Shown in pieces: positions 1 through 64,000 of a stretch of 64,000 nucleotides of DNA. Below the pieces are notes generated by a model. It made no database searches and was not told the origin of the DNA. It worked only from the letters and a program-made list of their open reading frames with translations. The stretch's first letter is position 1; each line of letters begins with the position of its first letter. This DNA is from Kiloniella majae (GTDB lineage: Bacteria > Pseudomonadota > Alphaproteobacteria > Kiloniellales > Kiloniellaceae): NCBI RefSeq assembly GCF_002118315.1, contig NZ_MTSZ01000003.1:620001-684000 (forward strand), read 5' to 3'. Made by a program: the position numbers and the translations under genes.

Positions 1-1
1 G

Positions 2-478
2 GCGAAGAATATCTATGCTGTTGGTGATGTGACCGATCGGATCAATCTGACACCCGTTGCCATTCAGGAAGCAATGGCTTTTGTTGATACTGCCTTTAAG
101 GGCAAACCCCGCGCGATGGATCATCATAATGTTGCGACCGCTGTCTTTAGCCATCCGCCCGTTTGTACGGTTGGATTAAGCGAAGAACAGGCGCTGGATC
201 GTTATAGTGATGTCGATGTCTATCAATCTTCTTTCCGTCCCATGAAGCACACTTTGTCCGGCCGTGATGAACGGGCTTTGATGAAGCTGATTGTCGAAAA
301 ACATGGCAAGAAAGTTGTCGGACTTCATATGGTGGGGGCTGATTCACCTGAAATTGTTCAGGGCTTTGCTGTTGCGATCAAAGCCGGGGCGACGAAGGAT
401 ATGTTTGACGCAACTGTTGGCATACATCCAACCGCCGCGGAAGAGTTTGTTACAATGCGAGAACCTGTAAAAAAGTAA
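2..478 (+). CDS. gor: Glutathione-disulfide reductase, C-terminal part
   Basis: NADPH-dependent flavoenzyme that reduces oxidised glutathione in the cytoplasm. The window opens inside the gene, so only about 158 codons are seen. They begin at the end of the FAD domain (AVGDVTD, then LTPVAI) and cover the dimerisation domain ([14 protein letters not shown]). The protein ends with HPTAAEEF, the His-Glu pair that acts as acid-base across the dimer in this family. The redox-active CxxxxC lies upstream of the window, so the substrate assignment rests on overall likeness; related disulfide reductases share the fold. The gene ends in TAA and is followed by a hairpin terminator. Confidence 0.85.
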
Positions 479-513
479 ACTTAAAACTAAGCTGACATTT
501 GGGTACATTTAAA

Positions 514-545
514 AAGGCTGCACGATATTCGCGCAGCCTTTTATT
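514..545 (+). terminator. Intrinsic terminator after gor
   Basis: Eight-base arms AAGGCTGC and GCAGCCTT surround an 11-nt loop and are followed by TTATTATT. It lies 35 bases after the gor stop and closes that transcript before the convergent gene at 579-1373. Confidence 0.8.
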
Positions 546-578
546 ATTGATTTTCTAAAGAGTTTTTCAGGACCTTAC

Positions 579-1373
579 CTATTTAAGAAAAGTCCAGTTT
601 TTGTAGAAAATACCATTAAAGTTAATAAAGACTGTCTGCATGATTTGCATGAAGACGTTTTGTAACCCTGTGAAGGCCGATGGCCGCAGAACGTCAACAA
701 AGACACAATAACGTTCATGATCTTCTTCATTGATGGATTGATGCTGGATCGTATCATCAAAAATGAAAAGTGGTTCATCGTGCCAGTAGTGTTTTTTGCC
801 ATCTACTTCAATATAGATATTATCGCTTTTAATCGGTGTCAGGTTATAAAGAACACGTAACGTCAGGCGTAAGGGGCCAAAATGCAGTGACGTCGATTTC
901 TTTTTATTAAAGACGGATACGCCGATGGTTTTGATGTAGGTAAATTCCTTGTTAAAGGCAGGAACGGCATCATTGGTGTTTTTGCCATACCATTTGTAAA
1001 ACAACATACCACGGCTCTCACCACCAAGTTGGGCGCGAATGTCGCTGATAATTTCTTCTTTATTATCATCAAATTCTTTGAGGACGCTGGCGATCTCGGC
1101 GCGATGCCCTTCGGGAAAATCATCCAGTTTATATACATATCTGTTCCGATCAGAGATGAGGTCAAGAAACAGGTTGATCGGTGATAAGGCCCAAGTGAGC
1201 ATGCCGTTACCCGTAAAATATTTCTTTGCCAGATCTGCTGTAACCTGATGGTGACGCCCGAGATCCAAAAGCCCCATGATGATAAAGGCAATGGTCAAGA
1301 GGGGGATAAAATAGAGGAGGATCGCCAGCGGAATAATTACTCGTAATAATCTGCTGATCTGTTTTTTACTCAT
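579..1373 (-). CDS. Membrane-anchored aspartyl/asparaginyl beta-hydroxylase-like protein
   Basis: 264 residues. An N-terminal hydrophobic segment (about residues 10-36) is followed by a domain resembling the Asp/Asn beta-hydroxylase family (Fe(II)/2-oxoglutarate dioxygenases, which includes the lipid A hydroxylase LpxO). The core signature is present: HFGPLR (His164), FIFDDTIQHQ (Asp206-207, His211) and ERYCVFVDVLRP (Arg221). In the family the two histidines bind iron and the arginine holds 2-oxoglutarate. The membrane anchor and overall size fit an LpxO-like enzyme acting on lipid A at the cytoplasmic face. The substrate is an inference, and a peptidyl hydroxylase is the alternative. It is transcribed alone, convergent with gor. 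Confidence 0.75.
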   Translation of the reverse strand: MSKKQISRLLRVIIPLAILLYFIPLLTIAFIIMGLLDLGRHHQVTADLAKKYFTGNGMLTWALSPINLFLDLISDRNRYVYKLDDFPEGHRAEIASVLKEFDDNKEEIISDIRAQLGGESRGMLFYKWYGKNTNDAVPAFNKEFTYIKTIGVSVFNKKKSTSLHFGPLRLTLRVLYNLTPIKSDNIYIEVDGKKHYWHDEPLFIFDDTIQHQSINEEDHERYCVFVDVLRPSAFTGLQNVFMQIMQTVFINFNGIFYKNWTFLK

Positions 1374-1750
1374 TGAGTGACCCTTAGCTTCTGACCGCTA
1401 ACTACTTGAGTATACTATCTCGGGTAGCTGTATTGGCGGTATGATTTTTAATCTAGCAAATGTTTCTTCTGGGTTTATAGCCTGTCGTCCGTACTGTTTC
1501 AAATGTCAGCAGCTATAAATGCGAATCGCTATCAATTAATCATGAATAGGCTTTGTCGCAAATGAAATTCTAGTGAAATTCGAATTATAAATGCCTATAT
1601 CAAGAGCATCTTCCGTACTGTGGATATGCTTGAGATATGTATTTTTGATGAATATATAAGATAAGTAAGGCTTTGTGCTGGTAAAGGACAGAAAAGACGA
1701 TTAAAACTGTCAAACGTGAAATTATATTGTGTAATTTAGAGGTATTGTAA
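1374..1750. other. Intergenic region with divergent promoters and a possible Fur-like site
   Basis: About 377 bases between the start codons of the hydroxylase-like gene and the DAHP synthase gene, which diverge. No credible ORF or RNA gene is seen. A stretch around 1519-1540 (GCGAATCGCTATCAATTA) resembles the half-site pattern of Fur-type boxes, but this is weak visual similarity only. The region should hold both promoters. Confidence 0.4.
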
Positions 1751-3136
1751 ATGAGCGCGAAATGGACACCTAATTCCTGGCGCGCCAAGGATATTCGGCA
1801 GGTGCCCGAATACCCGGATTCTGCTATTGTAGATTCCGTGGAAAAAACCTTGGCGGGTCAACCGCCACTGGTTTTTGCAGGCGAGGCACGCAGACTACGT
1901 AAACAACTTGGTGAAGTGGCCGAAGGCCGCGCCTTCCTGTTACAGGGTGGCGATTGTGCAGAGGCATTTGCCGAGTTCCATCCCGATAATATCCGCGATA
2001 CCTTTAAGGTAATGCTACAAATGGCTGTGGCTTTGACATTTGGGGCTGCTTGCCCTGTTGTTAAGGTTGGTCGTATGGCGGGACAATTCGCCAAACCACG
2101 TTCCGCCGGAACCGAAACTATCGATGGTGTGGAACTGCCAAGTTACCGTGGTGATATCATCAATGGTATTGGCTTCACACCTGAAGAGCGTATTCCTGAT
2201 CCGGAACGTTTGGTAAAAGCTTATCATCAATCAGCTTCGACGTTGAATCTGTTGCGGGCTTTTGCGCAGGGTGGTTATGCCAACCTTCGTAAGGTTCATG
2301 ACTGGAATCATGATTTCGTTCGTAATTCTGCACAGTCAGATCGCTATGAAGCCTTAGCTCAACGTATTGATGAAGCCATTGGTTTTATGGAAGCCTGTGG
2401 GTTGACCGAAGACAAGGTTCCGCAGTTGAGCGAAACTGATTTCTACACCAGTCATGAAGCGCTACTTCTTAATTACGAAGAATCCCTGACCCGGGTAGAT
2501 AGCCTGACTGGCGATTGGTACGATTGTTCCGCACACATGCTGTGGATTGGTGATCGCACAAGGCATCTGGACGAAGCGCATGTCGAATTTATGCGTGGCA
2601 TCCATAACCCGATTGGTATGAAGTGTGGTCCGACGTCCAACCCGGATGATCTATTGAAACTTATTGATCGCTTGAACCCGAACAATGATGCAGGGCGCCT
2701 GACCCTGATCGTTCGTATGGGCCATGACAAAGTTGAAGAGCATCTTCCAGCACTGATCCGTGCGGTTGAACGTGAAGGTAAGAAAGTGGTTTGGTCATGT
2801 GATCCTATGCATGGCAATACCATCAAGTCTTCCAGCGGATATAAAACACGTCCGTTTGATCGTGTTCTGGCCGAGGTTCGTAACTTCTTTGCCGTTCATA
2901 AAGCTGAAGGCACCTATGCAGGTGGCGTTCATTTTGAAATGACGGGTAAAGATGTGACAGAGTGTATTGGTGGGGCGCAGGCGATTAAAGATGAAGATCT
3001 TTCTGCACGCTATCACACCTACTGTGATCCGCGTTTGAATGCCAGCCAGTCCTTGGAATTGGCTTTCTTGATCGCGGAACAGTTGAAAGAAGAGCGTGAA
3101 AGCCGTTCCTCTTCACCTGTTGCACAAGCATCTTAA
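1751..3136 (+). CDS. aroG: Class II 3-deoxy-7-phosphoheptulonate (DAHP) synthase
   Basis: Catalyses the first step of the shikimate pathway: phosphoenolpyruvate plus erythrose 4-phosphate to DAHP. The 461-residue length is typical of the plant-like class II enzymes, which are unrelated in sequence to the E. coli AroFGH type. Visible signatures are [11 protein letters not shown] near residue 63, [13 protein letters not shown] (about 106-118), [31 protein letters not shown] (substrate-binding loop) and [10 protein letters not shown]. The start ATG follows AGAGGTATTGTAA. pncB begins 27 bases after the stop, so the two may be cotranscribed. Whether it is feedback-inhibited cannot be read here. 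Confidence 0.93.
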
Positions 3137-3163
3137 GGTTCTGACGATTCACGGGTAAGCTTA

Positions 3164-4348
3164 ATGCCTGATAGTACGCACGAAAAACGTCAACAGAACA
3201 AACACCAGAGGGAGGAGCGATCCTCCCTCTGGCCTGTTGAGGATAAAGATATCACGGCTTGGACAGACCATTATTTCAATAGAAGTAAAAAGGTCGTTGA
3301 AAAGTTTGGTGATCAAAAGGTGACCTATGCCATCTTTATGCGGCGTCCTGTTGTGTCTGCGCCGGGGCTCGTCATCAGGTGGCTGGAAGAAATGGCGCAA
3401 AAGCGTAATTTTGATCTCGAAATAGATCTTCGTTATGCAGAAGGACGCTGGGTCGGTGCGGGTGAGCCTATTATGTACTTGACCGGGTCTCTCAGACATC
3501 TTGTTGATCTTGAAACCTTGCTGTTACAACGGCTTGGACCTGCGTGTGTTGCTGCCTATAACGCCTTTACAATGTGCTCCGACCTGCATTCCGTTGCTTT
3601 TCTGGCAATGGATGCCCGCCATTGCGCGGGAACAGACATGGCTGAAATTATGGCTTATGCGGCTTCTGTCGGGGCAGATCGCGCCAAGCGTAAAAACGGA
3701 GCCATTGGTTTCGTGGGTAATGCGACGGATGCGACCGCACACTACTTTGGGCAAGATAGTGGCATGGGAACAATGCCGCATGCCTTGATTGGCTATGCGG
3801 GATCGACTTTAAAAGCTGCGGAAATGTTCGATGAGACTTTTCCGGGTGATCCCATGACTGTTCTTGTCGATTATTTTGCGCGTGAGATTACCGATGCCTT
3901 GACGGTTTGCCGTCGCTTTCCAAAGCGTGCCGCTGAAGGCTTGTTGTCCGTTCGGTTGGATACGGCTGGAAGCCGCTTTGTCGAGACGCTTGATCCTCCG
4001 AGTTCTTACGCCGTGCTGGAACGTAATGTGCCGCGAGCTATTCGTGGCTATCGAAATGAAGAAGAGCTTCGTTACTTGGTTGGCCCGGGTGTATCAGCTG
4101 CAGCGATCTGGACCATGCGGGAAGCTTTGGATAAGGAAGGCTTTACCAAAGTTAAGATTGTTGCCTCGTCCGGCTTTAGCCCGGCTAAGTGTCGCTTGAT
4201 GGCCGAGGCCGAAGCACCGCTTGATGTCGTTGGTACTGGGAGCTACCTCCCTAATCGCTGGTCTGAAACCTATGCGACGGCTGATATTGTAGAATATGAT
4301 AACGTCCCCCGTGTGAAGGTGGGACGAGAATTCCTGATTAGAAAGTAA
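3164..4348 (+). CDS. pncB: Nicotinate phosphoribosyltransferase
   Basis: Converts nicotinate and PRPP to nicotinate mononucleotide in the Preiss-Handler branch of NAD salvage. It has 394 residues, close to family size. Recognisable family regions are the early TDHYFNRSK segment, LETLLLQRLG, the central block ending ARHCAGTDMAEIM, GTMPHALIGY with the phosphoribosylation-site His, VLVDYF, and RLDTAGSR. The N-terminus is longer and more basic than the E. coli enzyme. It sits between aroG and sufE with short gaps (27 and 10 bases), suggesting one transcript. It shares NAD metabolism with nadE (5947) and nadK (38319), encoded elsewhere in the window. Confidence 0.85.
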   Translation: MPDSTHEKRQQNKHQREERSSLWPVEDKDITAWTDHYFNRSKKVVEKFGDQKVTYAIFMRRPVVSAPGLVIRWLEEMAQKRNFDLEIDLRYAEGRWVGAGEPIMYLTGSLRHLVDLETLLLQRLGPACVAAYNAFTMCSDLHSVAFLAMDARHCAGTDMAEIMAYAASVGADRAKRKNGAIGFVGNATDATAHYFGQDSGMGTMPHALIGYAGSTLKAAEMFDETFPGDPMTVLVDYFAREITDALTVCRRFPKRAAEGLLSVRLDTAGSRFVETLDPPSSYAVLERNVPRAIRGYRNEEELRYLVGPGVSAAAIWTMREALDKEGFTKVKIVASSGFSPAKCRLMAEAEAPLDVVGTGSYLPNRWSETYATADIVEYDNVPRVKVGREFLIRK

Positions 4349-4358
4349 ATAAGTTACA

Positions 4359-4802
4359 ATGACTGAAACGGTCACGGACGCATCAACAGATACATCTATC
4401 GAAGATTTGATCGATAGTTTTGAGTTCCTTGATGATTGGGAAGAGCGATATCGCTATATCATTGAAATGGGGCGAAAGCTTCCCCCTATGGATGATGCTT
4501 TGAAGACTGAAGCTTCGCGTGTTCAAGGGTGTACCAGCCAAGTGTGGCTTGTATGTAATGTGGATGAAAACACGCCGCCTCATTTGAGCTTTATTGCCGA
4601 CAGTGATGCCCACATTGTACGCGGGCTTGTTGCTGTTCTTTTGATGATCTTTTCAAACAAGACTGCTGCAGAAATTAAAGCTATCGATATTGATGATATT
4701 TTGAAGCGTCTTGAATTTTCGCAACATCTTAGTCCGAACCGTGCCAATGGTTTGCATGCGATGGTAAAACGCATTCAGGCTACTGCGGAAAGCTACTGCT
4801 GA
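4359..4802 (+). CDS. sufE: Cysteine desulfuration protein SufE
   Basis: Sulfur acceptor that takes persulfide from a SufS-type cysteine desulfurase and passes it to the Fe-S assembly scaffold. 147 residues, family-typical. FEFLDDWEERYRYIIEMGRK is the standard N-terminal helix, and the VQGCTSQVWL block holds the single acceptor cysteine (about residue 52). The rest matches the SufE fold (VRGLVAVLLMIF, then a C-terminal GLHAMVKRI). The ATG is 10 bases after the pncB stop. No suf genes adjoin it; stand-alone sufE is common in alphaproteobacteria. A terminator follows at 4835. Confidence 0.92.
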   Translation: MTETVTDASTDTSIEDLIDSFEFLDDWEERYRYIIEMGRKLPPMDDALKTEASRVQGCTSQVWLVCNVDENTPPHLSFIADSDAHIVRGLVAVLLMIFSNKTAAEIKAIDIDDILKRLEFSQHLSPNRANGLHAMVKRIQATAESYC

Positions 4803-4834
4803 GATCAGAAAATTTTTTAAATGAAGAATAAAAA

Positions 4835-4866
4835 AGCTCGCAGAGATTTCTTTGCGAGCTTTTTTT
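4835..4866 (+). terminator. Intrinsic terminator after sufE
   Basis: Arms AGCTCGCA and TGCGAGCT flank a short loop, followed by six T. The A-run on the 5' side would also let it work for the opposite strand, where the SDR gene ends at 4918. Confidence 0.85.
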
Positions 4867-4917
4867 ATGGCTTCGGTAGATAGCTATTTTGCCCAGCCAA
4901 TGCGGCCTTTGAGCTAA

Positions 4918-5697
4918 TTAGAAAGTTCCGGGATAAGACCCACCATCTAGTAACCAGTTCTGTCCTGTAATAAAGCCAGCACGTGTGCTGCAGAGGAAAG
5001 CACAAGCCGCACCAAATTCATCTGGTTTGCCAAAACGTTTACTGGGGTTCGATGACTGACGCTTGGCCCATTCTTCTCCGAGTGTCGTACCGTTCTTTTT
5101 GGCTGCACTTTCCAATGTCGCGGTTAAACGGTCTGTTTCAAAGGGACCTGGCAGCAGGTTGTTTACTGTAACGTTGTTCGCAGCAACTTCGCGCGCAAGA
5201 CCTGCCACAAAACCCGTTAAACCAGATCGAGCACCATTGGACAGCCCCAGTATTGAAATCGGTGCTTTAACGGCGCCAGAAGTGATGTTCACGACGCGTC
5301 CGAACTTACGGTCGATCATCCCGTCGATAACAGCTTTTGCGAGCAGAATGGGAGTGACCATATTGGCTTCCAAAGCTTTATGCCACTCGTCACCTTCCCA
5401 ATCGCGGAAATTACCGGGGGGAGGTCCACCGGCATTGTTTACCAAAATATCTGGATTTGGACATGCAGCAAGTAATTGAGTACGTCCTTCAGCCGTTGTG
5501 ACGTCACAGGCAACAGCTGTTACTGTCGTACCTGTGCTTTTACGAATTTCTTCTGCTGTGGCTTTCAACGAATCTGGTGTTCGTCCGTTAATAACGACTT
5601 CAACACCTTCGTTTGCCAGTTCCATTGCACAGGCTTTACCGAGCCCTTTGGATGATGCGCAAATAATGGCTTTGCGGCCTGCGATACCTAAATCCAT
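4918..5697 (-). CDS. SDR-family protein (BKR-like) without the YxxxK catalytic pair
   Basis: 259-residue short-chain dehydrogenase/reductase-fold protein. The Rossmann nucleotide-binding region is ASSKGLGKA (residues 14-22), with NNAG at 87-90, NITSGAVKAP with Ser140, and the C-terminal GQNWLLDGG typical of SDRs. Where the catalytic Tyr-x-x-x-Lys belongs, the protein reads SNGAR (Ser153...Arg157), so the classical proton donor and lysine are absent. A known subgroup related to beta-ketoacyl-ACP reductase has the same change and is often annotated 3-oxoacyl-ACP reductase; its true reaction is unclear. Translation starts after GGGAGATAAAA. It is a single gene, divergent from nadE. Confidence 0.8.
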   Translation of the reverse strand: MDLGIAGRKAIICASSKGLGKACAMELANEGVEVVINGRTPDSLKATAEEIRKSTGTTVTAVACDVTTAEGRTQLLAACPNPDILVNNAGGPPPGNFRDWEGDEWHKALEANMVTPILLAKAVIDGMIDRKFGRVVNITSGAVKAPISILGLSNGARSGLTGFVAGLAREVAANNVTVNNLLPGPFETDRLTATLESAAKKNGTTLGEEWAKRQSSNPSKRFGKPDEFGAACAFLCSTRAGFITGQNWLLDGGSYPGTF

Positions 5698-5847
5698 TTT
5701 TATCTCCCTGATGTGTATGGTGAAAATTCCTGAGGGTGATCTTCATTCCATTGATCTTGGACATCTTTGTTAATACTGCAAGTTCAAATCCTTGATCCTG
5801 CGTACATTATTTTGCACTACATTTTAGTAACTTGTTTTTGAAGTTAA

Positions 5848-5888
5848 AAAACCCTACATATACTCATGATGAGTATATGTAGGGTTTT
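5848..5888. promoter_or_regulatory. 41-bp perfect palindrome between divergent SDR gene and nadE
   Basis: Two perfectly complementary 20-base arms (5848-5867 and 5869-5888) are separated by one base. The outer AAAACCCTAC / GTAGGGTTTT ends make it look like a bidirectional terminator hairpin, but both neighbours are transcribed away from it, starting at 5697 and 5947. It may be an operator, a leader hairpin in the nadE 5' UTR, or the terminator of an unseen small transcript. Confidence 0.6.
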
Positions 5889-5946
5889 GAGATGAATACC
5901 GTCTCTTATCCTTGCCGCCATACCTGTATAGAGGTAATAAGCTGAC

Positions 5947-7662
5947 ATGAGCGAAAAACTGACAATTGCCTTTGCGCAAATGAACCCGACAGTCGGCGAT
6001 ATCCGTGGGAACGCTGATCTAATCCGTGCTGCCCGTAAGAAAGCTGCAGATGCCGGGGCAGACTTACTGGTTACACCGGAACTTAGCTTGGTGGGCTACC
6101 CGCCTGAGGATCTGGTCCTAAAGCCGGAACTCTTGCTGGAAGCACAGGCCGAACTGCGTAGCCTCATGGCTGACACGGCTGATGGTGGACCGGGGGTTTT
6201 GGTTGGTGCACCGATGCCGGATGTGAAGCTACAGGAAAACCCTTTCAAGAAAGCATTCACGACAACAGGCTCAGAAATCTACAACGCTGCGGTCCTACTG
6301 GATGGTGGTAATCTTGTTGGATGGAAGGGGAAGCATTTCCTCTGTGACTATAGTGTTTTTGATGAAAAACGTGTTTTCAAACAGGGCGCTTTAACAGGAC
6401 CGTTCTCATTCCGTGGCGTACGTGTTGGTGTCTTTATCTGCGAAGATATGTGGGACGCTGATGTTTGCGAAACACTTGCCGAAGCTGGGGCGGAGATGTT
6501 GATCGGCATCAACGGGTCCCAGTTCAACGCAGGAAAAACAGATACACGTCAGCTCTTGGCCATAGAGCGGATCAAGGAATGCGAGCTGCCGCTGGCCTAC
6601 CTGAATATGGTTGGCGGGCAGGATGACATTGTGTTCGATGGTGGCTCTTTTGTTCTGAACGCGGATTGTAGCCTCAAGGCACAGGCCCCGATGTTCGATG
6701 AACATTTTATGGTGACCGAATGGCTTAAAAATGCTGATGGGGAGTGGGAATGCCAACCGGCACAGACTGTTGCCCCCGAAGAAGAACTTGCCGCTATTTA
6801 TCGTGCCTTGGTGTTAGGTGTACGTGATTATATTCGTAAAAACCGTTTTCCCGGTATTGTTATTGGCATGTCGGGGGGCATTGATTCCGCGCTTTCTGCG
6901 GCGATCGCAGTGGATGCAATTGGCCCGGAGCAGGTGCGTTGTGTCATGATGCCGTCGCCCTACACATCCCGGGAAAGTCTGGAAGATGCAAAGCTTGCTA
7001 CTGAACTCTTGGGTGTGACGTACGATTCTATTTCCATTGGCCCGGCGATGAAGGCTTTTGAAGAAATGCTGGCTCCGGTGATGGCGGGTACCGAGGCGGA
7101 TACAACTGAAGAAAATATTCAGGCGAGATCACGTGGTTTAACGCTAATGGCGATTTCCAACAAGCTTGGGTTTATGGTACTTTCCACGGGCAATAAGTCA
7201 GAGATGTCTGTAGGCTATGCAACGCTTTATGGTGATATGTGTGGTGGCTATAACGCTTTGAAAGATGTTTATAAAACCAAGGTTTTTGCTCTGTCTCGTT
7301 GGCGGAATGAACACAAGCCGGATGATGTTCTGGGGCCTGATGGTGCTGTTATGCCGGACAGGATTATTACCAAGCCACCTTCGGCAGAGTTGAAACCTGA
7401 TCAAACGGATCAGGACAGTTTACCCGAATATGATGTGTTGGACGGTATTCTGGAATGCCTTATCGAAGAAGAATTACCCCTTGTAGATATTCTTGCACAG
7501 GGATATGACGAGAGCACTGTTCGTCGGGTCTGGCGTATGTTAGACCTTGCAGAATATAAACGACGTCAATCCGCGCCGGGTGTTCGCGTAACAATTCGCG
7601 ACCTTGCCCGTGATCGACGCTATCCGATCACGAATGCATTTCGTGGTCTTACAAACCGATAA
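5947..7662 (+). CDS. nadE: Glutamine-dependent NAD+ synthetase
   Basis: Amidates nicotinate adenine dinucleotide to NAD+ using glutamine and ATP. 571 residues in two domains. An N-terminal nitrilase-type glutaminase (about 1-270) has the Glu of TPELSLVGYPPEDL, the Lys of WKGKHFLCDY and the Cys of FICEDMW as catalytic triad. The C-terminal ATP pyrophosphatase synthetase domain carries the P-loop GMSGGIDSALSAA, STGNKSE and KPPSAELKPDQTDQDSLP. The glutaminase domain means free ammonia is not required. It is followed closely by gltX (21 bases). Confidence 0.95.
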   Translation: MSEKLTIAFAQMNPTVGDIRGNADLIRAARKKAADAGADLLVTPELSLVGYPPEDLVLKPELLLEAQAELRSLMADTADGGPGVLVGAPMPDVKLQENPFKKAFTTTGSEIYNAAVLLDGGNLVGWKGKHFLCDYSVFDEKRVFKQGALTGPFSFRGVRVGVFICEDMWDADVCETLAEAGAEMLIGINGSQFNAGKTDTRQLLAIERIKECELPLAYLNMVGGQDDIVFDGGSFVLNADCSLKAQAPMFDEHFMVTEWLKNADGEWECQPAQTVAPEEELAAIYRALVLGVRDYIRKNRFPGIVIGMSGGIDSALSAAIAVDAIGPEQVRCVMMPSPYTSRESLEDAKLATELLGVTYDSISIGPAMKAFEEMLAPVMAGTEADTTEENIQARSRGLTLMAISNKLGFMVLSTGNKSEMSVGYATLYGDMCGGYNALKDVYKTKVFALSRWRNEHKPDDVLGPDGAVMPDRIITKPPSAELKPDQTDQDSLPEYDVLDGILECLIEEELPLVDILAQGYDESTVRRVWRMLDLAEYKRRQSAPGVRVTIRDLARDRRYPITNAFRGLTNR

Positions 7663-7683
7663 ATTAGAGATAAAGACGAGTTC

Positions 7684-9015
7684 ATGAAAGTACGCTTTGC
7701 TCCTAGCCCTACGGGTCGCCTACATGCCGGAAACGCCCGTATTGCGGTATTGAACTGGCTTATGGCCAAAAAAGCAGGTGGAAGCTTTTTGCTTCGTCTG
7801 GATGATACGGATACTGAACGTTCAACAGAAGAATATGCACAGTCCATACAAACCGATCTGAAATGGTTGGGTCTTGAATGGGATGAATTTGCTGTTCAGT
7901 CCCACCGCATGGATCGTTATGAGCTTGCAGCAGAAAAGCTGAAAGCGGATGGTCGTCTTTATCCTTGTTATGAAACCTCTGATGAACTTGGTCTAAAGCG
8001 GAAAATTGCCTTACAGGCAGGTCGCCCACCGATCTATGATCGCGAAGCTTTGAAGCTGACGCCTGAAGATATTGCCAAGTACGAAGCTGAAGGACGTCAG
8101 GCTCATTGGCGTTTCAAGCTAGAGCACAAGGATATTGATTGGACAGATCTTGTCCGTGGCGATGTGCATTTTGAAGGCCAACACCTGACCGATCCTGTGC
8201 TTATTAGAGAAGACGGTCGTCCCTTGTATACGTTGACATCCTGTGTTGATGATATTGAGCTGGACGTGACGCATGTATTGCGTGGTGAAGACCATGTGTC
8301 CAACACGGCGGTACAGGTACAGCTGTTCGAAGCGCTCGGTGGCAAGGTGCCTGAATTTGCACATATCTCGCTGATGGTTGGTGCTGACGGTTCTGGTTTG
8401 TCTAAACGCCTTGGGAGCTTGAGCCTCGGGTCTCTTCGTGAAGAAGAGGGGCTTGAGCCAATGGCCTTGAATAGCTATTTGGCGCGCCTTGGTACACCTG
8501 ATCCGATTGAAGTTCGTCAGACTCCAGAGGCTTTGACCGAGCTGTTTGACATCGCGCGTTTTGGCCGTGCGACACCGCGCTTTGATCCGGTTGAGCTCGG
8601 GCACCTGAATGCCAAGGTTCTGCATGATGCAGATTTTGCATCTATCAAATCCCGTCTGCAGGATGGCTTTGACGAAGAGCTTTGGGAGGTTGTGCGCCCA
8701 AATCTGGAGAAATTATCTGACACACAATCCTGGTTTGATATCTGTCGGGGGGCTGTGACCCCGGATATTGCAGACGAAGATGCTGAATTCCTGACATTGG
8801 CGGCTGAGAAGCTACCTGAAGGAGAGTGGGATCAGGGGACATGGAAAGCCTTGACCACTGTCCTGAAAAACGAAACGGGTCGTAAGGGTAAACAGCTCTT
8901 CATGCCACTTCGCAAAGCCTTGACGGGTCAGCAACATGGTCCAGAACTGGCACAGCTTCTGCCTGTAATTGGTCGGGAACGTGCTGAGGCGCGTCTCAAA
9001 GGTCAAACGGCCTAA
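7684..9015 (+). CDS. gltX: Glutamyl-tRNA synthetase
   Basis: Class I aminoacyl-tRNA synthetase that charges tRNA-Glu. 443 residues, slightly short for the family but with a full C-terminal anticodon-binding part. The HIGH-type motif is [15 protein letters not shown] at residues 4-18, and the KMSKS-type motif is GLSKRLGS near residue 239. [10 protein letters not shown] and the [11 protein letters not shown] region are also typical. Many alphaproteobacteria carry two GltX proteins, one of which serves misacylated tRNA-Gln; this one cannot be assigned to either role from sequence alone. A hairpin terminator at 9075 separates it from cysS. Confidence 0.92.
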
Positions 9016-9031
9016 AAATTGCCAACATAGT

Positions 9032-9047
9032 AGTCGCTATAGCGACT
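9032..9047. repeat. 16-bp perfect palindrome downstream of gltX
   Basis: AGTCGCTATAGCGACT reads the same on both strands. It lies 17 bases after the gltX stop and about 100 bases before the cysS start. Its role is unknown; it could be a 3'-end processing hairpin or an operator for cysS. Confidence 0.45.
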
Positions 9048-9074
9048 TGATTAAAATTATTGGCGTTTATTGAT

Positions 9075-9105
9075 GAAAGAGGTTTTATCTAAACCTCTTT
9101 CTTTT
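9075..9105 (+). terminator. Intrinsic terminator between gltX and cysS
   Basis: Eleven-base perfect arms GAAAGAGGTTT and AAACCTCTTTC flank a 5-nt loop, followed by TTTT. Its position between the genes argues that cysS starts at 9148 and not at the upstream in-frame ATG near 9070, which lies just before the hairpin. Confidence 0.8.
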
Positions 9106-9147
9106 ATACAATCACTTTATTCAACCCCTAGATTTCGGGAAAAGACG

Positions 9148-10533
9148 ATGACGATTAAAGTCCACAATACTCTTGCGCGTGAAAAGCAGGATTTCGAGCC
9201 AATCGATCCTAAAAATGTGCGCATGTATGTCTGTGGGCCGACTGTTTATGATCTGGCGCATGTGGGAAATGCCCGTCCTGTTGTTGTCTTTGATACCTTT
9301 GCCCGTTTGCTGCGTTATGTTTACGGCGCGGAACATGTGACCTATGTTCGTAACATCACAGATGTTGAAGACAAGATTATTGAAGCCTCCTTGAAGTCTG
9401 GTGAGCCAATCGAAAGTATTACCAAGCGCACAACGCAAGCCTATCATGACGACATGGCGGCGCTTGGAGCACTTCCGCCTGACATCGAGCCGCGTGCGAC
9501 CGATCATATTCAGGAAATGATCGACATGACCGCAACGCTGATTGAAAAAGGGCATGCCTACGAAGCGGAAGGACACGTGCTGTTTTCTGTTCAATCCATG
9601 GCGGATTATGGTGAGCTATCTCGTCGCAATCGCGATGATATGATTGCCGGTGCTCGTGTTGAGGTCGCGCCCTATAAAAAAGACCCTGCTGATTTTGTGC
9701 TATGGAAACCGAGTAACGATGAACAACCTGGCTGGGAAAGCCCTTGGGGCAAAGGTCGTCCGGGGTGGCATATTGAATGCTCTGCCATGTCACGCGTTCA
9801 TCTGGGTGAGACCTTTGATCTTCATGGTGGCGGATTGGATCTTACCTTCCCACATCATGAAAATGAAATTGCACAATCCAAGTGCTGCAACGAAAAGCCT
9901 TATGTTCGTTACTGGATGCATAATGGCTATGTCGTGGTTAACGGCGAGAAAATGTCCAAGTCCCTTGGCAACTTCTTTACGGTACGCCAACTGTTGGACG
10001 AAGGTCTGAATGGCGAAGCACTGCGTTTGACCTTGCTATCTGGTCACTATCGTCAGCCATTGGATATCACCCGTGAGAAGGTCGCTGAGTTTAAGACACA
10101 ACTTGATCGCTTTTACGGCGCTATACAGGCTGTTGAGAAGATTGAAGTCTCAACCGATGAGGTTTCAGATGCTTTCCTTGAAGCTCTGAAAGACGACCTG
10201 AATACACCACTGGCGTTGTCTGTGTTGCATGATATTACAACGCAGTTGAACAAAACCACAGATGATCGCAAAAAGAACCGCAAGGTTATCGCTCAACTCA
10301 AAGGGCAGCTTTTGGCCGGGGGTAAATTGTTGGGAATTATCCAACAAGATCCGGAAGTCTGGTTCAAGGGGGATGGTGATGATAGTCAAGATATTGAGGC
10401 GTTGATTGCCGAACGCATTGAGGCCAAAAAATCTAAAGACTTTGCTCGTGCAGATGCCATTCGTGATGAACTGGCAGCTCAGGGCATTGAATTGTTAGAT
10501 AGCCCTACTGGAACGACTTGGCGCAGGAAATAA
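9148..10533 (+). CDS. cysS: Cysteinyl-tRNA synthetase
   Basis: Charges tRNA-Cys. 461 residues from the chosen start. Zn and active-site residues are visible: MYVCGPTVYDLAHVGNAR holds the first Zn cysteine and the HIGH-like motif. WHIECSAMS carries the second Zn cysteine, and GGGLDLTFPHHENE the His and Glu ligands. KMSKSLGNFF is the KMSKS loop. The open frame extends back to 9070, but those 26 codons overlap the gltX terminator and have no family counterpart. ATG 9148 has GGGAAAAG upstream and gives the usual MTIKVHNT start. Confidence 0.95.
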   Translation: MTIKVHNTLAREKQDFEPIDPKNVRMYVCGPTVYDLAHVGNARPVVVFDTFARLLRYVYGAEHVTYVRNITDVEDKIIEASLKSGEPIESITKRTTQAYHDDMAALGALPPDIEPRATDHIQEMIDMTATLIEKGHAYEAEGHVLFSVQSMADYGELSRRNRDDMIAGARVEVAPYKKDPADFVLWKPSNDEQPGWESPWGKGRPGWHIECSAMSRVHLGETFDLHGGGLDLTFPHHENEIAQSKCCNEKPYVRYWMHNGYVVVNGEKMSKSLGNFFTVRQLLDEGLNGEALRLTLLSGHYRQPLDITREKVAEFKTQLDRFYGAIQAVEKIEVSTDEVSDAFLEALKDDLNTPLALSVLHDITTQLNKTTDDRKKNRKVIAQLKGQLLAGGKLLGIIQQDPEVWFKGDGDDSQDIEALIAERIEAKKSKDFARADAIRDELAAQGIELLDSPTGTTWRRK

Positions 10534-10588
10534 TAGCAAAGATAATTGGGAAAATTGCAGTGCCAGTTTAAATCAATTGATGATCGTG

Positions 10589-10614
10589 AAGGGCCGAATT
10601 TTTTCGGTCCTTTT
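10589..10614 (+). terminator. Intrinsic terminator after cysS
   Basis: Arms AAGGGCCGAA and TTCGGTCCTT pair with one G-U wobble around a T-rich loop and run into TTTT. Confidence 0.7.
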
Positions 10615-10662
10615 GCGTTGTTGTTTTTACAAGCTCTGGATAATTCTTTTCTATGTTATATG

Positions 10663-11166
10663 TTAAGACTTATCCTCAAGTGAAGCTGCTGTCCTCGTAG
10701 TACTTTCTGTATTTGAAACTGGGGACAATAGCCCATTAATTCTCTCGTTAATCTGGCTTAGTTTTTCTTGCTGACTTTCTGTCAGATTCAAAATGTTTCC
10801 CTTAGGGCCGATGTCAGTATCAAGGGCCTTGGTGATACGGGTGTTGAGGTATTCCAGCTTCCATTTCATGCCAAAGGGAATGTTTCCATTGTTGGCTTCT
10901 GTTCTTGTAACAGCTTTATCGACCCATTTTTCCAATGAGTTGATCTTGTCATCATTGTCCGATGCAGATGGATTTTTTGCTTGAAGGCGGTAGTCAACCT
11001 GTAGCGCTTTCATAGCTTCTTGCGAGAGAGTGACCCTGTCTTGTGTTCTTGGTTGGTTTAAAGAGGTCGTTTCGCTTGATCTCTTGTGGTGTTGTGATGA
11101 GGGGATGTGTGGCACTGCTAGAGCAGTATTGGCTCTGTTTGTACGATGAAATAGGTTTATATGCAT
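10663..11166 (-). CDS. Hypothetical protein
   Basis: I do not recognise this 167-residue protein. The start is placed at ATG 11166, which has AAGGGAAAAGC just upstream; the frame extends ten codons further without support. The sequence is hydrophilic, with no signal peptide or membrane segment. A low-complexity Ser/Thr/Arg N-terminal third contains RVTLSQEAMKAL, a phrase reminiscent of short segments in flagellar or secreted regulator proteins. The rest is helical (SLEKWVDKAVTRTE, LTESQQEKLSQINERINGLL), possibly a coiled coil. It stands alone between cysS and a LysE exporter gene. Confidence 0.6.
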   Translation of the reverse strand: MHINLFHRTNRANTALAVPHIPSSQHHKRSSETTSLNQPRTQDRVTLSQEAMKALQVDYRLQAKNPSASDNDDKINSLEKWVDKAVTRTEANNGNIPFGMKWKLEYLNTRITKALDTDIGPKGNILNLTESQQEKLSQINERINGLLSPVSNTESTTRTAASLEDKS

Positions 11167-11349
11167 AAGCTTTTCCCTTAAGGAACAGGTATGCATAACA
11201 CAGCATTTTTTGTGCCAATAAATTTAAGTTATTGATCTTCTTTAAGTTGTTAGAATTATGGGATTTTTTTCCTGAAATAGTATGAGTTCTTGGGAAAAAG
11301 GTACCCAGTGATCAGAGGCCTCAAAGATCTTAACTTCTTTTATCTAGTT

Positions 11350-12000
11350 CTAGTTATTAGTGAAGGCAATGCGAAACGCCATGCCGCCTAGAATAGTAGC
11401 TGTGAGCCAGCGCAATAATGTTTTTATACCTCGACTTGCTTTGATCTTTGTAGCGGCTAAAGAAGTCAATGTGATGAGAACAACAAAAACAATATAGCCA
11501 TTGATATTAAAAAGAAGTCCCAAGGTGAGTGTTTGCCACACCACGTCCTGTGGTGCAGCATCAATAAACTGCGGTAGAAAGGCGAGCATGAACAGACCGA
11601 TCTTGGGATTTAGGAGGTTGGTTGTGGCACCCTCCAGGATAATACGTCCGTTTTTTGATTTGCTTGGAACGGATTGCTCTTTGTTCTGCGCCTCGCTCTG
11701 TGATGGTGTCGCTAAAATTTTGTAGGCGATGTAAAATAGGTAAATCGCGCCGGCAATTTTGAGTGTTAGAAAAGCAGTTTCAGACGTAGCAAGCAGTGCT
11801 GATATTCCCAATGCGGAAGCTGTGGCATGAACCATTGATCCCAAACTAATACCTACTGCAGCAAGCAATCCGGCTTTCTTACCCTGATGTGTTGTCTTGG
11901 CTAGAACATATGCCATATCAACCCCGGGTGTGAGGTTCAAGGCAATCCCGGCGAGAATGAAGGGGATAAGTAATGACAAGTCGGGAAGAAGCTGTGGCAT
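11350..12000 (-). CDS. LysE/RhtB-family amino acid exporter
   Basis: 216-residue inner-membrane protein with six likely transmembrane segments, the standard size of this efflux family. The N-terminal LTPGVDMAYVLAKT matches the conserved NLTPGPDM signature, and NLLNPKIGLFMLAFLPQF matches the NPK...F..FLPQF motif in the middle. The family exports amino acids such as lysine, threonine or homoserine lactone; the substrate here cannot be told. It is preceded on the same strand by a DUF805 gene, with a terminator between, so it is probably transcribed alone. Confidence 0.88.
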   Translation of the reverse strand: MPQLLPDLSLLIPFILAGIALNLTPGVDMAYVLAKTTHQGKKAGLLAAVGISLGSMVHATASALGISALLATSETAFLTLKIAGAIYLFYIAYKILATPSQSEAQNKEQSVPSKSKNGRIILEGATTNLLNPKIGLFMLAFLPQFIDAAPQDVVWQTLTLGLLFNINGYIVFVVLITLTSLAATKIKASRGIKTLLRWLTATILGGMAFRIAFTNN

Positions 12001-12013
12001 GTTTATTACTCAT

Positions 12014-12052
12014 AAAAAAAGCCCGTAAGATCTCATTTATCCTACGGGCTTT
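12014..12052 (-). terminator. Intrinsic terminator after the DUF805 gene
   Basis: On the minus strand AAAGCCCGTA and TACGGGCTTT form a stem followed by a T-run. It lies between the DUF805 gene (ends 12070) and the LysE-family start (12000). Confidence 0.8.
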
Positions 12053-12069
12053 AGAATCAATGAAAAGCT

Positions 12070-12507
12070 TTATTCAAAAACTTCGTTGATATTCTGTTCT
12101 TCGGGGAACCGTGAAGGCCCAAAACGATTTGGCCCTGCTGTTCCTCTCAAGAAGCCACATTCAATAAGAACCCAGAAAGCTCCGATGATTGGAACAAAAA
12201 TAATAAGGGTCCACCAGCCGCTTTTATCCCTATCATGCCAACGTTTAATAAGGACAATGATAGAAGGATAAAGGCCAACGATCGCAAATATAGTGCTTAA
12301 GAGACCACCGCCAGCTTCGATGCTATAGGTGCCAATCATAAAGTCCAAAGCGATGAGGACGATGTTGATGATGAAATATGGTAAAACGTATCTTAGCCAA
12401 TAATCAGACCGTGAAATACGCCCCTTTGAAGAAAGTAAAAACCATTTCCAGGAAAAGTCCTGGCTACCTGAAGCCACAGGTGGCTGTGTCATTGTGGAAT
12501 CTGTCAT
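12070..12507 (-). CDS. DUF805 membrane protein
   Basis: 145-residue protein of the DUF805 family, whose function is not established. After a soluble N-terminus come FSWKWFLLSSKGRISRSDYW, the family-defining entry, and then four hydrophobic segments. RWHDRDKSGWWTLI is the strongly conserved RxHDxxKSGWW loop. The C-terminus GTAGPNRFGPSRF is the usual GTxGxNRFGPDP-like tail. The start ATG follows a strong GGGGGGA ribosome-binding site. It has its own terminator. Confidence 0.88.
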   Translation of the reverse strand: MTDSTMTQPPVASGSQDFSWKWFLLSSKGRISRSDYWLRYVLPYFIINIVLIALDFMIGTYSIEAGGGLLSTIFAIVGLYPSIIVLIKRWHDRDKSGWWTLIIFVPIIGAFWVLIECGFLRGTAGPNRFGPSRFPEEQNINEVFE

Positions 12508-12761
12508 AAAAAAATCCCCCCAGATTCATTGTACAAAAAAGAAATTAACTCAAGAACACCTTAAGTTGGTCGCTTATATAACATTATTATAGTTGTGCTT
12601 CTATTGTTTTTATCTTGGCGAGCTGTGACGTAATTGTGAAATGTCTCGGTAATTGAAAGGATATTAATGAGTGCGTGAATTATGGCTGTAAGATTGACCT
12701 TTTCGTATCTGTGTGGTCAAAAGCAGGTATAAATCAATTTCACAAAGAAACTTGTAATAAA

Positions 12762-14375
12762 ATGTCGTCAGACTCCGTAAACGAAAACCGTGTTTTTCTA
12801 TTTGATTCCACTCTGCGTGATGGTCAGCAGACACAGGGAGTGGATTTCTCTGTCGCTGATAAAATTGCGATTGCGATGGGATTGGATACGATTGGCGTTG
12901 ATTATGTTGAGGGAGGATGGCCGGGAGCCAACCCGACGGATAATGAGTTTTTTAACGAACGCCCTGATCTTAAAGCAGCTCAATTTGTTGCCTTTGGAAT
13001 GACACGACGCCCCGGACGGTCTGCCGAGAATGACCCCGGACTTGCGCCTTTGGTTAATTCGGCTGCTGATGCAGTTTGTATTGTTGGTAAGACGTGGGAT
13101 TTCCATGTTGATGTTGCGCTGGATATTACAAAATCAGAAAACATCGACATGATTGGTGAGTCCATTGCGTTTTTGAAAACGCGTAAAAGTGAAGCAATGT
13201 TTGATGCAGAACATTTCTTTGATGGCTATAAAGCCAATCCTCAGTTTGCTATGGATTGCCTATTATCAGCATACGATGCTGGTGCGCGCTGGATAGTCCT
13301 TTGCGACACCAATGGTGGGACATTACCACAAGAAATTCGTCAAATCGTGAGTGAGGTGACGACTAAAATTCCAGGTACGCATCTTGGAATTCATTGTCAT
13401 AACGATACTGAGAATGCGGTTGCGAACTCTTTGGCGGCGGTTGAAGCTGGTGCGCGTCAAATCCAAGGCACACTTAATGGGTTGGGCGAGCGGTGTGGCA
13501 ATGCAAATCTTGTCTCATTGATACCATCGCTAAAGCTAAAAACACCTTATGATATTGGCGTGAGTGATGAACAGTTGCGACGTTTGACGTCTGTTTCTCA
13601 TATGCTGGATGAACGCCTTAACCGAGCATCATCTAGTAATGCGGCTTATGTTGGGCAATCTGCCTTTACTCATAAGGGGGGATTGCATGTTTCTGCTGTC
13701 GAAAAAGACCCGAAGACTTATGAGCACATAAACCCTGAAGATGTTGGTAACAGACGTCATATTGTCGTGTCGGATCAGGCTGGACGTTCGAACGTTTTGG
13801 CTATGTTCAGGGATATGAATATCAATCTGGATGTTCAAGATAACGGCAAGATGACAACCTTGTTGCAGCGGGTGAAAGACCGGGAATACGAAGGTTATTC
13901 CTATGATGGTGCCGAAGCCAGTTTTGAGTTGTTAGCGCGACGTGCGTTTGGTGAAGTGCCGAAATATTTCTCTCTGTCGCGCTTTCGGGTTATGGACGAT
14001 CGGCGCTTAGATGCAAAGCATAATCTGGTGACTGAATCTGAAGCCACGGTCCGTCTGGATGTCGGCGGGAATGAGATCATGGAAGTTTCGACCGGTAACG
14101 GCCCGGTAAACGCATTGGACTGTGCCTTAAGGAAGGCGCTGTTGCCTTTCTATCCAGAGCTCGAAGATATGGTACTTCTTGATTATAAGGTGCGCATTCT
14201 AACACCACAGGATGGAACGCGGGCAGTGACCCGTGTGATGATTGAATCAGGTGATAGCACAGGACGTAGATGGACTACCGTTGGGGTCTCGCCAAATATT
14301 ATCGATGCGTCGTATAACGCGATTAACGATGGCATTACATGGAAGCTTTACCATGAAAAAGCCAAAAGCATTTAA
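12762..14375 (+). CDS. cimA: Citramalate synthase, CimA type
   Basis: Condenses pyruvate with acetyl-CoA to (R)-citramalate, the first step of the pyruvate route to 2-oxobutyrate and isoleucine. 537 residues from ATG 12762; the frame is open 29 codons further up without family likeness. The LeuA-family catalytic barrel shows FDSTLRDGQQTQGVDFS (catalytic Arg and metal Asp), CDTNGG, and GIHCHNDTENAVANSLAA with the metal-binding His pair. NGLGERCGNANL and the C-terminal LeuA-type allosteric domain (from about residue 400) follow. The CimA branch is distinguished from isopropylmalate synthase by the QTQGVDFS wording. The TrmJ-like gene follows 32 bases on. Confidence 0.88.
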   Translation: MSSDSVNENRVFLFDSTLRDGQQTQGVDFSVADKIAIAMGLDTIGVDYVEGGWPGANPTDNEFFNERPDLKAAQFVAFGMTRRPGRSAENDPGLAPLVNSAADAVCIVGKTWDFHVDVALDITKSENIDMIGESIAFLKTRKSEAMFDAEHFFDGYKANPQFAMDCLLSAYDAGARWIVLCDTNGGTLPQEIRQIVSEVTTKIPGTHLGIHCHNDTENAVANSLAAVEAGARQIQGTLNGLGERCGNANLVSLIPSLKLKTPYDIGVSDEQLRRLTSVSHMLDERLNRASSSNAAYVGQSAFTHKGGLHVSAVEKDPKTYEHINPEDVGNRRHIVVSDQAGRSNVLAMFRDMNINLDVQDNGKMTTLLQRVKDREYEGYSYDGAEASFELLARRAFGEVPKYFSLSRFRVMDDRRLDAKHNLVTESEATVRLDVGGNEIMEVSTGNGPVNALDCALRKALLPFYPELEDMVLLDYKVRILTPQDGTRAVTRVMIESGDSTGRRWTTVGVSPNIIDASYNAINDGITWKLYHEKAKSI

Positions 14376-14407
14376 ACAAGCGTTTGATTTCGAAAACGGA
14401 GAATACA

Positions 14408-15208
14408 GTGGCGGGTACTGATTCCACGCAACCAACTTTGGCTCAAACATCAAAAACAGGTGGTCCGGCGATTATTCTGGTGAAACCCCAGCTTGGCGAA
14501 AACATCGGGATGGTTACCCGAGCCATGTTGAACAACGGGCTTACAGAACTGCGTCTTGTGAAGCCCAGGGATGGGTGGCCTAATCCTGCGGCGGAAGCAT
14601 CAGCGGCGGGCGCGATTGAGGTGTTGGAAAAAGCACAGGTTTTCGAGACGACAGAAGAAGCAATTGCGGACTTGCATAAAGTCTATGCGACGACGGCGCG
14701 AACACGGGATATGACCAAACCAGTGGCCGTTCCACATTATGCTGCGAAAGAAATGCGTACTTTTGATCAATCGGGCCAAAAAGTCGGTGTTCTCTTTGGC
14801 CCGGAAAAAGCAGGTTTGCATAATGATGATGTTGTGCTGGCTGACACCGTTATCTCGGTTCCGCTGAATCCCAAGTTCTCTTCGTTGAACTTGGCACAGG
14901 CTGTCTTGTTAATAGCCTATGAGTGGTTTCAACAGGGGGCAAATGTTCCGAACGAAGAACTTTTGCTTGGTAGTTCACCGTTGGCGACTAAAGACGAACT
15001 ATTGAATTTTTATAAGCGTCTTGAAGCAGCCTTGGATGAATCAGGTTTCCTCTGGCCACCGGAAAAACGACCGAACATGGTGCGTAATTTACGGAATATC
15101 TTCCAGCGCGCTCATTTAACTGATCAGGAAGTCAACACGCTGCACGGCGTCGTCAAGACCTTACAACTTGGTCCTCGGGTACAAAAGCCAAAGAAACAGC
15201 AGAAGTAA
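14408..15208 (+). CDS. trmJ: TrmJ-type tRNA (cytidine/uridine-2'-O-)-methyltransferase
   Basis: SPOUT-class RNA methyltransferase, probably modifying the ribose at position 32 of tRNA using S-adenosylmethionine. 266 residues. The N-terminal IILVKPQLGENIGMVTRAM is the family's VxPxxxxNIGxxARA motif with the Asn-Ile-Gly core. LFGPEKAGLHNDDV and ISVPLNPKFSSLNLAQAV are the knot region that binds AdoMet. The start is set at GTG 14408, with GGAGA five bases upstream; an in-frame TTG at 14384 lacks a clear site. It is probably cotranscribed with cimA. Exact target is inferred. Confidence 0.82.
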   Translation: MAGTDSTQPTLAQTSKTGGPAIILVKPQLGENIGMVTRAMLNNGLTELRLVKPRDGWPNPAAEASAAGAIEVLEKAQVFETTEEAIADLHKVYATTARTRDMTKPVAVPHYAAKEMRTFDQSGQKVGVLFGPEKAGLHNDDVVLADTVISVPLNPKFSSLNLAQAVLLIAYEWFQQGANVPNEELLLGSSPLATKDELLNFYKRLEAALDESGFLWPPEKRPNMVRNLRNIFQRAHLTDQEVNTLHGVVKTLQLGPRVQKPKKQQK

Positions 15209-15225
15209 CTCTTTTATTGATAAGC

Positions 15226-15272
15226 AAGAGCGCAAAGTGAAGTGATTAAACTTTCTACCTTGCGCTCTTTTA
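15226..15272. terminator. Bidirectional terminator between trmJ and the M24 gene
   Basis: Arms AAGAGCGCAA (15226-15235) and TTGCGCTCTT (15260-15269) lie between convergent genes, with a T-run on the plus strand. The loop is long at 24 nt. Confidence 0.7.
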
Positions 15273-15276
15273 AATT

Positions 15277-16431
15277 TTATCCATTCGCAATCAGATCAAG
15301 CGGCATCTTTGAGAGATTTTCACAACCCTCTTTTGTGACGACAACCGTCTGTCCGGGGCACATGGCGGTGTTGTTATCACTATCCATCAGGATCATGTGA
15401 AGGAAGAAGACCATATTCTCCTGCACTTCTACGGGATTGCCATGATAGAACATAGGCCAGTCCATCCAGTTCGGCGCAAAAGTTGTCCCAAGGCTGTATC
15501 CGGTGGCGTTAAGTCGATGTTCCTGCATACCTGCTTCATCGGCTACACGGGCATAGGCATCAAATACATCACCGACGGCCGCGCCGGGTTTTAGGGTTTC
15601 CATGCAAGCAGCCATGGCATCCGTTGCTACCTTGTGCATTTCAATCTGGCGAACGGTTGGGGTGCCAATCACAATGGTACGCATCATGGCGGCGTGATAG
15701 TGGCGGTAGGCTCCTGCCCATTCCAGTGTGATCTGGTCTTCGGCATCAAGATGTCGGCGACCCGTAAAATAGCGGCAGAGCAGAGCATCTTGCCCAGAAC
15801 CAATGATAAATTCATTTCCCGGATAGTCGCCGCCGCCTTTGAAAACGGCACCTTGCATGGCTGCGAGAATATCGCCTTCGAAGGCTCCGGGCACGCAAAG
15901 CTCATTTGCTTCGCGGAGCGCATTATCAGCAAGCTCAGCCGCTTTGCGCACATACCCTAGTTCAGCAGGGCTTTTGATGACCCTGAGCTGGCTCACGAGA
16001 TCAGATGCATCTTCTAGCCTACAAAAACAATCCAGTGCAGCATAAAGGCGGCGCCCGTTTCGAGCTGTTAATCCGTAAGATTCAAGCTCGACTCCAAATG
16101 TTTTATCTTTTCCACCGTGCTCGTCGAGAATCTTCCGAAGCTCCAGTTCCGGTGTTGCATCGGGGCCATCTACCCATACTCTCACATCATCAATAATCGA
16201 TGTATGTTTGGCCTGACGTAAATCTGCTGATCTGGTAAGCAACGTCATTGTTCCATCGGAACCAAGGTAGAGGCACTGAAAGAAAACGTACCCGAAAGTA
16301 TCATATCCGGTAAGGTAAAACATTGATTCTTGACGGAAAATTAACATTCCGTCCAAGTTTCTTTTTACCATTTCGTCAATGATTTTTTGACGACGTTGGG
16401 CCAGTTCCTCTTCGGAAAAGTGGATTGCCAT
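15277..16431 (-). CDS. M24 (pita-bread fold) family protein lacking metal ligands
   Basis: 384 residues from ATG 16431. A creatinase-type N-terminal domain (FRQESMFYLTGYDTFGYVF) precedes a C-terminal pita-bread domain. In Xaa-Pro peptidases five residues (Asp, Asp, His, Glu, Glu) bind two metals. Here the aligned positions read EWAG (238), YHAAMMRT (248), GYSLG (Tyr312 for His), FFLHM (His345 for Glu) and CPGQT (Gly360 for Glu), so none is kept. This pattern, with GYSLG and FAPNW, resembles the metal-free creatinase and ectoine-hydrolase-like branch. It is therefore probably a small C-N hydrolase and not a peptidase; the substrate is unknown. No ectoine genes are nearby. Confidence 0.72.
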   Translation of the reverse strand: MAIHFSEEELAQRRQKIIDEMVKRNLDGMLIFRQESMFYLTGYDTFGYVFFQCLYLGSDGTMTLLTRSADLRQAKHTSIIDDVRVWVDGPDATPELELRKILDEHGGKDKTFGVELESYGLTARNGRRLYAALDCFCRLEDASDLVSQLRVIKSPAELGYVRKAAELADNALREANELCVPGAFEGDILAAMQGAVFKGGGDYPGNEFIIGSGQDALLCRYFTGRRHLDAEDQITLEWAGAYRHYHAAMMRTIVIGTPTVRQIEMHKVATDAMAACMETLKPGAAVGDVFDAYARVADEAGMQEHRLNATGYSLGTTFAPNWMDWPMFYHGNPVEVQENMVFFLHMILMDSDNNTAMCPGQTVVVTKEGCENLSKMPLDLIANG

Positions 16432-16656
16432 TGGTTTAACCTCGTTAAATGGGTAGTTCTGCTGACCTGCAGGAAAGATATTGAAAGGTATCTTACGCAG
16501 GCTTTGCAATCTGTACAGCGGGAAATAGGTTTGACTTTTGGATGTGTATCCGTATAGTCGCGCCTGCATTCCCGGGAAAGTGGGGCGGCTATGGCCTGTT
16601 CCCCGTCCTTAATTGGAACTACCGGGACACCAAACTTAATATATAGGATATCAGAA

Positions 16657-17274
16657 ATGTCCAAGCGTATCGCTGCTAAATATAAAATTAATCGCCGTCT
16701 TGGCGTAAATCTTTGGGGTCGCCCAAAAAGCCCCCTAAACCGTCGTGACTACGGCCCTGGTCAGCATGGCCAACGCCGCAAAGGTAAGACTTCTGACTTT
16801 GGTACACAGCTTATGGCCAAACAGAAGCTCAAAGGTTACTACGGCAATATCGGTGAAAAACAGTTCCGTCGTTACTTCGCGGAAGCTAACCGTCGTAAAG
16901 GTGACACAGGTCAAAACCTTGTGGGTATCCTTGAAAGCCGTCTGGACGCTGTTGTTTACCGCGCGAAATTCGTACCAACTGTATTTGCTGCACGTCAGTT
17001 TGTGAACCACGGTCACGTAACTGTAAATGGTAAAAAAGTGAACATTCCTTCTTATCTTGTGAAAGAAGGTGATGTGATCGAAGTTAAAGAGAAAAGCCGT
17101 CAGATCCCAATGGTTCTGGAAGCTGTAGAATCTGTTGAGCGTGAAGTTCCAGAATATGTAAATTCCGATCTGAAAGCGATGAAAGCTACTTTCGTTCGCG
17201 TTCCTGAACTTGCTGATATTCCATATCCAGTTCAGATGGAACCAAACCTGATCATCGAATTTTACTCCCGCTAA
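16657..17274 (+). CDS. rpsD: 30S ribosomal protein S4
   Basis: Primary 16S rRNA-binding protein that starts 5'-domain assembly of the small subunit. 205 residues, exact family size. ATG 16657 follows ATAGGAT. It begins with [16 protein letters not shown] and continues [18 protein letters not shown], typical of alphaproteobacterial S4. The S4 RNA-binding domain ([14 protein letters not shown]...[18 protein letters not shown]) lies in the middle. It is transcribed alone with its own terminator, outside any ribosomal operon, as is usual for rpsD in this class. Confidence 0.97.
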
Positions 17275-17324
17275 TCGGGACGAAAATTCTGCCAATGATT
17301 TTCGGTGGCATCAAATGGTTATCA

Positions 17325-17358
17325 AAAAAGGTTGTCAGTTTTGCTGGCAACCTTTTTT
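17325..17358 (+). terminator. Intrinsic terminator after rpsD
   Basis: Arms AGGTTGTCAG and CTGGCAACCT pair with one wobble around a 5-nt loop, followed by six T. Confidence 0.85.
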
Positions 17359-17423
17359 ATTTCCGTAATTCGTATTGTCTCGACTGTTTTAAACCTCTGT
17401 GCTTTTGACCAAAGATTTAAAAC

Positions 17424-17753
17424 TTAAAAGCTTTCGATACCAGGAAATTTACATTCGCCCCTTGTATAGATTTGGCTTACGCGTCCAAAACGATGCTGAA
17501 CAATTTGTAAATAACCTTTACAGTCTTCAAAGCGAATATAGGTCTCGTACCCAAATATCCGGCGCTTATTGCGAAAGTCTCTAATTGTTCTTTGCGAGGT
17601 AATCTTGCTCTCGTCGATTTTATACTTCGTGAGAACGTCTTTGATTTCTTGTGGATAAGGACTTATTGAGTTCGCAGATACAGGATTATTGATAAATAAA
17701 AAGAGTAAACAGAAAATCGTGAACGGCTGCATAACGTGTTTTATTTTAATCAT
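17424..17753 (-). CDS. Small secreted hypothetical protein
   Basis: 109 residues from ATG 17753. The N-terminus (MIKIKHVMQPFTIFCLLFLF, then a signal-peptidase-like site near PVSANS) is a signal peptide, so the mature protein of about 85 residues should be periplasmic. The mature part has two cysteines (EDCKGYL and RGECKFPG) that could form a disulfide, and several basic residues. I recognise no family. It follows grxD on the same strand, but a terminator separates them. Confidence 0.6.
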   Translation of the reverse strand: MIKIKHVMQPFTIFCLLFLFINNPVSANSISPYPQEIKDVLTKYKIDESKITSQRTIRDFRNKRRIFGYETYIRFEDCKGYLQIVQHRFGRVSQIYTRGECKFPGIESF

Positions 17754-17784
17754 GTTACTTGTTCTCTTGTGCAGTGCTAGAGAC

Positions 17785-17809
17785 AAAAAAAGGCCGCATA
17801 AAGCGGCCT
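17785..17809 (-). terminator. Intrinsic terminator after grxD
   Basis: On the minus strand AGGCCGC and GCGGCCT enclose a 5-nt loop and run into seven T. It ends the bolA-grxD transcript. Confidence 0.85.
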
Positions 17810-17829
17810 CTTTCGATTGTCAGAGAAGG

Positions 17830-18171
17830 TTAAGAAGCTTGTTCTTGGCTCTCTAACCCCTTGTCCTTGAAAAACTGTTGAAGCTCTCCGGTCTGGAACA
17901 TTTCGCGAAGAATATCACAACCGCCAACGAACTCGCCTTTGACGTAAAGCTGTGGAATAGTCGGCCAGTTACTAAAATCTTTAATACCTTGGCGAATGCT
18001 TGGGTCTTGAAGAACGTCAATACCAGTAAATTTTACGCCGAGATGTGTGAGAATTTGGGCGGAAGTTGCGGAAAACCCACATTGTGGAAATACAGGTGTT
18101 CCTTTCATGAAAAGTACAACGTCGTTTTCATTTACTTCCTGACGAATGCGTTCAGCGACAACGTTATCCAT
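17830..18171 (-). CDS. grxD: Monothiol glutaredoxin Grx4 type
   Basis: 113-residue monothiol glutaredoxin that binds and delivers [2Fe-2S] clusters with glutathione and partners with BolA proteins. The CGFS active site is in PVFPQCGFSATS (Cys31), preceded by VVLFMKGTP. WPTIPQLYVKGEFVGGCDI contains the cis-Pro and GG glutathione-binding elements. The adjacent upstream bolA-like gene on the same strand (41 bases away) fits the known Grx4-BolA heterocomplex and suggests an operon. Confidence 0.95.
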   Translation of the reverse strand: MDNVVAERIRQEVNENDVVLFMKGTPVFPQCGFSATSAQILTHLGVKFTGIDVLQDPSIRQGIKDFSNWPTIPQLYVKGEFVGGCDILREMFQTGELQQFFKDKGLESQEQAS

Positions 18172-18212
18172 AGGGTCTATTCCTTGATAGTATTAATTTA
18201 ATAGGTGGGCTT

Positions 18213-18449
18213 TTAACTCTGCGGGGCAGAGGTCTGTAAAGCCAGCGCGTGTAACTCATTGCCCATGCGTCCTTGAAGGGCTTGATAAACCATCTGGTGC
18301 TGTTGCACGCGGGTTTTTCCTTCAAAGGCAGGCGAAACGACGTAAGCTGCATAGTGATCACCATCGCCACGAAGATCTTCAATGGTTACATCTGCTTCGG
18401 GCAGTGCTTCCCGAATCAGTGCTTCGATCTCTGCAGGGTTCATCGGCAT
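18213..18449 (-). CDS. BolA-family protein
   Basis: 78 residues from ATG 18449, which has AAGGACAG upstream. The class II KH-like BolA fold is shown by IEALIREALPEADVTIEDL, GDGDHYAAYVVSPAFEGKTRVQQHQMVYQAL and the C-terminal NELHALALQT; the His of the last block is a family-conserved cluster ligand. It works with the CGFS glutaredoxin encoded next, in Fe-S cluster handling or iron signalling. The grxD-bolA-purL order is frequent in alphaproteobacteria. Confidence 0.92.
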   Translation of the reverse strand: MPMNPAEIEALIREALPEADVTIEDLRGDGDHYAAYVVSPAFEGKTRVQQHQMVYQALQGRMGNELHALALQTSAPQS

Positions 18450-18614
18450 AAATACTGTCCTTGTTCTCATTTCTCCGGTTCAGATTGAGAAGCTTATTCT
18501 GGATTCTCAATCCTGTTCAGATACCACACTACAAAGCTTGTTCGAAAAGATCTACAGGAGAGGTATGTTTAATCCTCTCCTGCGTCAAAATTTCTTTCCG
18601 GATGGTGGATAAAG

Positions 18615-20804
18615 CTATCCAGCCATATAGTTTGGCATCCATGCTTCGTTGCATGCACGAAGCTCTGCTACGGATATGGTGCTTCCACCTGGCAGCGTCA
18701 AGTCATTGCCGCCCGTACGACCTACAATGGCTGCAGAAACACCAGCTTCTTCGGCAGCTTCAAGCAAGCTTTCGGCATCACCGATGGAAATCAGGTAGCG
18801 GCCTTGATCTTCACCAAATAGCCAAGCTGTTGTCGGTGTTTCAACTTCGGCAGGTTTGATGACTTCGACACCCATGTTCGATGCAATGGCCATATCGGCA
18901 ACAGCTGCGGCAAGGCCCCCATCAGACAGATCGTGACAGCTTTCGACAAAGCCACCTTCAATCTGTGATCTTACAAAGTCGCCATTCTTACGTTCAGCAG
19001 CAAGATCAACAACCGGTGCATTTCCTTCGCGACGTCCTTCGATCACATCAAGGTATATGGACATACCGACATGCCCGATTGAATCTCCGATAAGAACCAG
19101 ACTTTCCCCTTCAGATCCAAAAGTAACCGTTGCAGTCTTGTCCGAATTTTTAATCAAGCCGACGCCACCGATAACAGGTGTTGGCAGAATGCCTTTGCCA
19201 TTCGTTTCGTTGTACAGAGAAACGTTACCTGATACGACCGGATAATCCAGCGCAAGACAGGCATCACGCATACCTTCGATACAGCCCACAAATTGTCCCA
19301 TAATTTCCGGGCGTTCCGGGTTGCCAAAGTTCATGTTGTCGGTGATGGCCAAAGGCGTAGCACCAACTGCTGTAATATTACGATACGTTTCAGCAACAGC
19401 CTGTGCACCACCGCGAACAGGGTTCGCTTTGCAGTAGCGAGGTGTACAGTCAGAAGTGACGGCAAGGGCACGATCGGTGCCGTGAACACGGACAACGCCA
19501 GCGTCGCCGCCAGGGCGTTGGATTGTATCACCCATCACCATGTGATCGTATTGTTCCCACACCCAGCGGCGGCTGGACATGTTTGGTGAACTCATCAAGG
19601 TTTTAAGGGCTTGTGTTGTGTCCGCAGCTTCCTGGATATCGCTTGCAAGTACATCGTCAGAATCTGGTGTTGGAACCCATGGACGGTCATACTCTGGAGA
19701 GTGATGTGCCAAAGGTTTAATTGGAAGATCGCCAACAACATCGCCGTGGAATTTAAGCACCATACGCTTGCTGTCGGTAAGCTTACCGATAACCGCGAAG
19801 TCCAGATCCCATTTGTCCATAATGGAACGGGCGAGATCTTCTTTTCCAGGCTTGAGGATGATGAGCATGCGTTCCTGACTTTCAGAAAGCATCATCTCGT
19901 ATGGGGTCATGCCTTCTTCACGCTGTGGAACTTGATCCAGATTTAGCTCGACACCCATGTCACCAGAAGAAGCCATCTCAAAGGAAGAAGAGGTCAGGCC
20001 AGCAGCACCCATGTCCTGAATAGCGACGATGGCATCTGTTTGCATCAGCTCCAGGCAGGCTTCAATTAGAAGCTTTTCAGTGAAAGGATCACCAACCTGA
20101 ACAGTAGGACGCTTTTCATCGGAATCATCGTCAAATTCAGCGGAAGCCATGGTGGCGCCGTGAATGCCATCGCGACCTGTTTTTGACCCAACATAAACAA
20201 CCGGATTACCAACACCAGAGGCCTGGGCGGTAAAGATACGATCTGCCTTTGCCAGGCCAACGGTCATGGCATTTACAAGAATGTTTCCGTTGTATGAAGG
20301 ATCAAACTCAACTTCGCCAGCAACAGTTGGAACTCCAACACAGTTACCATAGCCACCGACACCGGCAACAACACCTGAAACGAGATGGCGTGTTTTGGGG
20401 TGATCAGGCTCACCAAAACGCAGCGCGTTTACGTTGGCAATTGGGCGTGCGCCCATGGTGAATACATCACGCAGGATACCACCGACACCAGTTGCGGCGC
20501 CTTGGTAAGGTTCGATAAAACTTGGGTGGTTATGGCTTTCCATTTTGAAGATGGCGGCATTGCCATCACCAATGTCAATAACACCAGCGTTTTCGCCAGG
20601 GCCCATAATGACTTGTGGCCCTTCGGTCGGAAGAGTTTTGAGCCACTTTTTTGAAGACTTGTACGAGCAGTGCTCGGACCACATAACCGAAAAGATGCCA
20701 AGTTCAAGAAGGTTGGGCTCGCGACCCATAATTTCGAGAACAAGGGCGTATTCTTCTTCGTTGATCCCGTGTTCTGCGACGATTTCAGGGGTAATTTCAC
20801 TCAT
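18615..20804 (-). CDS. purL: Phosphoribosylformylglycinamidine synthase subunit PurL
   Basis: Synthetase subunit of FGAM synthase, the fourth step of purine synthesis, using ammonia from PurQ and ATP. 729 residues, the small-PurL size that needs PurQ and PurS. Visible signatures are [79 protein letters not shown], and in the second half [10 protein letters not shown] and [11 protein letters not shown]. The gene is 12 bases downstream of purQ. Confidence 0.96.
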
Positions 20805-20816
20805 TTTTCTATCACC

Positions 20817-21506
20817 TTATGAAAGGGCCGCAACGAGGCTATCAAACATGGGGCGTCCATCTGTTCCGCCGAGGACATCTTCGCAAAGACGTTCAGGGTG
20901 CGGCATCATACCAAGAACATTGCCTTTGGCGTTATAAACACCAGCAATATTATTGAGAGAGCCGTTCGGGTTGCTGTGATCGTTGACACTGCCATCTTCG
21001 GCGCTGTAGCGGAACGCAACTTGTCCGTTATCTTCCAAGGCTTTTAGGCCTTCTGCATCGACGAAGTAGTTTCCATCGTGATGTGCAACAGGGATACGGA
21101 TATTTTGTCCTGCCTGATATTGCTTTGTGAAGACGGTGTCGTTGCGTTCAACCTTTAAATGAAGGTCCCGGCAGACAAACTTCAGATTGCTGTTACGCAT
21201 GAGTGCGCCAGGGACAAGGCCACATTCTGTCAGAATCTGAAAACCATTACAGATACCTAGAACAGGAACGCCTTTGTTGGCGCGGGCAACAACTTCTTTC
21301 ATAACGGGTGATTTGGCTGACATGGCCCCACAGCGAAGATAATCGCCATAGGAAAATCCGCCGGGAAGGCAAATTAGATCAACATCATCAAAGTCAGCAT
21401 CTTTATGCCAGACCATCTGGGGTTCAGATCCCATGGATTGACGCAATGCAACCTGAATATCTCGGTCACAGTTGGATCCTGGGAAAACGATAACCGCCGC
21501 TTTCAT
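20817..21506 (-). CDS. purQ: Phosphoribosylformylglycinamidine synthase subunit PurQ
   Basis: Class I glutamine amidotransferase that supplies ammonia to PurL. 229 residues from ATG 21506, which has GAGGAAC upstream; a TTG two codons earlier is also open. The catalytic cysteine is in VLGICNGFQ (about residue 86), and the His/Glu pair is in MPHPERL near the C-terminus. [10 protein letters not shown] and [12 protein letters not shown] are the family's N-terminal blocks. It forms a complex with PurL and PurS. Confidence 0.96.
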
Positions 21507-21594
21507 TGGCAAGTTCCTCGTAGTTTGAAATTACAGTAAGCCATTACAGATCTATAGTCGTGATTGCAGAAGTCTATTTCCGTAAAGCACGAAC

Positions 21595-21837
21595 TTACTG
21601 TTCCAGATCGATGGAATAGTTTTCGATCACAGTGTTTGCCAAAAGCTTTTCGCACATGGCTGTAACGGTTTCGCGTGCTTTTGCTTCATCGGTTTCTGCG
21701 ATATCGAGTTCGATGAATTTTCCCTGGCGTGCTTCGTTAACACCATCAAAGCCCAAAGAGCCTAGTGTGTGTTCAATTGCTTTGCCCTGAGGGTCTAGGA
21801 CTCCGTTTTTCAGAGTGACATGGATGCGCGCTTTCAC
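21595..21837 (-). CDS. purS: Phosphoribosylformylglycinamidine synthase subunit PurS
   Basis: 80-residue subunit that bridges PurQ and PurL and helps channel ammonia. It begins MKARIHVTLKNGVLDPQGKAIEHTLGSLGF, the PurS signature, and ends NTVIENYSIDLE. The start codon is GTG with AATGGAGAATACGG upstream. It is first of the purS-purQ-purL run (88 bases to purQ). purC, which often precedes purS, is not found upstream in this window. Confidence 0.95.
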   Translation of the reverse strand: MKARIHVTLKNGVLDPQGKAIEHTLGSLGFDGVNEARQGKFIELDIAETDEAKARETVTAMCEKLLANTVIENYSIDLEQ

Positions 21838-22467
21838 CCGTATTCTCCATTATTCCGTTGCGAATAGAAGTCGGTTATTTTTTGACTTCTTATAAGCTAC
21901 TTTTGTTTAAACAACTTGGGGACCTTTTAAAGGCCCCCGCTACAATGAACCTTTAGGTCCAGATTTCGTTCACAGTTTTACTCGATGACTTACCAAAAAA
22001 TGCCATAAGAGACTGGATTAGTATATGCCTTAATCCGCTGGATAATATCATTAAGGATTTGAAAAAACTGCGTATCGATAGATATGGTCGAACTGATCCA
22101 AGGCCGACAGGCAAAGGTGACAGGCGATAAAGTAATATGCCTGTTAAAGAGGCCATTGGTTTGCCTTTGAAAAGCGGCTTGCCTGGCATTCGCTCAGTCC
22201 TTTGGGTTTCTACCCAGAAAGAGATAACAAAGAATGGAGGTCTGCTTCCATCCCTATAGATTTGCGGTCCATATAGCAGTCTATGCTATAGAAGACAATC
22301 CCGCTTTGCCTTTCTCAATCAGATAGAATTTGTTGAAAATATGTTCTTTCTATTTCAGCAGGATTAACTGCTTAATATTACATATTATTCTGATTGCTTT
22401 GTGGTGCTTTTTTAGCTGTTGGATTTGTATTTTTCGTATTTATCAATTTGAGTTGACGAAATGAATT
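21838..22467. other. 630-bp stretch without a recognised gene
   Basis: This lies upstream of purS and downstream of the NRDE gene, both on the minus strand. A 78-codon minus-strand frame (21953-22189) has no recognisable family likeness or convincing ribosome site and is not called. A GGGGACC / AAAGGCCCCC imperfect hairpin near 21917-21938 lacks a T-run. I do not recognise a structured RNA, and purS promoter elements must lie here. Confidence 0.4.
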
Positions 22468-23223
22468 TTATATTTGTATTTCTTCGAAGGGGACATCACC
22501 GGGCTTGCCATTGGCAAACCACCATTTTGTTTTCTCTGGAGTCCCCGAAGAGGTCGTGGCTTCTGGACTGGGGAGTGCAATAACAGAGGACGAACTGGTT
22601 TCGAAGCCAGTTTCAGTCTCGACAGTCATTGCTATTTTTGAATCATTATTTTTACGTGACAGAATTTCTTTCCAACCAGACCAGTCATTTACATCCACAT
22701 CAGGGATGAAGTTCACAAAATCCTGCCTGTGTGCCGCAATACGAGGACTGTCATCATTGCCATCGCCAGCGGTAATCATAAAAATGCCCTTGGGGATGGG
22801 GAACACTTCTATGGCTCCGGGACCATTTTCGGGATCATTTCGTAACCAAAAAGCTTTTTTATAATCGGCAATGATCAGATTAAAACTTCGGTAAGCTGCG
22901 GTGTTTAAGTCAGCAAGTGCCATGGCAGCATCGTAAGAATCGGCGTGGTCCAGTGCTTCAAGAACCAGCTCACCTCTACTACGTTTGTCTTCTTTCACGC
23001 CAAGGCTTCCTCGACGATTCAAGACGCATGATATGAGGCCGTAATCATTTACGCCCAACCAAGTGCCTCCTGCAAGTTCATCGAGACCAGCGACAATTTC
23101 AGGTCGATCGTTCCAATGTCGTCTAGGAGGGAGCCAAGGGCGATCATTCATTTCGTCGCGATTGCCGGCAAATAAAAGTGGCCATTTATGGCCCGGGCGA
23201 GAGAGAAGCGTGACCGTACACAT
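22468..23223 (-). CDS. NRDE (TANGO2-like) family protein
   Basis: 251 residues of the NRDE family, related to eukaryotic TANGO2. It starts MCTVTLLSRPGHKWPLLFAGNRDE: the second-position Cys and the AGNRDE motif define the family. Further family blocks are GGTWLGVNDYGLISCVLNRR and SRGELVLEALDH. The Cys2 position recalls N-terminal nucleophile hydrolases, but no reaction is proven; work on TANGO2 points to roles in heme or lipid handling. The C-terminal 60 residues are Ser/Thr-rich and less conserved, ending WWFANGKPGDVPF. It is transcribed alone. Confidence 0.82.
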   Translation of the reverse strand: MCTVTLLSRPGHKWPLLFAGNRDEMNDRPWLPPRRHWNDRPEIVAGLDELAGGTWLGVNDYGLISCVLNRRGSLGVKEDKRSRGELVLEALDHADSYDAAMALADLNTAAYRSFNLIIADYKKAFWLRNDPENGPGAIEVFPIPKGIFMITAGDGNDDSPRIAAHRQDFVNFIPDVDVNDWSGWKEILSRKNNDSKIAMTVETETGFETSSSSVIALPSPEATTSSGTPEKTKWWFANGKPGDVPFEEIQI

Positions 23224-23421
23224 AGTTCCTGCTGTAATAATGTAATTATATTAATATAATTAAAGAGTTTCCCTTGCAGAAGTGAAGGGGTATGACAAAA
23301 TATATAACAGATAGTTCGATGAATGGCTTTTGGTTATTTTGCTCACTTATTTGGTATAAGCGTAGCCAACAGTTTTAAATTCAAGAATGACAATTAAGTT
23401 CAGGCAAGGAGTCTTTGTTTT

Positions 23422-23742
23422 ATGACTAACATTAGTGACCGCGAAAAGGCATTTGAAGACAAATACCAGCATGATGAAGAGTTGCGGTTCAAAACAGAAG
23501 CGCGCCGTAATAAACTTCTTGGGTTATGGGCTGCGGATCTGATGGGCCTTACCGGGGACGCTGCCGAAGAATATGCAAAGACTGTTGTTAAAGCAGATTT
23601 GATTGAGCCCGGTGATGAGGACGTAAAACAAAAAGTTCTGAAGGACTTTCAAAGCCGCAATGTTGATAAATCTATCCACCAACTGGAACGCCAGATGGCT
23701 GAGTTGATGGAAGAAGCCAAGAAACAATTAATGAGCGAATAA
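23422..23742 (+). CDS. DUF1476 protein, F1-ATPase zeta-subunit family (copy 1)
   Basis: 106 residues. The family includes the alphaproteobacterial F1F0-ATPase inhibitor subunit zeta, which blocks ATP hydrolysis through its N-terminus. The sequence is highly charged and helical; REKAFEDKYQHDEELRFK is the inhibitory-type N-terminus and RRNKLLGLWAADLMGL the start of the conserved four-helix core. This copy keeps the more standard spacing and ends in a helix LMEEAKKQLMSE. A start site GCAAGGAG lies upstream. A second, divergent copy follows at 23951, each with its own terminator. Confidence 0.88.
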   Translation: MTNISDREKAFEDKYQHDEELRFKTEARRNKLLGLWAADLMGLTGDAAEEYAKTVVKADLIEPGDEDVKQKVLKDFQSRNVDKSIHQLERQMAELMEEAKKQLMSE

Positions 23743-23775
23743 TCCGTTTTTTGAGTTACAGTTCATTCGTTATTC

Positions 23776-23806
23776 AAAAGGAGCTTTTTATGGAGGCTCC
23801 TTTTTT
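23776..23806 (+). terminator. Intrinsic terminator after first DUF1476 gene
   Basis: Arms AAAAGGAGC and GCTCCTTTT enclose an 11-nt loop, with the second arm running into T. It makes the two DUF1476 copies separate transcription units. Confidence 0.8.
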
Positions 23807-23950
23807 ATTTTGGCTTTTTGCGATCTATTTCATTTCTGTATTCTGTTGATGTCTGGTGAATAAACTTTTGGTTATTAAGTTCCGTTTATACTGAAAGGCA
23901 CAGGTATGTTTCAGGATTTTTTATATTTCAGTTTTAGGGAAATGTAGAAC

Positions 23951-24271
23951 ATGGATACATTACAGGAATTGAAAGAAGCTCATGAGAACAAGTTCAAACA
24001 TGAGCAGGATATTCTCTTTAAAGCCAAAATTCGCCGCAATAAATTAGTCGGGCTTTGGGCTGCTGAGCTGATGGAGCTTTCAGACAGTGACGCCGAGAAA
24101 TACGCAGAAGAACTGGCTGAGTTGCATATCAAGGATACCGGGCGGGATCGCTTACAGGTTAAGATTGTAGATGATTTTACGCGTTATGGCGTGCACAAAT
24201 CAGAACACCGTATCGAGCGACAGATACACGATTTCATGCTTCAGGCTTTAGAGTTGGTGAAAAGCGAATAG
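23951..24271 (+). CDS. DUF1476 protein, F1-ATPase zeta-subunit family (copy 2)
   Basis: 106 residues, the same length as the preceding gene and clearly a paralogue. The RRNKLVGLWAAELMEL core lines up with copy 1 without gaps over most of its length. The N-terminus (MDTLQELKEAHENKFKHEQDILFKAK) and C-terminus differ markedly, and KSEHRIERQ replaces KSIHQLERQ. Copies evolved apart may differ in inhibiting the F1-ATPase. The 208-base gap with a terminator implies its own promoter. Confidence 0.86.
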   Translation: MDTLQELKEAHENKFKHEQDILFKAKIRRNKLVGLWAAELMELSDSDAEKYAEELAELHIKDTGRDRLQVKIVDDFTRYGVHKSEHRIERQIHDFMLQALELVKSE

Positions 24272-24298
24272 GCTTCCCAACATCTGAGAAAGACATAC

Positions 24299-24333
24299 AA
24301 AGAAAGCCCCGAAATCGGGGCTTTCTTCTTTTT
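24299..24333. terminator. Bidirectional terminator between DUF1476 copy 2 and purB
   Basis: Eleven-base perfect arms AGAAAGCCCCG and CGGGGCTTTCT enclose a 4-nt loop, with T-rich sequence following on the plus strand. It lies between convergent genes. Confidence 0.85.
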
Positions 24334-24365
24334 AGGCTTATAACAAGTTAGGATCTCTAATAAGC

Positions 24366-25757
24366 TTATTTTCCAAAAATTCTCTCGAAGATACGATCTA
24401 CGTTCTTTGTGTGATAACTGATTGAATCTTCATCCAGAAGTTTACCGAGTTTCTCAACACTTAGAATTTGCATCAAGCCTTCGTCCTTGGACATAAAGAA
24501 GAAGAAACGGTTGTCGTGTTCTTGTGCTTCTTTTTCTACGGCGTCTAGTTCTGCAGGTGAATCCGGGTTGTCAGGATCAATGCCGTAACTTTTCCAAACA
24601 CGCATGGCGTTGCGCTGTACGATGCGGTAAGCATCTTCGCGGCTGACGTCGTTCTGAGTGAGGTAAAGCAATACACGCTGAGCGTCGTGGATGCCGCCAA
24701 AATTGTTCATATGGTCAAGCATGTTTTGCGGATAAACCACAAGCTTTTCAATGGTGCCGGCAAGACGATTAAGTGCAAAATCAAGCGTTACTGTCGCATC
24801 CGGGCCGATCATACGTTCAACAGATGAATGCGAAATATCACGCTCGTGCCATAGGGCAACATTTTCGAGTGCAGGTGTTACTGCTGAGCGAACAATACGT
24901 GCCAGTCCAGTCAGGTTCTCTGTCAGGATCGGGTTACGTTTATGTGGCATTGCAGAAGAGCCTTTTTGCCCCGGAGCAAAGTATTCCTGTGCTTCACGAA
25001 CTTCTGTACGCTGTAGGTGACGAATTTCGGTAGCAATGTTCTCCACAGAAGAAGCAATGATACCGAGAACGGCAAAGTAATTTGCATGACGATCGCGTGG
25101 GATGACCTGAGTTGAAATTGGTTCAGGTGTCAGACCCATTTTATCCGCAACATGTTCTTCAACGGAAGGATCTACATTTGCAAAGGTACCAACCGCGCCG
25201 GAAATTGCACAGGTCGCGATTTCATCACGCGCTTGTTGCAGGCGTTTTTTATTACGATCCATTTCCGCATAGAAACGAGCAAACTTAAGGCCCATGGTCA
25301 CTGGTTCTGCATGGATGCCGTGTGAACGGCCGATACAGGCCATGTGTTTTGTTTCTTTGGCACGTTTTTCCAACGCAGCCAACAGGCGATCCATATCGGA
25401 AAGTAAAATGTCAGCAGCTTGTGACATTTGAACGGACAAACAAGTATCCAGAACGTCAGATGATGTCATGCCTTGATGCACAAATCTGGATTCTTCACCA
25501 ACGTTCTCTGCGAGCTCTGTCAGGAAGGCAATGACGTCGTGTTTGACTTCGGCTTCGATTTCATCGATACGAGCGATACGTTCAGGCGTATAGGGCTTTT
25601 GGCCCTTTTCCCAGATAATGTCTGCGGCTTCTTTGGGGATAACACCTAAAGACGCCTGGGCGTCACATGCATGGGCTTCAATTTCAAACCAGATACGGAA
25701 TTTGTTTTCTGCTTCCCAGATTGAAGTCATTTCTGGGCGACTATAACGCGGGATCAT
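24366..25757 (-). CDS. purB: Adenylosuccinate lyase
   Basis: Cleaves SAICAR and adenylosuccinate, releasing fumarate, in purine synthesis. 463 residues, about 30 more than the common bacterial short form. The fumarase/aspartase superfamily signature is GSSAMPHKRNP (about 265-275). VHQGMTSSDVLDT, RSHGIHAEPVTMG (catalytic His) and the N-terminal MIPRYSRPEM are also present. The extra length sits near the C-terminus around NPDSPAELDAVEKEAQEHDN. ATG follows AAAGGAAC. It is convergent with the DUF1476 genes and not next to purSQL. Confidence 0.94.
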   Translation of the reverse strand: MIPRYSRPEMTSIWEAENKFRIWFEIEAHACDAQASLGVIPKEAADIIWEKGQKPYTPERIARIDEIEAEVKHDVIAFLTELAENVGEESRFVHQGMTSSDVLDTCLSVQMSQAADILLSDMDRLLAALEKRAKETKHMACIGRSHGIHAEPVTMGLKFARFYAEMDRNKKRLQQARDEIATCAISGAVGTFANVDPSVEEHVADKMGLTPEPISTQVIPRDRHANYFAVLGIIASSVENIATEIRHLQRTEVREAQEYFAPGQKGSSAMPHKRNPILTENLTGLARIVRSAVTPALENVALWHERDISHSSVERMIGPDATVTLDFALNRLAGTIEKLVVYPQNMLDHMNNFGGIHDAQRVLLYLTQNDVSREDAYRIVQRNAMRVWKSYGIDPDNPDSPAELDAVEKEAQEHDNRFFFFMSKDEGLMQILSVEKLGKLLDEDSISYHTKNVDRIFERIFGK

Positions 25758-26051
25758 GGTGCTTTTGTTCCTTTGGGAAAGTGCACAAAGTTATGGCAAA
25801 TTTTTACTGCCAACAATCTCAGGGTGAAACAAGCGAAGTTGTCAGCTTCTGTCAACTGTTATAGTGAATTTATCTCATTCTTTCTTACCAAGACAGCGTT
25901 GCTCTGCTTTTGCAACTATGGCTGTGTTTAATGATAGCTCTTGAATAATAATTACAACTTTATGTCTTGATATCCCCGCCTTTTAACAACCTGTTTCTTG
26001 TGCTATAGCCCTCGACCATAAAAATTTAATGAAAAATTCATTGAGGCGGAT

Positions 26052-26792
26052 GTGACACAAAATTCAGCAAATAATGTTGATAATCTAACTGATTTTTCCA
26101 AACTTTATTGGCAATGGTTACCATTGCTAATGGTTGCGGTTATGGTTATCGGTCGTACAATTTTCCCGGATTGGGCAGAGTACGAATACTATATTGAGAG
26201 TGAACGCCGCGGTATTGTTGAGAATGCTGCTTTTGTTATGTTGGTGCCGGCGGTTGTTTTTGGCTTCCTTGCTTGGCGTATGCGTGACGCTCTACCATCA
26301 AAATATCTTGGCTATTGGCTGATGCTTTGCACCATAGCTGTCTTTATTGCTGCGGGTGAAGAAGCAAGTTGGGGGCAACATTGGTTCCAGTGGGAAACAC
26401 CGGAAAGCTTGGCGGCCATTAATGATCATAATGAAACGAATTTCCACAACACGCTTAACGGTCATGATACGACAATAAAATCAATTATCATGATTGGTAT
26501 GGCGATTGGGACAATTGTTATTCCACTTATCATTAAGTTTGGTTACATGGCTAAACCGGCGATGGGAAGTGCCTTTTACTGGTTGTTTCCAACTGTTGTT
26601 GGCTTGCCGGTTACCATCTATTGCCTTGTAAGCCGCGTGCTGAGACAATTGTTTCAGAAATGGACCCGGCTAGACGAGCATATGTATTTTGATATGGATT
26701 TGAATGAACTAAGCGAGTTTTATGTCGCTTGTTTTCTGTTCTTCTATCTCTTTTCTTTCTGGTATCGCTTGCGTCAGGCTAAAGCGCAATAA
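26052..26792 (+). CDS. Polytopic membrane protein with AGEEASWGQ motif
   Basis: 246 residues with about six hydrophobic segments and a GTG start after GAGGCGG. The distinctive part is AGEEASWGQHWFQWETPE (about 108-125) followed by NDHNETNFHN. Similar paired phrases (xEExSWGQ...ETP, then NxxxETNxHN) occur in many uncharacterised bacterial membrane proteins, so this is a family without known function. The acidic pair and histidines next to membrane segments could form a metal or catalytic site; that is speculation. It is transcribed alone, with a terminator after it. Confidence 0.75.
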   Translation: MTQNSANNVDNLTDFSKLYWQWLPLLMVAVMVIGRTIFPDWAEYEYYIESERRGIVENAAFVMLVPAVVFGFLAWRMRDALPSKYLGYWLMLCTIAVFIAAGEEASWGQHWFQWETPESLAAINDHNETNFHNTLNGHDTTIKSIIMIGMAIGTIVIPLIIKFGYMAKPAMGSAFYWLFPTVVGLPVTIYCLVSRVLRQLFQKWTRLDEHMYFDMDLNELSEFYVACFLFFYLFSFWYRLRQAKAQ

Positions 26793-26812
26793 ATTGATCG
26801 CTTGTACTTTAG

Positions 26813-26840
26813 AAAAGGCCGCCGAAAGGCGGTCTTTTTT
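26813..26840 (+). terminator. Intrinsic terminator after 26052-26792
   Basis: GGCCGCC and GGCGGTC (one wobble) close a GAAA tetraloop, followed by six T; the A-run upstream would also serve radC on the other strand. Confidence 0.85.
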
Positions 26841-26860
26841 GTTGAGGTGCGCGCTTTTCT

Positions 26861-27544
26861 TTATAAAAGCCCAAGGTGACGAAAACTGCTGTTGCCTGTT
26901 TTGCTGATGATTAGATGGTCGTGTAATTCGATACCAAGTTTACCACATATTTCTTTGACTTCTTTTGTCATGCTTATGTCTGCTGGCGATGGTGAAGGAT
27001 CTCCACTGGGGTGGTTGTGAACCATGATCAAGGCAGAAGCATTGAGCTCTAAAGCGCGTTTGACCACTTCTCGCGGGTAAACGGGTGTGTGATCTATTGT
27101 GCCCTTTTGCTGAATCTCATCGGCAATCAGTCGGTTTTTTCGATCCAGAAAAAGAAGTCGAAACTGTTCTATCTTTTCCCGCGCCATAACTATTTTGCAG
27201 TATTCAACAAGTCGATCCCAGGTATCAATAACTGGATGCTCAAGTATCGCGTCTTTCGTCAAGCGTCGGGCTGCTTCTGGGATGAGTTTAAGCAGAGATG
27301 CAGCTGCATCTCCGACACCTGTAACTTGTCTGAGCTCATCCGGGGAGGCTGCAAAGACTTCAGCCAAGGATCCGAAGGTTTCGATGAGTTTCTTGGCCAG
27401 GGGTTTTGTATCCCCCCGCGGATTAACACCAAACAGGAGGAACTCAAGCACTTCATAATCGGCAAGGCTTTCAGCACCTTTTTCCAGCAGGCGCTGACGT
27501 AACCTGTCGCGATGACCATGATAGTGAGGTTTTTCTGTTTTCAA
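26861..27544 (-). CDS. radC: RadC family JAB/MPN-domain protein
   Basis: 227 residues. An N-terminal helix-hairpin-helix-like region (VLEFLLFGVNPRGDTKPLAKKL, LRQVTGVGDAAASLLKL) is followed by a JAB1/MPN metalloprotease-like domain. Its Zn motif is complete: MVHNHPSGDPSPSPADISMT gives HxHPSGxxxPSxxD. The protein was long called a DNA repair protein, but its real role is unsettled. The start is TTG in this reading; the next in-frame ATG lies well inside the fold. It lies 55 bases downstream of map on the same strand. Confidence 0.92.
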   Translation of the reverse strand: MKTEKPHYHGHRDRLRQRLLEKGAESLADYEVLEFLLFGVNPRGDTKPLAKKLIETFGSLAEVFAASPDELRQVTGVGDAAASLLKLIPEAARRLTKDAILEHPVIDTWDRLVEYCKIVMAREKIEQFRLLFLDRKNRLIADEIQQKGTIDHTPVYPREVVKRALELNASALIMVHNHPSGDPSPSPADISMTKEVKEICGKLGIELHDHLIISKTGNSSFRHLGLL

Positions 27545-27599
27545 ACCAATGCCTGAGTACGTCCAAATTTAAGAATGTTCATCCTGAATTTAAGAATAT

Positions 27600-28409
27600 T
27601 TAATCGTAAGGTGGTTTGTGCCAGCCTTTTGGGGAGAGGGTGAATATTTCACAACCATCTGCGGTCACACCTAAGGTGTGTTCGTATTGCATGGAGAGAG
27701 ATTTATCTTTGGTTACCGCTGTCCAACCATCATTGAGAACCTTGACCGCATACTTTCCACCGTTAATCATGGGCTCGATGGTAAAAATCATGCCTTCCAA
27801 TAAGCGTGCGCCTTTACCGGCTTGTCCATAGTGCAAGACACTCGGAGGGGTGTGGAAGCTTCGGCCGATGCCGTGCCCGCAAAAATCTTCGACGACTGAA
27901 AAGCGGTTTGCTTCGGCATAGGTCTGTATAGCATGCCCAATGTCACCAAGCGTTGCACCGGGCTTAACCACTTCAATGCCTCGTAATAGGCATTCGTATG
28001 TGACTTCACTTAGACGCTTGCTTTTTACGTTTGGCTTGCCAGCAAAAAACATGCGGCTGGTATCACCATGCCATTCATCAAGAATAACTGTGACATCAAT
28101 GTTCAGGCTATCCCCATCGCGCAGAACTTTATCTTCCCCGGGAATTCCATGGCAAACAACATGGTTAACTGACGTACAGATTGATTTCGGAAAACCTTTG
28201 TAATTCAGCGGTGCTGGGACGGCGTTGTGCGAGGTAATAAACTCATGACAGAGGTCGTTTAGCTTGCCAGTGGATACACCGGGTTGGACGTAAGGTGTAA
28301 TGAAGTCCAGGGTTTCCGCAGCCAGTCGACCAGCTTTGCGCATACCTGCAAAATCTTCTTCAGTATAGGTTACAAACTGTCGTTCTTCACGTGTCAGATT
28401 GTCGATCAC
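27600..28409 (-). CDS. map: Methionine aminopeptidase, type I
   Basis: Removes the initiator methionine from nascent proteins. 269 residues from GTG 28409, preceded by GGAAGAAAG; an upstream TTG would add 11 codons. All five metal ligands are seen in order: NIDVTVILDEWHGDTSRMF (two Asp), GHGIGRSFHTPP (His), TIEPMI (Glu) and SMQYEHTLGVT (Glu). HGIP carries the substrate His. This contrasts with the M24 relative at 15277, which has lost every ligand. Length is family-typical. Confidence 0.95.
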   Translation of the reverse strand: MIDNLTREERQFVTYTEEDFAGMRKAGRLAAETLDFITPYVQPGVSTGKLNDLCHEFITSHNAVPAPLNYKGFPKSICTSVNHVVCHGIPGEDKVLRDGDSLNIDVTVILDEWHGDTSRMFFAGKPNVKSKRLSEVTYECLLRGIEVVKPGATLGDIGHAIQTYAEANRFSVVEDFCGHGIGRSFHTPPSVLHYGQAGKGARLLEGMIFTIEPMINGGKYAVKVLNDGWTAVTKDKSLSMQYEHTLGVTADGCEIFTLSPKGWHKPPYD

Positions 28410-28489
28410 GTTCTTTCTTCCATTTCTTGCTAGTCTTAACAAGTACGCAGTTTTTAACGTACTGTATTATATATTACGATAATTAAAGC

Positions 28490-29191
28490 CTATATACCTA
28501 GCTCTAGCGGCTTATCCAAGTGAATTCCCTCTGGCGTGACATCACAACCATAGGCGATTACCTCGACGCCTCGCGCCATTGCGATTTTCAGGGCGTCAGC
28601 ATAGACGGAGTCAATGTCTTTCGCGGGCACGAATAGAGTACAATCCCCCCGTTGCGCAAGATAGAACATGACGGCTCTGTGTCCTTCTTCTACCATATCT
28701 CCTAATTCCTGAAGATGTTTTGTGCCTCTGGCGGAAACAGCGTCTGGGAATTCTGCAACGCTGGGTGATCTGCTCAGAGTGACGGATTTGATTTCCACAT
28801 AGCAGTCAGCTTTGTCTTCGGCTTGCAAAAAAATATCAATACGGGAATTTTGGCCGTACTTAACTTCCCGTTTGATGGTTGTATAGCCCGTCAGATGGGG
28901 GACATTGCTTGCTGAAATTTCTTCGAAGACAAGTTTGTTGGGGACAGCTGTATTCACACCCACAGGGGTTTTACCTGCAGCGCCAATTTCCCAAGTGTAT
29001 TTTAGCTTTCGTTTCGGATTGTCTGACTCTGATAACCAAACTGATGAGCCTGCCTCGACAAGACCAAGCATTGAACCTGTATTGGTGGTATGTGCGGTTA
29101 CGATCGTGCCGTCTGTCAGCGCTACGTCAGCTAAAAAGCGTTTATATCTTTTTACAAGTTTTCCGGGAATTAAGGGCGTGTCAAATTTCAT
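28490..29191 (-). CDS. sfsA: SfsA, sugar fermentation stimulation protein homologue
   Basis: 233 residues, the usual size. Family blocks include RYKRFLADV, the N-terminal HTTNTGSMLGL region, VEIKSVTLSR and FPDAVSARGTKHLQEL. The second half shares the nuclease-like EIK core (Asp, Glu-x-Lys) seen in PD-(D/E)XK folds, alongside an N-terminal OB-like domain. E. coli SfsA was named for stimulating maltose metabolism; the molecular role is not settled. ATG follows AAAAGAGGATCTT. It lies upstream of map on the same strand. Confidence 0.92.
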   Translation of the reverse strand: MKFDTPLIPGKLVKRYKRFLADVALTDGTIVTAHTTNTGSMLGLVEAGSSVWLSESDNPKRKLKYTWEIGAAGKTPVGVNTAVPNKLVFEEISASNVPHLTGYTTIKREVKYGQNSRIDIFLQAEDKADCYVEIKSVTLSRSPSVAEFPDAVSARGTKHLQELGDMVEEGHRAVMFYLAQRGDCTLFVPAKDIDSVYADALKIAMARGVEVIAYGCDVTPEGIHLDKPLELGI

Positions 29192-29454
29192 AAGATCCTC
29201 TTTTTTACGACCTTAGTAGTTTCGCACTTTTTATAGCAAGGGAAATTAATAAAGAACTCACATATGTTGTATAGGATTAGATTGATCTTTCTGGTAAAGG
29301 TGCACAAGTACCATTTATATCACTTGCCAAAGGCTTGGAAGCCAGTACAAGGTGTTATTAACGCTTTCAAACGGTTTTATTTGTGCCAAGCCTGTGTGAT
29401 TACAGGTAGTTACATGACCATTGATTTACCCATTTGTTTATCGGGAGAATTTTT

Positions 29455-30033
29455 ATGAATTGCCGCTATGTTTTTACCGCTTCTGCTTTTGCAATCCTTC
29501 TTGCAGGGTGTGCTTTTGGTGGTAAAAGCGAGCAAACGGTACCAAAGCAGCCGAAGACTTACTCGTCTTCATCTCCTGCCTTGGCTGTACCACCAAGTGG
29601 TAATTCGAACGAAGTTGTTAATCAAAATGTGACAGGCACAGTTAATGAAACCAATGATGGTCTTAGCATCAGCGATCAACCGGTAACCAACAGCTATCCA
29701 TATGGTTCTGCAGAACCTGCGCCAACACCTGCACCATCGCAGGGGCAGCCGATTATTAAGGCTCCAGATGGAAAATTATATTCTGCGGAAACACCTAAAA
29801 CCGAAGTTGATTATGAAAATGATGTTGCCTCTTGCCATTACTATGCAAGGGGTCTTGTTGCGCACGATGCGCGAATTGAAGATGATCGCGGCGGTAGTTT
29901 TGGCGACAGTTTGGGCGGGGGAACCTCTTCTCTCTTAACTCTGCGGCAGAATATCGACAAAAAGGATGTTAAGAAAAGACAGGCGATTCACTTCAATCGT
30001 TGCATGCAAACCAAAGGCTATTATCAGCGATAA
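29455..30033 (+). CDS. Lipoprotein of unknown function
   Basis: 192 residues from ATG 29455, with GGGAGAA upstream. The signal sequence ends in the lipobox LLAGC (Cys18), so the mature protein should be lipidated in the cell envelope. A long Pro/Ser/Asn-rich spacer (about 20-105) leads to a compact C-terminal part with two further cysteines (VASCHYYARG and FNRCMQTKGYYQR) and a Gly-rich stretch DRGGSFGDSLGGGTSS. The CxxxKGY ending is common in small alphaproteobacterial outer-membrane lipoproteins. No function can be given. Confidence 0.75.
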   Translation: MNCRYVFTASAFAILLAGCAFGGKSEQTVPKQPKTYSSSSPALAVPPSGNSNEVVNQNVTGTVNETNDGLSISDQPVTNSYPYGSAEPAPTPAPSQGQPIIKAPDGKLYSAETPKTEVDYENDVASCHYYARGLVAHDARIEDDRGGSFGDSLGGGTSSLLTLRQNIDKKDVKKRQAIHFNRCMQTKGYYQR

Positions 30034-30226
30034 TAGCGGTTTAACAATCGCAGTTTGTTTACAATAATCTAGGGTAATTTGAGCCAGAATTTAACCTCTG
30101 CTCAGAAACCCTTGCGCCTTGTGCAATTCAGGCTATTCTCAATCTATTGTTTATTTCTTGGCCCATTATATCCTTTCGGGCTGGTTTCCTTTGTCGGGAA
30201 AGAACCTCTTTCTGCAGGCGTAACCC

Positions 30227-31471
30227 ATGATTCATTTTATTTTGGCAAATGCACGGTTTTTGGCATTTGGCTTTGTTGTCGCTTTTGCATCAAGCTTTGG
30301 ACAAACGTTTTACGTATCTTTGTTTAATCAGGAAATTCGCACCGAACTAAATCTATCTCATGGTGATTTCGGCGCCTTCTATTCCGCGGCGACCTTAATC
30401 AGTGGTTTTGCTGTAATCTGGTTTGGCAAGCAGATAGATCATATGGATTTACGGCTTTACAGCTACTTGGTGATCCTTGGGCTGTTCGTCGCTGCGTTGG
30501 GAATGGTTTTCATTCCGTCAGGTTTACCATTTTTGATCTTACCGCTCTTTTTCCTTGTCCGGTTATGTGGGCAGGGGCTTATGAGCCATATATCCGTGAC
30601 AGCAATGGCGCGTTATTTTCACGATAACAGGGGACGGGCGATTTCTATTGCGTCGTTAGGTCTTTCTTGCGGTGAAGCAAGTCTGCCTTTATTGACAATA
30701 TGGCTGTTGAGTTTGTTGAACTGGCGAGAAGTATGGATCTTGAATGCTGGATTTTTAGGTCTTGTTTTGATGCCAATGGTCTTCATGCTTTTGCGTGGTC
30801 ATAGTGAACGCGATGCACGAATGAACGAGCAGATTAAAAGCCAGGCATTAGCTGCAGGAGGCGATAATCTTCATCGGCAGTGGACGCGGCGTGAGGTTTT
30901 GCGAGATCCTGCGTTTTATCTGATGTTACCGGGTTTGAGTACTTTGGCCTTTATCGTGACTGGAATCTTTTTTCATCAAATCCATATTGTGACGGGTAAA
31001 GGGTGGTCCATGGCGTGGTTTGCTGGAAACTTTACAATATATGCGGCGATGATAACGATCAGTGCAGTTATGGCGGGCTCTTTCGTTGACCGTTTTGGTG
31101 CCGTCCGATTATTGCTTGTTCATATTCCCATCTTTTTGATTGGGTTGTTATTTCTGGGACTATCAGATCATCTTTATACTGCAACTCTTTTTATGAGCTT
31201 TATTGGTATTTCTGTTGGTTTTGGATCAACAGTGACGAGTGCAATCTGGGCTGAGGTTTATGGAACCAAACACATTGGTGCTATTCGTGCAATGGCGATG
31301 TCTGTTTCGGTTTTAGCCTCTGCACTTTCGCCAGCCCTTTTTGGGTGGCTCTTTGACCGAAATGTGTCATCCGAAGCTGTTGTTATGGGCTGTGTTGTTT
31401 GGTGTGTGTTGGCCACACTTTGTCTTTTGGGTGCGCAGAGACAGTTCTTAAATAGAAAAGCTGGCGCATAA
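30227..31471 (+). CDS. Major facilitator superfamily transporter
   Basis: 414-residue inner-membrane carrier with about twelve transmembrane segments, in the two halves typical of MFS proteins with a central loop near RGHSERDARMNEQ. The first-half loop reads WFGKQIDHMDLRLY, corresponding to the loop 2-3 motif A (GxLaDrxGrr), and its second-half counterpart is GSFVDRFGAVR. MARYFHDNRGRAIS is a good match to monocarboxylate-type or related exporters. The substrate is unknown. A bidirectional terminator follows at 31494. Confidence 0.85.
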   Translation: MIHFILANARFLAFGFVVAFASSFGQTFYVSLFNQEIRTELNLSHGDFGAFYSAATLISGFAVIWFGKQIDHMDLRLYSYLVILGLFVAALGMVFIPSGLPFLILPLFFLVRLCGQGLMSHISVTAMARYFHDNRGRAISIASLGLSCGEASLPLLTIWLLSLLNWREVWILNAGFLGLVLMPMVFMLLRGHSERDARMNEQIKSQALAAGGDNLHRQWTRREVLRDPAFYLMLPGLSTLAFIVTGIFFHQIHIVTGKGWSMAWFAGNFTIYAAMITISAVMAGSFVDRFGAVRLLLVHIPIFLIGLLFLGLSDHLYTATLFMSFIGISVGFGSTVTSAIWAEVYGTKHIGAIRAMAMSVSVLASALSPALFGWLFDRNVSSEAVVMGCVVWCVLATLCLLGAQRQFLNRKAGA

Positions 31472-31493
31472 ACCGATAACTCTCTTGTTGTGA

Positions 31494-31534
31494 TGACCCG
31501 CCCTAAAATATGTTGACGTTTTTTAGGGCGGGTC
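31494..31534. terminator. Strong bidirectional terminator between MFS and PepSY genes
   Basis: Fifteen-base perfect arms TGACCCGCCCTAAAA and TTTTAGGGCGGGTCA flank an 11-nt loop between two convergent genes. Confidence 0.85.
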
Positions 31535-31539
31535 ACGGT

Positions 31540-32970
31540 TTAGTTAAAGGCGCGTTTCATAAAAGGTAATCGAGAAAGAACAAGAAGGTCTATCGCAAGT
31601 ACGCCAAGAAGCGTCAATCCCACCAAAGGAAATGCCAAGGAAAGCAGGAGCATGATAAATACGGCTCCTTTCCACAGTGGAAGGTTTTTTGGCAGAGGTG
31701 GTGCTACAAGTCTTCCTGCACCTTTGGGGCGACGGATCCACCACATGATAATACCACTGATGCACAGGAATATTACTGCAAGGCAGACAAGGGCGTTGAG
31801 GATCGTATTCCACCAGCCCATATCCCCTTGGTGTAAAGCTGTGCCAATTGCCATTGATTTGGCCACCAGGGAATAATCTTCATACCCTACCTCAGCCAAA
31901 ATTTTACCAGTGTATTGGTCAACATGAACGGTCCTGTCGTTGGTCGGAGTTTCTGTGTCTCCATCCCAAGAATCCGCAGTTATCGTGTAAACGCCTGTTG
32001 ATGATCCGGGAAAGTTGATGTGGAATTGTTCGTCAAAACCAATGCTGAGGGCCAGAACAACCATGGAATTCAAGTTAATTGCATAACCTTCGGGAATGCC
32101 AATAGTGCCTGCATCGGAACCGGATAGAGGCATTTTTGTTAGTTCAATTCCCCAGGGTACTTCTTTGATTGCCCCGTCATTCATCATGCCATGAACTTCG
32201 TCGGAGAGGGGGACGTTATCCCATTTTTCTGCGGGAAATGTGCTCCAGGGTTGTACAAATTTTCCTCCCCATACACCTGCCCAGGATAAGCCGGAAATGA
32301 GAAAGAAGAACAAAATCACAGAAATATAGAAACCAATAGAGACGTGAAGGTCTTTCCATAAGCTGCGCCCTTTTTCTGATAAATCGGGGACCAAAGCACG
32401 TTTCAGGCCCTTTCCATCTCGTGGCCACCAGAGGTATAATCCTGTTGCAATAAGAACAATAGTCAGGCCCGCGGCAATTTCCAGTAATCGATCACCGAGG
32501 TCTCCGATAAGGAGGCTACCATGAATGTCACTAGCGAAATAAAACCAGGTAGAATCTTTTTCCACTGCCCCGACAATTTTGGCTGTATAGGGATCAACGG
32601 AAACGAGTGTTTTTACACCATCGACATTGACTGTAAAAAGGCTGGTACGATCAGCTTCGGGTGGCGGTAAATATTGTGTAATCGCACTATCTGGATAAGC
32701 ATTGGCGACAGCTTTTTGTTGTGCGGTGGGAAGCAACATTTCTTCTTGCGGTGTTACATAAAGCTTTTCGCCAAAACGGGTTTCAATTGAATTGAAATAA
32801 ACCATGATCAATCCGGTCACGGCGAGCACGAGAAGAAACGGGATAACGTATAGCCCGGCGTAAAAATGCCACCGCCAGACTGCGCGATAGAACTTCTGGG
32901 ATATTGTTTGTGGGGTGGCTTCCGCGCCATCGTCACTGATAGGTATATTATTGGCCGCCATATCTGACAT
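31540..32970 (-). CDS. PepSY-associated transmembrane protein (PiuB-like)
   Basis: 476 residues. The layout is that of the PepSY-associated TM helix family: a first membrane helix at WRWHFYAGLYVIPFLLVLAV with the conserved His pattern, and a periplasmic PepSY-type region around residues 65-140 (VDPYTAKIVG). A second helix follows near GLYLWW, then VSIGFYISVILFFFLISGL, another PepSY-like segment (VDQYTGKILAEVGY) and C-terminal helices. Members are often next to iron or siderophore uptake genes and may reduce ferric siderophores or move electrons. A palindrome at 32988 sits just upstream of the start, which has AGGAG. Confidence 0.85.
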   Translation of the reverse strand: MSDMAANNIPISDDGAEATPQTISQKFYRAVWRWHFYAGLYVIPFLLVLAVTGLIMVYFNSIETRFGEKLYVTPQEEMLLPTAQQKAVANAYPDSAITQYLPPPEADRTSLFTVNVDGVKTLVSVDPYTAKIVGAVEKDSTWFYFASDIHGSLLIGDLGDRLLEIAAGLTIVLIATGLYLWWPRDGKGLKRALVPDLSEKGRSLWKDLHVSIGFYISVILFFFLISGLSWAGVWGGKFVQPWSTFPAEKWDNVPLSDEVHGMMNDGAIKEVPWGIELTKMPLSGSDAGTIGIPEGYAINLNSMVVLALSIGFDEQFHINFPGSSTGVYTITADSWDGDTETPTNDRTVHVDQYTGKILAEVGYEDYSLVAKSMAIGTALHQGDMGWWNTILNALVCLAVIFLCISGIIMWWIRRPKGAGRLVAPPLPKNLPLWKGAVFIMLLLSLAFPLVGLTLLGVLAIDLLVLSRLPFMKRAFN

Positions 32971-32987
32971 GACAAACTCCTGAGTAT

Positions 32988-33003
32988 TCTCATCTTGATG
33001 AGA
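32988..33003. promoter_or_regulatory. Palindromic operator candidate upstream of the PepSY gene
   Basis: TCTCATCTTGATGAGA is a 16-base perfect palindrome that begins 18 bases upstream of the PepSY start codon, inside a wider AT-rich Fur-like context (GAGATAATTATTTTTT). Iron regulation is an inference from the gene family; only the symmetry is observed. Confidence 0.5.
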
Positions 33004-33120
33004 TAATTATTTTTTGACGCTGATTTTTGGGAGGTGCGTAAACAGCTTCGGGCGAAAAGATTTCGACTGAAAATTCTGTTTATGTAATTCCAAAAACAAC
33101 AGGTGATATAGAGAGTTTAC

Positions 33121-33489
33121 TTAGGAGGAATAGGGCGGTGCCCTTGAGCCATAGGCCAAATGTCTTTGTAGAGATGCCAGATGACTATCAGAAACTCTGT
33201 TGCTTGAGTGTGTTGATAGAGTGACAAGTTCTACATGGTAGCTGAGCACTGATAGATGTTGATCCGCGTGCAGAGAAAACACACAGTCAGAGCTCGTTTC
33301 AAGCTGTTGTTCTTCGTCAGAAGGAACCGCAATTTCTTTTATGCCCTCGGGGGTACATATAACAAGGGTAAGCGTATCATCTGCGAAACTGGTCATCATT
33401 CCTTGCGGAATTAATGAGACAGCAAGAAATTGTAGTAAAAGCACAAGCTTTACTATCTTTCCAATTGCTGTCGCGGGCCGCCAGTTCAT
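33121..33489 (-). CDS. DUF2946-like small envelope protein
   Basis: 122 residues. An N-terminal hydrophobic stretch (IVKLVLLLQFLAVSLIPQGM) is followed by TLVICTPEGIKEIAVPSDEEQ and a CVFSLHADQHLSVL region. The end LAYGSRAPPYSS recalls the xRAPP tail of DUF2946 proteins, which have a CP...H pattern and often sit beside metal-uptake or TonB-related genes. It is directly upstream of the PepSY gene on the same strand (150 bases). The function is unknown; metal-related duty is suggested only by the neighbour and the Cys/His content. Confidence 0.6.
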   Translation of the reverse strand: MNWRPATAIGKIVKLVLLLQFLAVSLIPQGMMTSFADDTLTLVICTPEGIKEIAVPSDEEQQLETSSDCVFSLHADQHLSVLSYHVELVTLSTHSSNRVSDSHLASLQRHLAYGSRAPPYSS

Positions 33490-33687
33490 CGATAAATCCC
33501 TTTGTTAATCCGCTTATAGTCGACAAAATAGAGTCACGACAACTTTAAATTTGCGGAAATCCAGAGAAGATCGTTGTTCCTGCTGGGCATTCTTTGTAGC
33601 CTGATAGACTAACTTGTGTGATTTTTTTTCTGCACGTTTTACCTCTAACCATTTGTACTCTTATTATTTGTAAGGACTAAGATTATC

Positions 33688-34137
33688 ATGAATTGGAAGA
33701 TCTATTTATCTGGTGAAATTCATACAAACTGGCGTGAAGAAATAGAGCAACAGGTTAAGGCTCTGGACCTGCCTGTAGAAATTTATGCGCCAGTTACTGA
33801 TCATGCATCTTCTGATGATTGTGGTGTCTCTATTCTCGGGGCCGAAGAAGATAAATTTTGGCATGATAATAAAGGGGCAAAAGTAAACGCAATCCGTACC
33901 CGAACGCTAATTGAAAAGTCTGATGTCGTGGTGGTTTGCTTTGGCGAGAAATACAAACAATGGAATGCGGCTTTTGATGCTGGTTACGCCTCTGCACTTG
34001 GGAAATCGCTTATTATTATGCATGGCCCGGATCACCAGCATGCCCTAAAAGAAGTTGACGCTGCAGCACTGGCAGTTACCCGAACACCGGAAGAAGTTGT
34101 GAATGTTTTACGCTATGTGATCCGTGGTGAGCTTTGA
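33688..34137 (+). CDS. YtoQ family protein
   Basis: 149 residues matching the YtoQ family: MNWKIYLSGEIHTNWREEIEQQ at the start, APVTDHASSDDCGVSILG in the middle, and IRTRTLIEKSDVVVVCFGEKYKQWNAAFDAGYASALGK towards the end. The fold resembles nucleoside 2-deoxyribosyltransferase-like proteins (GEIHTNWR and the AAFDAGYA part), so a nucleoside or nucleotide ligand is plausible, but no reaction is established. The AGGA upstream of ATG 33688 supports the start. The CinA/MoaB-like gene follows 63 bases on. Confidence 0.85.
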   Translation: MNWKIYLSGEIHTNWREEIEQQVKALDLPVEIYAPVTDHASSDDCGVSILGAEEDKFWHDNKGAKVNAIRTRTLIEKSDVVVVCFGEKYKQWNAAFDAGYASALGKSLIIMHGPDHQHALKEVDAAALAVTRTPEEVVNVLRYVIRGEL

Positions 34138-34200
34138 TTTGCCTGATGATGTGGATTTGAAAAGATTTCAACCAGCGTGAACAAGGGGCTATGGGATAAG

Positions 34201-34926
34201 ATGGAACGTACTTACACTGCATGTCTGATTATCATTGGAAACGAAATTCTGTCAGGACGGACGCAGGATTCAAATCTTTCGTTTCTTGGCGATAAGCTTA
34301 ATGAAATCGGCATAAGGATGGAAGAGGCCAGGGTCGTACCCGATATTCCAGAGCGCATAATGCACACAGTTAACGAGGTGCGTAGTTCTTTTGATTATGT
34401 TTTTACCACGGGGGGAATTGGTCCGACCCATGACGACATAACATCACAGTGTGTTGCAAATGCTTTTGATGTCCCGCTCATTCTTCACCCTGATGCCCAC
34501 AAGGCAATGCTATCTTTTTATGGCGAGGAACAGTTAACGGAAGCCCGTTTGCGTATGGCCCATGTTCCGCAGGGTGCCAAGCTTATTGAAAACGATATAT
34601 CTATAGCCCCGGGATATCAGATTGAAAATGTTTTTGTTCTGGCGGGTGTGCCCAAGATAATGCAATCGATGTTCTCAAAATTGGCACCGGGTCTTGTCGG
34701 CGGAAAACCAATGATTTCAAGAACTTTGACGTCCCACGCAAAGGAAGGTGAAATTGCCAAAGACCTTGGTGATATTCAAGAAAAATACCCTGATGTGGAT
34801 ATCGGTAGTTATCCGTTTATGGGGCGAGGAGGCACTGGTGTGCGTATTGTGATGCGTTCTACGGATGAGGATTTGCTCATGCAATGTGAAGAAGCTGTCG
34901 ATGGGGTCCTTAATAATTACACCTAA
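34201..34926 (+). CDS. CinA N-terminal / MoaB-like molybdopterin-binding domain protein
   Basis: 241 residues from ATG 34201 (GGGATAAG upstream; a GTG eight codons earlier is possible). IIIGNEILSGRTQDSN begins the MoCF-binding domain, and FTTGGIGPTHDDIT is its signature loop. HVPQGAKLIEND and VLAGVPKIM are typical of the CinA COG1058 branch. The C-terminal nicotinamide-nucleotide amidase domain of full CinA is missing, so this is the short form found in many alphaproteobacteria. It might bind ADP-ribose or nucleotide-type ligands; the role in this organism is not known. Confidence 0.85.
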   Translation: MERTYTACLIIIGNEILSGRTQDSNLSFLGDKLNEIGIRMEEARVVPDIPERIMHTVNEVRSSFDYVFTTGGIGPTHDDITSQCVANAFDVPLILHPDAHKAMLSFYGEEQLTEARLRMAHVPQGAKLIENDISIAPGYQIENVFVLAGVPKIMQSMFSKLAPGLVGGKPMISRTLTSHAKEGEIAKDLGDIQEKYPDVDIGSYPFMGRGGTGVRIVMRSTDEDLLMQCEEAVDGVLNNYT

Positions 34927-35184
34927 TGGATTTTGTGTAGCACGTTTTAATTTCTGAGAATGGGTTTAATCATTTTTGGGAGTTAAGCATTGATAAGAAT
35001 AGAACGATGTAAAAAAGACTGTGCTTAAATATATTAACCATAATCATCACTATAAAAGTGCTAATATTGAGGCGTTATTTAGGGTTAGGTTGTTTATTTT
35101 CTTGTAATTTTTACGCTTTTGGTTCACTTTAAAGTATATGGGATTTTATGAAAATGCACTGAAGTCGACGGGGGATCGATAGAC

Positions 35185-35520
35185 ATGCAAGACGCATTAA
35201 AAGCAAATATAGAAGAGCGCCGGGGCAAGGCACGTATCGGCGCGGCCTTGAGCGGAAGCTTGAAGTTTGGTCCAGAGCTTTCTACCAACTGCGAAGTGGT
35301 GGATGTTTCTGTGACTGGTGTGAAAGTTCAGCTTGCTGATACCGTTCCCCTTAACAGTGAAGTTACACTTATTTTGCCAGGGTCAGTTCACTTTGGTGGT
35401 GAAGTAATGTGGCGTCATGGGTTGCAGGTGGGATTGAAATTCAGAAATTCACCCGAGAAGATAGCTGAACGCCTGTCAGGGTTCCTGAATAGCGACGATA
35501 TGCGGGTTTTACATAGTTAA
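35185..35520 (+). CDS. PilZ-domain protein
   Basis: 111-residue single-domain PilZ protein, a likely cyclic di-GMP receptor. Both binding elements are visible: RGKAR (RxxxR) near residue 14 and DVSVTG (D/NxSxxG) near residue 45, at normal spacing. The C-terminal strand block is GGEVMWRHGLQVGLKF, the usual PilZ closing motif. It probably links c-di-GMP level to motility, polysaccharide or surface traits; the partner is unknown. It stands alone, with a 258-base AT-rich upstream region. Confidence 0.87.
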   Translation: MQDALKANIEERRGKARIGAALSGSLKFGPELSTNCEVVDVSVTGVKVQLADTVPLNSEVTLILPGSVHFGGEVMWRHGLQVGLKFRNSPEKIAERLSGFLNSDDMRVLHS

Positions 35521-35553
35521 GTAAGACGTTTGTACTTTAGTTTTTGAAATATA

Positions 35554-35580
35554 AAAGTTCTCCTTGTTGAGGAGAACTTT
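35554..35580. terminator. Bidirectional terminator between PilZ and GGCT-like genes
   Basis: Arms AAAGTTCTCCT and AGGAGAACTTT (11 bases, perfect) enclose a 5-nt loop between convergent genes. Confidence 0.8.
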
Positions 35581-35584
35581 GTTT

Positions 35585-36193
35585 TTAACTGGCTAATGAA
35601 GAACTCGTACCTGCTTCATCTTGATCATATTCAAGAACAAGTTCATCCCAGAATAATAGAGCTTCAGGCAGTGTCATTTTCCCATAGGCTTCCATAAATC
35701 GTTTTGCCAGTGGCAAAAACGCTGCTTTGTCTTTCTTTTGCCAAACATGAAGGTGCCATCGTTGCCCGGAAGATGCGATGCCTTCGCCTGTTGCAAAGCC
35801 AAGGGCTGTAATTTCGGTCTCATTTTCTTGCAAGGTGAAGCGGACCAAATCATATTCACCTGTTTCATAAAAGAGAATGCGGTCAATGTCTTTGGGGGAG
35901 AGTGTCTCTGCGATTAAGACATCAGCTTGCTTACCTGGACTTGGAATTAATACGGGATAGCTTTCTTTTGCTTCGCGCTCGCATTGATAGCCCATAAGAA
36001 AACCTTGCTTGAAATTCTGCATATCAACTGAACGACCCAAGACAATCTCAAGGACGTCCTGATCCATTAATGAGCCAAAGAAGAAAAGAGGTAGGGAATT
36101 GTCATGCATGGCGAATCTCGGGCGTGCTGAAGCTTTGGAAAATTTACGGTCAACAAGGCTCTCTTTGTCAAAATGATAAACGCATGATTTCAA
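35585..36193 (-). CDS. Gamma-glutamylcyclotransferase (AIG2-like) family protein
   Basis: Up to 202 residues. LFFFGSLMDQDVLEIVLGR matches the YGSL substrate-binding opening of the GGCT/AIG2 fold, and the E in FYETGEYDLVRFTLQE is near the position of the catalytic Glu. The family includes enzymes that release 5-oxoproline from gamma-glutamyl peptides, and others with unknown substrates. The start is uncertain: TTG 36193 has no good ribosome site, while ATG 36109 (MHDNSLPLFFFGSL) begins right before the fold and gives 174 residues. The gene ends at a shared terminator. Confidence 0.75.
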   Translation of the reverse strand: MKSCVYHFDKESLVDRKFSKASARPRFAMHDNSLPLFFFGSLMDQDVLEIVLGRSVDMQNFKQGFLMGYQCEREAKESYPVLIPSPGKQADVLIAETLSPKDIDRILFYETGEYDLVRFTLQENETEITALGFATGEGIASSGQRWHLHVWQKKDKAAFLPLAKRFMEAYGKMTLPEALLFWDELVLEYDQDEAGTSSSLAS

Positions 36194-36239
36194 AGGAGAG
36201 CAGGTCTATGTTCTAGCAACTATCTCTTCAAAAGAAGAG

Positions 36240-36579
36240 TGGTGCGGACGGCGGGACTTGAACCCGCACGGCCGAAGCCAACGGATTTTCATACCATCTA
36301 CAGCTTTCGCTGCCACGCCGTTGGTGCAAGCACCGCGCGTTTGTGGTCTGGACTATCCCTTCACCATAACAAGGTCTAACTCACTGATCCTTGCCGTAGG
36401 TGCTGCCCGTCTAGTCTCTACACCTTCCCAAATCTTTTTCAAGTCTTGGGCTTGGCTCGGGATTGGCATCATCTTGCGATCTAAGCTTTCCCCGAATTTG
36501 AGCAGTTCTACTCTCTGGGTTTCCCCAAAGGCACTCAATTTTTTAAGTCCGTCGTGTCTACCAATTCCACCACGTCCGC
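36240..36579 (-). tRNA. tRNA-Leu(UAA), interrupted by a group I intron
   Basis: Exon 1 is 36545-36579 and exon 2 is 36240-36289, including an encoded CCA. Joined, they give a full leucine tRNA. The acceptor stem GCGGACG pairs with CGTCCGC. The D-loop reads GAATTGGTAGA and the anticodon stem pairs ACGGA with TCCGT. The anticodon loop is CTTAAAA with anticodon TAA. A long variable arm GGCTTCGGCC and a T-arm GCGGG TTCAAGT CCCGC follow. The intron splits the anticodon after U34, so the gene cannot make a working tRNA without splicing. Leucine identity is supported by the type II variable arm. Confidence 0.93.
36290..36544 (-). ncRNA. Group I self-splicing intron in tRNA-Leu(UAA)
   Basis: 255 nt inserted between U34 and A35. 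Group I marks are visible on the minus strand. The 5' exon ends CUU before the intron start AAAAAATTGAG, whose GAG can form P1 with CUU, giving the U-G pair. P-like and Q-like segments (TTCGGGGAAA and AATCCCGAGCC) form P4. R-like GAGACTAGACGGG and S-like GGATAGTCCAGACC form P7. The intron ends in G directly before AAAATCCG. The start and the GCAGCGAAAGCTG region near the 3' end resemble the tRNA-Leu introns of cyanobacteria and plastids (subgroup IC3 by inference). No homing endonuclease ORF is present. Confidence 0.9.
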
Positions 36580-36754
36580 ACGTGTTGTCTAGGACACTCT
36601 GTGAGGAAATCTCTCGCCCGAAAGCGGCTTTGTGTCAATGATTCGTTTTTGGGTTTTAAAATTTTTTTTGATTTTTTTCAAAATGGAGCATGGGTTGTTG
36701 TAAAAGGGCAAGGGTATGATTTTGAACGAAATTAAAACCCATGATCAGTTGTGT

Positions 36755-37768
36755 TCAATTGTGATCTGAGTTGCTTTTGTTAGGGGCGTCGTCGTTGAGG
36801 TCATTGGTGCCAATTTCACCTCTCTCTTTGGCTCTATCCAGATCAACCTGCACGTTCGGGACAAAATCATCTGCGGTGGCTTCATCAAGTAACCATTCAC
36901 GGAAAGCTTTGATCTTGGTGATCTCTGATGTGCTTTGCGGGGTTACGACATAATATTGATAGGTTGATGGTGTTCTGGGGCCAAAAGGGCACACTAGTCG
37001 GCCAGCTTTCAGGTCATCATAGGTGAGAGATGTACGCCCTAATGCGATTCCCTGACCTTCTATAGCGGCCTGTAGAATAAGACTGGAATCATTGTAACCG
37101 GGTCCCTTGTCCGGATCTATGTCTGTAACACCAGCGATATGTAACCATCTCCGCCAGTTAACGGCAAAAGGTTCTTCGCCCACATCATCATGGAGTAATG
37201 TGTGATATTTCAGATCATGTGGGCTACGTAAAGGTAGTGATCCTTTGAGAAGGTGAGGGCTACAGACAACAAGGCTCTCGTCTTCCATCATTTTGTCAAC
37301 GCGACAGCCGGGATATTGCCCCGCACCAAATCTGATCGCGAGATCAACATCGTCGCGAGAGAAATTACTTTTTGTAATGGTTGCCGAAACAAGAATATCG
37401 ATTTCAGGATGTTTCCGCCGAAACTTGGGAAGGCGTGGTAGTAACCACTTTGCGGCGAAGGATGGCATGACCGAGACTTTGAGAGTGCCACGATCCCCGC
37501 CATCGTAAAGCTTTTGGGTGGTTGATTTTATAATGTCAAAAGCTTCACTGACAGCAGGCAGTAAAATCTGTGCTTCGTCCGTAAGGATAAGGCGTCGGTT
37601 CATTCTGCGGAAGAGTTGAATCCCCAAATGATCTTCGAGTGATTTGATCTGATGGCTAACCGCTGCCTGCGTGACAAAAAGTTCCTGGGCAGCTTTTGTA
37701 AAGGAAAGCTGGCGGGCGGCGGCTTCAAAGGCACGTAAAGCATTTAGAGGAGGTAGAGGTCTCAGCAT
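36755..37768 (-). CDS. LysR-family transcriptional regulator, GcvA-like
   Basis: 337 residues. The N-terminal winged helix-turn-helix is PLPPLNALRAFEAAARQLSF followed by AAQELFVTQAAVSHQIKSLE (about 8-47), the GcvA-type version. A periplasmic-binding-like ligand domain (DVDLAIRFGAGQYPG in the middle) fills the rest. The C-terminus is extended and acidic (about 30 residues rich in Asp and Asn). It diverges from a small DUF1127 gene, and the intergenic spacing (142 bases) is right for shared control, so it may regulate that gene and itself. The inducer is unknown. Confidence 0.87.
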   Translation of the reverse strand: MLRPLPPLNALRAFEAAARQLSFTKAAQELFVTQAAVSHQIKSLEDHLGIQLFRRMNRRLILTDEAQILLPAVSEAFDIIKSTTQKLYDGGDRGTLKVSVMPSFAAKWLLPRLPKFRRKHPEIDILVSATITKSNFSRDDVDLAIRFGAGQYPGCRVDKMMEDESLVVCSPHLLKGSLPLRSPHDLKYHTLLHDDVGEEPFAVNWRRWLHIAGVTDIDPDKGPGYNDSSLILQAAIEGQGIALGRTSLTYDDLKAGRLVCPFGPRTPSTYQYYVVTPQSTSEITKIKAFREWLLDEATADDFVPNVQVDLDRAKERGEIGTNDLNDDAPNKSNSDHN

Positions 37769-37910
37769 GATTTCACATTATAAAATCTAATCCGATATAT
37801 GAAATAACATCGTTTGAGATTGAAATCAAACAGTCATATTTTAGCTGTATCAAAGAACACAGAGAACAACGGCCCGCTTGGGCGCATTATTTCGGATAAG
37901 GAGAACTGTT

Positions 37911-38147
37911 ATGGCAAATGTAACAATGCACAAAACCTATACTTTTGGTATGCTACACAAGAACAAGCCGAGCGTATCCTTTGTGAAGGCGCCAATTGCG
38001 AGTGTCATCCAGAAACTAATTACATGGGAAGAGCGTTTGAACGAACGTGCCAACCTTCGTGACGCCGAAGCTTTTTTGTTATTGGATATGGGCATTTCGG
38101 CTCAGGCTGCGCAACATGAAGCATCCAAGCCATTCTGGATTAGCTAA
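37911..38147 (+). CDS. Small DUF1127-like protein
   Basis: 78 residues from ATG 37911 with ATAAGGAGAAC upstream. The C-terminal half reads WEERLNERANLR, LLLDMGIS and the ending SKPFWIS, which follow the DUF1127 pattern of Arg-rich helix, L.D.G[IL] and KPFW. DUF1127 proteins are short, often abundant in alphaproteobacteria, and tied to RNA binding, phosphate or nutrient responses in a few cases. Its pairing with a divergent LysR gene suggests regulated expression. The assignment rests on pattern, not a search. Confidence 0.7.
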   Translation: MANVTMHKTYTFGMLHKNKPSVSFVKAPIASVIQKLITWEERLNERANLRDAEAFLLLDMGISAQAAQHEASKPFWIS

Positions 38148-38226
38148 TACAAATTACCCTGCCCCGACCGCGCTATCGGGTTCTTCTAACAAGAAGGTAG
38201 CGCAACTTCCTCTATAGGAACTTTAT

Positions 38227-38268
38227 AAAGCCCGTTAATTGCTCGCCGACAGCCGTTAACGGGCTTTT
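38227..38268 (+). terminator. Intrinsic terminator after the DUF1127 gene
   Basis: Arms AAAGCCCGTTAA and TTAACGGGCTTT are joined by a long loop and followed by T. It comes 80 bases after the stop, so a structured 3' region precedes it. Confidence 0.75.
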
Positions 38269-38318
38269 GAGGTTCTTGGGGAGCAGTTCCCGTGTACAAA
38301 TTGTGTATTAGACCCTGG

Positions 38319-39086
38319 TCAGGGAAGAAACTGTTCGCGGATAATGCGTTCTTCCAGATTGTGCTCTTCGTCAAAAAGAAGATTCATATCGACGCTATCA
38401 TCCTGACGAACACTGACCCGTTTGACGTGCTTAATTTCGGTGAAGTCAGCAGTCGCAGAGATCGGGCGTTTTTCCGTGTCCAATGTCCGAAAGGTAACTT
38501 CAGCGGTTGCGGGAAGGAGGGCTCCCCGCCAACGTCTCGGTCTAAAGGCGCTAATCGGCGTCATGGCCAAAAGGGATGCGCCAATGGGGACAATGGGGCC
38601 ATGGGCGGACAAATTATAGGCTGTACTGCCTGCGGGTGTTGATAAAATCACGCCGTCGCAGACCAGCTCCTGCATGCGTTCTATGCCATCGATGTCGATG
38701 CCGATACTTGCTGCCTGTCTGCTATCTCGATGTAGAGAAACTTCATTGATTGCAAGGGCTTCAAACTTTTGTCCTCCGACGGTCTCTACAGACATGCGGA
38801 GTGGGTGCAAGGTGATTTTTACGGCCTTTTGAATACGTATATCAAGTTGATCTTCGTTATATTCATTAAGCAGGAAGCCAATAGTACCACGGTTCATACC
38901 GTAGATAGGAACGTCCAGACCAATGAACTGATGTAAAGTTTCCAGCATGAATCCATCGCCACCCAACGCAACGATTACATCAGCTTCGTCAGGGGAAACG
39001 GCTTTATATTTGTTCTTCAGGCATTCCAGTGCATTGGTTGCTCGTTCTGTTTCCGAAGCAACAAATGCAACACGTTTTCTGCTCAT
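38319..39086 (-). CDS. nadK: NAD kinase
   Basis: Phosphorylates NAD+ to NADP+ using ATP. 255 residues, short but normal for alphaproteobacterial forms. [18 protein letters not shown] contains the catalytic GGDG loop (about residues 43-46). [14 protein letters not shown], the NE-carrying [12 protein letters not shown] and [14 protein letters not shown] are the other hallmarks. It completes, with pncB and nadE, a local set of NAD(P) genes that are not in one operon. Start ATG 39086. Confidence 0.94.
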
Positions 39087-39235
39087 CGCATTTTTCTCAT
39101 GGCAGTTGGCCTTTTCCGTAAAACATCACTGATATGTATTTCACAAATAATAACAATAGACTGACAGCCACTTGCAGCGCTGTCAAAATGTCTGATACTG
39201 ATTAAGAAATAAAATACATAAAAGGGGAGTTTGTT

Positions 39236-39721
39236 TTGATCCGTTCATTGTTTTTCGCAATTCTGACCATTGTTGGTTATTGCAGTGTCCTTGGCGCTAC
39301 CGTTCAAGCCGCAGACAGGCATGCGGGGTATTATTATCCTGATCCTGTTTACCGGGAAGTTTACAAAGCCAGGGCCAAGCAAATTGCAACGGCTAACCGT
39401 AAAACCCGTATCGCTTTTGTAACCTCAATCACACAGCAGAACATGCAGCGGGAGTTTGCCCCAACAGCCGCAATCTTTGCCAAGGGTAATGATGCTGAAA
39501 AACTTATTATTGTCGGTTTGGAAGATGGTCGACTGGACACGATTTATCGTGCGCGGGCAATCTTTGCCAATATGACGGCGGGTGTTCGTACTTTACCTGT
39601 TTTTCAGGAGTTGGGTGTTGAGGATGTCTTTACTTTTTTTGATCTCGCGGCCTTGATGGGATTTACGCAGATTACCATTACCAATGGCCGGAACTTCACG
39701 CATCAGGTTATTCTTCAGTGA
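39236..39721 (+). CDS. Secreted hypothetical protein
   Basis: 161 residues starting at TTG 39236, chosen because AAAAGGGGAG precedes it at the right distance. The signal peptide runs to about residue 25 (ATVQAADR). The mature part has DPVYREVYKARAKQIATANRKTRIAFVTSITQQ and ends TITNGRNFTHQVILQ. It is short and has no metal site I can see. Similar proteins in related genomes sometimes carry a molybdopterin-guanine dinucleotide label, but nothing here shows it. An MFS gene starts 26 bases on. Confidence 0.6.
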   Translation: MIRSLFFAILTIVGYCSVLGATVQAADRHAGYYYPDPVYREVYKARAKQIATANRKTRIAFVTSITQQNMQREFAPTAAIFAKGNDAEKLIIVGLEDGRLDTIYRARAIFANMTAGVRTLPVFQELGVEDVFTFFDLAALMGFTQITITNGRNFTHQVILQ

Positions 39722-39746
39722 TGATCTGTGGTTCTAGCGTGGTGAG

Positions 39747-40988
39747 TTGTCAAAACCAATCGTAATGATCGCTCGTATTTTTCTCCCCTTTGCAATTGGT
39801 TATTTCCTTTCGTTTTTATTACGAGTTGTGAATGCTGTTATTGCCCCTGATCTGGTTGCTGAATTGAGTTTGTCGGCGGCAGATTTGGGCTTGCTGACAA
39901 GTACTTTTTTTATTGCCTTTGCTTTCACCCAGCTCCCTTTGGGGCTGTTATTGGATCGCTATGGCCCGCGAAAGGTGGAAAGTGGTTTTCTGTTACTCAC
40001 AGCCGCTGGTGCGCTTTTGTTCTCTTGGGCCGAGAGTTTTCCGCTTCTCATCCTTGGGCGCGCGTTGATCGGGTTTGGGGTATCTGCTTGTATGATGGCG
40101 GCCTTTAAGGCTTATGTTAGTTGGGTTCCCAAAGAACGACTTGCATTGGTCAATGGTTGTCATCTTGCTGCGGGTGGCCTGGGGGCTATTGCGGGAACGG
40201 CACCTGTTGAATTTCTCGCCGATCTGATGGGCTGGCGCGGTGTCTTTGTCGTCCTTGCGGTGATGTCTTTGTGCATTTCCGCGTTGATCTACATTGTCAT
40301 TCCACGGCGGGATGAGATCCCGGCTAGCGAAAGTGTGTCTAAACAGATCAAAGATTATGGGCTTGTTTTCAAAAGTTCTTTCTTTTGGCGGATCACGCCT
40401 TTCACCGTGATGTCTCAGGCCGCATTCTTTTCTTTGCAGGCGCTATGGTCTGGTCCTTGGTTACGTGATGTCGCCGGTTTTGATCGGGATATCGTAGCAT
40501 GGGGCTTAACACTGATTGCAATTGCTGTTTTTGTGGGGTTTCTTGTCGGTGGAATTGTCACAGACTGGTTGCGTCGTCATAATATCAGTCCGATAACGAT
40601 CGGATTTTATGGCATGCTACTTTGCATAGTTCCTCAAGCTTTGTTGCTGCTTGAAATAAACTCTTTCCTGATGGTTAGTATTGTTTGGATGGCGTTTGGT
40701 TTACTGGGAACAGGTGGATATCTAATTTATCCCGGATTTTCGCAATTCTTTCCCAGTCATTTGGCTGGGCGTGTTAACACGGCATTGAATTCTCTGGTGT
40801 TCGTAGTTGCTTTTGTTGGGCAATGGGCTGTTGGTGCGGTGATTGAATTGTGGCCTGCGCAGGCTTCTGGTGGTTATGCTATCGAAGGATATCAGGCAGG
40901 TATTATCATGTTGCTTGTTGCACAGTTGATTGGTGTGGGGTGGTATTATCTGTTCCCGTTAATGATGAAAAAAATATCTTCAGCATAA
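39747..40988 (+). CDS. Major facilitator superfamily transporter
   Basis: 413-residue inner-membrane protein with twelve predicted membrane segments. The motif A equivalent LLLDRYGPRKVESG is clear between helices 2 and 3, and RALIGFGVSACMMAAFKAYVSWVPKERLALVNG matches the helix 4-5 region of small-solute carriers. Start is TTG 39747 in this reading, with ATG 39765 as the alternative. It may be cotranscribed with the secreted protein before it. Substrate unknown. Confidence 0.85.
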   Translation: MSKPIVMIARIFLPFAIGYFLSFLLRVVNAVIAPDLVAELSLSAADLGLLTSTFFIAFAFTQLPLGLLLDRYGPRKVESGFLLLTAAGALLFSWAESFPLLILGRALIGFGVSACMMAAFKAYVSWVPKERLALVNGCHLAAGGLGAIAGTAPVEFLADLMGWRGVFVVLAVMSLCISALIYIVIPRRDEIPASESVSKQIKDYGLVFKSSFFWRITPFTVMSQAAFFSLQALWSGPWLRDVAGFDRDIVAWGLTLIAIAVFVGFLVGGIVTDWLRRHNISPITIGFYGMLLCIVPQALLLLEINSFLMVSIVWMAFGLLGTGGYLIYPGFSQFFPSHLAGRVNTALNSLVFVVAFVGQWAVGAVIELWPAQASGGYAIEGYQAGIIMLLVAQLIGVGWYYLFPLMMKKISSA

Positions 40989-41001
40989 TCAGGCCGTGAA
41001 T

Positions 41002-41028
41002 AAAGGGAGTTTATTTGAAACTCCCTTT
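41002..41028. terminator. Bidirectional terminator between MFS and moaA
   Basis: Perfect 11-base arms AAAGGGAGTTT and AAACTCCCTTT enclose a 5-nt loop between convergent genes. Confidence 0.85.
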
Positions 41029-41032
41029 GTCT

Positions 41033-42112
41033 TTACCCGCCTGTAACACTCATGTGCCGGGCAACGGATGGATCGGCTTCCCGATCAATGATGAAATCAT
41101 GGCCTTTAGGCTTTCGGGCAATAGCCTCAAAGATGGCCTGTTCTAGCGGGCCGTTTTCATCACTACTGCGCAAAGGTTCCCGTAAATCCATGGCATCATC
41201 CTGTCCAAGGCAGAGATAGAGCGTGCCTGTGCAGGTCATTCGGACCCGGTTACAGCTTTCACAGAAATTATGGGTCATCGGGGTAATAAAACCGATCTTC
41301 CCGCCAGTCTCTTTTACCTCGACATACCTAGCTGGTCCCCCCGTTTTGTGGTCACTCTCATTCAGGGTCCAGTGTTCGCTTAAAATGGAGCGTACTTCAG
41401 TTAGGGGCAGGTATTGGTCAACACGATTTTCGTTGCCAATATCCCCCATCGGCATAACTTCGATAAAAGTAATGTCAAAGCCCTCGTCACCGCACCAGGA
41501 AACAAGTGTATGCAGCTCATCGTCATTTACACCGCGCAGAGCAACGGTATTAATCTTAACTTTCAAGCCTGCTTTTTTGGCGGCCTGTAATCCTTCGAGA
41601 ACCTGATCAAGTTTTCCCCAGCGTGTGATTGCGGCAAACTTGTCTTTGTTCAGAGTATCTAGAGAGACGTTAATGCGGCGCATTCCTGCATCTGCAAGCT
41701 GTTGCGAATACTTTTCCAGCTGGCTTCCATTTGTGGTCAGGGTCATTTCCCTGAGCTGTCCTGATTCCAGATAAGGTGTCAGGCCATTAAACAGCTTCAT
41801 AATGTTTTTGCGGACAAGTGGTTCGCCACCTGTAAAGCGGAGCTTCTTTACGCCAAGGTTGATGAACGCGGCGGAAACTCTTTCCAACTCTTCAATTGTC
41901 AGCAACTCTTTTTTTGGTAAGAAGCTCATGTCTTCAGACATACAATAAACGCAGCGAAAATCACATCTGTCCGTGACTGATATCCGAAGATAGTCAACCA
42001 TGCGGCCAAAGGGATCTACCATTCCCGGGTGCCCACCCTGAATGTCACTTTCATTATTGGCAGTAGAAGCAGACGAAATAAGTCTCTTCTGAATGTTTGA
42101 CGAATTGATCAT
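41033..42112 (-). CDS. moaA: GTP 3',8-cyclase (MoaA)
   Basis: Radical SAM enzyme that starts molybdenum-cofactor synthesis from GTP. About 359 residues from ATG 42112, which has AGGAGAAATAG upstream. The N-terminal cluster motif is [11 protein letters not shown] (CxxxCxxC). GGEPLVRK is the SAM-binding GGEP. The C-terminal second cluster comes from CESCNRVR and a later C (TLYLCLGQ). The protein ends SVTGG, the essential C-terminal double glycine that must reach the active site. The N-terminus has about 35 extra residues. Its partner genes fdhD and mobA lie at 51.9 kb. Confidence 0.95.
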
Positions 42113-42234
42113 CAACTATTTCTCCTGAGCTTTCAGGCGGTCTGTTTTTTTTGTTCCTGAAAATCATTCCTACACTTTGGCGCATAGGTCGTTAATTGCA
42201 AGTCAATTTAAACTTCTTCATCTATAGCGAAAAC

Positions 42235-42271
42235 AAAAGGGCTGCGCTTTGTCATATATCAAGCGCCCTTT
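42235..42271 (-). terminator. Terminator after the NlpC/P60 gene
   Basis: On the minus strand AAAGGGCGCTT pairs with AAGCGCAGCCCTTT around a loop with a small bulge, followed by T-rich sequence. Confidence 0.6.
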
Positions 42272-42311
42272 GTCGCGTCTTTGGGTTTTCTACATAAGCT
42301 ATTTACAGTGC

Positions 42312-43166
42312 TTAACTTGTCGGTACTCGCTTGATCGCGGTTATTCCTGTCCCGCCTGTTTCCATTTTTACACGTTCTGTAATATGAGCAATAGGCTCTA
42401 TAAGGACATCCATGGAATTGGCGGTTGCGTGAATTGCATTCTCTTTGTCCAGGGCAATAGCGACATGACCGGGCCAATAGATCAGATCACCCTCGGTACA
42501 CTGATCTGAATTTACAGGAAAACCAACTGTTGTTTCCTGAACGTAAGTGTCTCTTTGCGTGTTAAGGCCGCTGGCGCTGAGGGATATTTGAACCAAGCCA
42601 GAACAATCAATACCAACCGAAGATTTTCCGCCCCAAAAATAGGGGGTTCCTAAAAATTGATAGGCGATATCCACATGGCTGAGGGCCTTTGTCTCTAGTG
42701 AACAGATATGATCAGTAAAGACCCATCCTCCACCTTGTATTTGGGTATAGCGTCCTTCTTGTTTCAGGGCGAGCACCGTTGATTCCATTGAGAGCATATC
42801 TGTGGCGGGGATTTTCATGTCGGGCTGAGGATAAACATAGGTACGAAGCGCTTTTACTCGGTGCGTGGTTTGTCGTACTTCCCGTGAGAGACTGTCGGCG
42901 CGAATATAACCAACGTAACTATCTTTTGCATTTTGAACCCAGGCCCAGCCATCTTTTTCTTCATAGACTGTGACTTTTTCTCCGAAGAGTAACTCTGTGT
43001 CTTGTCCTGCTTCGCCCGCTGGATGCCGCCGTAGGGGAACGATCCCTTTTGATATCTGAGCCGCATAGCCTTTGCTAAACTTAGGCGCCTCTACCTTGTC
43101 GCGGAGGTATTCAGCGGCGAGGTCTTCTCTCAAGGGGTGAAGGCGAGGGTCCAATGTTTGTGACAT
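42312..43166 (-). CDS. NlpC/P60 (C40) cell-wall peptidase with SH3-like domains
   Basis: 284 residues, no signal peptide visible. SH3-like segments come first (TELLFGEKVTVYEEKDGWAWVQ, VLALKQEGRYTQIQGGGWV), then a C40 domain. The catalytic Cys is in GIDCSGLVQ, the His in WPGHVAIAL, and a third polar residue follows in ENAIHATA. GTPYFWGGKSS is the classic NlpC entry. It probably cuts gamma-D-Glu-diaminopimelate bonds in peptidoglycan. It is divergent from a broken HAD gene. Confidence 0.9.
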   Translation of the reverse strand: MSQTLDPRLHPLREDLAAEYLRDKVEAPKFSKGYAAQISKGIVPLRRHPAGEAGQDTELLFGEKVTVYEEKDGWAWVQNAKDSYVGYIRADSLSREVRQTTHRVKALRTYVYPQPDMKIPATDMLSMESTVLALKQEGRYTQIQGGGWVFTDHICSLETKALSHVDIAYQFLGTPYFWGGKSSVGIDCSGLVQISLSASGLNTQRDTYVQETTVGFPVNSDQCTEGDLIYWPGHVAIALDKENAIHATANSMDVLIEPIAHITERVKMETGGTGITAIKRVPTS

Positions 43167-43270
43167 GTGGTGTCAGGCTTTCTTTGTCTGTCCTAAGTGA
43201 TAACCAGCTTGCCACTGTCTGGTAAGTAAATAAAGTATTCTTGTTCTTGTTTTGTAGTCTAGAGGTCGAA

Positions 43271-43570
43271 ATGACGGCAATTTTCTTTGATTTGGATGGT
43301 ACCTTGACCGATCCGAAAGAAGGTATCACCAAGTCTATCCAATACGCTTTGAGGGGGCTTGGCGCGGAAAGTCCGTCATCTGATGATCTGGAATGGTGTA
43401 TTGGGCCGCCCTTAAAAGAATCATTTGATTATCTGCTGGGTAAGCCTTCTTTGAGCGAAGAGGCCTTAAAGCTCTATCGACAAAAGTTTGCTGAAAAAGG
43501 GCTTTACGAAAATATCATTTATCTAGACGTTAAGAACCTTCTTGAGCAGTCTCTGGTGGCAAGCTTCTGA
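43271..43570 (+). pseudogene. Truncated HAD phosphatase (phosphoglycolate phosphatase-like) remnant
   Basis: From ATG 43271 only about 99 codons remain, against some 215 for the family. TAIFFDLDGTLTDPKEGITKS is an intact motif I with the nucleophile Asp, and the cap domain follows up to AEKGLYENIIY. After that the frame becomes LDVKNLLEQSLVASF, with the stop inside the 3' end of the mscS gene on the other strand. Motifs II (S/T), III (Lys) and IV (GDxxxD) are absent. This looks like a gene cut off by a deletion, so no activity is expected. Confidence 0.75.
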
Positions 43571-44873
43571 TCTGGATTGGGTCTTTGATATGAAGATCTC
43601 GTTGAGGGAAGGGGAATTCGACGCCTGCTTCTTTAAACTTATCCCAAATTGCCAGCAGCAAATCACTGGTTATATTGCCTACTCCGTTTTGAGGGTCCGC
43701 AATCCAGACACGAACTTCAAGATTAACTGAATTGTCGCCAAAATTTCTAACCAGACAATTTGCTGCCGGCCTATCCAGGATGCGCTCGTTTTCTAGTGCA
43801 GCTTCGATACAAAGATTGATGGCTTGATGAAGGTCAGAATTATAGGAAACACCGATTGGCACGCGGACTCTGACCCAACTGTTGGTGTAGGACCAGTTTT
43901 CTACCCTTTGTGTGATGAATTCCTCATTTGGAATCAGGTGTTCGATGCCATCGCGGGTAATGACAGAGGCATAGCGGGCTCCGAATGATTTCACCCACCC
44001 ATAGGTATCATTCACGGCGATAACATCGCCGGGCTTTATGGATCGGTCCATTAACAAAATGATGCCGGATACCAGATTGGAAATGACTTTTTGTAACCCA
44101 AAGCCGATACCTACACCCAAGGCACCACCAAAAAGAGCAAAGGCAGAGAGATCTATGCCAACTGTCTTGAGGCCAACTATGACGGCAAGGCCAATAAAGG
44201 TGACTTTTAATAATTTCCCAAGAAGGACCTGAACTGAAGGTGTTAATTCAGGTACGGCCTTTACGCGGCGTTCCAGTAAAGAGCTAAAGGCAATGGCGGC
44301 CCAAAGTAGCACAGCGAGTGAGATAACACCTTTGAGTACCATCAGAACTGATATACGCAGGCCACCAACATCAAGTGCGGCTGCATCAAGAATTTCTTCC
44401 GCAAAATCCAGAAGACCCAAGATGTTAAGAGCCGCGACTGACCAAATGAAAAGAGAGACCAGTCGTGCGAGTATACGTGTTTTGATCAGGCTTGTTGTCA
44501 GGTTTATGATAACCCATGCCAAAGTCAAACTGGCGACAGTATTGATTAGAAATCTTGTGCGGACAGGCATCTCAAGCTGAATGAGTGCTCCCAATGTGAT
44601 CCAGAGCATCAATAGGAAGATTACCCAGGGGATCATGGGCAGAAGATTGGTCAGGATAAGTCTTAAAGCTTGAGGTGTTTTGTCTAATTGCTTCCAATCA
44701 CTCGCCATGGGACGCAATTTGTTGCCGAGATAACGACTAAGTGGAAGAAGAATTAGTAGAAAGCCAAGCTGGAAAATCACCGGCCAACTCAAGAGATTTT
44801 GTCCCAGCCAGTTGGTGATCTGGTCAAGCCAAAGGGTAACCTCTTCTTGGTTCGGGATCATTAAAAAATCCAA
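43530..44873 (-). CDS. Mechanosensitive ion channel of the MscS family
   Basis: 447 residues. Several N-terminal membrane helices precede the MscS pore domain; VGIDLSAFALFGGALGVGIGFGLQKVISNLVSGIILLMDRSIKPGD holds the Ala/Gly-rich pore helix and the beta-domain start. The C-terminal part (INLCIEAALENERILDRPAANCLVRNFGDNSVN, FPFPQRDLHI) is the vestibule. The start is TTG 44873, with AGGAGGTTAAG upstream. It is larger than E. coli MscS, as are many paralogues. Its C-terminal tail after DLHIKDP runs about 20 residues further than normal, into the region of the broken HAD gene. Confidence 0.88.
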   Translation of the reverse strand: MDFLMIPNQEEVTLWLDQITNWLGQNLLSWPVIFQLGFLLILLPLSRYLGNKLRPMASDWKQLDKTPQALRLILTNLLPMIPWVIFLLMLWITLGALIQLEMPVRTRFLINTVASLTLAWVIINLTTSLIKTRILARLVSLFIWSVAALNILGLLDFAEEILDAAALDVGGLRISVLMVLKGVISLAVLLWAAIAFSSLLERRVKAVPELTPSVQVLLGKLLKVTFIGLAVIVGLKTVGIDLSAFALFGGALGVGIGFGLQKVISNLVSGIILLMDRSIKPGDVIAVNDTYGWVKSFGARYASVITRDGIEHLIPNEEFITQRVENWSYTNSWVRVRVPIGVSYNSDLHQAINLCIEAALENERILDRPAANCLVRNFGDNSVNLEVRVWIADPQNGVGNITSDLLLAIWDKFKEAGVEFPFPQRDLHIKDPIQIRSLPPETAQEGS

Positions 44874-45192
44874 GCTTAACCTCCTGATTTGGCTCTTATA
44901 AAAGTGTGGTCACAAGACACTTGTAAAGGTGATTCGTGCTGTACTCTGCCCATAGGCTGTTACGCAAGTTTAGCAATTTTATCCTAAGACGAACAGGTTC
45001 CGTTTTGTGTCCATGTGGTTTTGTTATCCTGCGTCAATTTGACAAATTCGATCTAACTTGTTGATGTTAAATATATTAATTTAATATTTCTTCTTCTTCT
45101 CGGTGGTAGTGCTTTATTTTTTGTTGCTATTATTGAGTTTTTATCTACATTAATATTGTATTATTTGTATTTATTGGAAAGTAATTCTCAAA
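44874..45192. other. AT-rich divergent promoter region (mscS / tetR)
   Basis: About 319 bases with no ORF or RNA gene. A perfect 15-base palindrome ATATTAATTTAATAT at 45073-45087, about 106 bases ahead of the TetR start, may be an operator for that regulator, but it is AT-rich and such palindromes occur by chance. Confidence 0.4.
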
Positions 45193-45963
45193 ATGAAAAT
45201 ATCTAACAAGCAGAAAGAAGCGAACAAAGCTAAGTTGATTGCTGTTGCCGTGGATCTATTTTCCGAGCATGGCTTTCACAATGTTTCTATGAAGCAAATT
45301 TCCAAAGCAGCAGAGATGGGGGATTCAACGATCTATAAGTATTTCCCCAACAAAGATAAGTTTCTGTTGTCCTACCACGAGACCGCCTTGAACAGTGTTC
45401 TGGAGCTTGTTGACGAAGCGGAGGATTTTTCTCACTTTACTCTTGAAGAAAAATTACAATTTTTCATCTATAATTACCTAGATATCCTGGTTGAAAATCG
45501 AGAGTTTGTCGCGGAAAGTATCGAAATTTTACGTGCGTCCCCTGCTTTTTTGATGCAACGGGAATTTCCTGCAAGCAAAGCTCTCAAAAAGAAAATTATC
45601 GAAATTCTGGAGCAGTCGGTTGAGGATGAAGAGATCCCGGAAGTTCCTTTCGAAGGTGCTGTTGCCCATCTGATGATTGATGCTCTATTGGGGATAGTTC
45701 TCTATTGGCTACAAGATGATAGCGAAGAGTTCACCCAAACAACTCAGTTTGTCGAAGTTTCGACTAATTTCTTTGCCACATTGTTAAGGAGTGGTGTGCT
45801 TGGCAAGGGGGTCGATCTTGTTAGTTTTATGATTAAAAGTCAGATGATGCGCTTTCTGGAAAACGGGCAAGGGTTCTCAACCCTGATGAAGGGATTTGGG
45901 GCTATGGCGCGTAATGGGGCCAATATGGGAACCGGCAAAGGGGGCTGGAAACATGGCGGCTAA
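45193..45963 (+). CDS. TetR-family transcriptional regulator
   Basis: 256 residues, longer than the usual 190-220. The N-terminal helix-turn-helix is complete: LIAVAVDLFSEHGFHNVSMK followed by AAEMGDSTIYKYFPNKDKFLL (about 10-52), matching TetR_N. The ligand domain has no clear family. The last 60 residues (FMIKSQMMRFLENGQGFSTL, then a Gly-rich GTGKGGWKHGG) form an unusual tail that overlaps the next gene by 11 bases. The gene is first in a three-gene overlapping operon with an ABC1-type kinase and a small membrane protein, so it probably regulates that operon. Inducer unknown. Confidence 0.86.
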   Translation: MKISNKQKEANKAKLIAVAVDLFSEHGFHNVSMKQISKAAEMGDSTIYKYFPNKDKFLLSYHETALNSVLELVDEAEDFSHFTLEEKLQFFIYNYLDILVENREFVAESIEILRASPAFLMQREFPASKALKKKIIEILEQSVEDEEIPEVPFEGAVAHLMIDALLGIVLYWLQDDSEEFTQTTQFVEVSTNFFATLLRSGVLGKGVDLVSFMIKSQMMRFLENGQGFSTLMKGFGAMARNGANMGTGKGGWKHGG

Positions 45964-47296
45964 GGGATCCATTGCAACCAGAAAATTGCATCGTTCGGCG
46001 ACAATAGGCCTAACCGCCACCAAGGTTGGGTTGCGACATTTAGGGCATGTCGGAAAGAAAAAATTCACTGTCGGCTATTCTACACCCAAGCAGGATGAAG
46101 AAGTCAGAACCAAGCATGAAGAAGACATCGGGAAAACACTTTTCAAGGCTTTGAACCAACTTAAGGGAACTGCTTTAAAGGCTTCGCAAATTCTGAGCAT
46201 GGAGGCGGATATTCTTCCCGAAGGTATCAGGCGAGAATTATCAAAAGCCTGTTACAAAGCAACACCATTAAATCGGGCCTTGGTTGATAAGGTTTTCCGA
46301 GATCAGTTTACCAAAAGCCCGGGGGCAATTTTTGAAAATTTTGACTCGAAAGCATTTGCAGCGGCTAGTTTAGGACAGGTTCACAGAGCGAAGCTGGCTT
46401 CGGGACAGGATGTAGCCGTTAAGGTGCAGTATCCTGGAATAGCAGCTTCAATTAAAAGCGATATGAAGATGCTCGGGGGGCTGCTGACGGTTATTTCTGC
46501 CTCTACAGATTTAATGCCAGATAGAAATATTATAGATACGGTTCTGGATGAGATCACTATACAGCTTCATCGCGAAGTCGATTATTTTCAAGAAGCAGAG
46601 AGCCTCAAGTGGTTCAGAGATAAAATAAAGGACGAGCGGATCATTGTACCTGAGATTTATGATGACTATAGCTCAGAACGTATTTTAACAACTCAATTGT
46701 TAACAGGGCTTCATCTGGATGAATGGTTGGCCACCAATCCTTCGCAAGAAGCGAAAAATGCCTACGGCCAGCTCTTGTTTGATTTTTTCTTCAACAGTTT
46801 TTTTGAACTGGGGTTTGTACATGCAGATCCACACCCGGGTAATTTTCTGTTCATGGAAAATGGTCAGCTGGGGTTACTGGATTTTGGGTGTGTGCGGAAA
46901 ATGGATGGCGGCTTCACTCAAATTATATCCGATTATTATAAGTTTCTCATTCATCACCATACAGTTGAGCCTGATTACGAAAAGTTGAGAGGCTTTTACG
47001 AAGATCTGGAGCTAAGCAAGGATGAGATGACGGACGAAGAATTCCGATCTCTTTTGCAACCTCAGTTGGACATAATTCAAAAATGGATGATTGAGCCGTA
47101 TCTAGAAGAGCAATTTAATTTTACCAACAGGGAGTGGCCGGAAATTAAGATGGCTGATACCCGAAAAATAACACCTTTTATGAAAGAGATTAATCGAAAC
47201 CTCCTGTATTTTGATCGAACCTATCGTGGAATGATTTTGTTGTTAAGCAAGTTGGGGGCGACAGTCAAAACCGGAAATAAGTGGATCGGAGCGTGA
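45953..47296 (+). CDS. AarF/ABC1/UbiB-family atypical kinase
   Basis: 447 residues from ATG 45953. Family features are LKGTALKASQILSME (the KxGQ-type lid, here KASQ), FAAASLGQVHRAKL (the Ala-rich loop replacing the P-loop), VAVKVQYPGI (VAIK-type Lys), HADPHPGNFLF (catalytic Asp) and GLLDFGCVRKM (DFG). In the UbiB branch these proteins support ubiquinone synthesis or lipid transfer; other branches have no known job. TetR control and a membrane-protein partner set this one apart from a housekeeping UbiB, which is typically in a ubiE-ubiJ-ubiB context. Confidence 0.86.
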   Translation: MAAKGSIATRKLHRSATIGLTATKVGLRHLGHVGKKKFTVGYSTPKQDEEVRTKHEEDIGKTLFKALNQLKGTALKASQILSMEADILPEGIRRELSKACYKATPLNRALVDKVFRDQFTKSPGAIFENFDSKAFAAASLGQVHRAKLASGQDVAVKVQYPGIAASIKSDMKMLGGLLTVISASTDLMPDRNIIDTVLDEITIQLHREVDYFQEAESLKWFRDKIKDERIIVPEIYDDYSSERILTTQLLTGLHLDEWLATNPSQEAKNAYGQLLFDFFFNSFFELGFVHADPHPGNFLFMENGQLGLLDFGCVRKMDGGFTQIISDYYKFLIHHHTVEPDYEKLRGFYEDLELSKDEMTDEEFRSLLQPQLDIIQKWMIEPYLEEQFNFTNREWPEIKMADTRKITPFMKEINRNLLYFDRTYRGMILLLSKLGATVKTGNKWIGA

Positions 47297-47778
47297 TGAT
47301 GCCAACAGCTATGGAAAGCCACAAAGATCTGTTTCATGGTAAAACATCTCAAGAGAAATTCCTCCTCAAATATTACCGGGAAAAATTACAAACATATTTT
47401 ATTGAAAAGCGATGGGTCGGCCGTTGGATTATGGGAGTGGCAATAACGCATATTGCCTTTACCTTTATTCTTTTCCGAACTCAGATTGCATTTATTTTTA
47501 TGAATGGCTTCTTTGATATGGGGATTACAAACTATGAAATCAGCAATACGGTTTGGTTCTTTTTCTTTGGTATGCCGCTTTTTCTTGTCGGACTTCTGAT
47601 CGATCGAGATGAAAAACGAAATACGCTTCCCCCTTTTCAGGAGGTTTTACTTTGTACGCTGGTTTGCATGACAGCGTTAGGGATAATGCTCATACCTTTA
47701 TCGGGGTTTTGGCTAATGGTTCCTGCAATTTTCGGATTTTATCTGAAAAACAAATCTGCCAATGATAACTGGAATTGA
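47296..47778 (+). CDS. Small membrane protein encoded downstream of the ABC1 kinase
   Basis: 160 residues from ATG 47296, which shares its first base with the last of the upstream stop (TGATG), so the two are translationally coupled. A soluble N-terminal 45 residues (HGKTSQEKFLLKYYREKLQTY) precede three or four membrane segments (WIMGVAITHIAFTFILFRT, VWFFFFGMPLFLVGLLI, LLCTLVCMTALGIMLIP). I know no family for it. Its tight link to the kinase suggests they form a membrane complex. Confidence 0.7.
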   Translation: MMPTAMESHKDLFHGKTSQEKFLLKYYREKLQTYFIEKRWVGRWIMGVAITHIAFTFILFRTQIAFIFMNGFFDMGITNYEISNTVWFFFFGMPLFLVGLLIDRDEKRNTLPPFQEVLLCTLVCMTALGIMLIPLSGFWLMVPAIFGFYLKNKSANDNWN

Positions 47779-47821
47779 TCGTATCTGTGTAACGGGAAAA
47801 CAATACCAGTACTTGAAGCTT

Positions 47822-48646
47822 TTAACGGGGCACAAAACTTACAGGATGACTTTTAAAAGCTGCGCCATGTGGCTGGGAACTTGAAACATGGAAGTGTAGA
47901 TGGGGGGCTGTGGAATAGCCTGTGTTGCCTGAATAAGCGATGAGTTGCCCTTTTTCGACCTTGTCGCCGACCTGTACAACAACGCCATCTTTTTTGAGAT
48001 GTAGGTACTGCCCTATCGTGCCATCAGAGTGTTGTATCCAGAGGTAATTCTCTTCACTTTTATATTGATTTGAAGCACCGCCTTGGAATGAATCTTCTCT
48101 GAGGGCTAGCACTGTTCCTTCGCGCGCGGCAAGAATTTCTGATCCAACAGGCATTGCCCAATCTATGGCGAAGCTGTTCGGGCCTCTATGAGAAAAGGCC
48201 CCGTTCGGACCTTGGGATACCGGATAGGATTTTGTTTTTGGAAAAGGGAGTTGATAGAGCACGGTATCATCGTGTTTGGCATCTCCGGTTTCCGGATGGA
48301 GTTGTGATGTCCAGCTGTAGCGCCATTCTCCATGATTTTTTACTTTTACGAAGAGAATGCTTTTGATTTGATTCGGTCCAACTAGCGCGTTCTTTGTTAT
48401 TTGCTTGGGCGTAATATTGTATCCCGTCATGTGTAACGATACACGCACAGGAAAAGCATAGTTGTTTTGAACACTAATTTGGGCGCTTTTGTTATCCTCT
48501 ACGGTCAGATAACAAATCTTGCTGTGGTGAAAACAAGTCTCGCGTTCACTTGCTTTCGCTTCTGTTGCCAGCAAGAAACCAAAACAAGTAAATAGCGTAC
48601 CGATAAAACAAACAAAGGAGAAGGGCCGAAGGGAAAGGTGTTTCAT
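47822..48646 (-). CDS. Secreted M23-family metallopeptidase
   Basis: 274 residues with a signal peptide ending near ATEAKA. An immunoglobulin-like N-terminal region (about 30-130) leads to an M23/LytM domain: HRGPNSFAIDWAMPVGSEILAARE has the His and Asp Zn ligands, and STAPHLHFHVSS the HxH. Complete ligands suggest a true peptidoglycan endopeptidase acting in the periplasm. The spacing of the first ligand pair (H...9...D) is wider than in LytM, as in a frequent subgroup. It is convergent with the ABC1 operon. Confidence 0.88.
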   Translation of the reverse strand: MKHLSLRPFSFVCFIGTLFTCFGFLLATEAKASERETCFHHSKICYLTVEDNKSAQISVQNNYAFPVRVSLHMTGYNITPKQITKNALVGPNQIKSILFVKVKNHGEWRYSWTSQLHPETGDAKHDDTVLYQLPFPKTKSYPVSQGPNGAFSHRGPNSFAIDWAMPVGSEILAAREGTVLALREDSFQGGASNQYKSEENYLWIQHSDGTIGQYLHLKKDGVVVQVGDKVEKGQLIAYSGNTGYSTAPHLHFHVSSSQPHGAAFKSHPVSFVPR

Positions 48647-48720
48647 ACTCTGACGTCACTCTCTTGCTTTAGTTGCTCTGTTTCTCCTGATGATACTTTA
48701 CTTATGGGGGAAAGGAAGAT

Positions 48721-49515
48721 TTACCCAAGCAACAGGCTGTCGCTATCGAGTTCCTCGCCTCTAACCTTGCCAAACATGTCTACTAGATCGTGAATTGTCA
48801 TGGAGCTACGTTCTTCACCAGAAACATCCAACACGACTTGCCCTTCATGCAGCATTACTGTTCTTGTGCCAAACTGCAGAGCCTGTCCCATCGAATGGGT
48901 AATCATCAAGGTCGTGATACCGGTCTCTTGAACAATGTCATTGGTTAGTTCCAGCACAAAGGCCTGCATTCTAGGGTCAAGTGCGGCTGTGTGTTCATCG
49001 AGCAACAGACATTTTGTTGGTTGTAATGTCGCCATGATCAGGCTGACAGCCTGTCGCTGGCCACCACTGAGCAATCCCATTTTGTCTGCTAAACGGTCTT
49101 CCAGACCTAACCTCAGGCGAGACAGGCGCTCTTTGAAAAGTTCACGCTTGGTATTGTTTATCGCCAGACCAAAGCTGCGCTTTTGCCCCCGTGAATGGGC
49201 AAGGGAGAGATTTTCTTCGATGGTTAAGGCTTCGCAGGTTCCTGCAAGAGGGTCCTGAAAAACACGAGAGACCAAACTACTCCGTCGTGCTGCTTTCCAA
49301 CGACTGACGTCTTTTTCATCAATTGTAATGGTGCCGCTATCTGCGATTAATTCACCTGTCAAACAGTTCATAAATGTGGATTTTCCCGCACCGTTTGATC
49401 CGATAACAGTAACGAATTCCCCTTCGGCAACAGACAGGTTTATACCCTGAAGCGCTTTGTTTTCGTTTGGTGTATCTTTGCCAAAAGTGATGCGGAGGTC
49501 TTGAACATTGATCAT
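48721..49515 (-). CDS. ABC transporter ATP-binding protein (TrpZ-like)
   Basis: 264 residues, the ATPase of the importer encoded by the next two genes. Walker A is GSNGAGKST (about 39-47), the signature LLSGGQRQA, Walker B KCLLLDEHTAALDP, and the switch MITHSM. Both EE- and H-loop residues are in place, with His for the more usual Pro in DEHTAA, typical of the TrpXYZ-type branch. It sits one base away from the permease stop codon. Confidence 0.9.
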   Translation of the reverse strand: MINVQDLRITFGKDTPNENKALQGINLSVAEGEFVTVIGSNGAGKSTFMNCLTGELIADSGTITIDEKDVSRWKAARRSSLVSRVFQDPLAGTCEALTIEENLSLAHSRGQKRSFGLAINNTKRELFKERLSRLRLGLEDRLADKMGLLSGGQRQAVSLIMATLQPTKCLLLDEHTAALDPRMQAFVLELTNDIVQETGITTLMITHSMGQALQFGTRTVMLHEGQVVLDVSGEERSSMTIHDLVDMFGKVRGEELDSDSLLLG

Positions 49516-49516
49516 T

Positions 49517-50413
49517 TTAGTTACCCCGCTTCATCAGTTTTTTGAGGGGGTTTTTGGCCCCGGGTAAAATCAAGGCAATTGTAACCAGTAAAGCAGTGAC
49601 AAGATTAAGATCAGAAGGTTCCAACCCGATGCTATCAGCGTTGAGGGCAAGGCCAATGGCAATGCGATAGACGATTGAGCCAAAGATACAGGCTAGAACA
49701 GCCATTAACATGCCGCGTGTCGAGAAGATTGCTTCACCCGCGATAAGAGCAGCAAGGCCGATAACAATCGTACCTGTACCAATTGTAATATCAGCGAAGC
49801 CGTTCATTTGCGCGAACAGAGCTCCGGCCAAACCAACAAGAGCATTTGAAAGTGCCATGCCGATATAGGTTGTCTTGTTCGTGTCAATCCCTTGTGCACG
49901 GGCCATCTTCTGGTTTGCGCCGGTTGAGCGCATGGCTAGTCCATAGTCAGAATTGAGGAAGCGGGCCACGATGATAGCAACGACAAAGACGATAATAGCT
50001 GCAATAATTGGTTTCAGATAATAACCCGGCAGGCCTTGGCCTTCAAAGGGCGTGAGAATGGTTTCTTCAGTTATGATGGCAACGTTTGGACGGCCCATAA
50101 TACGCAGGTTGATTGAGTAGAGCGCAATCATGGTCAGGATAGAAGCCAACAGGTTGAGGATCTTGAAGCGCAAGTTCAAGAAGGCCGTAACCAGTCCAGC
50201 CATGCCGCCTGCAAAAAAAGAAATAACCGTAGCCAATAAAGGGTTGAAGCCGGAGACAATCATCGTTGCACAGACGGCTGCGCCTAATGGAAAAGATCCG
50301 TCAATCGTTAGATCGGGAAAGTCTAGAATTCTGAAGGACAAGAAGACGGCTAAAGCAATCAAGCCGTAGATCAGGCCTAATTCGATGGCACCCATAAAGG
50401 CAATAAGGTTCAT
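49517..50413 (-). CDS. ABC transporter permease (TrpY-like)
   Basis: 298-residue polytopic membrane protein; about eight or nine membrane helices by eye. It belongs to the branched-chain-type (LivH-like) permease group: GLIYGLIALAVFLSFRILDFPDLTIDGSFPLG is the opening, and AMRSTGANQKMARAQGID is the EAA-like coupling loop. It is the single permease of the TrpXYZ-like importer, working as a homodimer. The substrate-binding protein gene lies upstream after a 159-base gap that contains a stem-loop. Confidence 0.88.
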   Translation of the reverse strand: MNLIAFMGAIELGLIYGLIALAVFLSFRILDFPDLTIDGSFPLGAAVCATMIVSGFNPLLATVISFFAGGMAGLVTAFLNLRFKILNLLASILTMIALYSINLRIMGRPNVAIITEETILTPFEGQGLPGYYLKPIIAAIIVFVVAIIVARFLNSDYGLAMRSTGANQKMARAQGIDTNKTTYIGMALSNALVGLAGALFAQMNGFADITIGTGTIVIGLAALIAGEAIFSTRGMLMAVLACIFGSIVYRIAIGLALNADSIGLEPSDLNLVTALLVTIALILPGAKNPLKKLMKRGN

Positions 50414-50487
50414 TTATCCGAAGCCTCGCGGCTCTCTAACTGTTGTGTTTCTGCGTCGATTACGCTGCTTGGGTAGTTCCATAACGC

Positions 50488-50524
50488 AAGAAGACGAAAT
50501 CCGCAAAACGAATTTCGTCTTCTT
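50488..50524 (-). promoter_or_regulatory. Intraoperon stem-loop between binding-protein and permease genes
   Basis: Two perfect 13-base arms AAGAAGACGAAAT (50488-50500) and ATTTCGTCTTCTT (50512-50524) enclose an 11-nt loop. It lies downstream of the binding-protein stop (minus strand) and ahead of the permease, with no T-run on the minus strand, so it probably stabilises the upstream mRNA and gives excess binding protein. Confidence 0.65.
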
Positions 50525-50572
50525 TAAATGCTTTTCTATCTCTGTCTTTTGGACAAGAACAGAAAATGGATC

Positions 50573-51547
50573 TTATTTGATCACTTCAGTTGCACGGGCA
50601 ATGACTTCAGGTGAAAGGGTTACACCCATTTTCTCTGCCATGGTCGGGTTCACAAAAAGATTTGTCTTGCTAACGCCCTGGAATGCAATATCGCCTGCTG
50701 CCTTGCCATTAAGGATATCAACAACAACTTTACCTGTTTGACGTCCGACATCGTAATAATCAAAGCCAAGAGCAGCCAAAGCACCACGTTTAACAGAATC
50801 AGTATCGCCTGCATAAACCGGGATCTGGTTATCAATACCAACTTTCACCACAGCTTCGAAGGCTGAGATGATTGTGTTATCCGTTGCAACGTAAATAACG
50901 TCTGCTTTGCCAATCAGGTTTTGTGCAGCAGTCAGAACTTCCCCGGTTTTTGTCGCTGGTGATGCAATCACTTCAAAGCCTTGGTCTGCACCATGTTTTT
51001 TCACAAGATCCAGCAAAACAACTGAATTTGCTTCACCCGGGTTGTAGGGAACGCCGATGCTTTTTGCATTTGGTGTTAGTTCTTTAATCAGGGCAATGTG
51101 CTGATCAATAGGGGATAGATCACTGACACCTGTAACATTTGTACCTGATGGACCTTCGCCGGCGACAAGTTTAGCAGCGACCGGGTCGGTAACGGCAGAG
51201 AAAACAACCGGAATATCTTTTGTTGCAGCAACAACAGCTTGGGCTGAAGGTGTTGCAATTGGTACGATTACATTCGGGCCGTTACCAATATATTCTCTTG
51301 CAATCTGAGCAGCCGTCGCTGGGTTACCCTGCGCACTTTTATAGAGGAATGTAAGGTTCTTGCCTTCTTCAAAACCCTGAGCTTTCAGTTCGTCACGTAC
51401 ACCGTCACGTACAGCATCAAGGGCTGGATGCTCAACGATAGCAGTTGTGGCAACAACAACATCTTCTGCCTGCGCTGTAAAAGGAAGCGCGAGACCAAGT
51501 GCTATAGTAGCTGCAAAAATTTTGGATCCCAAATCTTTGGAAATCAT
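50573..51547 (-). CDS. ABC transporter substrate-binding protein (TrpX-like, DUF534)
   Basis: 324 residues from ATG 51547, preceded by GGAGGCACATC. A signal peptide (TIALGLALPFTAQAED) directs it to the periplasm. The mature protein matches the ABC_sub_bind (TrpX) family: VVATTAIVEHPALDAVRDG opens it, NVTGVSDLSPIDQHIALIKEL and ATDNTIISAFEAVV are internal blocks. Related systems import tryptophan or tyrosine, or unknown aromatic ligands, so the substrate is only inferred. Its mRNA end is protected by the stem-loop at 50488. Confidence 0.9.
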   Translation of the reverse strand: MISKDLGSKIFAATIALGLALPFTAQAEDVVVATTAIVEHPALDAVRDGVRDELKAQGFEEGKNLTFLYKSAQGNPATAAQIAREYIGNGPNVIVPIATPSAQAVVAATKDIPVVFSAVTDPVAAKLVAGEGPSGTNVTGVSDLSPIDQHIALIKELTPNAKSIGVPYNPGEANSVVLLDLVKKHGADQGFEVIASPATKTGEVLTAAQNLIGKADVIYVATDNTIISAFEAVVKVGIDNQIPVYAGDTDSVKRGALAALGFDYYDVGRQTGKVVVDILNGKAAGDIAFQGVSKTNLFVNPTMAEKMGVTLSPEVIARATEVIK

Positions 51548-51903
51548 GATGTGCCTCCGAGATAGCAATTATATATTTATTTGAATGGTTCAGACCCGCA
51601 TAACGACTGCACATAAATAACGCATCAGGAGTCTGTCCAGATTTGTTGATGTGTATTAATCCTCGTCACCACCATGAAAGCAAGAGGATATATTGGAAAG
51701 ACTTGATGTTTCTTGTTTGGGTTTAAATTTGAAAGCATTGTTAAAACGGCGGCAGTGATATGTCATCCTAATACAAGATAGCTATTCTCTATCAGGGCTT
51801 TGCTTGTTCCCGAAAAGAAAACTCGACATAGTATATTCAATGTGATGTGCGTGTCTGACAAAGTGTAAATCGTACAAGATATAAGAGAGCTATAAAGATT
51901 GTT
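51548..51903. other. Divergent intergenic region (TrpX-like / fdhD)
   Basis: About 356 bases between divergent start codons. It should hold the promoters of both; no ORF, tRNA or known riboswitch is seen. Nothing resembling a T-box or a tryptophan attenuator can be recognised. Confidence 0.35.
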
Positions 51904-52899
51904 GTGGATCGCCTAATGAAAGATATCGACCAGGGAAAAAAGACGCGTCATCGTGTGGCGAAAGCAGATGCAAAAACGCTGGAAGAATTTATTTTGAGGC
52001 CGGATCCAGCCAAGGAAGGCTTAACGGAAGCAGTGGCGGGAACTGATCAGGATGGCAATACTATTGAAATTCCTGTTGTAGTCGAGAAGCCGTTGACACT
52101 CTTCCTGAATGGTCAGGAAATTGTAACAATGATGACCATTGGTGATTATCCCGACTATCTGGCTGTTGGATATCTTTTAAATCAAAATATGTTACGTCGT
52201 GATGATGTGATTACAGCGATTGATGTAGATGAAGAGCTTGATCTGGTTGTTGTTCGAACTGAACGCGAAACCAACTATGAAGAAAAACTGAAAAAGAAAA
52301 CGCGTACGTCTGGCTGTGCCCAAGGAACTGTCTTTGGGGATTTGATGGAAAAATTTGAAGATATAAAGCTTCCTGCGGATGCCAGAATTCATACGTCATG
52401 GATCTATGCCCTCAGTCGTAAGATTAACATGGCGCCCAGTTTGTACCTAGAAGCAGGAGCAATACATGGATGTGTTTTGTGTCAGGGCGACCAGCCGTTG
52501 ATTTATATCGAGGATGTCGGGCGTCATAATGCCGTCGATAAAATTGCAGGCTATATGTTTTTGAACAACATTAGGGCTTCAGACAAAATTTTCTACACAA
52601 CGGGCCGTTTGACATCAGAGATGGTGATTAAAACAGTGCAGATGGGAATCCCCGTACTGGTTTCCCGTTCCGGTTTCACAGCTTGGGGTGTTGATCTGGC
52701 AAAAGAAGCTGGACTTACATTAGTCGGTAGAGCGAAGGGCAAACGTTTCACGGCCCTTGCTGGACAGGATCGAATTGTATTCGACCATCAAGTTGCAGAT
52801 TTGGAGGATGAAGATCCTCGACATCAAAGAGCAGCAGCCCGGGGAACTGAAGCCAGTCCTTCAGGAACTCAGACCAAAGAAAGCCTAACCAATGACTGA
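51904..52899 (+). CDS. fdhD: Formate dehydrogenase accessory sulfurtransferase FdhD
   Basis: Transfers sulfur from IscS to the molybdenum cofactor of formate dehydrogenase. 331 residues, GTG start, with ATG 51916 as an alternative. The reactive loop is RTSGCAQGTVFGDL with one cysteine (about residue 138); E. coli has CxxC there, and a single-Cys form is seen in many other bacteria. EDVGRHNAVDKIAGY is the family's central motif, with GRLTSEMVIK and IPVLVSRSG also conserved. It has an N-terminal extension of about 50 residues. It overlaps mobA by 8 bases. Confidence 0.94.
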   Translation: MDRLMKDIDQGKKTRHRVAKADAKTLEEFILRPDPAKEGLTEAVAGTDQDGNTIEIPVVVEKPLTLFLNGQEIVTMMTIGDYPDYLAVGYLLNQNMLRRDDVITAIDVDEELDLVVVRTERETNYEEKLKKKTRTSGCAQGTVFGDLMEKFEDIKLPADARIHTSWIYALSRKINMAPSLYLEAGAIHGCVLCQGDQPLIYIEDVGRHNAVDKIAGYMFLNNIRASDKIFYTTGRLTSEMVIKTVQMGIPVLVSRSGFTAWGVDLAKEAGLTLVGRAKGKRFTALAGQDRIVFDHQVADLEDEDPRHQRAAARGTEASPSGTQTKESLTND

Positions 52900-53515
52900 T
52901 GTTGCAGGTGTTATTCTGGCAGGTGGGTTAGCCCGTCGTATGGGCGGCGGCGATAAGGGCTTGAAGTCATTAGCAGGGGAGAGCCTGCTCGCTCGTATTA
53001 TACAGCGAATTAGGCCTCAGGTCGGGCCGTTGGTGCTAAACGCCAATGGTGATCAAAAGCGGTTTAACGCATTTTCGTTACCTGTTGCCGCTGACGTGGT
53101 TGATGATAACCCCGGCCCTCTGGCTGGTGTCTTGACGGGCATGGAATGGGTTGCAGCGTATTCACCTAACGTAAAATGGATGGTCTCTGTTCCTTGTGAT
53201 GCCCCTTTTATTCCAATGGATCTTGTGGGTCGATTAATATCGGAGGCGACAAAACAGGGCGTACCTTTGGCTTGCGCCATGTCACAGGGGCGAACACATC
53301 CGGTGGTTGGCTTGTGGTCCGTTGCGTTACGTAATGATTTGCGACAAGCGATTATGCGAGAAGAAATGCGCAAAGTTGATCGTTGGACTGAACGGCATGG
53401 TATTTGTCACGTTCCTTTTGACGATGTTGTCATTGGGAATGAGACTATTGATCCTTTTTACAATGCCAATAAACCGGATGATTTGGTACGGGTAGAGAGA
53501 TTGTTGGAGAATTAA
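52892..53515 (+). CDS. mobA: Molybdenum cofactor guanylyltransferase
   Basis: Attaches GMP to molybdopterin to make the guanine dinucleotide cofactor of formate dehydrogenase and related enzymes. 207 residues. VILAGGLARRMGGGDKGLKSL is the nucleotide-binding start (LAGGxSxRMGxxK), DNPGPLAGVLTGMEW and SVPCDAPFIP (Mg-binding Asp) follow. The start overlaps the fdhD end, so the two are coupled, which fits common service to formate dehydrogenase. No formate dehydrogenase gene is within the window. Confidence 0.95.
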   Translation: MTDVAGVILAGGLARRMGGGDKGLKSLAGESLLARIIQRIRPQVGPLVLNANGDQKRFNAFSLPVAADVVDDNPGPLAGVLTGMEWVAAYSPNVKWMVSVPCDAPFIPMDLVGRLISEATKQGVPLACAMSQGRTHPVVGLWSVALRNDLRQAIMREEMRKVDRWTERHGICHVPFDDVVIGNETIDPFYNANKPDDLVRVERLLEN

Positions 53516-53938
53516 ATTTCGCTTTCTTCGTCGACAGTTTTTAAAGGTAGTTTGGTATTTTTGCGAACCTGAATGTGTAACATTAGGCTTTGCTAATCTT
53601 TCCGACATCATGCCTATTAGAAGCTTGCCAGTCTTTATATCCCAATCTTTATATTCGGGAATGGTCGGACTCAGGGATATTGCATCCAGATGGGACTTTC
53701 ATACCCTGATATGAGTTTGGGATATAAATTTGGCTTATAAAGGTCATGTCTTGATATAAAGAGATATGAAACTATCCTGATTTCTTTGCCTTCCCGGTCG
53801 GTATCAGTTACTGATTGGTTACCTCAAAATTATCCCGTTTGTGGATAGTGGCTGTAATATTTGCTACTCAGCTATTCTCACTTCACATGTTCTTTCATGA
53901 CATGTTTTTACGGGACATGCTCTTATGGGAAAATTCAT
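53516..53938. other. Structured intergenic region upstream of an MFS gene
   Basis: About 420 bases between mobA and the MFS gene. It contains nested inverted repeats: outer TTTATATCCCAA (53634-53645) with TTGGGATATAAA (53717-53728), inner TCAGGG (53671-53676) with CCCTGA (53704-53709). A leader RNA could fold into a long stem here. I recognise no known riboswitch. Confidence 0.55.
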
Positions 53939-55249
53939 TTGTCGCAATCTGTTGTTATGCCTGATCGTTTAACGTCTTTAGAAAATCCCCCTGCCAGTTT
54001 GTCATGGTTGATGTGGTTGTTGGGTGCGATGCTCTTTTTGATCGGATTCTTTCATCGTATTGCCTTCGGCGTTATGGCTGAACCTCTGACCATAGAGTTT
54101 GGCTTAACGGCAACGACCTTGGGGACTTTGGCGAGTTTTTACTATTATAGTTATGTGGTTATGCAGGTGCCCGTGGGGGTGATGGCAGATCGTTTCGGTC
54201 CCCGAAAGCTTTTAACCACGGGGGCTATTATTGCTGCCATTGGAACTGCGATTTTTGCGCTAGCGCCCAACTACTGGGTTATTAGTTTTGGTCGTCTTTT
54301 GATCGGTGGCTCGGTGGCTGTGGCTTTTGTCACAATGATGAAGATAGCCCTGCATTGGTTTGATCTTAAACGCTTTGCGCTTCTTGTGGGGCTTGGGCTT
54401 TTATCAGGTAATCTGGGGGCTGTTGTTGCAGGGGCACCGCTACAGCAAATGATTGAGTTGATTGGTTGGCGGTATGTCATGCTTGGTTTCGCTGGAATCA
54501 CAGGCGTGTTGGCGTTGGCAACAGGGATTTGGTTGCGGGATGATCCGACGGATCTTGGGTATAAAAGTTATGGCCACGAGCATGATGAAACTCAACCAAA
54601 ACAATCCATCTTCGCTGATTTAAAAGAAGCGATTACCTATCGTACTGTTTTTCTTTTGACGCTGGCATGCGGGGCGTCTGCCGGATCAATGCTCACTTTC
54701 GGTGGCCTTTGGGGAGTACCTTTTCTTAAGGTTGCCTATGGTTTTACGACTTCTGAGGCTGCATTAATAACCACGGTTACCTTACTTGTTTGGGCTGGTA
54801 GTGGTGTGTTGTTGGGGCATTGGTCTGATGCGTCAGGTAAGCGAAAGTTACCCTTTACGGTGCTGGCGCTTATTGCTGCGTTGGGGTGGTTTGTGGTCAC
54901 ACAAATACCTGATCTTCCAATTGTTGTACTTGGTTTGGGATTACTCACAGCGGCAACAGGAAGCTGTGTGATGATTGTTGGATTGTCTTGGGCCAAAGAA
55001 GCTGTTCCTGCCCGTTTGCAGGGGACATCGCTTGGCTGGTGTAATACGGGTGTTATGATTGGCCCTATGGTCTTACAACCGTTAGCAGGCATTTTGATTG
55101 ATCTTAATTGGAGTGGGGCAACTGAAGCCGGACAACGTGTTTATAATGTGTCCGCTTTTGAGGCTGGATTTATCCCTATGATCGTTTGGCTGGTCGTTGC
55201 TGCAGTTTTGGTGCTCTTTGCAGAAGAAAAACAAAACCCCTTTAAGTAA
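53939..55249 (+). CDS. Major facilitator superfamily transporter
   Basis: About 436 residues from TTG 53939 (weak GGGAAA site); ATG 53957 would remove six residues. Twelve membrane helices are likely. Motif A is GVMADRFGPRKLLTTG between helices 2 and 3, and the second-half counterpart GHWSDASGKRKL is in place. GRLLIGGSVAVAFVTMMKIALHWF resembles the oxalate/formate and nitrate-type antiporter halves. Substrate is unknown; the fdhD-mobA neighbourhood invites, but does not prove, formate. The leader is structured. Confidence 0.82.
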   Translation: MSQSVVMPDRLTSLENPPASLSWLMWLLGAMLFLIGFFHRIAFGVMAEPLTIEFGLTATTLGTLASFYYYSYVVMQVPVGVMADRFGPRKLLTTGAIIAAIGTAIFALAPNYWVISFGRLLIGGSVAVAFVTMMKIALHWFDLKRFALLVGLGLLSGNLGAVVAGAPLQQMIELIGWRYVMLGFAGITGVLALATGIWLRDDPTDLGYKSYGHEHDETQPKQSIFADLKEAITYRTVFLLTLACGASAGSMLTFGGLWGVPFLKVAYGFTTSEAALITTVTLLVWAGSGVLLGHWSDASGKRKLPFTVLALIAALGWFVVTQIPDLPIVVLGLGLLTAATGSCVMIVGLSWAKEAVPARLQGTSLGWCNTGVMIGPMVLQPLAGILIDLNWSGATEAGQRVYNVSAFEAGFIPMIVWLVVAAVLVLFAEEKQNPFK

Positions 55250-55259
55250 TTACAATCAT

Positions 55260-55292
55260 GACAAGGGCTGCCTTGGACAGACAGCCCTTGTC
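55260..55292. terminator. Bidirectional terminator between MFS and thiY-like gene
   Basis: Arms GACAAGGGCTG and CAGCCCTTGTC (11 bases, perfect) around an 11-nt loop, between convergent genes. Confidence 0.8.
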
Positions 55293-55310
55293 AGTTTTAT
55301 CATAAGTAAC

Positions 55311-56261
55311 TTACTTAACGGTAACGGCATAATCCGATACGTCACCGGTTTCCTTGATCAGGTCTTTTGCTTTCAGGAAATCAGCAAAGTCACTGTAACG
55401 TCCTTCGTCCAGGGCAGCGGGCCGTAAGGCAAAACGCGGAAGAGTATCTTTCCAGGCTCTGCGGTTGAGTTCATCATCAAGATCTGGATAGGCTTTGATG
55501 AAAAGATCCCAGCTTTTTTGCGGGTGGTTAACCAGATAGGTGGTGGCTTGTTCTAAAGCTTTGAGAAAACGGGGGAAGCGAGGGTCATCGACATTCTGAT
55601 TGTTTGCGACAAGAATAAGCTCGTCATAAGAGGGAACACCTTCTTCTTCGACATAAAAAGCGCGACCCGGTTTTTCGACAATATCCATCTGGTTAAGTTC
55701 AAAGTTTCGGAAAGCCCCGATGACAGCATCGACCTGACCTGAAATAAGTGAGGGCGACAGTGTGAAGTTAACATTAATCAATTCAACATCGCTTACGTCC
55801 AGACCGTGTTTTTCCAGCATGGCATCCAGAATAACATCTTCAAAGCCACCAACGGAATAACCGACTTTACGGCCTTTCAAATCTGCAATGGATTTGATCG
55901 GGCTGTCTTTGAGGACGACAAGAGAATTCAAAGGTGTCGCGACCAGTGTGCCCACACGCGTTAGCGGCAAACCTGCGGCAACTTGCAAGTGAAGTTGAGG
56001 TTGGTAGGATACGGCGAGTTCCGCTTTTCCTGCCGCAACCAGTTTAGGGGGATCGTTCGGATCAGCTGGGGCAATAAGATCTACATCTAACCCCTGTTCT
56101 TTAAAGAAGCCCTTTTCTTTGGCTACAACAAGTGTGGCGTGATCCGGGTTTACGAACCAGTCGAGCAAAACGGTTAGCTTTTCGTTGGCAATTGCTGGTG
56201 TGGAAAGGCTTATTAGAGCCCCCAAAGCAAGTGCTGTGGTCGTCAGTTTTCGTAACATCAT
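55311..56261 (-). CDS. thiY: ABC transporter substrate-binding protein for a thiamine pyrimidine precursor (ThiY-like)
   Basis: 316 residues with a signal peptide (ALALGALISLSTPAIANE). It belongs to the NMT1/THI5-like family: LTVLLDWFVNPDHATLVVAKEKGFFKEQGLDVDL opens the mature protein, with DWxxNxxH typical of the HMP-binding type. GRKVGYSVGGFEDVILDAML is a further block. Position at the end of a TPP-riboswitch operon with thiD supports HMP or formyl-aminopyrimidine as ligand; the ligand is not shown directly. Confidence 0.88.
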   Translation of the reverse strand: MMLRKLTTTALALGALISLSTPAIANEKLTVLLDWFVNPDHATLVVAKEKGFFKEQGLDVDLIAPADPNDPPKLVAAGKAELAVSYQPQLHLQVAAGLPLTRVGTLVATPLNSLVVLKDSPIKSIADLKGRKVGYSVGGFEDVILDAMLEKHGLDVSDVELINVNFTLSPSLISGQVDAVIGAFRNFELNQMDIVEKPGRAFYVEEEGVPSYDELILVANNQNVDDPRFPRFLKALEQATTYLVNHPQKSWDLFIKAYPDLDDELNRRAWKDTLPRFALRPAALDEGRYSDFADFLKAKDLIKETGDVSDYAVTVK

Positions 56262-56282
56262 AAAATCCTTAAATAAGAGTAT

Positions 56283-57041
56283 TTACCGTGTTTTGTGATC
56301 ATCAAGAGAAAGGTATTGGAGGAGTTTGTTTAATAGGTAATCCGTTGTGAGATAGAGGGTAACTGCCATGACGGAAAGTATGAGCAAGGCTGCAAACATA
56401 AGATCTATTTGCATACGGCCATTGGCATGAAGCATCAGGTAGCCGAGCCCTTCTGATGAACCAACCCACTCGCCAACGATGGCACCAATAGGAGCTGTCG
56501 CCATGGCAACGCGCAGACCAGATGACAAGGCGGGAAGGGCAAGTGGGATACGCACGTGGATCAGAAAGGCCAATGGCTTTGCCCCCATGACTTGGGCCAG
56601 TGCCTGCCAGTCTTTTGGCGTTCGCCTTAATCCGTCATAGAAGGCCGCGGTTACGGGGAAGTAGATAATCAAAACTGCCATGGCAACTTTTGAAGGCAGG
56701 CCATACCCCAGCCACAAAACTAGAATGGGGGCGAGGGCAAAAACAGGAAGAGATTGGGTAATAACAAGGATCGGTGTCAGCCAGTCTCGGGCTGATTTGA
56801 TTGTGGCGAGGAACAAGGCAGAGCAACAGCCCAGGAGGCTGCCAATAAGAAAGCCCAAAACAATCTCGAGTAACGTTATTCCGGCGTGGTTGGTCAGTGT
56901 TTCAAATCGAAGAAACAGAGCCTGAAAAACGGCGAGAGGGGCTGGTAAGATGTAGGGTGGTGCGTCTGTAATATAAACAAGTACCTGCCAAACGAGAAGA
57001 AATCCTGTGATAATGACGAACGGACGCGCGAATTTTATCAT
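56283..57041 (-). CDS. thiX: ABC transporter permease (ThiX-like)
   Basis: 252-residue permease with six membrane helices, in the SsuC/TauC-like group. ATAPIGAIVGEWVGSSEGLGYLMLHANGRMQ contains the EAA-type coupling loop region EWVGSSEGLG, and the SLPVFALAPILVLW helix is also typical. It works with the ATPase and binding protein on either side to import a thiamine pyrimidine precursor. It overlaps the ATPase gene by 4 bases. Confidence 0.9.
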   Translation of the reverse strand: MIKFARPFVIITGFLLVWQVLVYITDAPPYILPAPLAVFQALFLRFETLTNHAGITLLEIVLGFLIGSLLGCCSALFLATIKSARDWLTPILVITQSLPVFALAPILVLWLGYGLPSKVAMAVLIIYFPVTAAFYDGLRRTPKDWQALAQVMGAKPLAFLIHVRIPLALPALSSGLRVAMATAPIGAIVGEWVGSSEGLGYLMLHANGRMQIDLMFAALLILSVMAVTLYLTTDYLLNKLLQYLSLDDHKTR

Positions 57042-57844
57042 GACAGGGCTTGGGTATCAGATAGTTGGTTTATCAGGATGTCGTGCTCTTCCAGTAGAAG
57101 TTCGTTCTTGATGTCGCGTGGCGGTTTTGCTGAAGGCGTTAATGCCTCTGCGCTGGCAATAGCTGGTCCCTTTAAAACATAAATTCTGTCTGCAAGTTTT
57201 AGAGCTTCGAGAGGATCGTGTGTGATCATGACAACGGTTTTGTTCGTCAGATAACGGGCAGTAAGGTCATGCATCTCCGAGCGCGTTATGGCATCCAGTG
57301 CGGAGAAGGGTTCGTCCAAAAGAACAATCGGGTGGTTTTCCAATAAGGTTCTTGCCAGGGCTGTTCTTTGGCGCATGCCGCCGGACAGGTTGTCTGGCTT
57401 CATGTCCAGATATGCTTCCAGCCCTAAATCTGCCAATAGCGACTTTGCTTTTTCTTTGCTGATTGCGTCGGTGCCGGAAAGCTGTCTTAGCTTGTTGCCG
57501 ATCAGGACGTTTTGTAAAACGTTGAGCCAGGGGAGTAACAAGGCATCCTGTGTCATCCAGCTTATGTGCCCTGATAAAAAAGAACCATCTTGCGCTTTGA
57601 TTGTTCCTTGATAAGAGGAGGGCGGAATAAGGCCGGCAATAGCTTTGAGCAGAGATGATTTTCCTACACCACTTCGACCCAGCAGAACGTTCCACTTTCC
57701 GCCTTTCAGCTTAAGGGAAAAGTCGTTGAAAATTTGCCTCTCCTGATAAGAAAGGTAAAAATTCCGGATATGAATATCATGTGCTGTGCAGGGCATGGCT
57801 AGATGCAATTCGCTTATTTTTGTCGGGAAGAACTTCGTGCTCAA
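57038..57844 (-). CDS. thiZ: ABC transporter ATP-binding protein (ThiZ-like)
   Basis: 268 residues. Walker A is GRSGVGKSS (about 56-64), Q-loop MTQDALLLPWL, signature LSGGMRQRT, Walker B IVLLDEPFSALD, and H-loop MITHDPLEA. It belongs to the nitrate/sulfonate-type import ATPases. The start (TTG) overlaps the thiD stop (TTGA), and the end overlaps the permease start, so thiD, thiZ and thiX are translationally coupled. Confidence 0.92.
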   Translation of the reverse strand: MSTKFFPTKISELHLAMPCTAHDIHIRNFYLSYQERQIFNDFSLKLKGGKWNVLLGRSGVGKSSLLKAIAGLIPPSSYQGTIKAQDGSFLSGHISWMTQDALLLPWLNVLQNVLIGNKLRQLSGTDAISKEKAKSLLADLGLEAYLDMKPDNLSGGMRQRTALARTLLENHPIVLLDEPFSALDAITRSEMHDLTARYLTNKTVVMITHDPLEALKLADRIYVLKGPAIASAEALTPSAKPPRDIKNELLLEEHDILINQLSDTQALS

Positions 57845-58647
57845 ACCGTCCAGTTCTCGTGAAAGTGATGAACAGGGCCGTGCCCTTTACCGACTTCTAA
57901 GCTATCCGCATGGCGAAGAGCTTCGCTCAAGTATTCTTTCGCCGCAATGACAGCTTCTAAAAGCGAAAGCCCTTTGGCAATTTCGGATGCAATGGCTGCA
58001 GAGAGTGTGCAGCCGGTGCCATGACTGTTCTTGGTATTGATACGCTGTGAACTCAGGCAGATTTCATTTTGTCCGTCAAAGAGGAGGTCATCACTTTTGT
58101 CTCCGCCAAGGTGTCCGCCTTTTAGAAGAATGGCTTTGGGGCTGATAGCTTGAAGTGCTGTCAGCATATCTTTCATTTCTTCAATAGAATCTGGTTCTTT
58201 TTCTCCTGTTAAGACAGCGGCTTCAGGAAGGTTGGGGGTGATGATTTCTGCTAAGGGAAGCAGGTTTTCTTTCAAACTTGCAACAGCATCATCCTGAAGG
58301 AGCTTGTCACCACTTTTTGCCACCATAACCGGGTCAAGAACGACCGGGATTTGTGGGTAGTGTTTTAGAACATCAGCAACCGACTTGATAATATCTGGTG
58401 TGCCGAGCATTCCAATCTTGATCGCCTTGACGTCCAGATCTTCAAAAACGGTATATAGCTGATCTTGTATAAAATTTGTTGATACCGGAAAAATTGAATG
58501 CACTTTACAGGTATTTTGCGCGGTCAGGGCGGTGATTACCGATGCGGCATAAACACCCAGAGCTGACATTGTTTTTATATCAGCCTGAATACCTGCGCCA
58601 CCACCGCTGTCTGATCCGGCGATTGTTAGGGCTATTGGTGCAGACAT
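57841..58647 (-). CDS. thiD: Hydroxymethylpyrimidine (phosphate) kinase
   Basis: Phosphorylates HMP and HMP-P for joining to the thiazole in thiamine synthesis. 268 residues. IAGSDSGGGAGIQADIKTMSALG is the N-terminal substrate loop, VLDPVMVAKSGD follows, and NSHGTGCTLSAAIAS contains the anion hole and catalytic Cys/Asp region of ribokinase-fold kinases. ATG is preceded by CGGAGGAAAAC. The first gene after the TPP riboswitch, it would trap the pyrimidine brought in by the adjacent transporter. Confidence 0.95.
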   Translation of the reverse strand: MSAPIALTIAGSDSGGGAGIQADIKTMSALGVYAASVITALTAQNTCKVHSIFPVSTNFIQDQLYTVFEDLDVKAIKIGMLGTPDIIKSVADVLKHYPQIPVVLDPVMVAKSGDKLLQDDAVASLKENLLPLAEIITPNLPEAAVLTGEKEPDSIEEMKDMLTALQAISPKAILLKGGHLGGDKSDDLLFDGQNEICLSSQRINTKNSHGTGCTLSAAIASEIAKGLSLLEAVIAAKEYLSEALRHADSLEVGKGHGPVHHFHENWTV

Positions 58648-58733
58648 GTTTTCCTCCGTTTTATTTTCAGAGGAAGTTGTTCATGCTGTTTCCTGTTGGG
58701 GAAGGTGGATTAATGGCACTTGCCAATCCCAGC

Positions 58734-58840
58734 ATCTCAATTTCCTCCGCCGGTATTAACCGGATCAGGTTCTGCGGGTTAGCGTTAGCCTCTCAGCTTA
58801 ATGAACCAATATATTAGTTGATCAAGCACCCCGACGAGAT
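58734..58840 (-). promoter_or_regulatory. TPP riboswitch upstream of thiD
   Basis: On the minus strand the THI-box elements appear in order: GGGGTGC, AAGCTGAGAGG (the CUGAGA element), ACCCG, GAACCTGATC, and CCGGTTAATACCGGCG leading to GGAGGAAA. P1 can be closed by ATCTC at the 5' end with GAGAT at the 3' end. The aptamer binds thiamine pyrophosphate and represses the operon when it is plentiful. A CTTCCTC stretch downstream could pair with the GGAGG of the thiD start or of the aptamer, giving translational control; this part is inference. Confidence 0.93.
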
Positions 58841-59006
58841 TTCCTGAATTATGCGGTGCTTTTGAAAATAGGCAAGAGAGAAAGTTATTTTTGATTTTCT
58901 GGTTTATATTTTACTCAAATCTGGACCTGGGGATATGTTTTGGCGCATATAGAGCTTCTCAGCCCGCAGGTTGATCTGGCAGGGTGTTTTTTCGGGAGTG
59001 ATCTAA

Positions 59007-59354
59007 ATGAGTGAAATTATTCGTCATGATACGACGGCGCGATCCAGTAAAATTGTTGAGCACGGCAATACGGTTTATCTTTCAGGACAGGTTGGAACAG
59101 CGGGTGAATCCGTTACTGATCAGACAAAAGAAATTTTAAACAAAATTGACACATGCCTTGAGTCTGTTGGCAGTGACAAAAGCAAGATTTTACAGGCAGT
59201 CATCTGGTTGAGTGATATGAAATATTTCGCTGAACTTAATGAGGTTTGGAACGCATGGGTCCCGGAAGGTCATGCACCAGCGCGTGCGTGTGGAGAAGCT
59301 AAACTTGCGCGTGCAGAACTAAGTGTTGAGATTATTATTACAGCTGCAAAATAG
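59007..59354 (+). CDS. RidA-family protein
   Basis: 115 residues of the YjgF/YER057c/UK114 family, which hydrolyses reactive enamines or imines made by PLP enzymes, or has related roles. VYLSGQVGTAGESVTDQTKEILNKID is the N-terminal half, and HAPARACGEAKLARAELSVEIIITA the C-terminal. The conserved Arg in RACGE (about residue 93) and the Glu near the end are the functional pair; the typical Cys/Arg of archetypal RidA (PPARxxV) is altered to PARACGEA, placing it in a divergent branch. It is monocistronic with a terminator. Confidence 0.88.
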   Translation: MSEIIRHDTTARSSKIVEHGNTVYLSGQVGTAGESVTDQTKEILNKIDTCLESVGSDKSKILQAVIWLSDMKYFAELNEVWNAWVPEGHAPARACGEAKLARAELSVEIIITAAK

Positions 59355-59660
59355 TCGTAAATCAAAGATAAATAGTCGCTTACAGGCTGCTCGATTGAAC
59401 GTGTCGGGCAGCTTTTTTTATGACCTAAGCGACTTAGGCTGGATTCTCCTGTTTGTATAAAGTATAATACTTAAATGCTCGCCAGTTTTGATCAATTAGT
59501 AAAAAGAAACGGCTGTTTTGCTACGTTTATTGCCCAGTTGATCTAAAGCAAAGACCTCCTCTTGTCATTGAGCGAAAAGAAGGTCACCCTGTGTGAATTA
59601 CACGCAGGGATATAGCTTTATCTGGCGCGTACAACGAACGATAACAACAGGGAAAGAGTT
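59355..59660. other. Intergenic region with terminator and oppA leader hairpin
   Basis: About 306 bases. After the RidA terminator at 59386 there is AT-rich sequence likely holding the oppA promoter. A hairpin CCCTGTGTG-AATTA-CACGCAGGG at 59587-59609 lies about 50 bases upstream of the oppA start and may shape its mRNA. No ORF seen. Confidence 0.5.
59386..59419 (+). terminator. Intrinsic terminator after the RidA gene
   Basis: GCTGCTCGA and TCGGGCAGC pair with a wobble around a 9-nt loop, followed by seven T. Confidence 0.8.
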
Positions 59661-61307
59661 ATGGAGTTTAAATCAGGTATCAAAAAGTTCCTTACTGACG
59701 GAACATTCGTGAAAACAACACGTGCAGTCGCACTTGGGGTTTCTCTACTGGCAGGTACAACGGCACTGGTTGCCCCAACTTTGGCATCTGCTGAAATGGT
59801 TTTTAACCGTGGTAATGGTTCTGAGCCAGGATCACTTGATCCTCAAATTTCAGAAGGTGTTCCTTCTTCTCACATTCTACGTGATGTATTCGAAGGTTTG
59901 ACAGCTGAGAATACTGACGGATCACTAATTCCGGGCCAGGCTGAAAGCTGGACAATTAGTGACGACGGTACTCAGTTTACCTTTAAGATTCGCGACGATG
60001 CTGTGTGGAGCAACGGTGATCCTGTAACAGCACATGATTTTGTTTATGCATGGCAGCGAGCTGTCGCACCTGCAACAGGTTCAGAATACTCATTTCTTCT
60101 CTATCCTCTACAGAATGCACAAGCAATTGCTGGTGGTGAAGAAAAAGATCTTAACAAGCTTGGTGTGAAGGCTGTTAACGACAAAACACTTGAAGTACAG
60201 TTGGAAGGTCCCGCACCATATTTCTTGGGAATGATTACGCACTCTGTTGCCTATCCAGTTCATAAAGCAACTGTGGAAGCTCATGGCGAAGCTTGGACAC
60301 GCCCTGAGAACATGGTTTCAAACGGCGCTTTTAAACTTGCCGAGTGGACACCGCAATCTCGTATTGTTTCTGTGAAATCAGATACATATTGGAATAAAGA
60401 TACGGTTAAGCTGGATAAGGTCGTTTATTATCCAACTGAGAGCCAGACTACAGCGCTAAAACGTTATCGTGCGGGTGAGCTGGACTGGACTTATGAAGTT
60501 CCTAATGATCAGATCAAATGGATTAAAGAGAACATGGCTGATGAGTTCCATGTTTCTAACTATCTCGGAACTTATTACTACGGCTTTAACATGACAAAGC
60601 CACCGTTCAATGACCCGAAGTTGCGTAAAGCATTTTCGATGGCAATTGACCGGGACATCCTGACTTCAAAAATTGTGACTGCTGGTGAAGTACCTGCCTA
60701 TGCCTTTGTTGTTCCTGGTGTGACTGGTTATGATCCTGTTTATTCTGGTTTTAAAGCAAAGGATCAAGCTGCGCGTAATGCCGAAGCTGTGAAGCTTTAC
60801 GAAGAAGCTGGTTATTCCAAAGATAATCCAATTGAGATTGAACTTCGTTATAACACCAGTGATAACCACAAAAAAATCGCGATTGCGGTTGCTAGTATGT
60901 GGAAGAAGACTTTCGGTGCGAAAGTGAATTTGGTGAACGAAGAATGGAAAGTTTATCTGGAAACACGTAAGCTTAAAGAAGCGACACAGGCTTTCCGTGC
61001 TGGTTGGATTGGTGATTACAATGATCCAAACACTTTCCTTGAGCTTTGGCTGTCAGATTCCGGACTGAACGATACTGGTTTTGATAATCCTGAGTTCGAT
61101 AGTCTCCTTAAACAGGCTGGCCTAGAACAGGATGCTACCAAGCGTAAAGAATTGCTGATGCAGGCTGAAGCAATCTTCTTGGAAGCTAATGCTGTTGCGC
61201 CAATTTACCACTACGTAACAAAACGTATGGTTAAGCCTTATGTAAAAGGTTGGAAGAGTAACGTGATGGATCACATCCGTTCTCAGTATATCACTATCGA
61301 GAAATAG
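59661..61307 (+). CDS. oppA: Peptide ABC transporter substrate-binding protein (OppA)
   Basis: 548-residue periplasmic binding protein of the oligopeptide importer. A long N-terminus ends in a signal peptide (VSLLAGTTALVAPTLASAE, cleaved near residue 44). The SBP_bac_5 domain shows NRGNGSEPGSLDPQISEG, the ligand-region FNMTKPPFNDPKLRKAFSMAIDRD and YNTSDNHKKIA. GKESG-type start site AGGGAAAGAG supports ATG 59661. The hairpin after the stop keeps the binding protein in excess over the permeases, as in other opp operons. Confidence 0.94.
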   Translation: MEFKSGIKKFLTDGTFVKTTRAVALGVSLLAGTTALVAPTLASAEMVFNRGNGSEPGSLDPQISEGVPSSHILRDVFEGLTAENTDGSLIPGQAESWTISDDGTQFTFKIRDDAVWSNGDPVTAHDFVYAWQRAVAPATGSEYSFLLYPLQNAQAIAGGEEKDLNKLGVKAVNDKTLEVQLEGPAPYFLGMITHSVAYPVHKATVEAHGEAWTRPENMVSNGAFKLAEWTPQSRIVSVKSDTYWNKDTVKLDKVVYYPTESQTTALKRYRAGELDWTYEVPNDQIKWIKENMADEFHVSNYLGTYYYGFNMTKPPFNDPKLRKAFSMAIDRDILTSKIVTAGEVPAYAFVVPGVTGYDPVYSGFKAKDQAARNAEAVKLYEEAGYSKDNPIEIELRYNTSDNHKKIAIAVASMWKKTFGAKVNLVNEEWKVYLETRKLKEATQAFRAGWIGDYNDPNTFLELWLSDSGLNDTGFDNPEFDSLLKQAGLEQDATKRKELLMQAEAIFLEANAVAPIYHYVTKRMVKPYVKGWKSNVMDHIRSQYITIEK

Positions 61308-61333
61308 GAAATCCCGGTTTCCCAATAATGTCT

Positions 61334-61371
61334 CGGCGCGTCATCACGTTGGTGGCGCGCCGGACTTTTTT
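61334..61371 (+). terminator. Stem-loop with T-run between oppA and oppB
   Basis: CGGCGCG and CGCGCCG form a 7-base outer stem, further extended inside by CATCAC/GGTG, then GACTTTTTTT. It lies within the operon, so it most likely causes partial termination and raises OppA relative to the permeases. Confidence 0.75.
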
Positions 61372-61386
61372 GTCAGGACATAGTAC

Positions 61387-62307
61387 ATGTTGTCGTTTAT
61401 TTTAAAGCGTCTGGCCGGGGCTATTCCGACGCTGCTTATCATCGTTACCCTTGCTTTTTTTCTTATCCGCTCAGCCCCAGGCGGACCTTTTGACAAAGAG
61501 CGCACAGTTCCTCCGGAAGTTGCCGCAAATTTGAATGCGGTCTATCATCTGGATGATCCCTTGTGGGAACAGTATCTATACTATCTGGGAGGTGCTATTC
61601 AGGGAGATTTTGGACCTTCTTTCCAATATAGAGATTTTTCTGTAACTGAGCTGATTGCTGCTGGTTTTCCTGTGTCTTTAACACTTGGTCTAACAGCAAT
61701 TTTTCTGGCGATTACTATCGGTGTGTCACTCGGTGCAATTGCCGCGCTTAAGCAAAACTCTCTGATAGATTACGCGGTCATGGCGACGGCAATGACGGGA
61801 ATTACGATTCCAAACTTTGTTATGGCACCACTCCTAACGCTGGTGTTTGGGGTTTACCTGCACATGCTCCCCGTTGGCGGTTGGGGCGAGAGTATATCCC
61901 AAGCCTTTTTGCCTATTGTGGCATTGGCTTTGCCGCAAATTGCCTATATCGCACGTTTGACTCGTGGGTCGATGATCGAAGTTCTTCGGTCAAATTTTGT
62001 TCGTACTGCGCGTGCAAAAGGTCTGCCTGAACGCTTGATGCTCAGTCGCCATGCCTTGAAAGCTGCGATGTTGCCTGTTGTTTCTTATTTGGGTCCAGCA
62101 TCAGCCGCTGTGATCACAGGTTCTGTTGTCATTGAACAGATTTTCGGTATTCCGGGTATTGGCCGATACTTCGTACAAGGGGCCTTAAATCGGGATTATA
62201 CCCTCGTGATGGGCGTCGTGATTTTTTACGGGTCTTTGATTATCTCGTTCAACCTGATCGTGGATATTATCTATGGCTTCCTAGATCCAAAAGTGAGGAT
62301 GGGATAA
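61387..62307 (+). CDS. oppB: Peptide ABC transporter permease (OppB)
   Basis: 306-residue inner-membrane permease with six helices. MLSFILKRLAGAIPTLLIIVTLAFFLIRSAPGGPF is the OppB opening. The EAA loop (RTARAKGLPERLMLSRHALKAAMLPVVS) couples to the ATPase, and VIEQIFGIPGIGRYFVQGALNRDYTLVMGVVIF is the conserved C-terminal helix. It ends in TAATGG, so its stop overlaps the oppC start and translation is coupled. Confidence 0.95.
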   Translation: MLSFILKRLAGAIPTLLIIVTLAFFLIRSAPGGPFDKERTVPPEVAANLNAVYHLDDPLWEQYLYYLGGAIQGDFGPSFQYRDFSVTELIAAGFPVSLTLGLTAIFLAITIGVSLGAIAALKQNSLIDYAVMATAMTGITIPNFVMAPLLTLVFGVYLHMLPVGGWGESISQAFLPIVALALPQIAYIARLTRGSMIEVLRSNFVRTARAKGLPERLMLSRHALKAAMLPVVSYLGPASAAVITGSVVIEQIFGIPGIGRYFVQGALNRDYTLVMGVVIFYGSLIISFNLIVDIIYGFLDPKVRMG

Positions 62308-63206
62308 TGGCTGTTGATATGGAAATGAAAAGTACGGGCTCTGCTGAGAAAGAAATTCAGGGTCGTAGTCTTTGGCAGGATGCGTTCAGGCGCTTGTTGA
62401 CGAATAAAGCCTCAGTGGTCAGCTGTGTTGTACTGTTAAGTATTGTTTTGATTGCTGTTATTGGCCCCTGGATACATCCTAACCCGTTTGATGAGGTTTA
62501 TTGGGATTATATCCAGGCTGCACCTGATATAGAGGCCGGTTTCTACTTTGGTACAGATACCAATGGACGTGACCTGTTTGTTCGAACTTTATTCGGCATC
62601 CGTGTCTCTTTGCTTGTTGGCTTGGTTGCTACAGGTGTGTCGCTGGTTATTGGTGTTACCTATGGGGCGATTTCAGGATATGTAGGCGGTCGTACAGATC
62701 ACATCATGATGCGCTTTGTGGATATTATGTATTCCATGCCTTTCATGTTCTTCGTGATTCTGTTGATGGTGATTTTCGGACGAAATATCTTTCTGATTTT
62801 TGCAGCACTGGGTGCTGTTGAATGGTTGACCATGGCCCGTATTGTTCGCGGTCAGGCCCTTTCGATTAAAAACAGAGAGTTTGTTGAAGCTGCCCGTGCA
62901 TCAGGCGTGAGTAACTTTAACATTATTCGCCGACACATTATTCCTAACGCTCTGGGACCTGTGATTGTTTATGTAACACTGACAATTCCACAGGTTATTT
63001 TGATTGAAAGTTTCCTTTCTTTCCTCGGTCTTGGTGTTCAAGAGCCGATGACAAGTTTGGGGGTGTTGATTTCAGAAGGTGCTCAGCAGATGGAATCTGC
63101 GCCTTGGACACTGTTGTTCCCGGCGAGTGCACTGGCAATCATTCTGTTCTGCTTTAACTTTATTGGCGATGGTCTGCGCGATGCGCTTGATCCGCGTGAT
63201 CGCTAG
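62307..63206 (+). CDS. oppC: Peptide ABC transporter permease (OppC)
   Basis: 299 residues, second permease. A 40-residue cytoplasmic N-terminus (SLWQDAFRRLLTNKASVVS) precedes the first helix. FGTDTNGRDLFVRTLFGIRVSLLVGL is the OppC-type signature, the EAA loop is VEAARASGVSNFNIIRRHIIPNALGPVIV, and SFLSFLGLGVQEPMTSLGVLISEG is the final conserved block. It forms the membrane channel with OppB. Confidence 0.95.
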   Translation: MAVDMEMKSTGSAEKEIQGRSLWQDAFRRLLTNKASVVSCVVLLSIVLIAVIGPWIHPNPFDEVYWDYIQAAPDIEAGFYFGTDTNGRDLFVRTLFGIRVSLLVGLVATGVSLVIGVTYGAISGYVGGRTDHIMMRFVDIMYSMPFMFFVILLMVIFGRNIFLIFAALGAVEWLTMARIVRGQALSIKNREFVEAARASGVSNFNIIRRHIIPNALGPVIVYVTLTIPQVILIESFLSFLGLGVQEPMTSLGVLISEGAQQMESAPWTLLFPASALAIILFCFNFIGDGLRDALDPRDR

Positions 63207-63219
63207 GGAGGTCTGAAAA

Positions 63220-64000
63220 ATGAGTGATATTATTCTCGAGGTGAAAGACCTCTCCGTAACCTTCTCGACACCCGAAGGTCCCGTGAACGCCGTGAACAAT
63301 ATGAACTTCACGATTAAAGCGGGTGAAGCATTGGGGGTTGTTGGTGAGTCAGGATCTGGGAAGAGCCAGACCTTTCTCTCTATCATGGGATTGTTGGCTT
63401 CTAATGGTAAAACAACGGGTAGTGCCAAACTTTTGGGGCGCGAGTTGATTGGCCTAAGTGCTGATGAGCTAAACAAGATCCGTGGGCAGTCGATGTCCAT
63501 GATTTTTCAGGACCCCATGACGTCTCTTAATCCTTACCTCAAGGTATCGAAACAGCTGACTGAAGTACTGGTTTTACATAAAGGTATGGGCGAACAAGCT
63601 GCGAGAGCAGAAGCTCTTAACATGCTGGATAAGGTGGGAATTCCCGAAGCGAAAAGCCGCTTTGATATGTATCCACACGAGTTCTCTGGCGGAATGCGTC
63701 AACGTGTCATGATTGCAATGGCACTGTTGTGTGAGCCAGCTCTGTTGATAGCCGATGAACCCACGACGGCATTGGATGTAACTATTCAGGCGCAAATCCT
63801 TGATTTGATGCGGAAACTGAAAAGTGAGTTCAATACGGCGATTGTTATGATTACCCATGATTTGGGGGTTGTGGCCGGACTGTGTGACACGCTGAACGTC
63901 ATGTATGCCGGGCGTATTGTTGAGCGTTCATCCGTTAATGAGGTCTTCTCTGCGCCGCGTCATCCCTACAGCCAGGGGCTTCTGGCCTCTACGCCAAGAC
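63220..64000 (+). CDS. oppD: Peptide ABC transporter ATP-binding protein (OppD), partial
   Basis: The gene starts at ATG 63220 (AGGGAGGTCTG upstream) and runs off the window end after 260 codons; the family is about 320-330 residues. Walker A GESGSGKSQ (about 43-51), Q-loop MSMIFQDPMTSLNP, signature FSGGMRQRV, Walker B LLIADEPTTALDV and H-loop MITHDLGVV are all present. The extended C-terminal oligopeptide-specific part with the RHPYSQGLL sequence starts at the edge. oppF is likely to follow. Confidence 0.94.
   Translation, partial: MSDIILEVKDLSVTFSTPEGPVNAVNNMNFTIKAGEALGVVGESGSGKSQTFLSIMGLLASNGKTTGSAKLLGRELIGLSADELNKIRGQSMSMIFQDPMTSLNPYLKVSKQLTEVLVLHKGMGEQAARAEALNMLDKVGIPEAKSRFDMYPHEFSGGMRQRVMIAMALLCEPALLIADEPTTALDVTIQAQILDLMRKLKSEFNTAIVMITHDLGVVAGLCDTLNVMYAGRIVERSSVNEVFSAPRHPYSQGLLASTPR

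Follow-up and report, generated by a model that had tools for sequence, protein, structure and literature searches.

Where does a group I intron in the tRNA-Leu(UAA) gene of an alphaproteobacterium come from, and how has it been inherited? The question is raised by a locus of Kiloniella majae in the window analysed here (the whole stretch of DNA, 64,000 nucleotides long), for which the original prediction proposed a tRNA-Leu(UAA) gene split within its anticodon by an insert that begins like cyanobacterial ones, with tRNA and anticodon of the cyanobacterial type instead of the tRNA-Arg(CCU) and tRNA-Ile(CAU) hosts of proteobacterial introns, and left vertical inheritance and transfer as competing origins. 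By examining the gene itself, its distribution over genus, family and class, and trees of tRNA introns from chromosomes, phages and plasmids, we arrive at an explanation that we regard as highly probable: a functional split gene, inherited vertically within the genus, whose intron arrived from a pool of introns in Alphaproteobacteria, phages and integrative islands.

A tRNA-Leu(UAA) intron was reportedly found in a gammaproteobacterium in 2002, and papers by Paquin from 1997 and 1999 are earlier work bearing on tRNA introns. Proteobacterial tRNA-Leu(UAA) genes with a putative group I intron have been published: Thiomargarita and Beggiatoa (Gammaproteobacteria) carry putative group I introns in tRNA-Leu-TAA and tRNA-Arg-TCT (PMC4853749), although these hosts belong to another class than the window's, the intron type is not determined in that paper and the likeness is one of description only. 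Group I introns in tRNA genes of alpha- and beta-proteobacteria are the subject of reviews (PMC4033280, PMC11408192), with further examples in tRNA-Ile2 of Acidovorax and Burkholderia (PMC8450103), and a database of group I introns exists (PMC11835236).

The split gene and its intron

The minus strand from 36579 to 36240 holds a complete tRNA-Leu(UAA) gene with an encoded CCA and a 255-nt group I intron after U34. With introns allowed, ARAGORN reads tRNA-Leu(taa), 85 nt when spliced, with a 255-nt intron after the first anticodon base, bearing out the predicted split, insert length and CCA end; with default settings it reports no tRNA in the window. The intron matches the full Rfam model RF00028 (Intron_gpI) at 36554-36336 on the minus strand (cmscan, 68.7 bits, E 2.4e-15; curated cut-off 50 bits), so that the covariance model does find the predicted group I core. 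The parts of the gene are as follows, with helices P2 to P9 mapped on the window intron and pairs tallied across 154 tRNA introns aligned with MAFFT; the paired cells are those of 85 tRNA-Leu introns (72 from Alphaproteobacteria, 8 from the own genus and 5 from hosts labelled only Proteobacteria).

36545..36579, minus strand: 5' exon of tRNA-Leu(UAA), nt 1-35, ending ACUU, last base U34 (ARAGORN -i)
36290..36544, minus strand: group I intron, 255 nt, last base G (ARAGORN -i, cmscan RF00028)
36240..36289, minus strand: 3' exon of tRNA-Leu(UAA), 50 nt, starting AAAATCC and ending in the encoded CCA (ARAGORN -i, BLAST of spliced tRNA)
36533..36536, minus strand: internal guide GAGU, forming P1 with exon ACUU (36545-36548), U-G at the 5' splice site (sequence reading)
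36403..36505, minus strand: P3, 36505-36500 with 36408-36403, 510 of 510 cells paired
36496-36491 with 36461-36456, minus strand: P4, 494 of 510 cells paired
36486-36485 with 36467-36466, minus strand: P5, 170 of 170 cells paired
36456-36454 with 36424-36422, minus strand: P6, 255 of 255 cells paired
36450-36446 with 36431-36427, minus strand: P6a, 375 of 399 cells paired
36416-36412 with 36355-36351, minus strand: P7 (guanosine-binding helix), 425 of 425 cells paired
36402-36399 with 36365-36362, minus strand: P8, 340 of 340 cells paired
36301..36312, minus strand: P9-region hairpin, 36312-36309 with 36304-36301, 340 of 340 cells paired

In P2, 522 of 594 cells are paired. Changes on both sides of a helix occur in P2, P3, P5, P6a, P7, P8 and P9 and are absent from P4 and P6; when the partners are slid by 2 or 3 columns as a control, 0-67% of cells pair. 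The U-G pair at the splice site and the terminal G, both predicted, are confirmed by reading the window, whereas ACTT and a terminal G in the other 136 introns extracted below follow from the way these were extracted.

No endonuclease ORF lies inside the 255-nt intron among ORFs of at least 80 aa, and a 127-aa ORF on the plus strand (36258-36641) was rejected as a gene, since it runs antisense across nearly the whole tRNA gene. We take the intron to be of the small, ORF-less tRNA (IC3) subtype; its core motifs are very similar to those of the IC3-type group I intron in tRNA-Ile of Azoarcus, another tRNA. Elsewhere in the window, cmscan places a TPP riboswitch at 58724-58843 on the minus strand (62.6 bits).

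We infer that the locus is a functional tRNA-Leu(UAA) gene with a small group I intron. In the folded transcript, guide GAGU would be paired with exon ACUU. Splicing would begin with the attack of a free guanosine, bound in P7, after U34; the exon end released in this step would attack behind the terminal G, U34 would be ligated to A35, and a normal tRNA would result. Both the splicing and the function of the product are predictions from the gene's sequence.

Copy number and inheritance in the genus

The genome (4.38 Mb, 99.7% complete) has a single RF00028 match. None of its 37 other Rfam tRNA matches, all of them read by ARAGORN, is a second tRNA-Leu(UAA), the other leucine anticodons being UAG, GAG, CAG and CAA, and an exact-pattern search found neither an intact nor an orphan 3' half elsewhere in the genome (G000). 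Neither another intact copy nor a degenerate one was found, and the split gene is the only tRNA-Leu(UAA) found in this genome.

Eight of the nine genomes of the genus, the own genome included, have an RF00028 match, and all eight are read as tRNA-Leu(UAA); the ninth is a partial assembly (1.5 Mb, 77% complete). The flank on the LysR side is common to all seven congeners compared, that on the other side to six of the seven (the exception being L035). The exons are identical at 85 of 85 positions across six genus members, own included, and the 5' exon shows no difference among six of the eight. Because the gene occupies the same locus across members, the intron is inherited vertically at one locus within the genus.

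Outside the genus the family gives another picture. None of 14 genomes from its other genera has an RF00028 match, and an intronless tRNA-Leu(UAA) is read in all 14 (L534-L542 and L545, ten genomes; L552-L555, four), with exons matching the own exons at 64-69 of 85 positions. Between the two origins left standing by the original prediction, inheritance thus holds within the genus, and the earlier origin is a matter for the comparisons that follow.

Distribution of tRNA-Leu(UAA) introns

With RF00028 at E 0.001 a match, not always in a tRNA gene, was obtained in 11 of the order's 61 genomes, in 31 of 385 in the class sample and in 34 of 398 in the phylum sample; those that exceed the curated cut-off number 9, 14 and 16, respectively. 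By exon reading, tRNA-Leu(UAA) is the host in 15 of the 31 matched genomes of the class sample, and tRNA-Arg(CCU), tRNA-Lys and tRNA-Thr are other alphaproteobacterial hosts. Among the latter we noted group I introns in apparent tRNA-Lys (L047, L055, L061, L063, L073, L077) and tRNA-Thr(GGU) genes (L072, L074, L075) of Alphaproteobacteria.

At least 117 stretches of named genomes fit a pattern that describes the 3' side of a tRNA-Leu intron, the matches listed including Alphaproteobacteria, Cyanobacteria and Acidobacteriota; a Bacteroidota record (L349) was rejected as a chance match. From 178 loci examined we extracted 137 tRNA-Leu introns: 49 from named Alphaproteobacteria, 21 from the same class, 1 from the same order, 8 from the own genus, 5 from Pseudomonadota without a class, 10 from Acidobacteriota, 42 from Cyanobacteria and 1 labelled Gammaproteobacteria. 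The other 41 loci yielded no tRNA-Leu intron by the extraction rule, some being cut by locus ends; four loci outside the 137 (L320, L324, L325, L328) were read as tRNA-Leu and entered the trees, and a few contigs are represented by two loci each (e.g. L048/L443, L331/L407, L333/L390). The intron labelled Gammaproteobacteria groups with Cyanobacteria and is probably contamination. A cyanobacterial-type intron in a MAG labelled Tatlockia (L368) and a plastid-like contig in an alphaproteobacterial genome (L052) are probable contamination.

Bradyrhizobium, Sphingomonas, Caulobacter, Zymomonas mobilis, Reyranella, Pelagibacterium and others have tRNA-Leu(UAA) introns. Neither in Alphaproteobacteria nor in Acidobacteriota are introns of this kind a rarity, and the idea that the gene is exceptional for an alphaproteobacterium falls before the many named genera of the class that share the trait.

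Phylogenetic placement of the intron

In a first tree (154 rows, 213 columns; introns above 420 nt and exact duplicates left out, and a bootstrap that had not settled), the cyanobacterial tRNA-Leu introns lie on one side of a branch with support of 100/97, together with the plastid-like contig and the mislabelled Gammaproteobacteria record. A group supported at 100/99 holds the alphaproteobacterial tRNA-Leu introns, those of the own genus, six of nine acidobacterial tRNA-Leu introns and five alphaproteobacterial tRNA-Arg introns, the last five branching beside six tRNA-Leu introns (97/93). A second tree adds eight phage and two plasmid introns and keeps 14 of the 42 cyanobacterial rows (L322, L317, L326 and L378 were dropped; L515 and the Agrobacterium phage intron, L527, are absent). 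It recovers a cyanobacterial clade at 100/100 and, at 100/98, a clade of the own genus with all eight phage and both plasmid introns, with no resolved position for the tRNA-Arg introns inside it. The eight own-genus introns split 6+2, being monophyletic in 10% and 14% of bootstrap trees.

Both trees therefore set the genus apart from cyanobacteria, but with 213 columns, which are few, the AU test (on a tree without the three long rows L322, L317 and L326) rejects neither a clade of own genus and cyanobacteria (p 0.26) nor a single clade of all tRNA-Leu introns (p 0.316). A further comparison uses 24 signature columns of the core, picked, with the own genus left aside, for telling cyanobacterial tRNA-Leu introns from those of other Alphaproteobacteria: on average, introns of the own genus show the alphaproteobacterial state in 23.1 of these columns and the cyanobacterial state in 0.6. 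The window intron and its cyanobacterial counterparts share the tRNA, the insertion point and a group I core, yet differ in nearly all signature columns and fall in separate clades. Signature columns and trees speak against the predicted cyanobacterial type, which the AU test does not reject, and the resemblance noted at the start of the intron is confined to AAAAAATTGAG at its 5' end and to the insertion site.

The core appears instead to belong to a lineage common to alphaproteobacterial chromosomes, phages, plasmids and integrative islands. The group I introns in tRNA-Arg(CCU) of Agrobacterium and Bartonella are of the same core lineage, though in another tRNA and with another guide sequence; that of Bartonella splices in vivo and in vitro (PMC7717549).

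Whole-gene transfer was also judged by exon identity, an approach that we dropped: the own exons match those of an intronless gene of the same order (L565) and those of the nearest intron-bearing gene outside the genus (L056) equally, at 77 of 85 positions, so exon identity cannot settle the matter.

Introns of the same lineage on phages and plasmids

An exact 24-mer of the core is present in 28 viral contigs, in four of which (L463, L471, L472, L478) ARAGORN reads an intron-split tRNA around it; L481 agrees with L472 as far as its contig reaches. A 5'-side pattern finds 12 viral contigs, and tRNA-Leu(UAA) genes stand within viral tRNA arrays in L471, L515 and L522. In L457 and others of the 28 contigs the same intron core seems, by reading, to sit within phage coding sequence, conceivably that of a capsid gene.

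Some viral loci also encode endonuclease-like proteins. ORFs of 146-157 aa with HNH-like cysteines start about 150 nt past the 5' splice site in L513, L514 and L518, a similar one in L519 is cut by the locus end, and that of L516 is LAGLIDADG-like; Pfam places HNH above its cut-off in L514 and below it in L513, and LAGLIDADG_2 above it in L516. Their start positions suggest that all five lie inside the introns.

An isolated phage is among the carriers: the Agrobacterium jumbo phage Atu_ph07 (MF403008; L527 2996-3357) has a tRNA-Leu(UAA) with a 278-nt intron, which its record does not list as a tRNA and whose 3' part is overlapped by a hypothetical CDS. The accessible part of the Atu_ph07 paper counts 33 tRNAs and makes no mention of introns that we found (PMC6102473). 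According to a review, the phage introns observed by 2014 were in protein-coding genes, despite the tRNA genes of phages (PMC3984707). Lak megaphages, like the phages here, have introns in tRNA genes (tRNA-Tyr and tRNA-Thr), which the part of the paper available calls enigmatic and does not call group I (PMC6784885).

On plasmids, blastn of the window tRNA with its intron matches 1272 of 72,556 records, 1253 covering at least 80% of the query and 1269 at 60-80% identity; the plasmid tables list no RNA genes, and annotation of the split gene cannot be judged there. In the two enterobacterial plasmids that were opened (L524 5001-5299, L525 5001-5297), the gene, which ARAGORN misnames, lies about 650 bases from aac(3)-IId. 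The enterobacterial plasmid intron groups with six alphaproteobacterial introns (99/91), which may hint at the source of the segment bearing aac(3)-IId. A Bradyrhizobium plasmid carries the gene too, with integrase pieces upstream.

Integrase islands in other Alphaproteobacteria

Outside the window, other Alphaproteobacteria have tyrosine-integrase islands that interrupt a resident intronless tRNA-Leu(UAA) at ACTTAAAA, precisely where the intron itself is inserted, and that carry a complete intron-bearing substitute beside the integrase. An additional tRNA-Leu 5' half, which runs into AAAA with no intron, stands upstream on the same strand in 18 of the 137 intron-bearing loci; none of the 137 has one downstream, and L338 has one on the opposite strand. 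As a control, 30 distinct loci whose tRNA-Leu(UAA) is intact and intronless show no second half, at least 1.4 kb of upstream sequence being available in 27 of these 30 and in 110 of the 137.

In 14 of the 18 loci a protein of 393-449 aa (one start uncertain) is encoded between half and gene; L068, L353, L377 and L393 have the half without that protein. The same left end (displaced intronless 5' half, integrase, intron-bearing tRNA-Leu) is found in L343, L364, L385 (Pelagibacterium luteolum), L391, L397, L409, L414, L431, L445, L342 (labelled only Proteobacteria), L066, L058 and L056; L581 is part of the G044 island described below. Pfam Phage_integrase matches the island proteins weakly (two of five above cut-off) and NCBIfam names no family for the three integrases tested, while an AlphaFold model (pLDDT 80, pTM 0.50) has Foldseek matches to XerA, lambda integrase and Cre. 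An HMM of the integrase matches 21 of 87 other non-cyanobacterial loci, the 14 from which it was built included, and none of the 8 own-genus or 42 cyanobacterial loci.

A complete example comes from G044, a genome of the same order:

G044:C52 70728-102934 (L587, L623, L624): island of 32 kb in the anticodon loop of tRNA-Leu(UAA)

Read in one direction, it shows a 5' half, the integrase and an entire gene with its intron, followed 32.1 kb further along by an orphan 3' half; the two halves have GGACTTAAAAT in common. The congeners of G044, G043 and G045, keep the gene whole and intronless; they share its upstream flank at about 80-84% identity across some 4 kb, and on the downstream side nothing aligns beyond the tRNA.

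Searching 19 genomes for the exact pattern ACTTAAAAT followed by the T arm gave 14 places in 13 of them: 13 orphan 3' halves (two being contig ends of one genome) and one intact gene. Among the 14 loci that combine a displaced half with the integrase, nine have an orphan 3' partner, and L600 (G383) provides a tenth pair; the pattern has no match for L066, L342, L364 and L445, and for L397 it matches only the intact gene, the L397-L636 row being left out of the stem count on that ground. Allowing G-U, the halves pair at 7 of 7 acceptor-stem positions in nine pairs and 6 of 7 in one, and at 5 of 5 anticodon-stem positions in eight and 4 of 5 in two, while the 3' exon of the cargo gene fits the displaced 5' half worse in six, equally in three and is beyond the sequence covered for one. 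From the stem fit we conclude that both halves derive from a single resident gene, with the intron-bearing gene as cargo. An island reduced to a unit of 1.65-1.76 kb that ends at the intron was rejected: the displaced 5' halves do not match the neighbouring 3' exon in its anticodon stem, and orphan 3' halves were found.

Measured islands span 32.1 kb (G044), about 20.4 kb (G159) and about 27.5 kb (G069, on one contig). Proteins of the G044 island (ten scanned with Pfam, nine with PADLOC) include methylases, a PglX-like protein, ArdC, a resolvase, a MobA/MobL relaxase and a T4SS coupling protein in two pieces, whose split is the border of two sequence stretches retrieved. Such a content suggests a mobilizable element that carries restriction or defence genes.

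Three further observations concern neighbouring material. In G042:C26, from a G044 congener, two tRNA-Leu 5' halves lie about 32 kb apart (L589-L591), and the integrase HMM has no match in that stretch. An Afipia MAG (L437) has an integrase left junction, GGGACTTAAAAT, that does not read as a tRNA half, and its contig holds a degenerate second intron-bearing tRNA-Leu (L404). G069 encodes another integrase of the family, flanked on either side by a complete tRNA-Met(CAT) gene (L615).

Fragments of tRNA genes are known at genomic islands (PMC9897764), and Islander tDNA islands likewise combine a tyrosine integrase, a crossover in the anticodon loop and a displaced fragment (PMC4383910). In the standard islands of that source, however, the fragment restores the target, whereas here both halves are broken and a whole intron-bearing substitute is carried. 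The window gene does not sit in an island of this second sort. Our literature search, which covered open-licence papers, found among the papers listed no description of integrase islands carrying an intron-split tRNA-Leu.

Origin of the intron in the genus

Could the gene simply be a decayed copy? Nothing was found in favour of this, and a complete cloverleaf, a conserved core, the identical exons in six genus members and the lack of any other tRNA-Leu(UAA) in the genome make it scarcely tenable; we reject it. Transfer from a cyanobacterium or plastid would account for the shared tRNA and insertion site and is compatible with the AU test, but the signature columns, on which we reject a cyanobacterial donor, and the separation from the cyanobacterial clade in both trees render it highly improbable. 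That the intron is ancestral in Alphaproteobacteria, was lost many times and was kept by this genus would agree with its patchy presence over many families of the class. It is nevertheless unlikely, for all 14 family members of other genera are intronless with strongly different exons, and in the G044 genus (g18 of the order) the intron-bearing gene is on an island while the congeners keep an intact intronless gene.

The island of G044, with the same intron lineage in the same tRNA and in the same order, suggests another route, by which the gene came as cargo of an integrase island whose remainder was then lost. We consider this quite unlikely. The island integrase (HMM, E 1e-10) has no match in any of the nine genus genomes, one of them partial; none of the eight own-genus loci has an integrase directly upstream (about 1.5 kb upstream each); no displaced 5' half occurs in the window besides the gene itself; the gene's neighbours are conserved and not of an island; and the own intron starts AAAA, as none of 21 integrase-linked introns does. 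Since integrase and displaced halves are missing and introns of the own genus start AAAA, we keep the window gene apart from the islands. We favour the reading that the genus ancestor acquired the intron horizontally, drawing on the alphaproteobacterial, phage and island pool rather than on cyanobacteria; the route has left no direct trace, as no integrase or displaced tRNA half lies near the gene.

Integrase specificity and a possible role as shield

At 1e-20 the integrase matches 23 of 385 genomes of the class. All five integrases directly upstream of a tRNA-Leu(UAA) precede an intron-bearing gene (G440, G159, G069, G174, with a shortened integrase, and G383, whose contig ends inside the intron), which against 16 of 385 genomes counted as intron-bearing has a chance of 6e-8, in a search biased by an HMM built from intron-linked integrases. 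In G425, integrase and intron-bearing gene are about 2 kb apart.

Building on this architecture, we hypothesize, tentatively but as a serious possibility, that the islands use ACTTAAAA as attachment core, destroy the resident gene and survive by their substitute tRNA, the introns being kept and spread as shields of the attachment site. In the substitute gene the group I intron would sit exactly in the middle of the attachment core, so that the intronless GGACTTAAAATC would be the integrase's target and the same site split by the intron would not; the intron would protect the substitute from the island's integrase and from islands arriving later, splicing would restore the tRNA, and phages and plasmids would be further carriers of such introns.

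Other relatives of the integrase adjoin intronless tRNA-Met (six loci), tRNA-Arg(ACG) and tRNA-Leu(UAG); the family therefore has no general need for an intron, and these relatives speak against shielding as a general rule. Introns starting AAAA number 0 of 21 among integrase-linked, 3 of 54 among other alphaproteobacterial and 8 of 8 among own-genus introns, counts that are not decisive for shielding. Starting with AAAA, the window intron restores ACTTAAAA at the 5' splice site and does not, as it stands, fit a shielding role.

Implications

A gene of this kind is easily passed over. The default tRNA finder overlooks it (ARAGORN being the only program tried), and finders of the Islander type, which seek a restored tRNA and one fragment, would be expected to miss an intron-split tRNA whose target is broken in two. 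For the genus, the predicted splicing would mean that an essential tRNA of nearly every sequenced member depends on a ribozyme. More widely, how tRNA group I introns without an endonuclease spread is an old question, to which these loci suggest a testable answer: such introns occur within complete tRNA genes on islands, phages and plasmids, and may travel with them.
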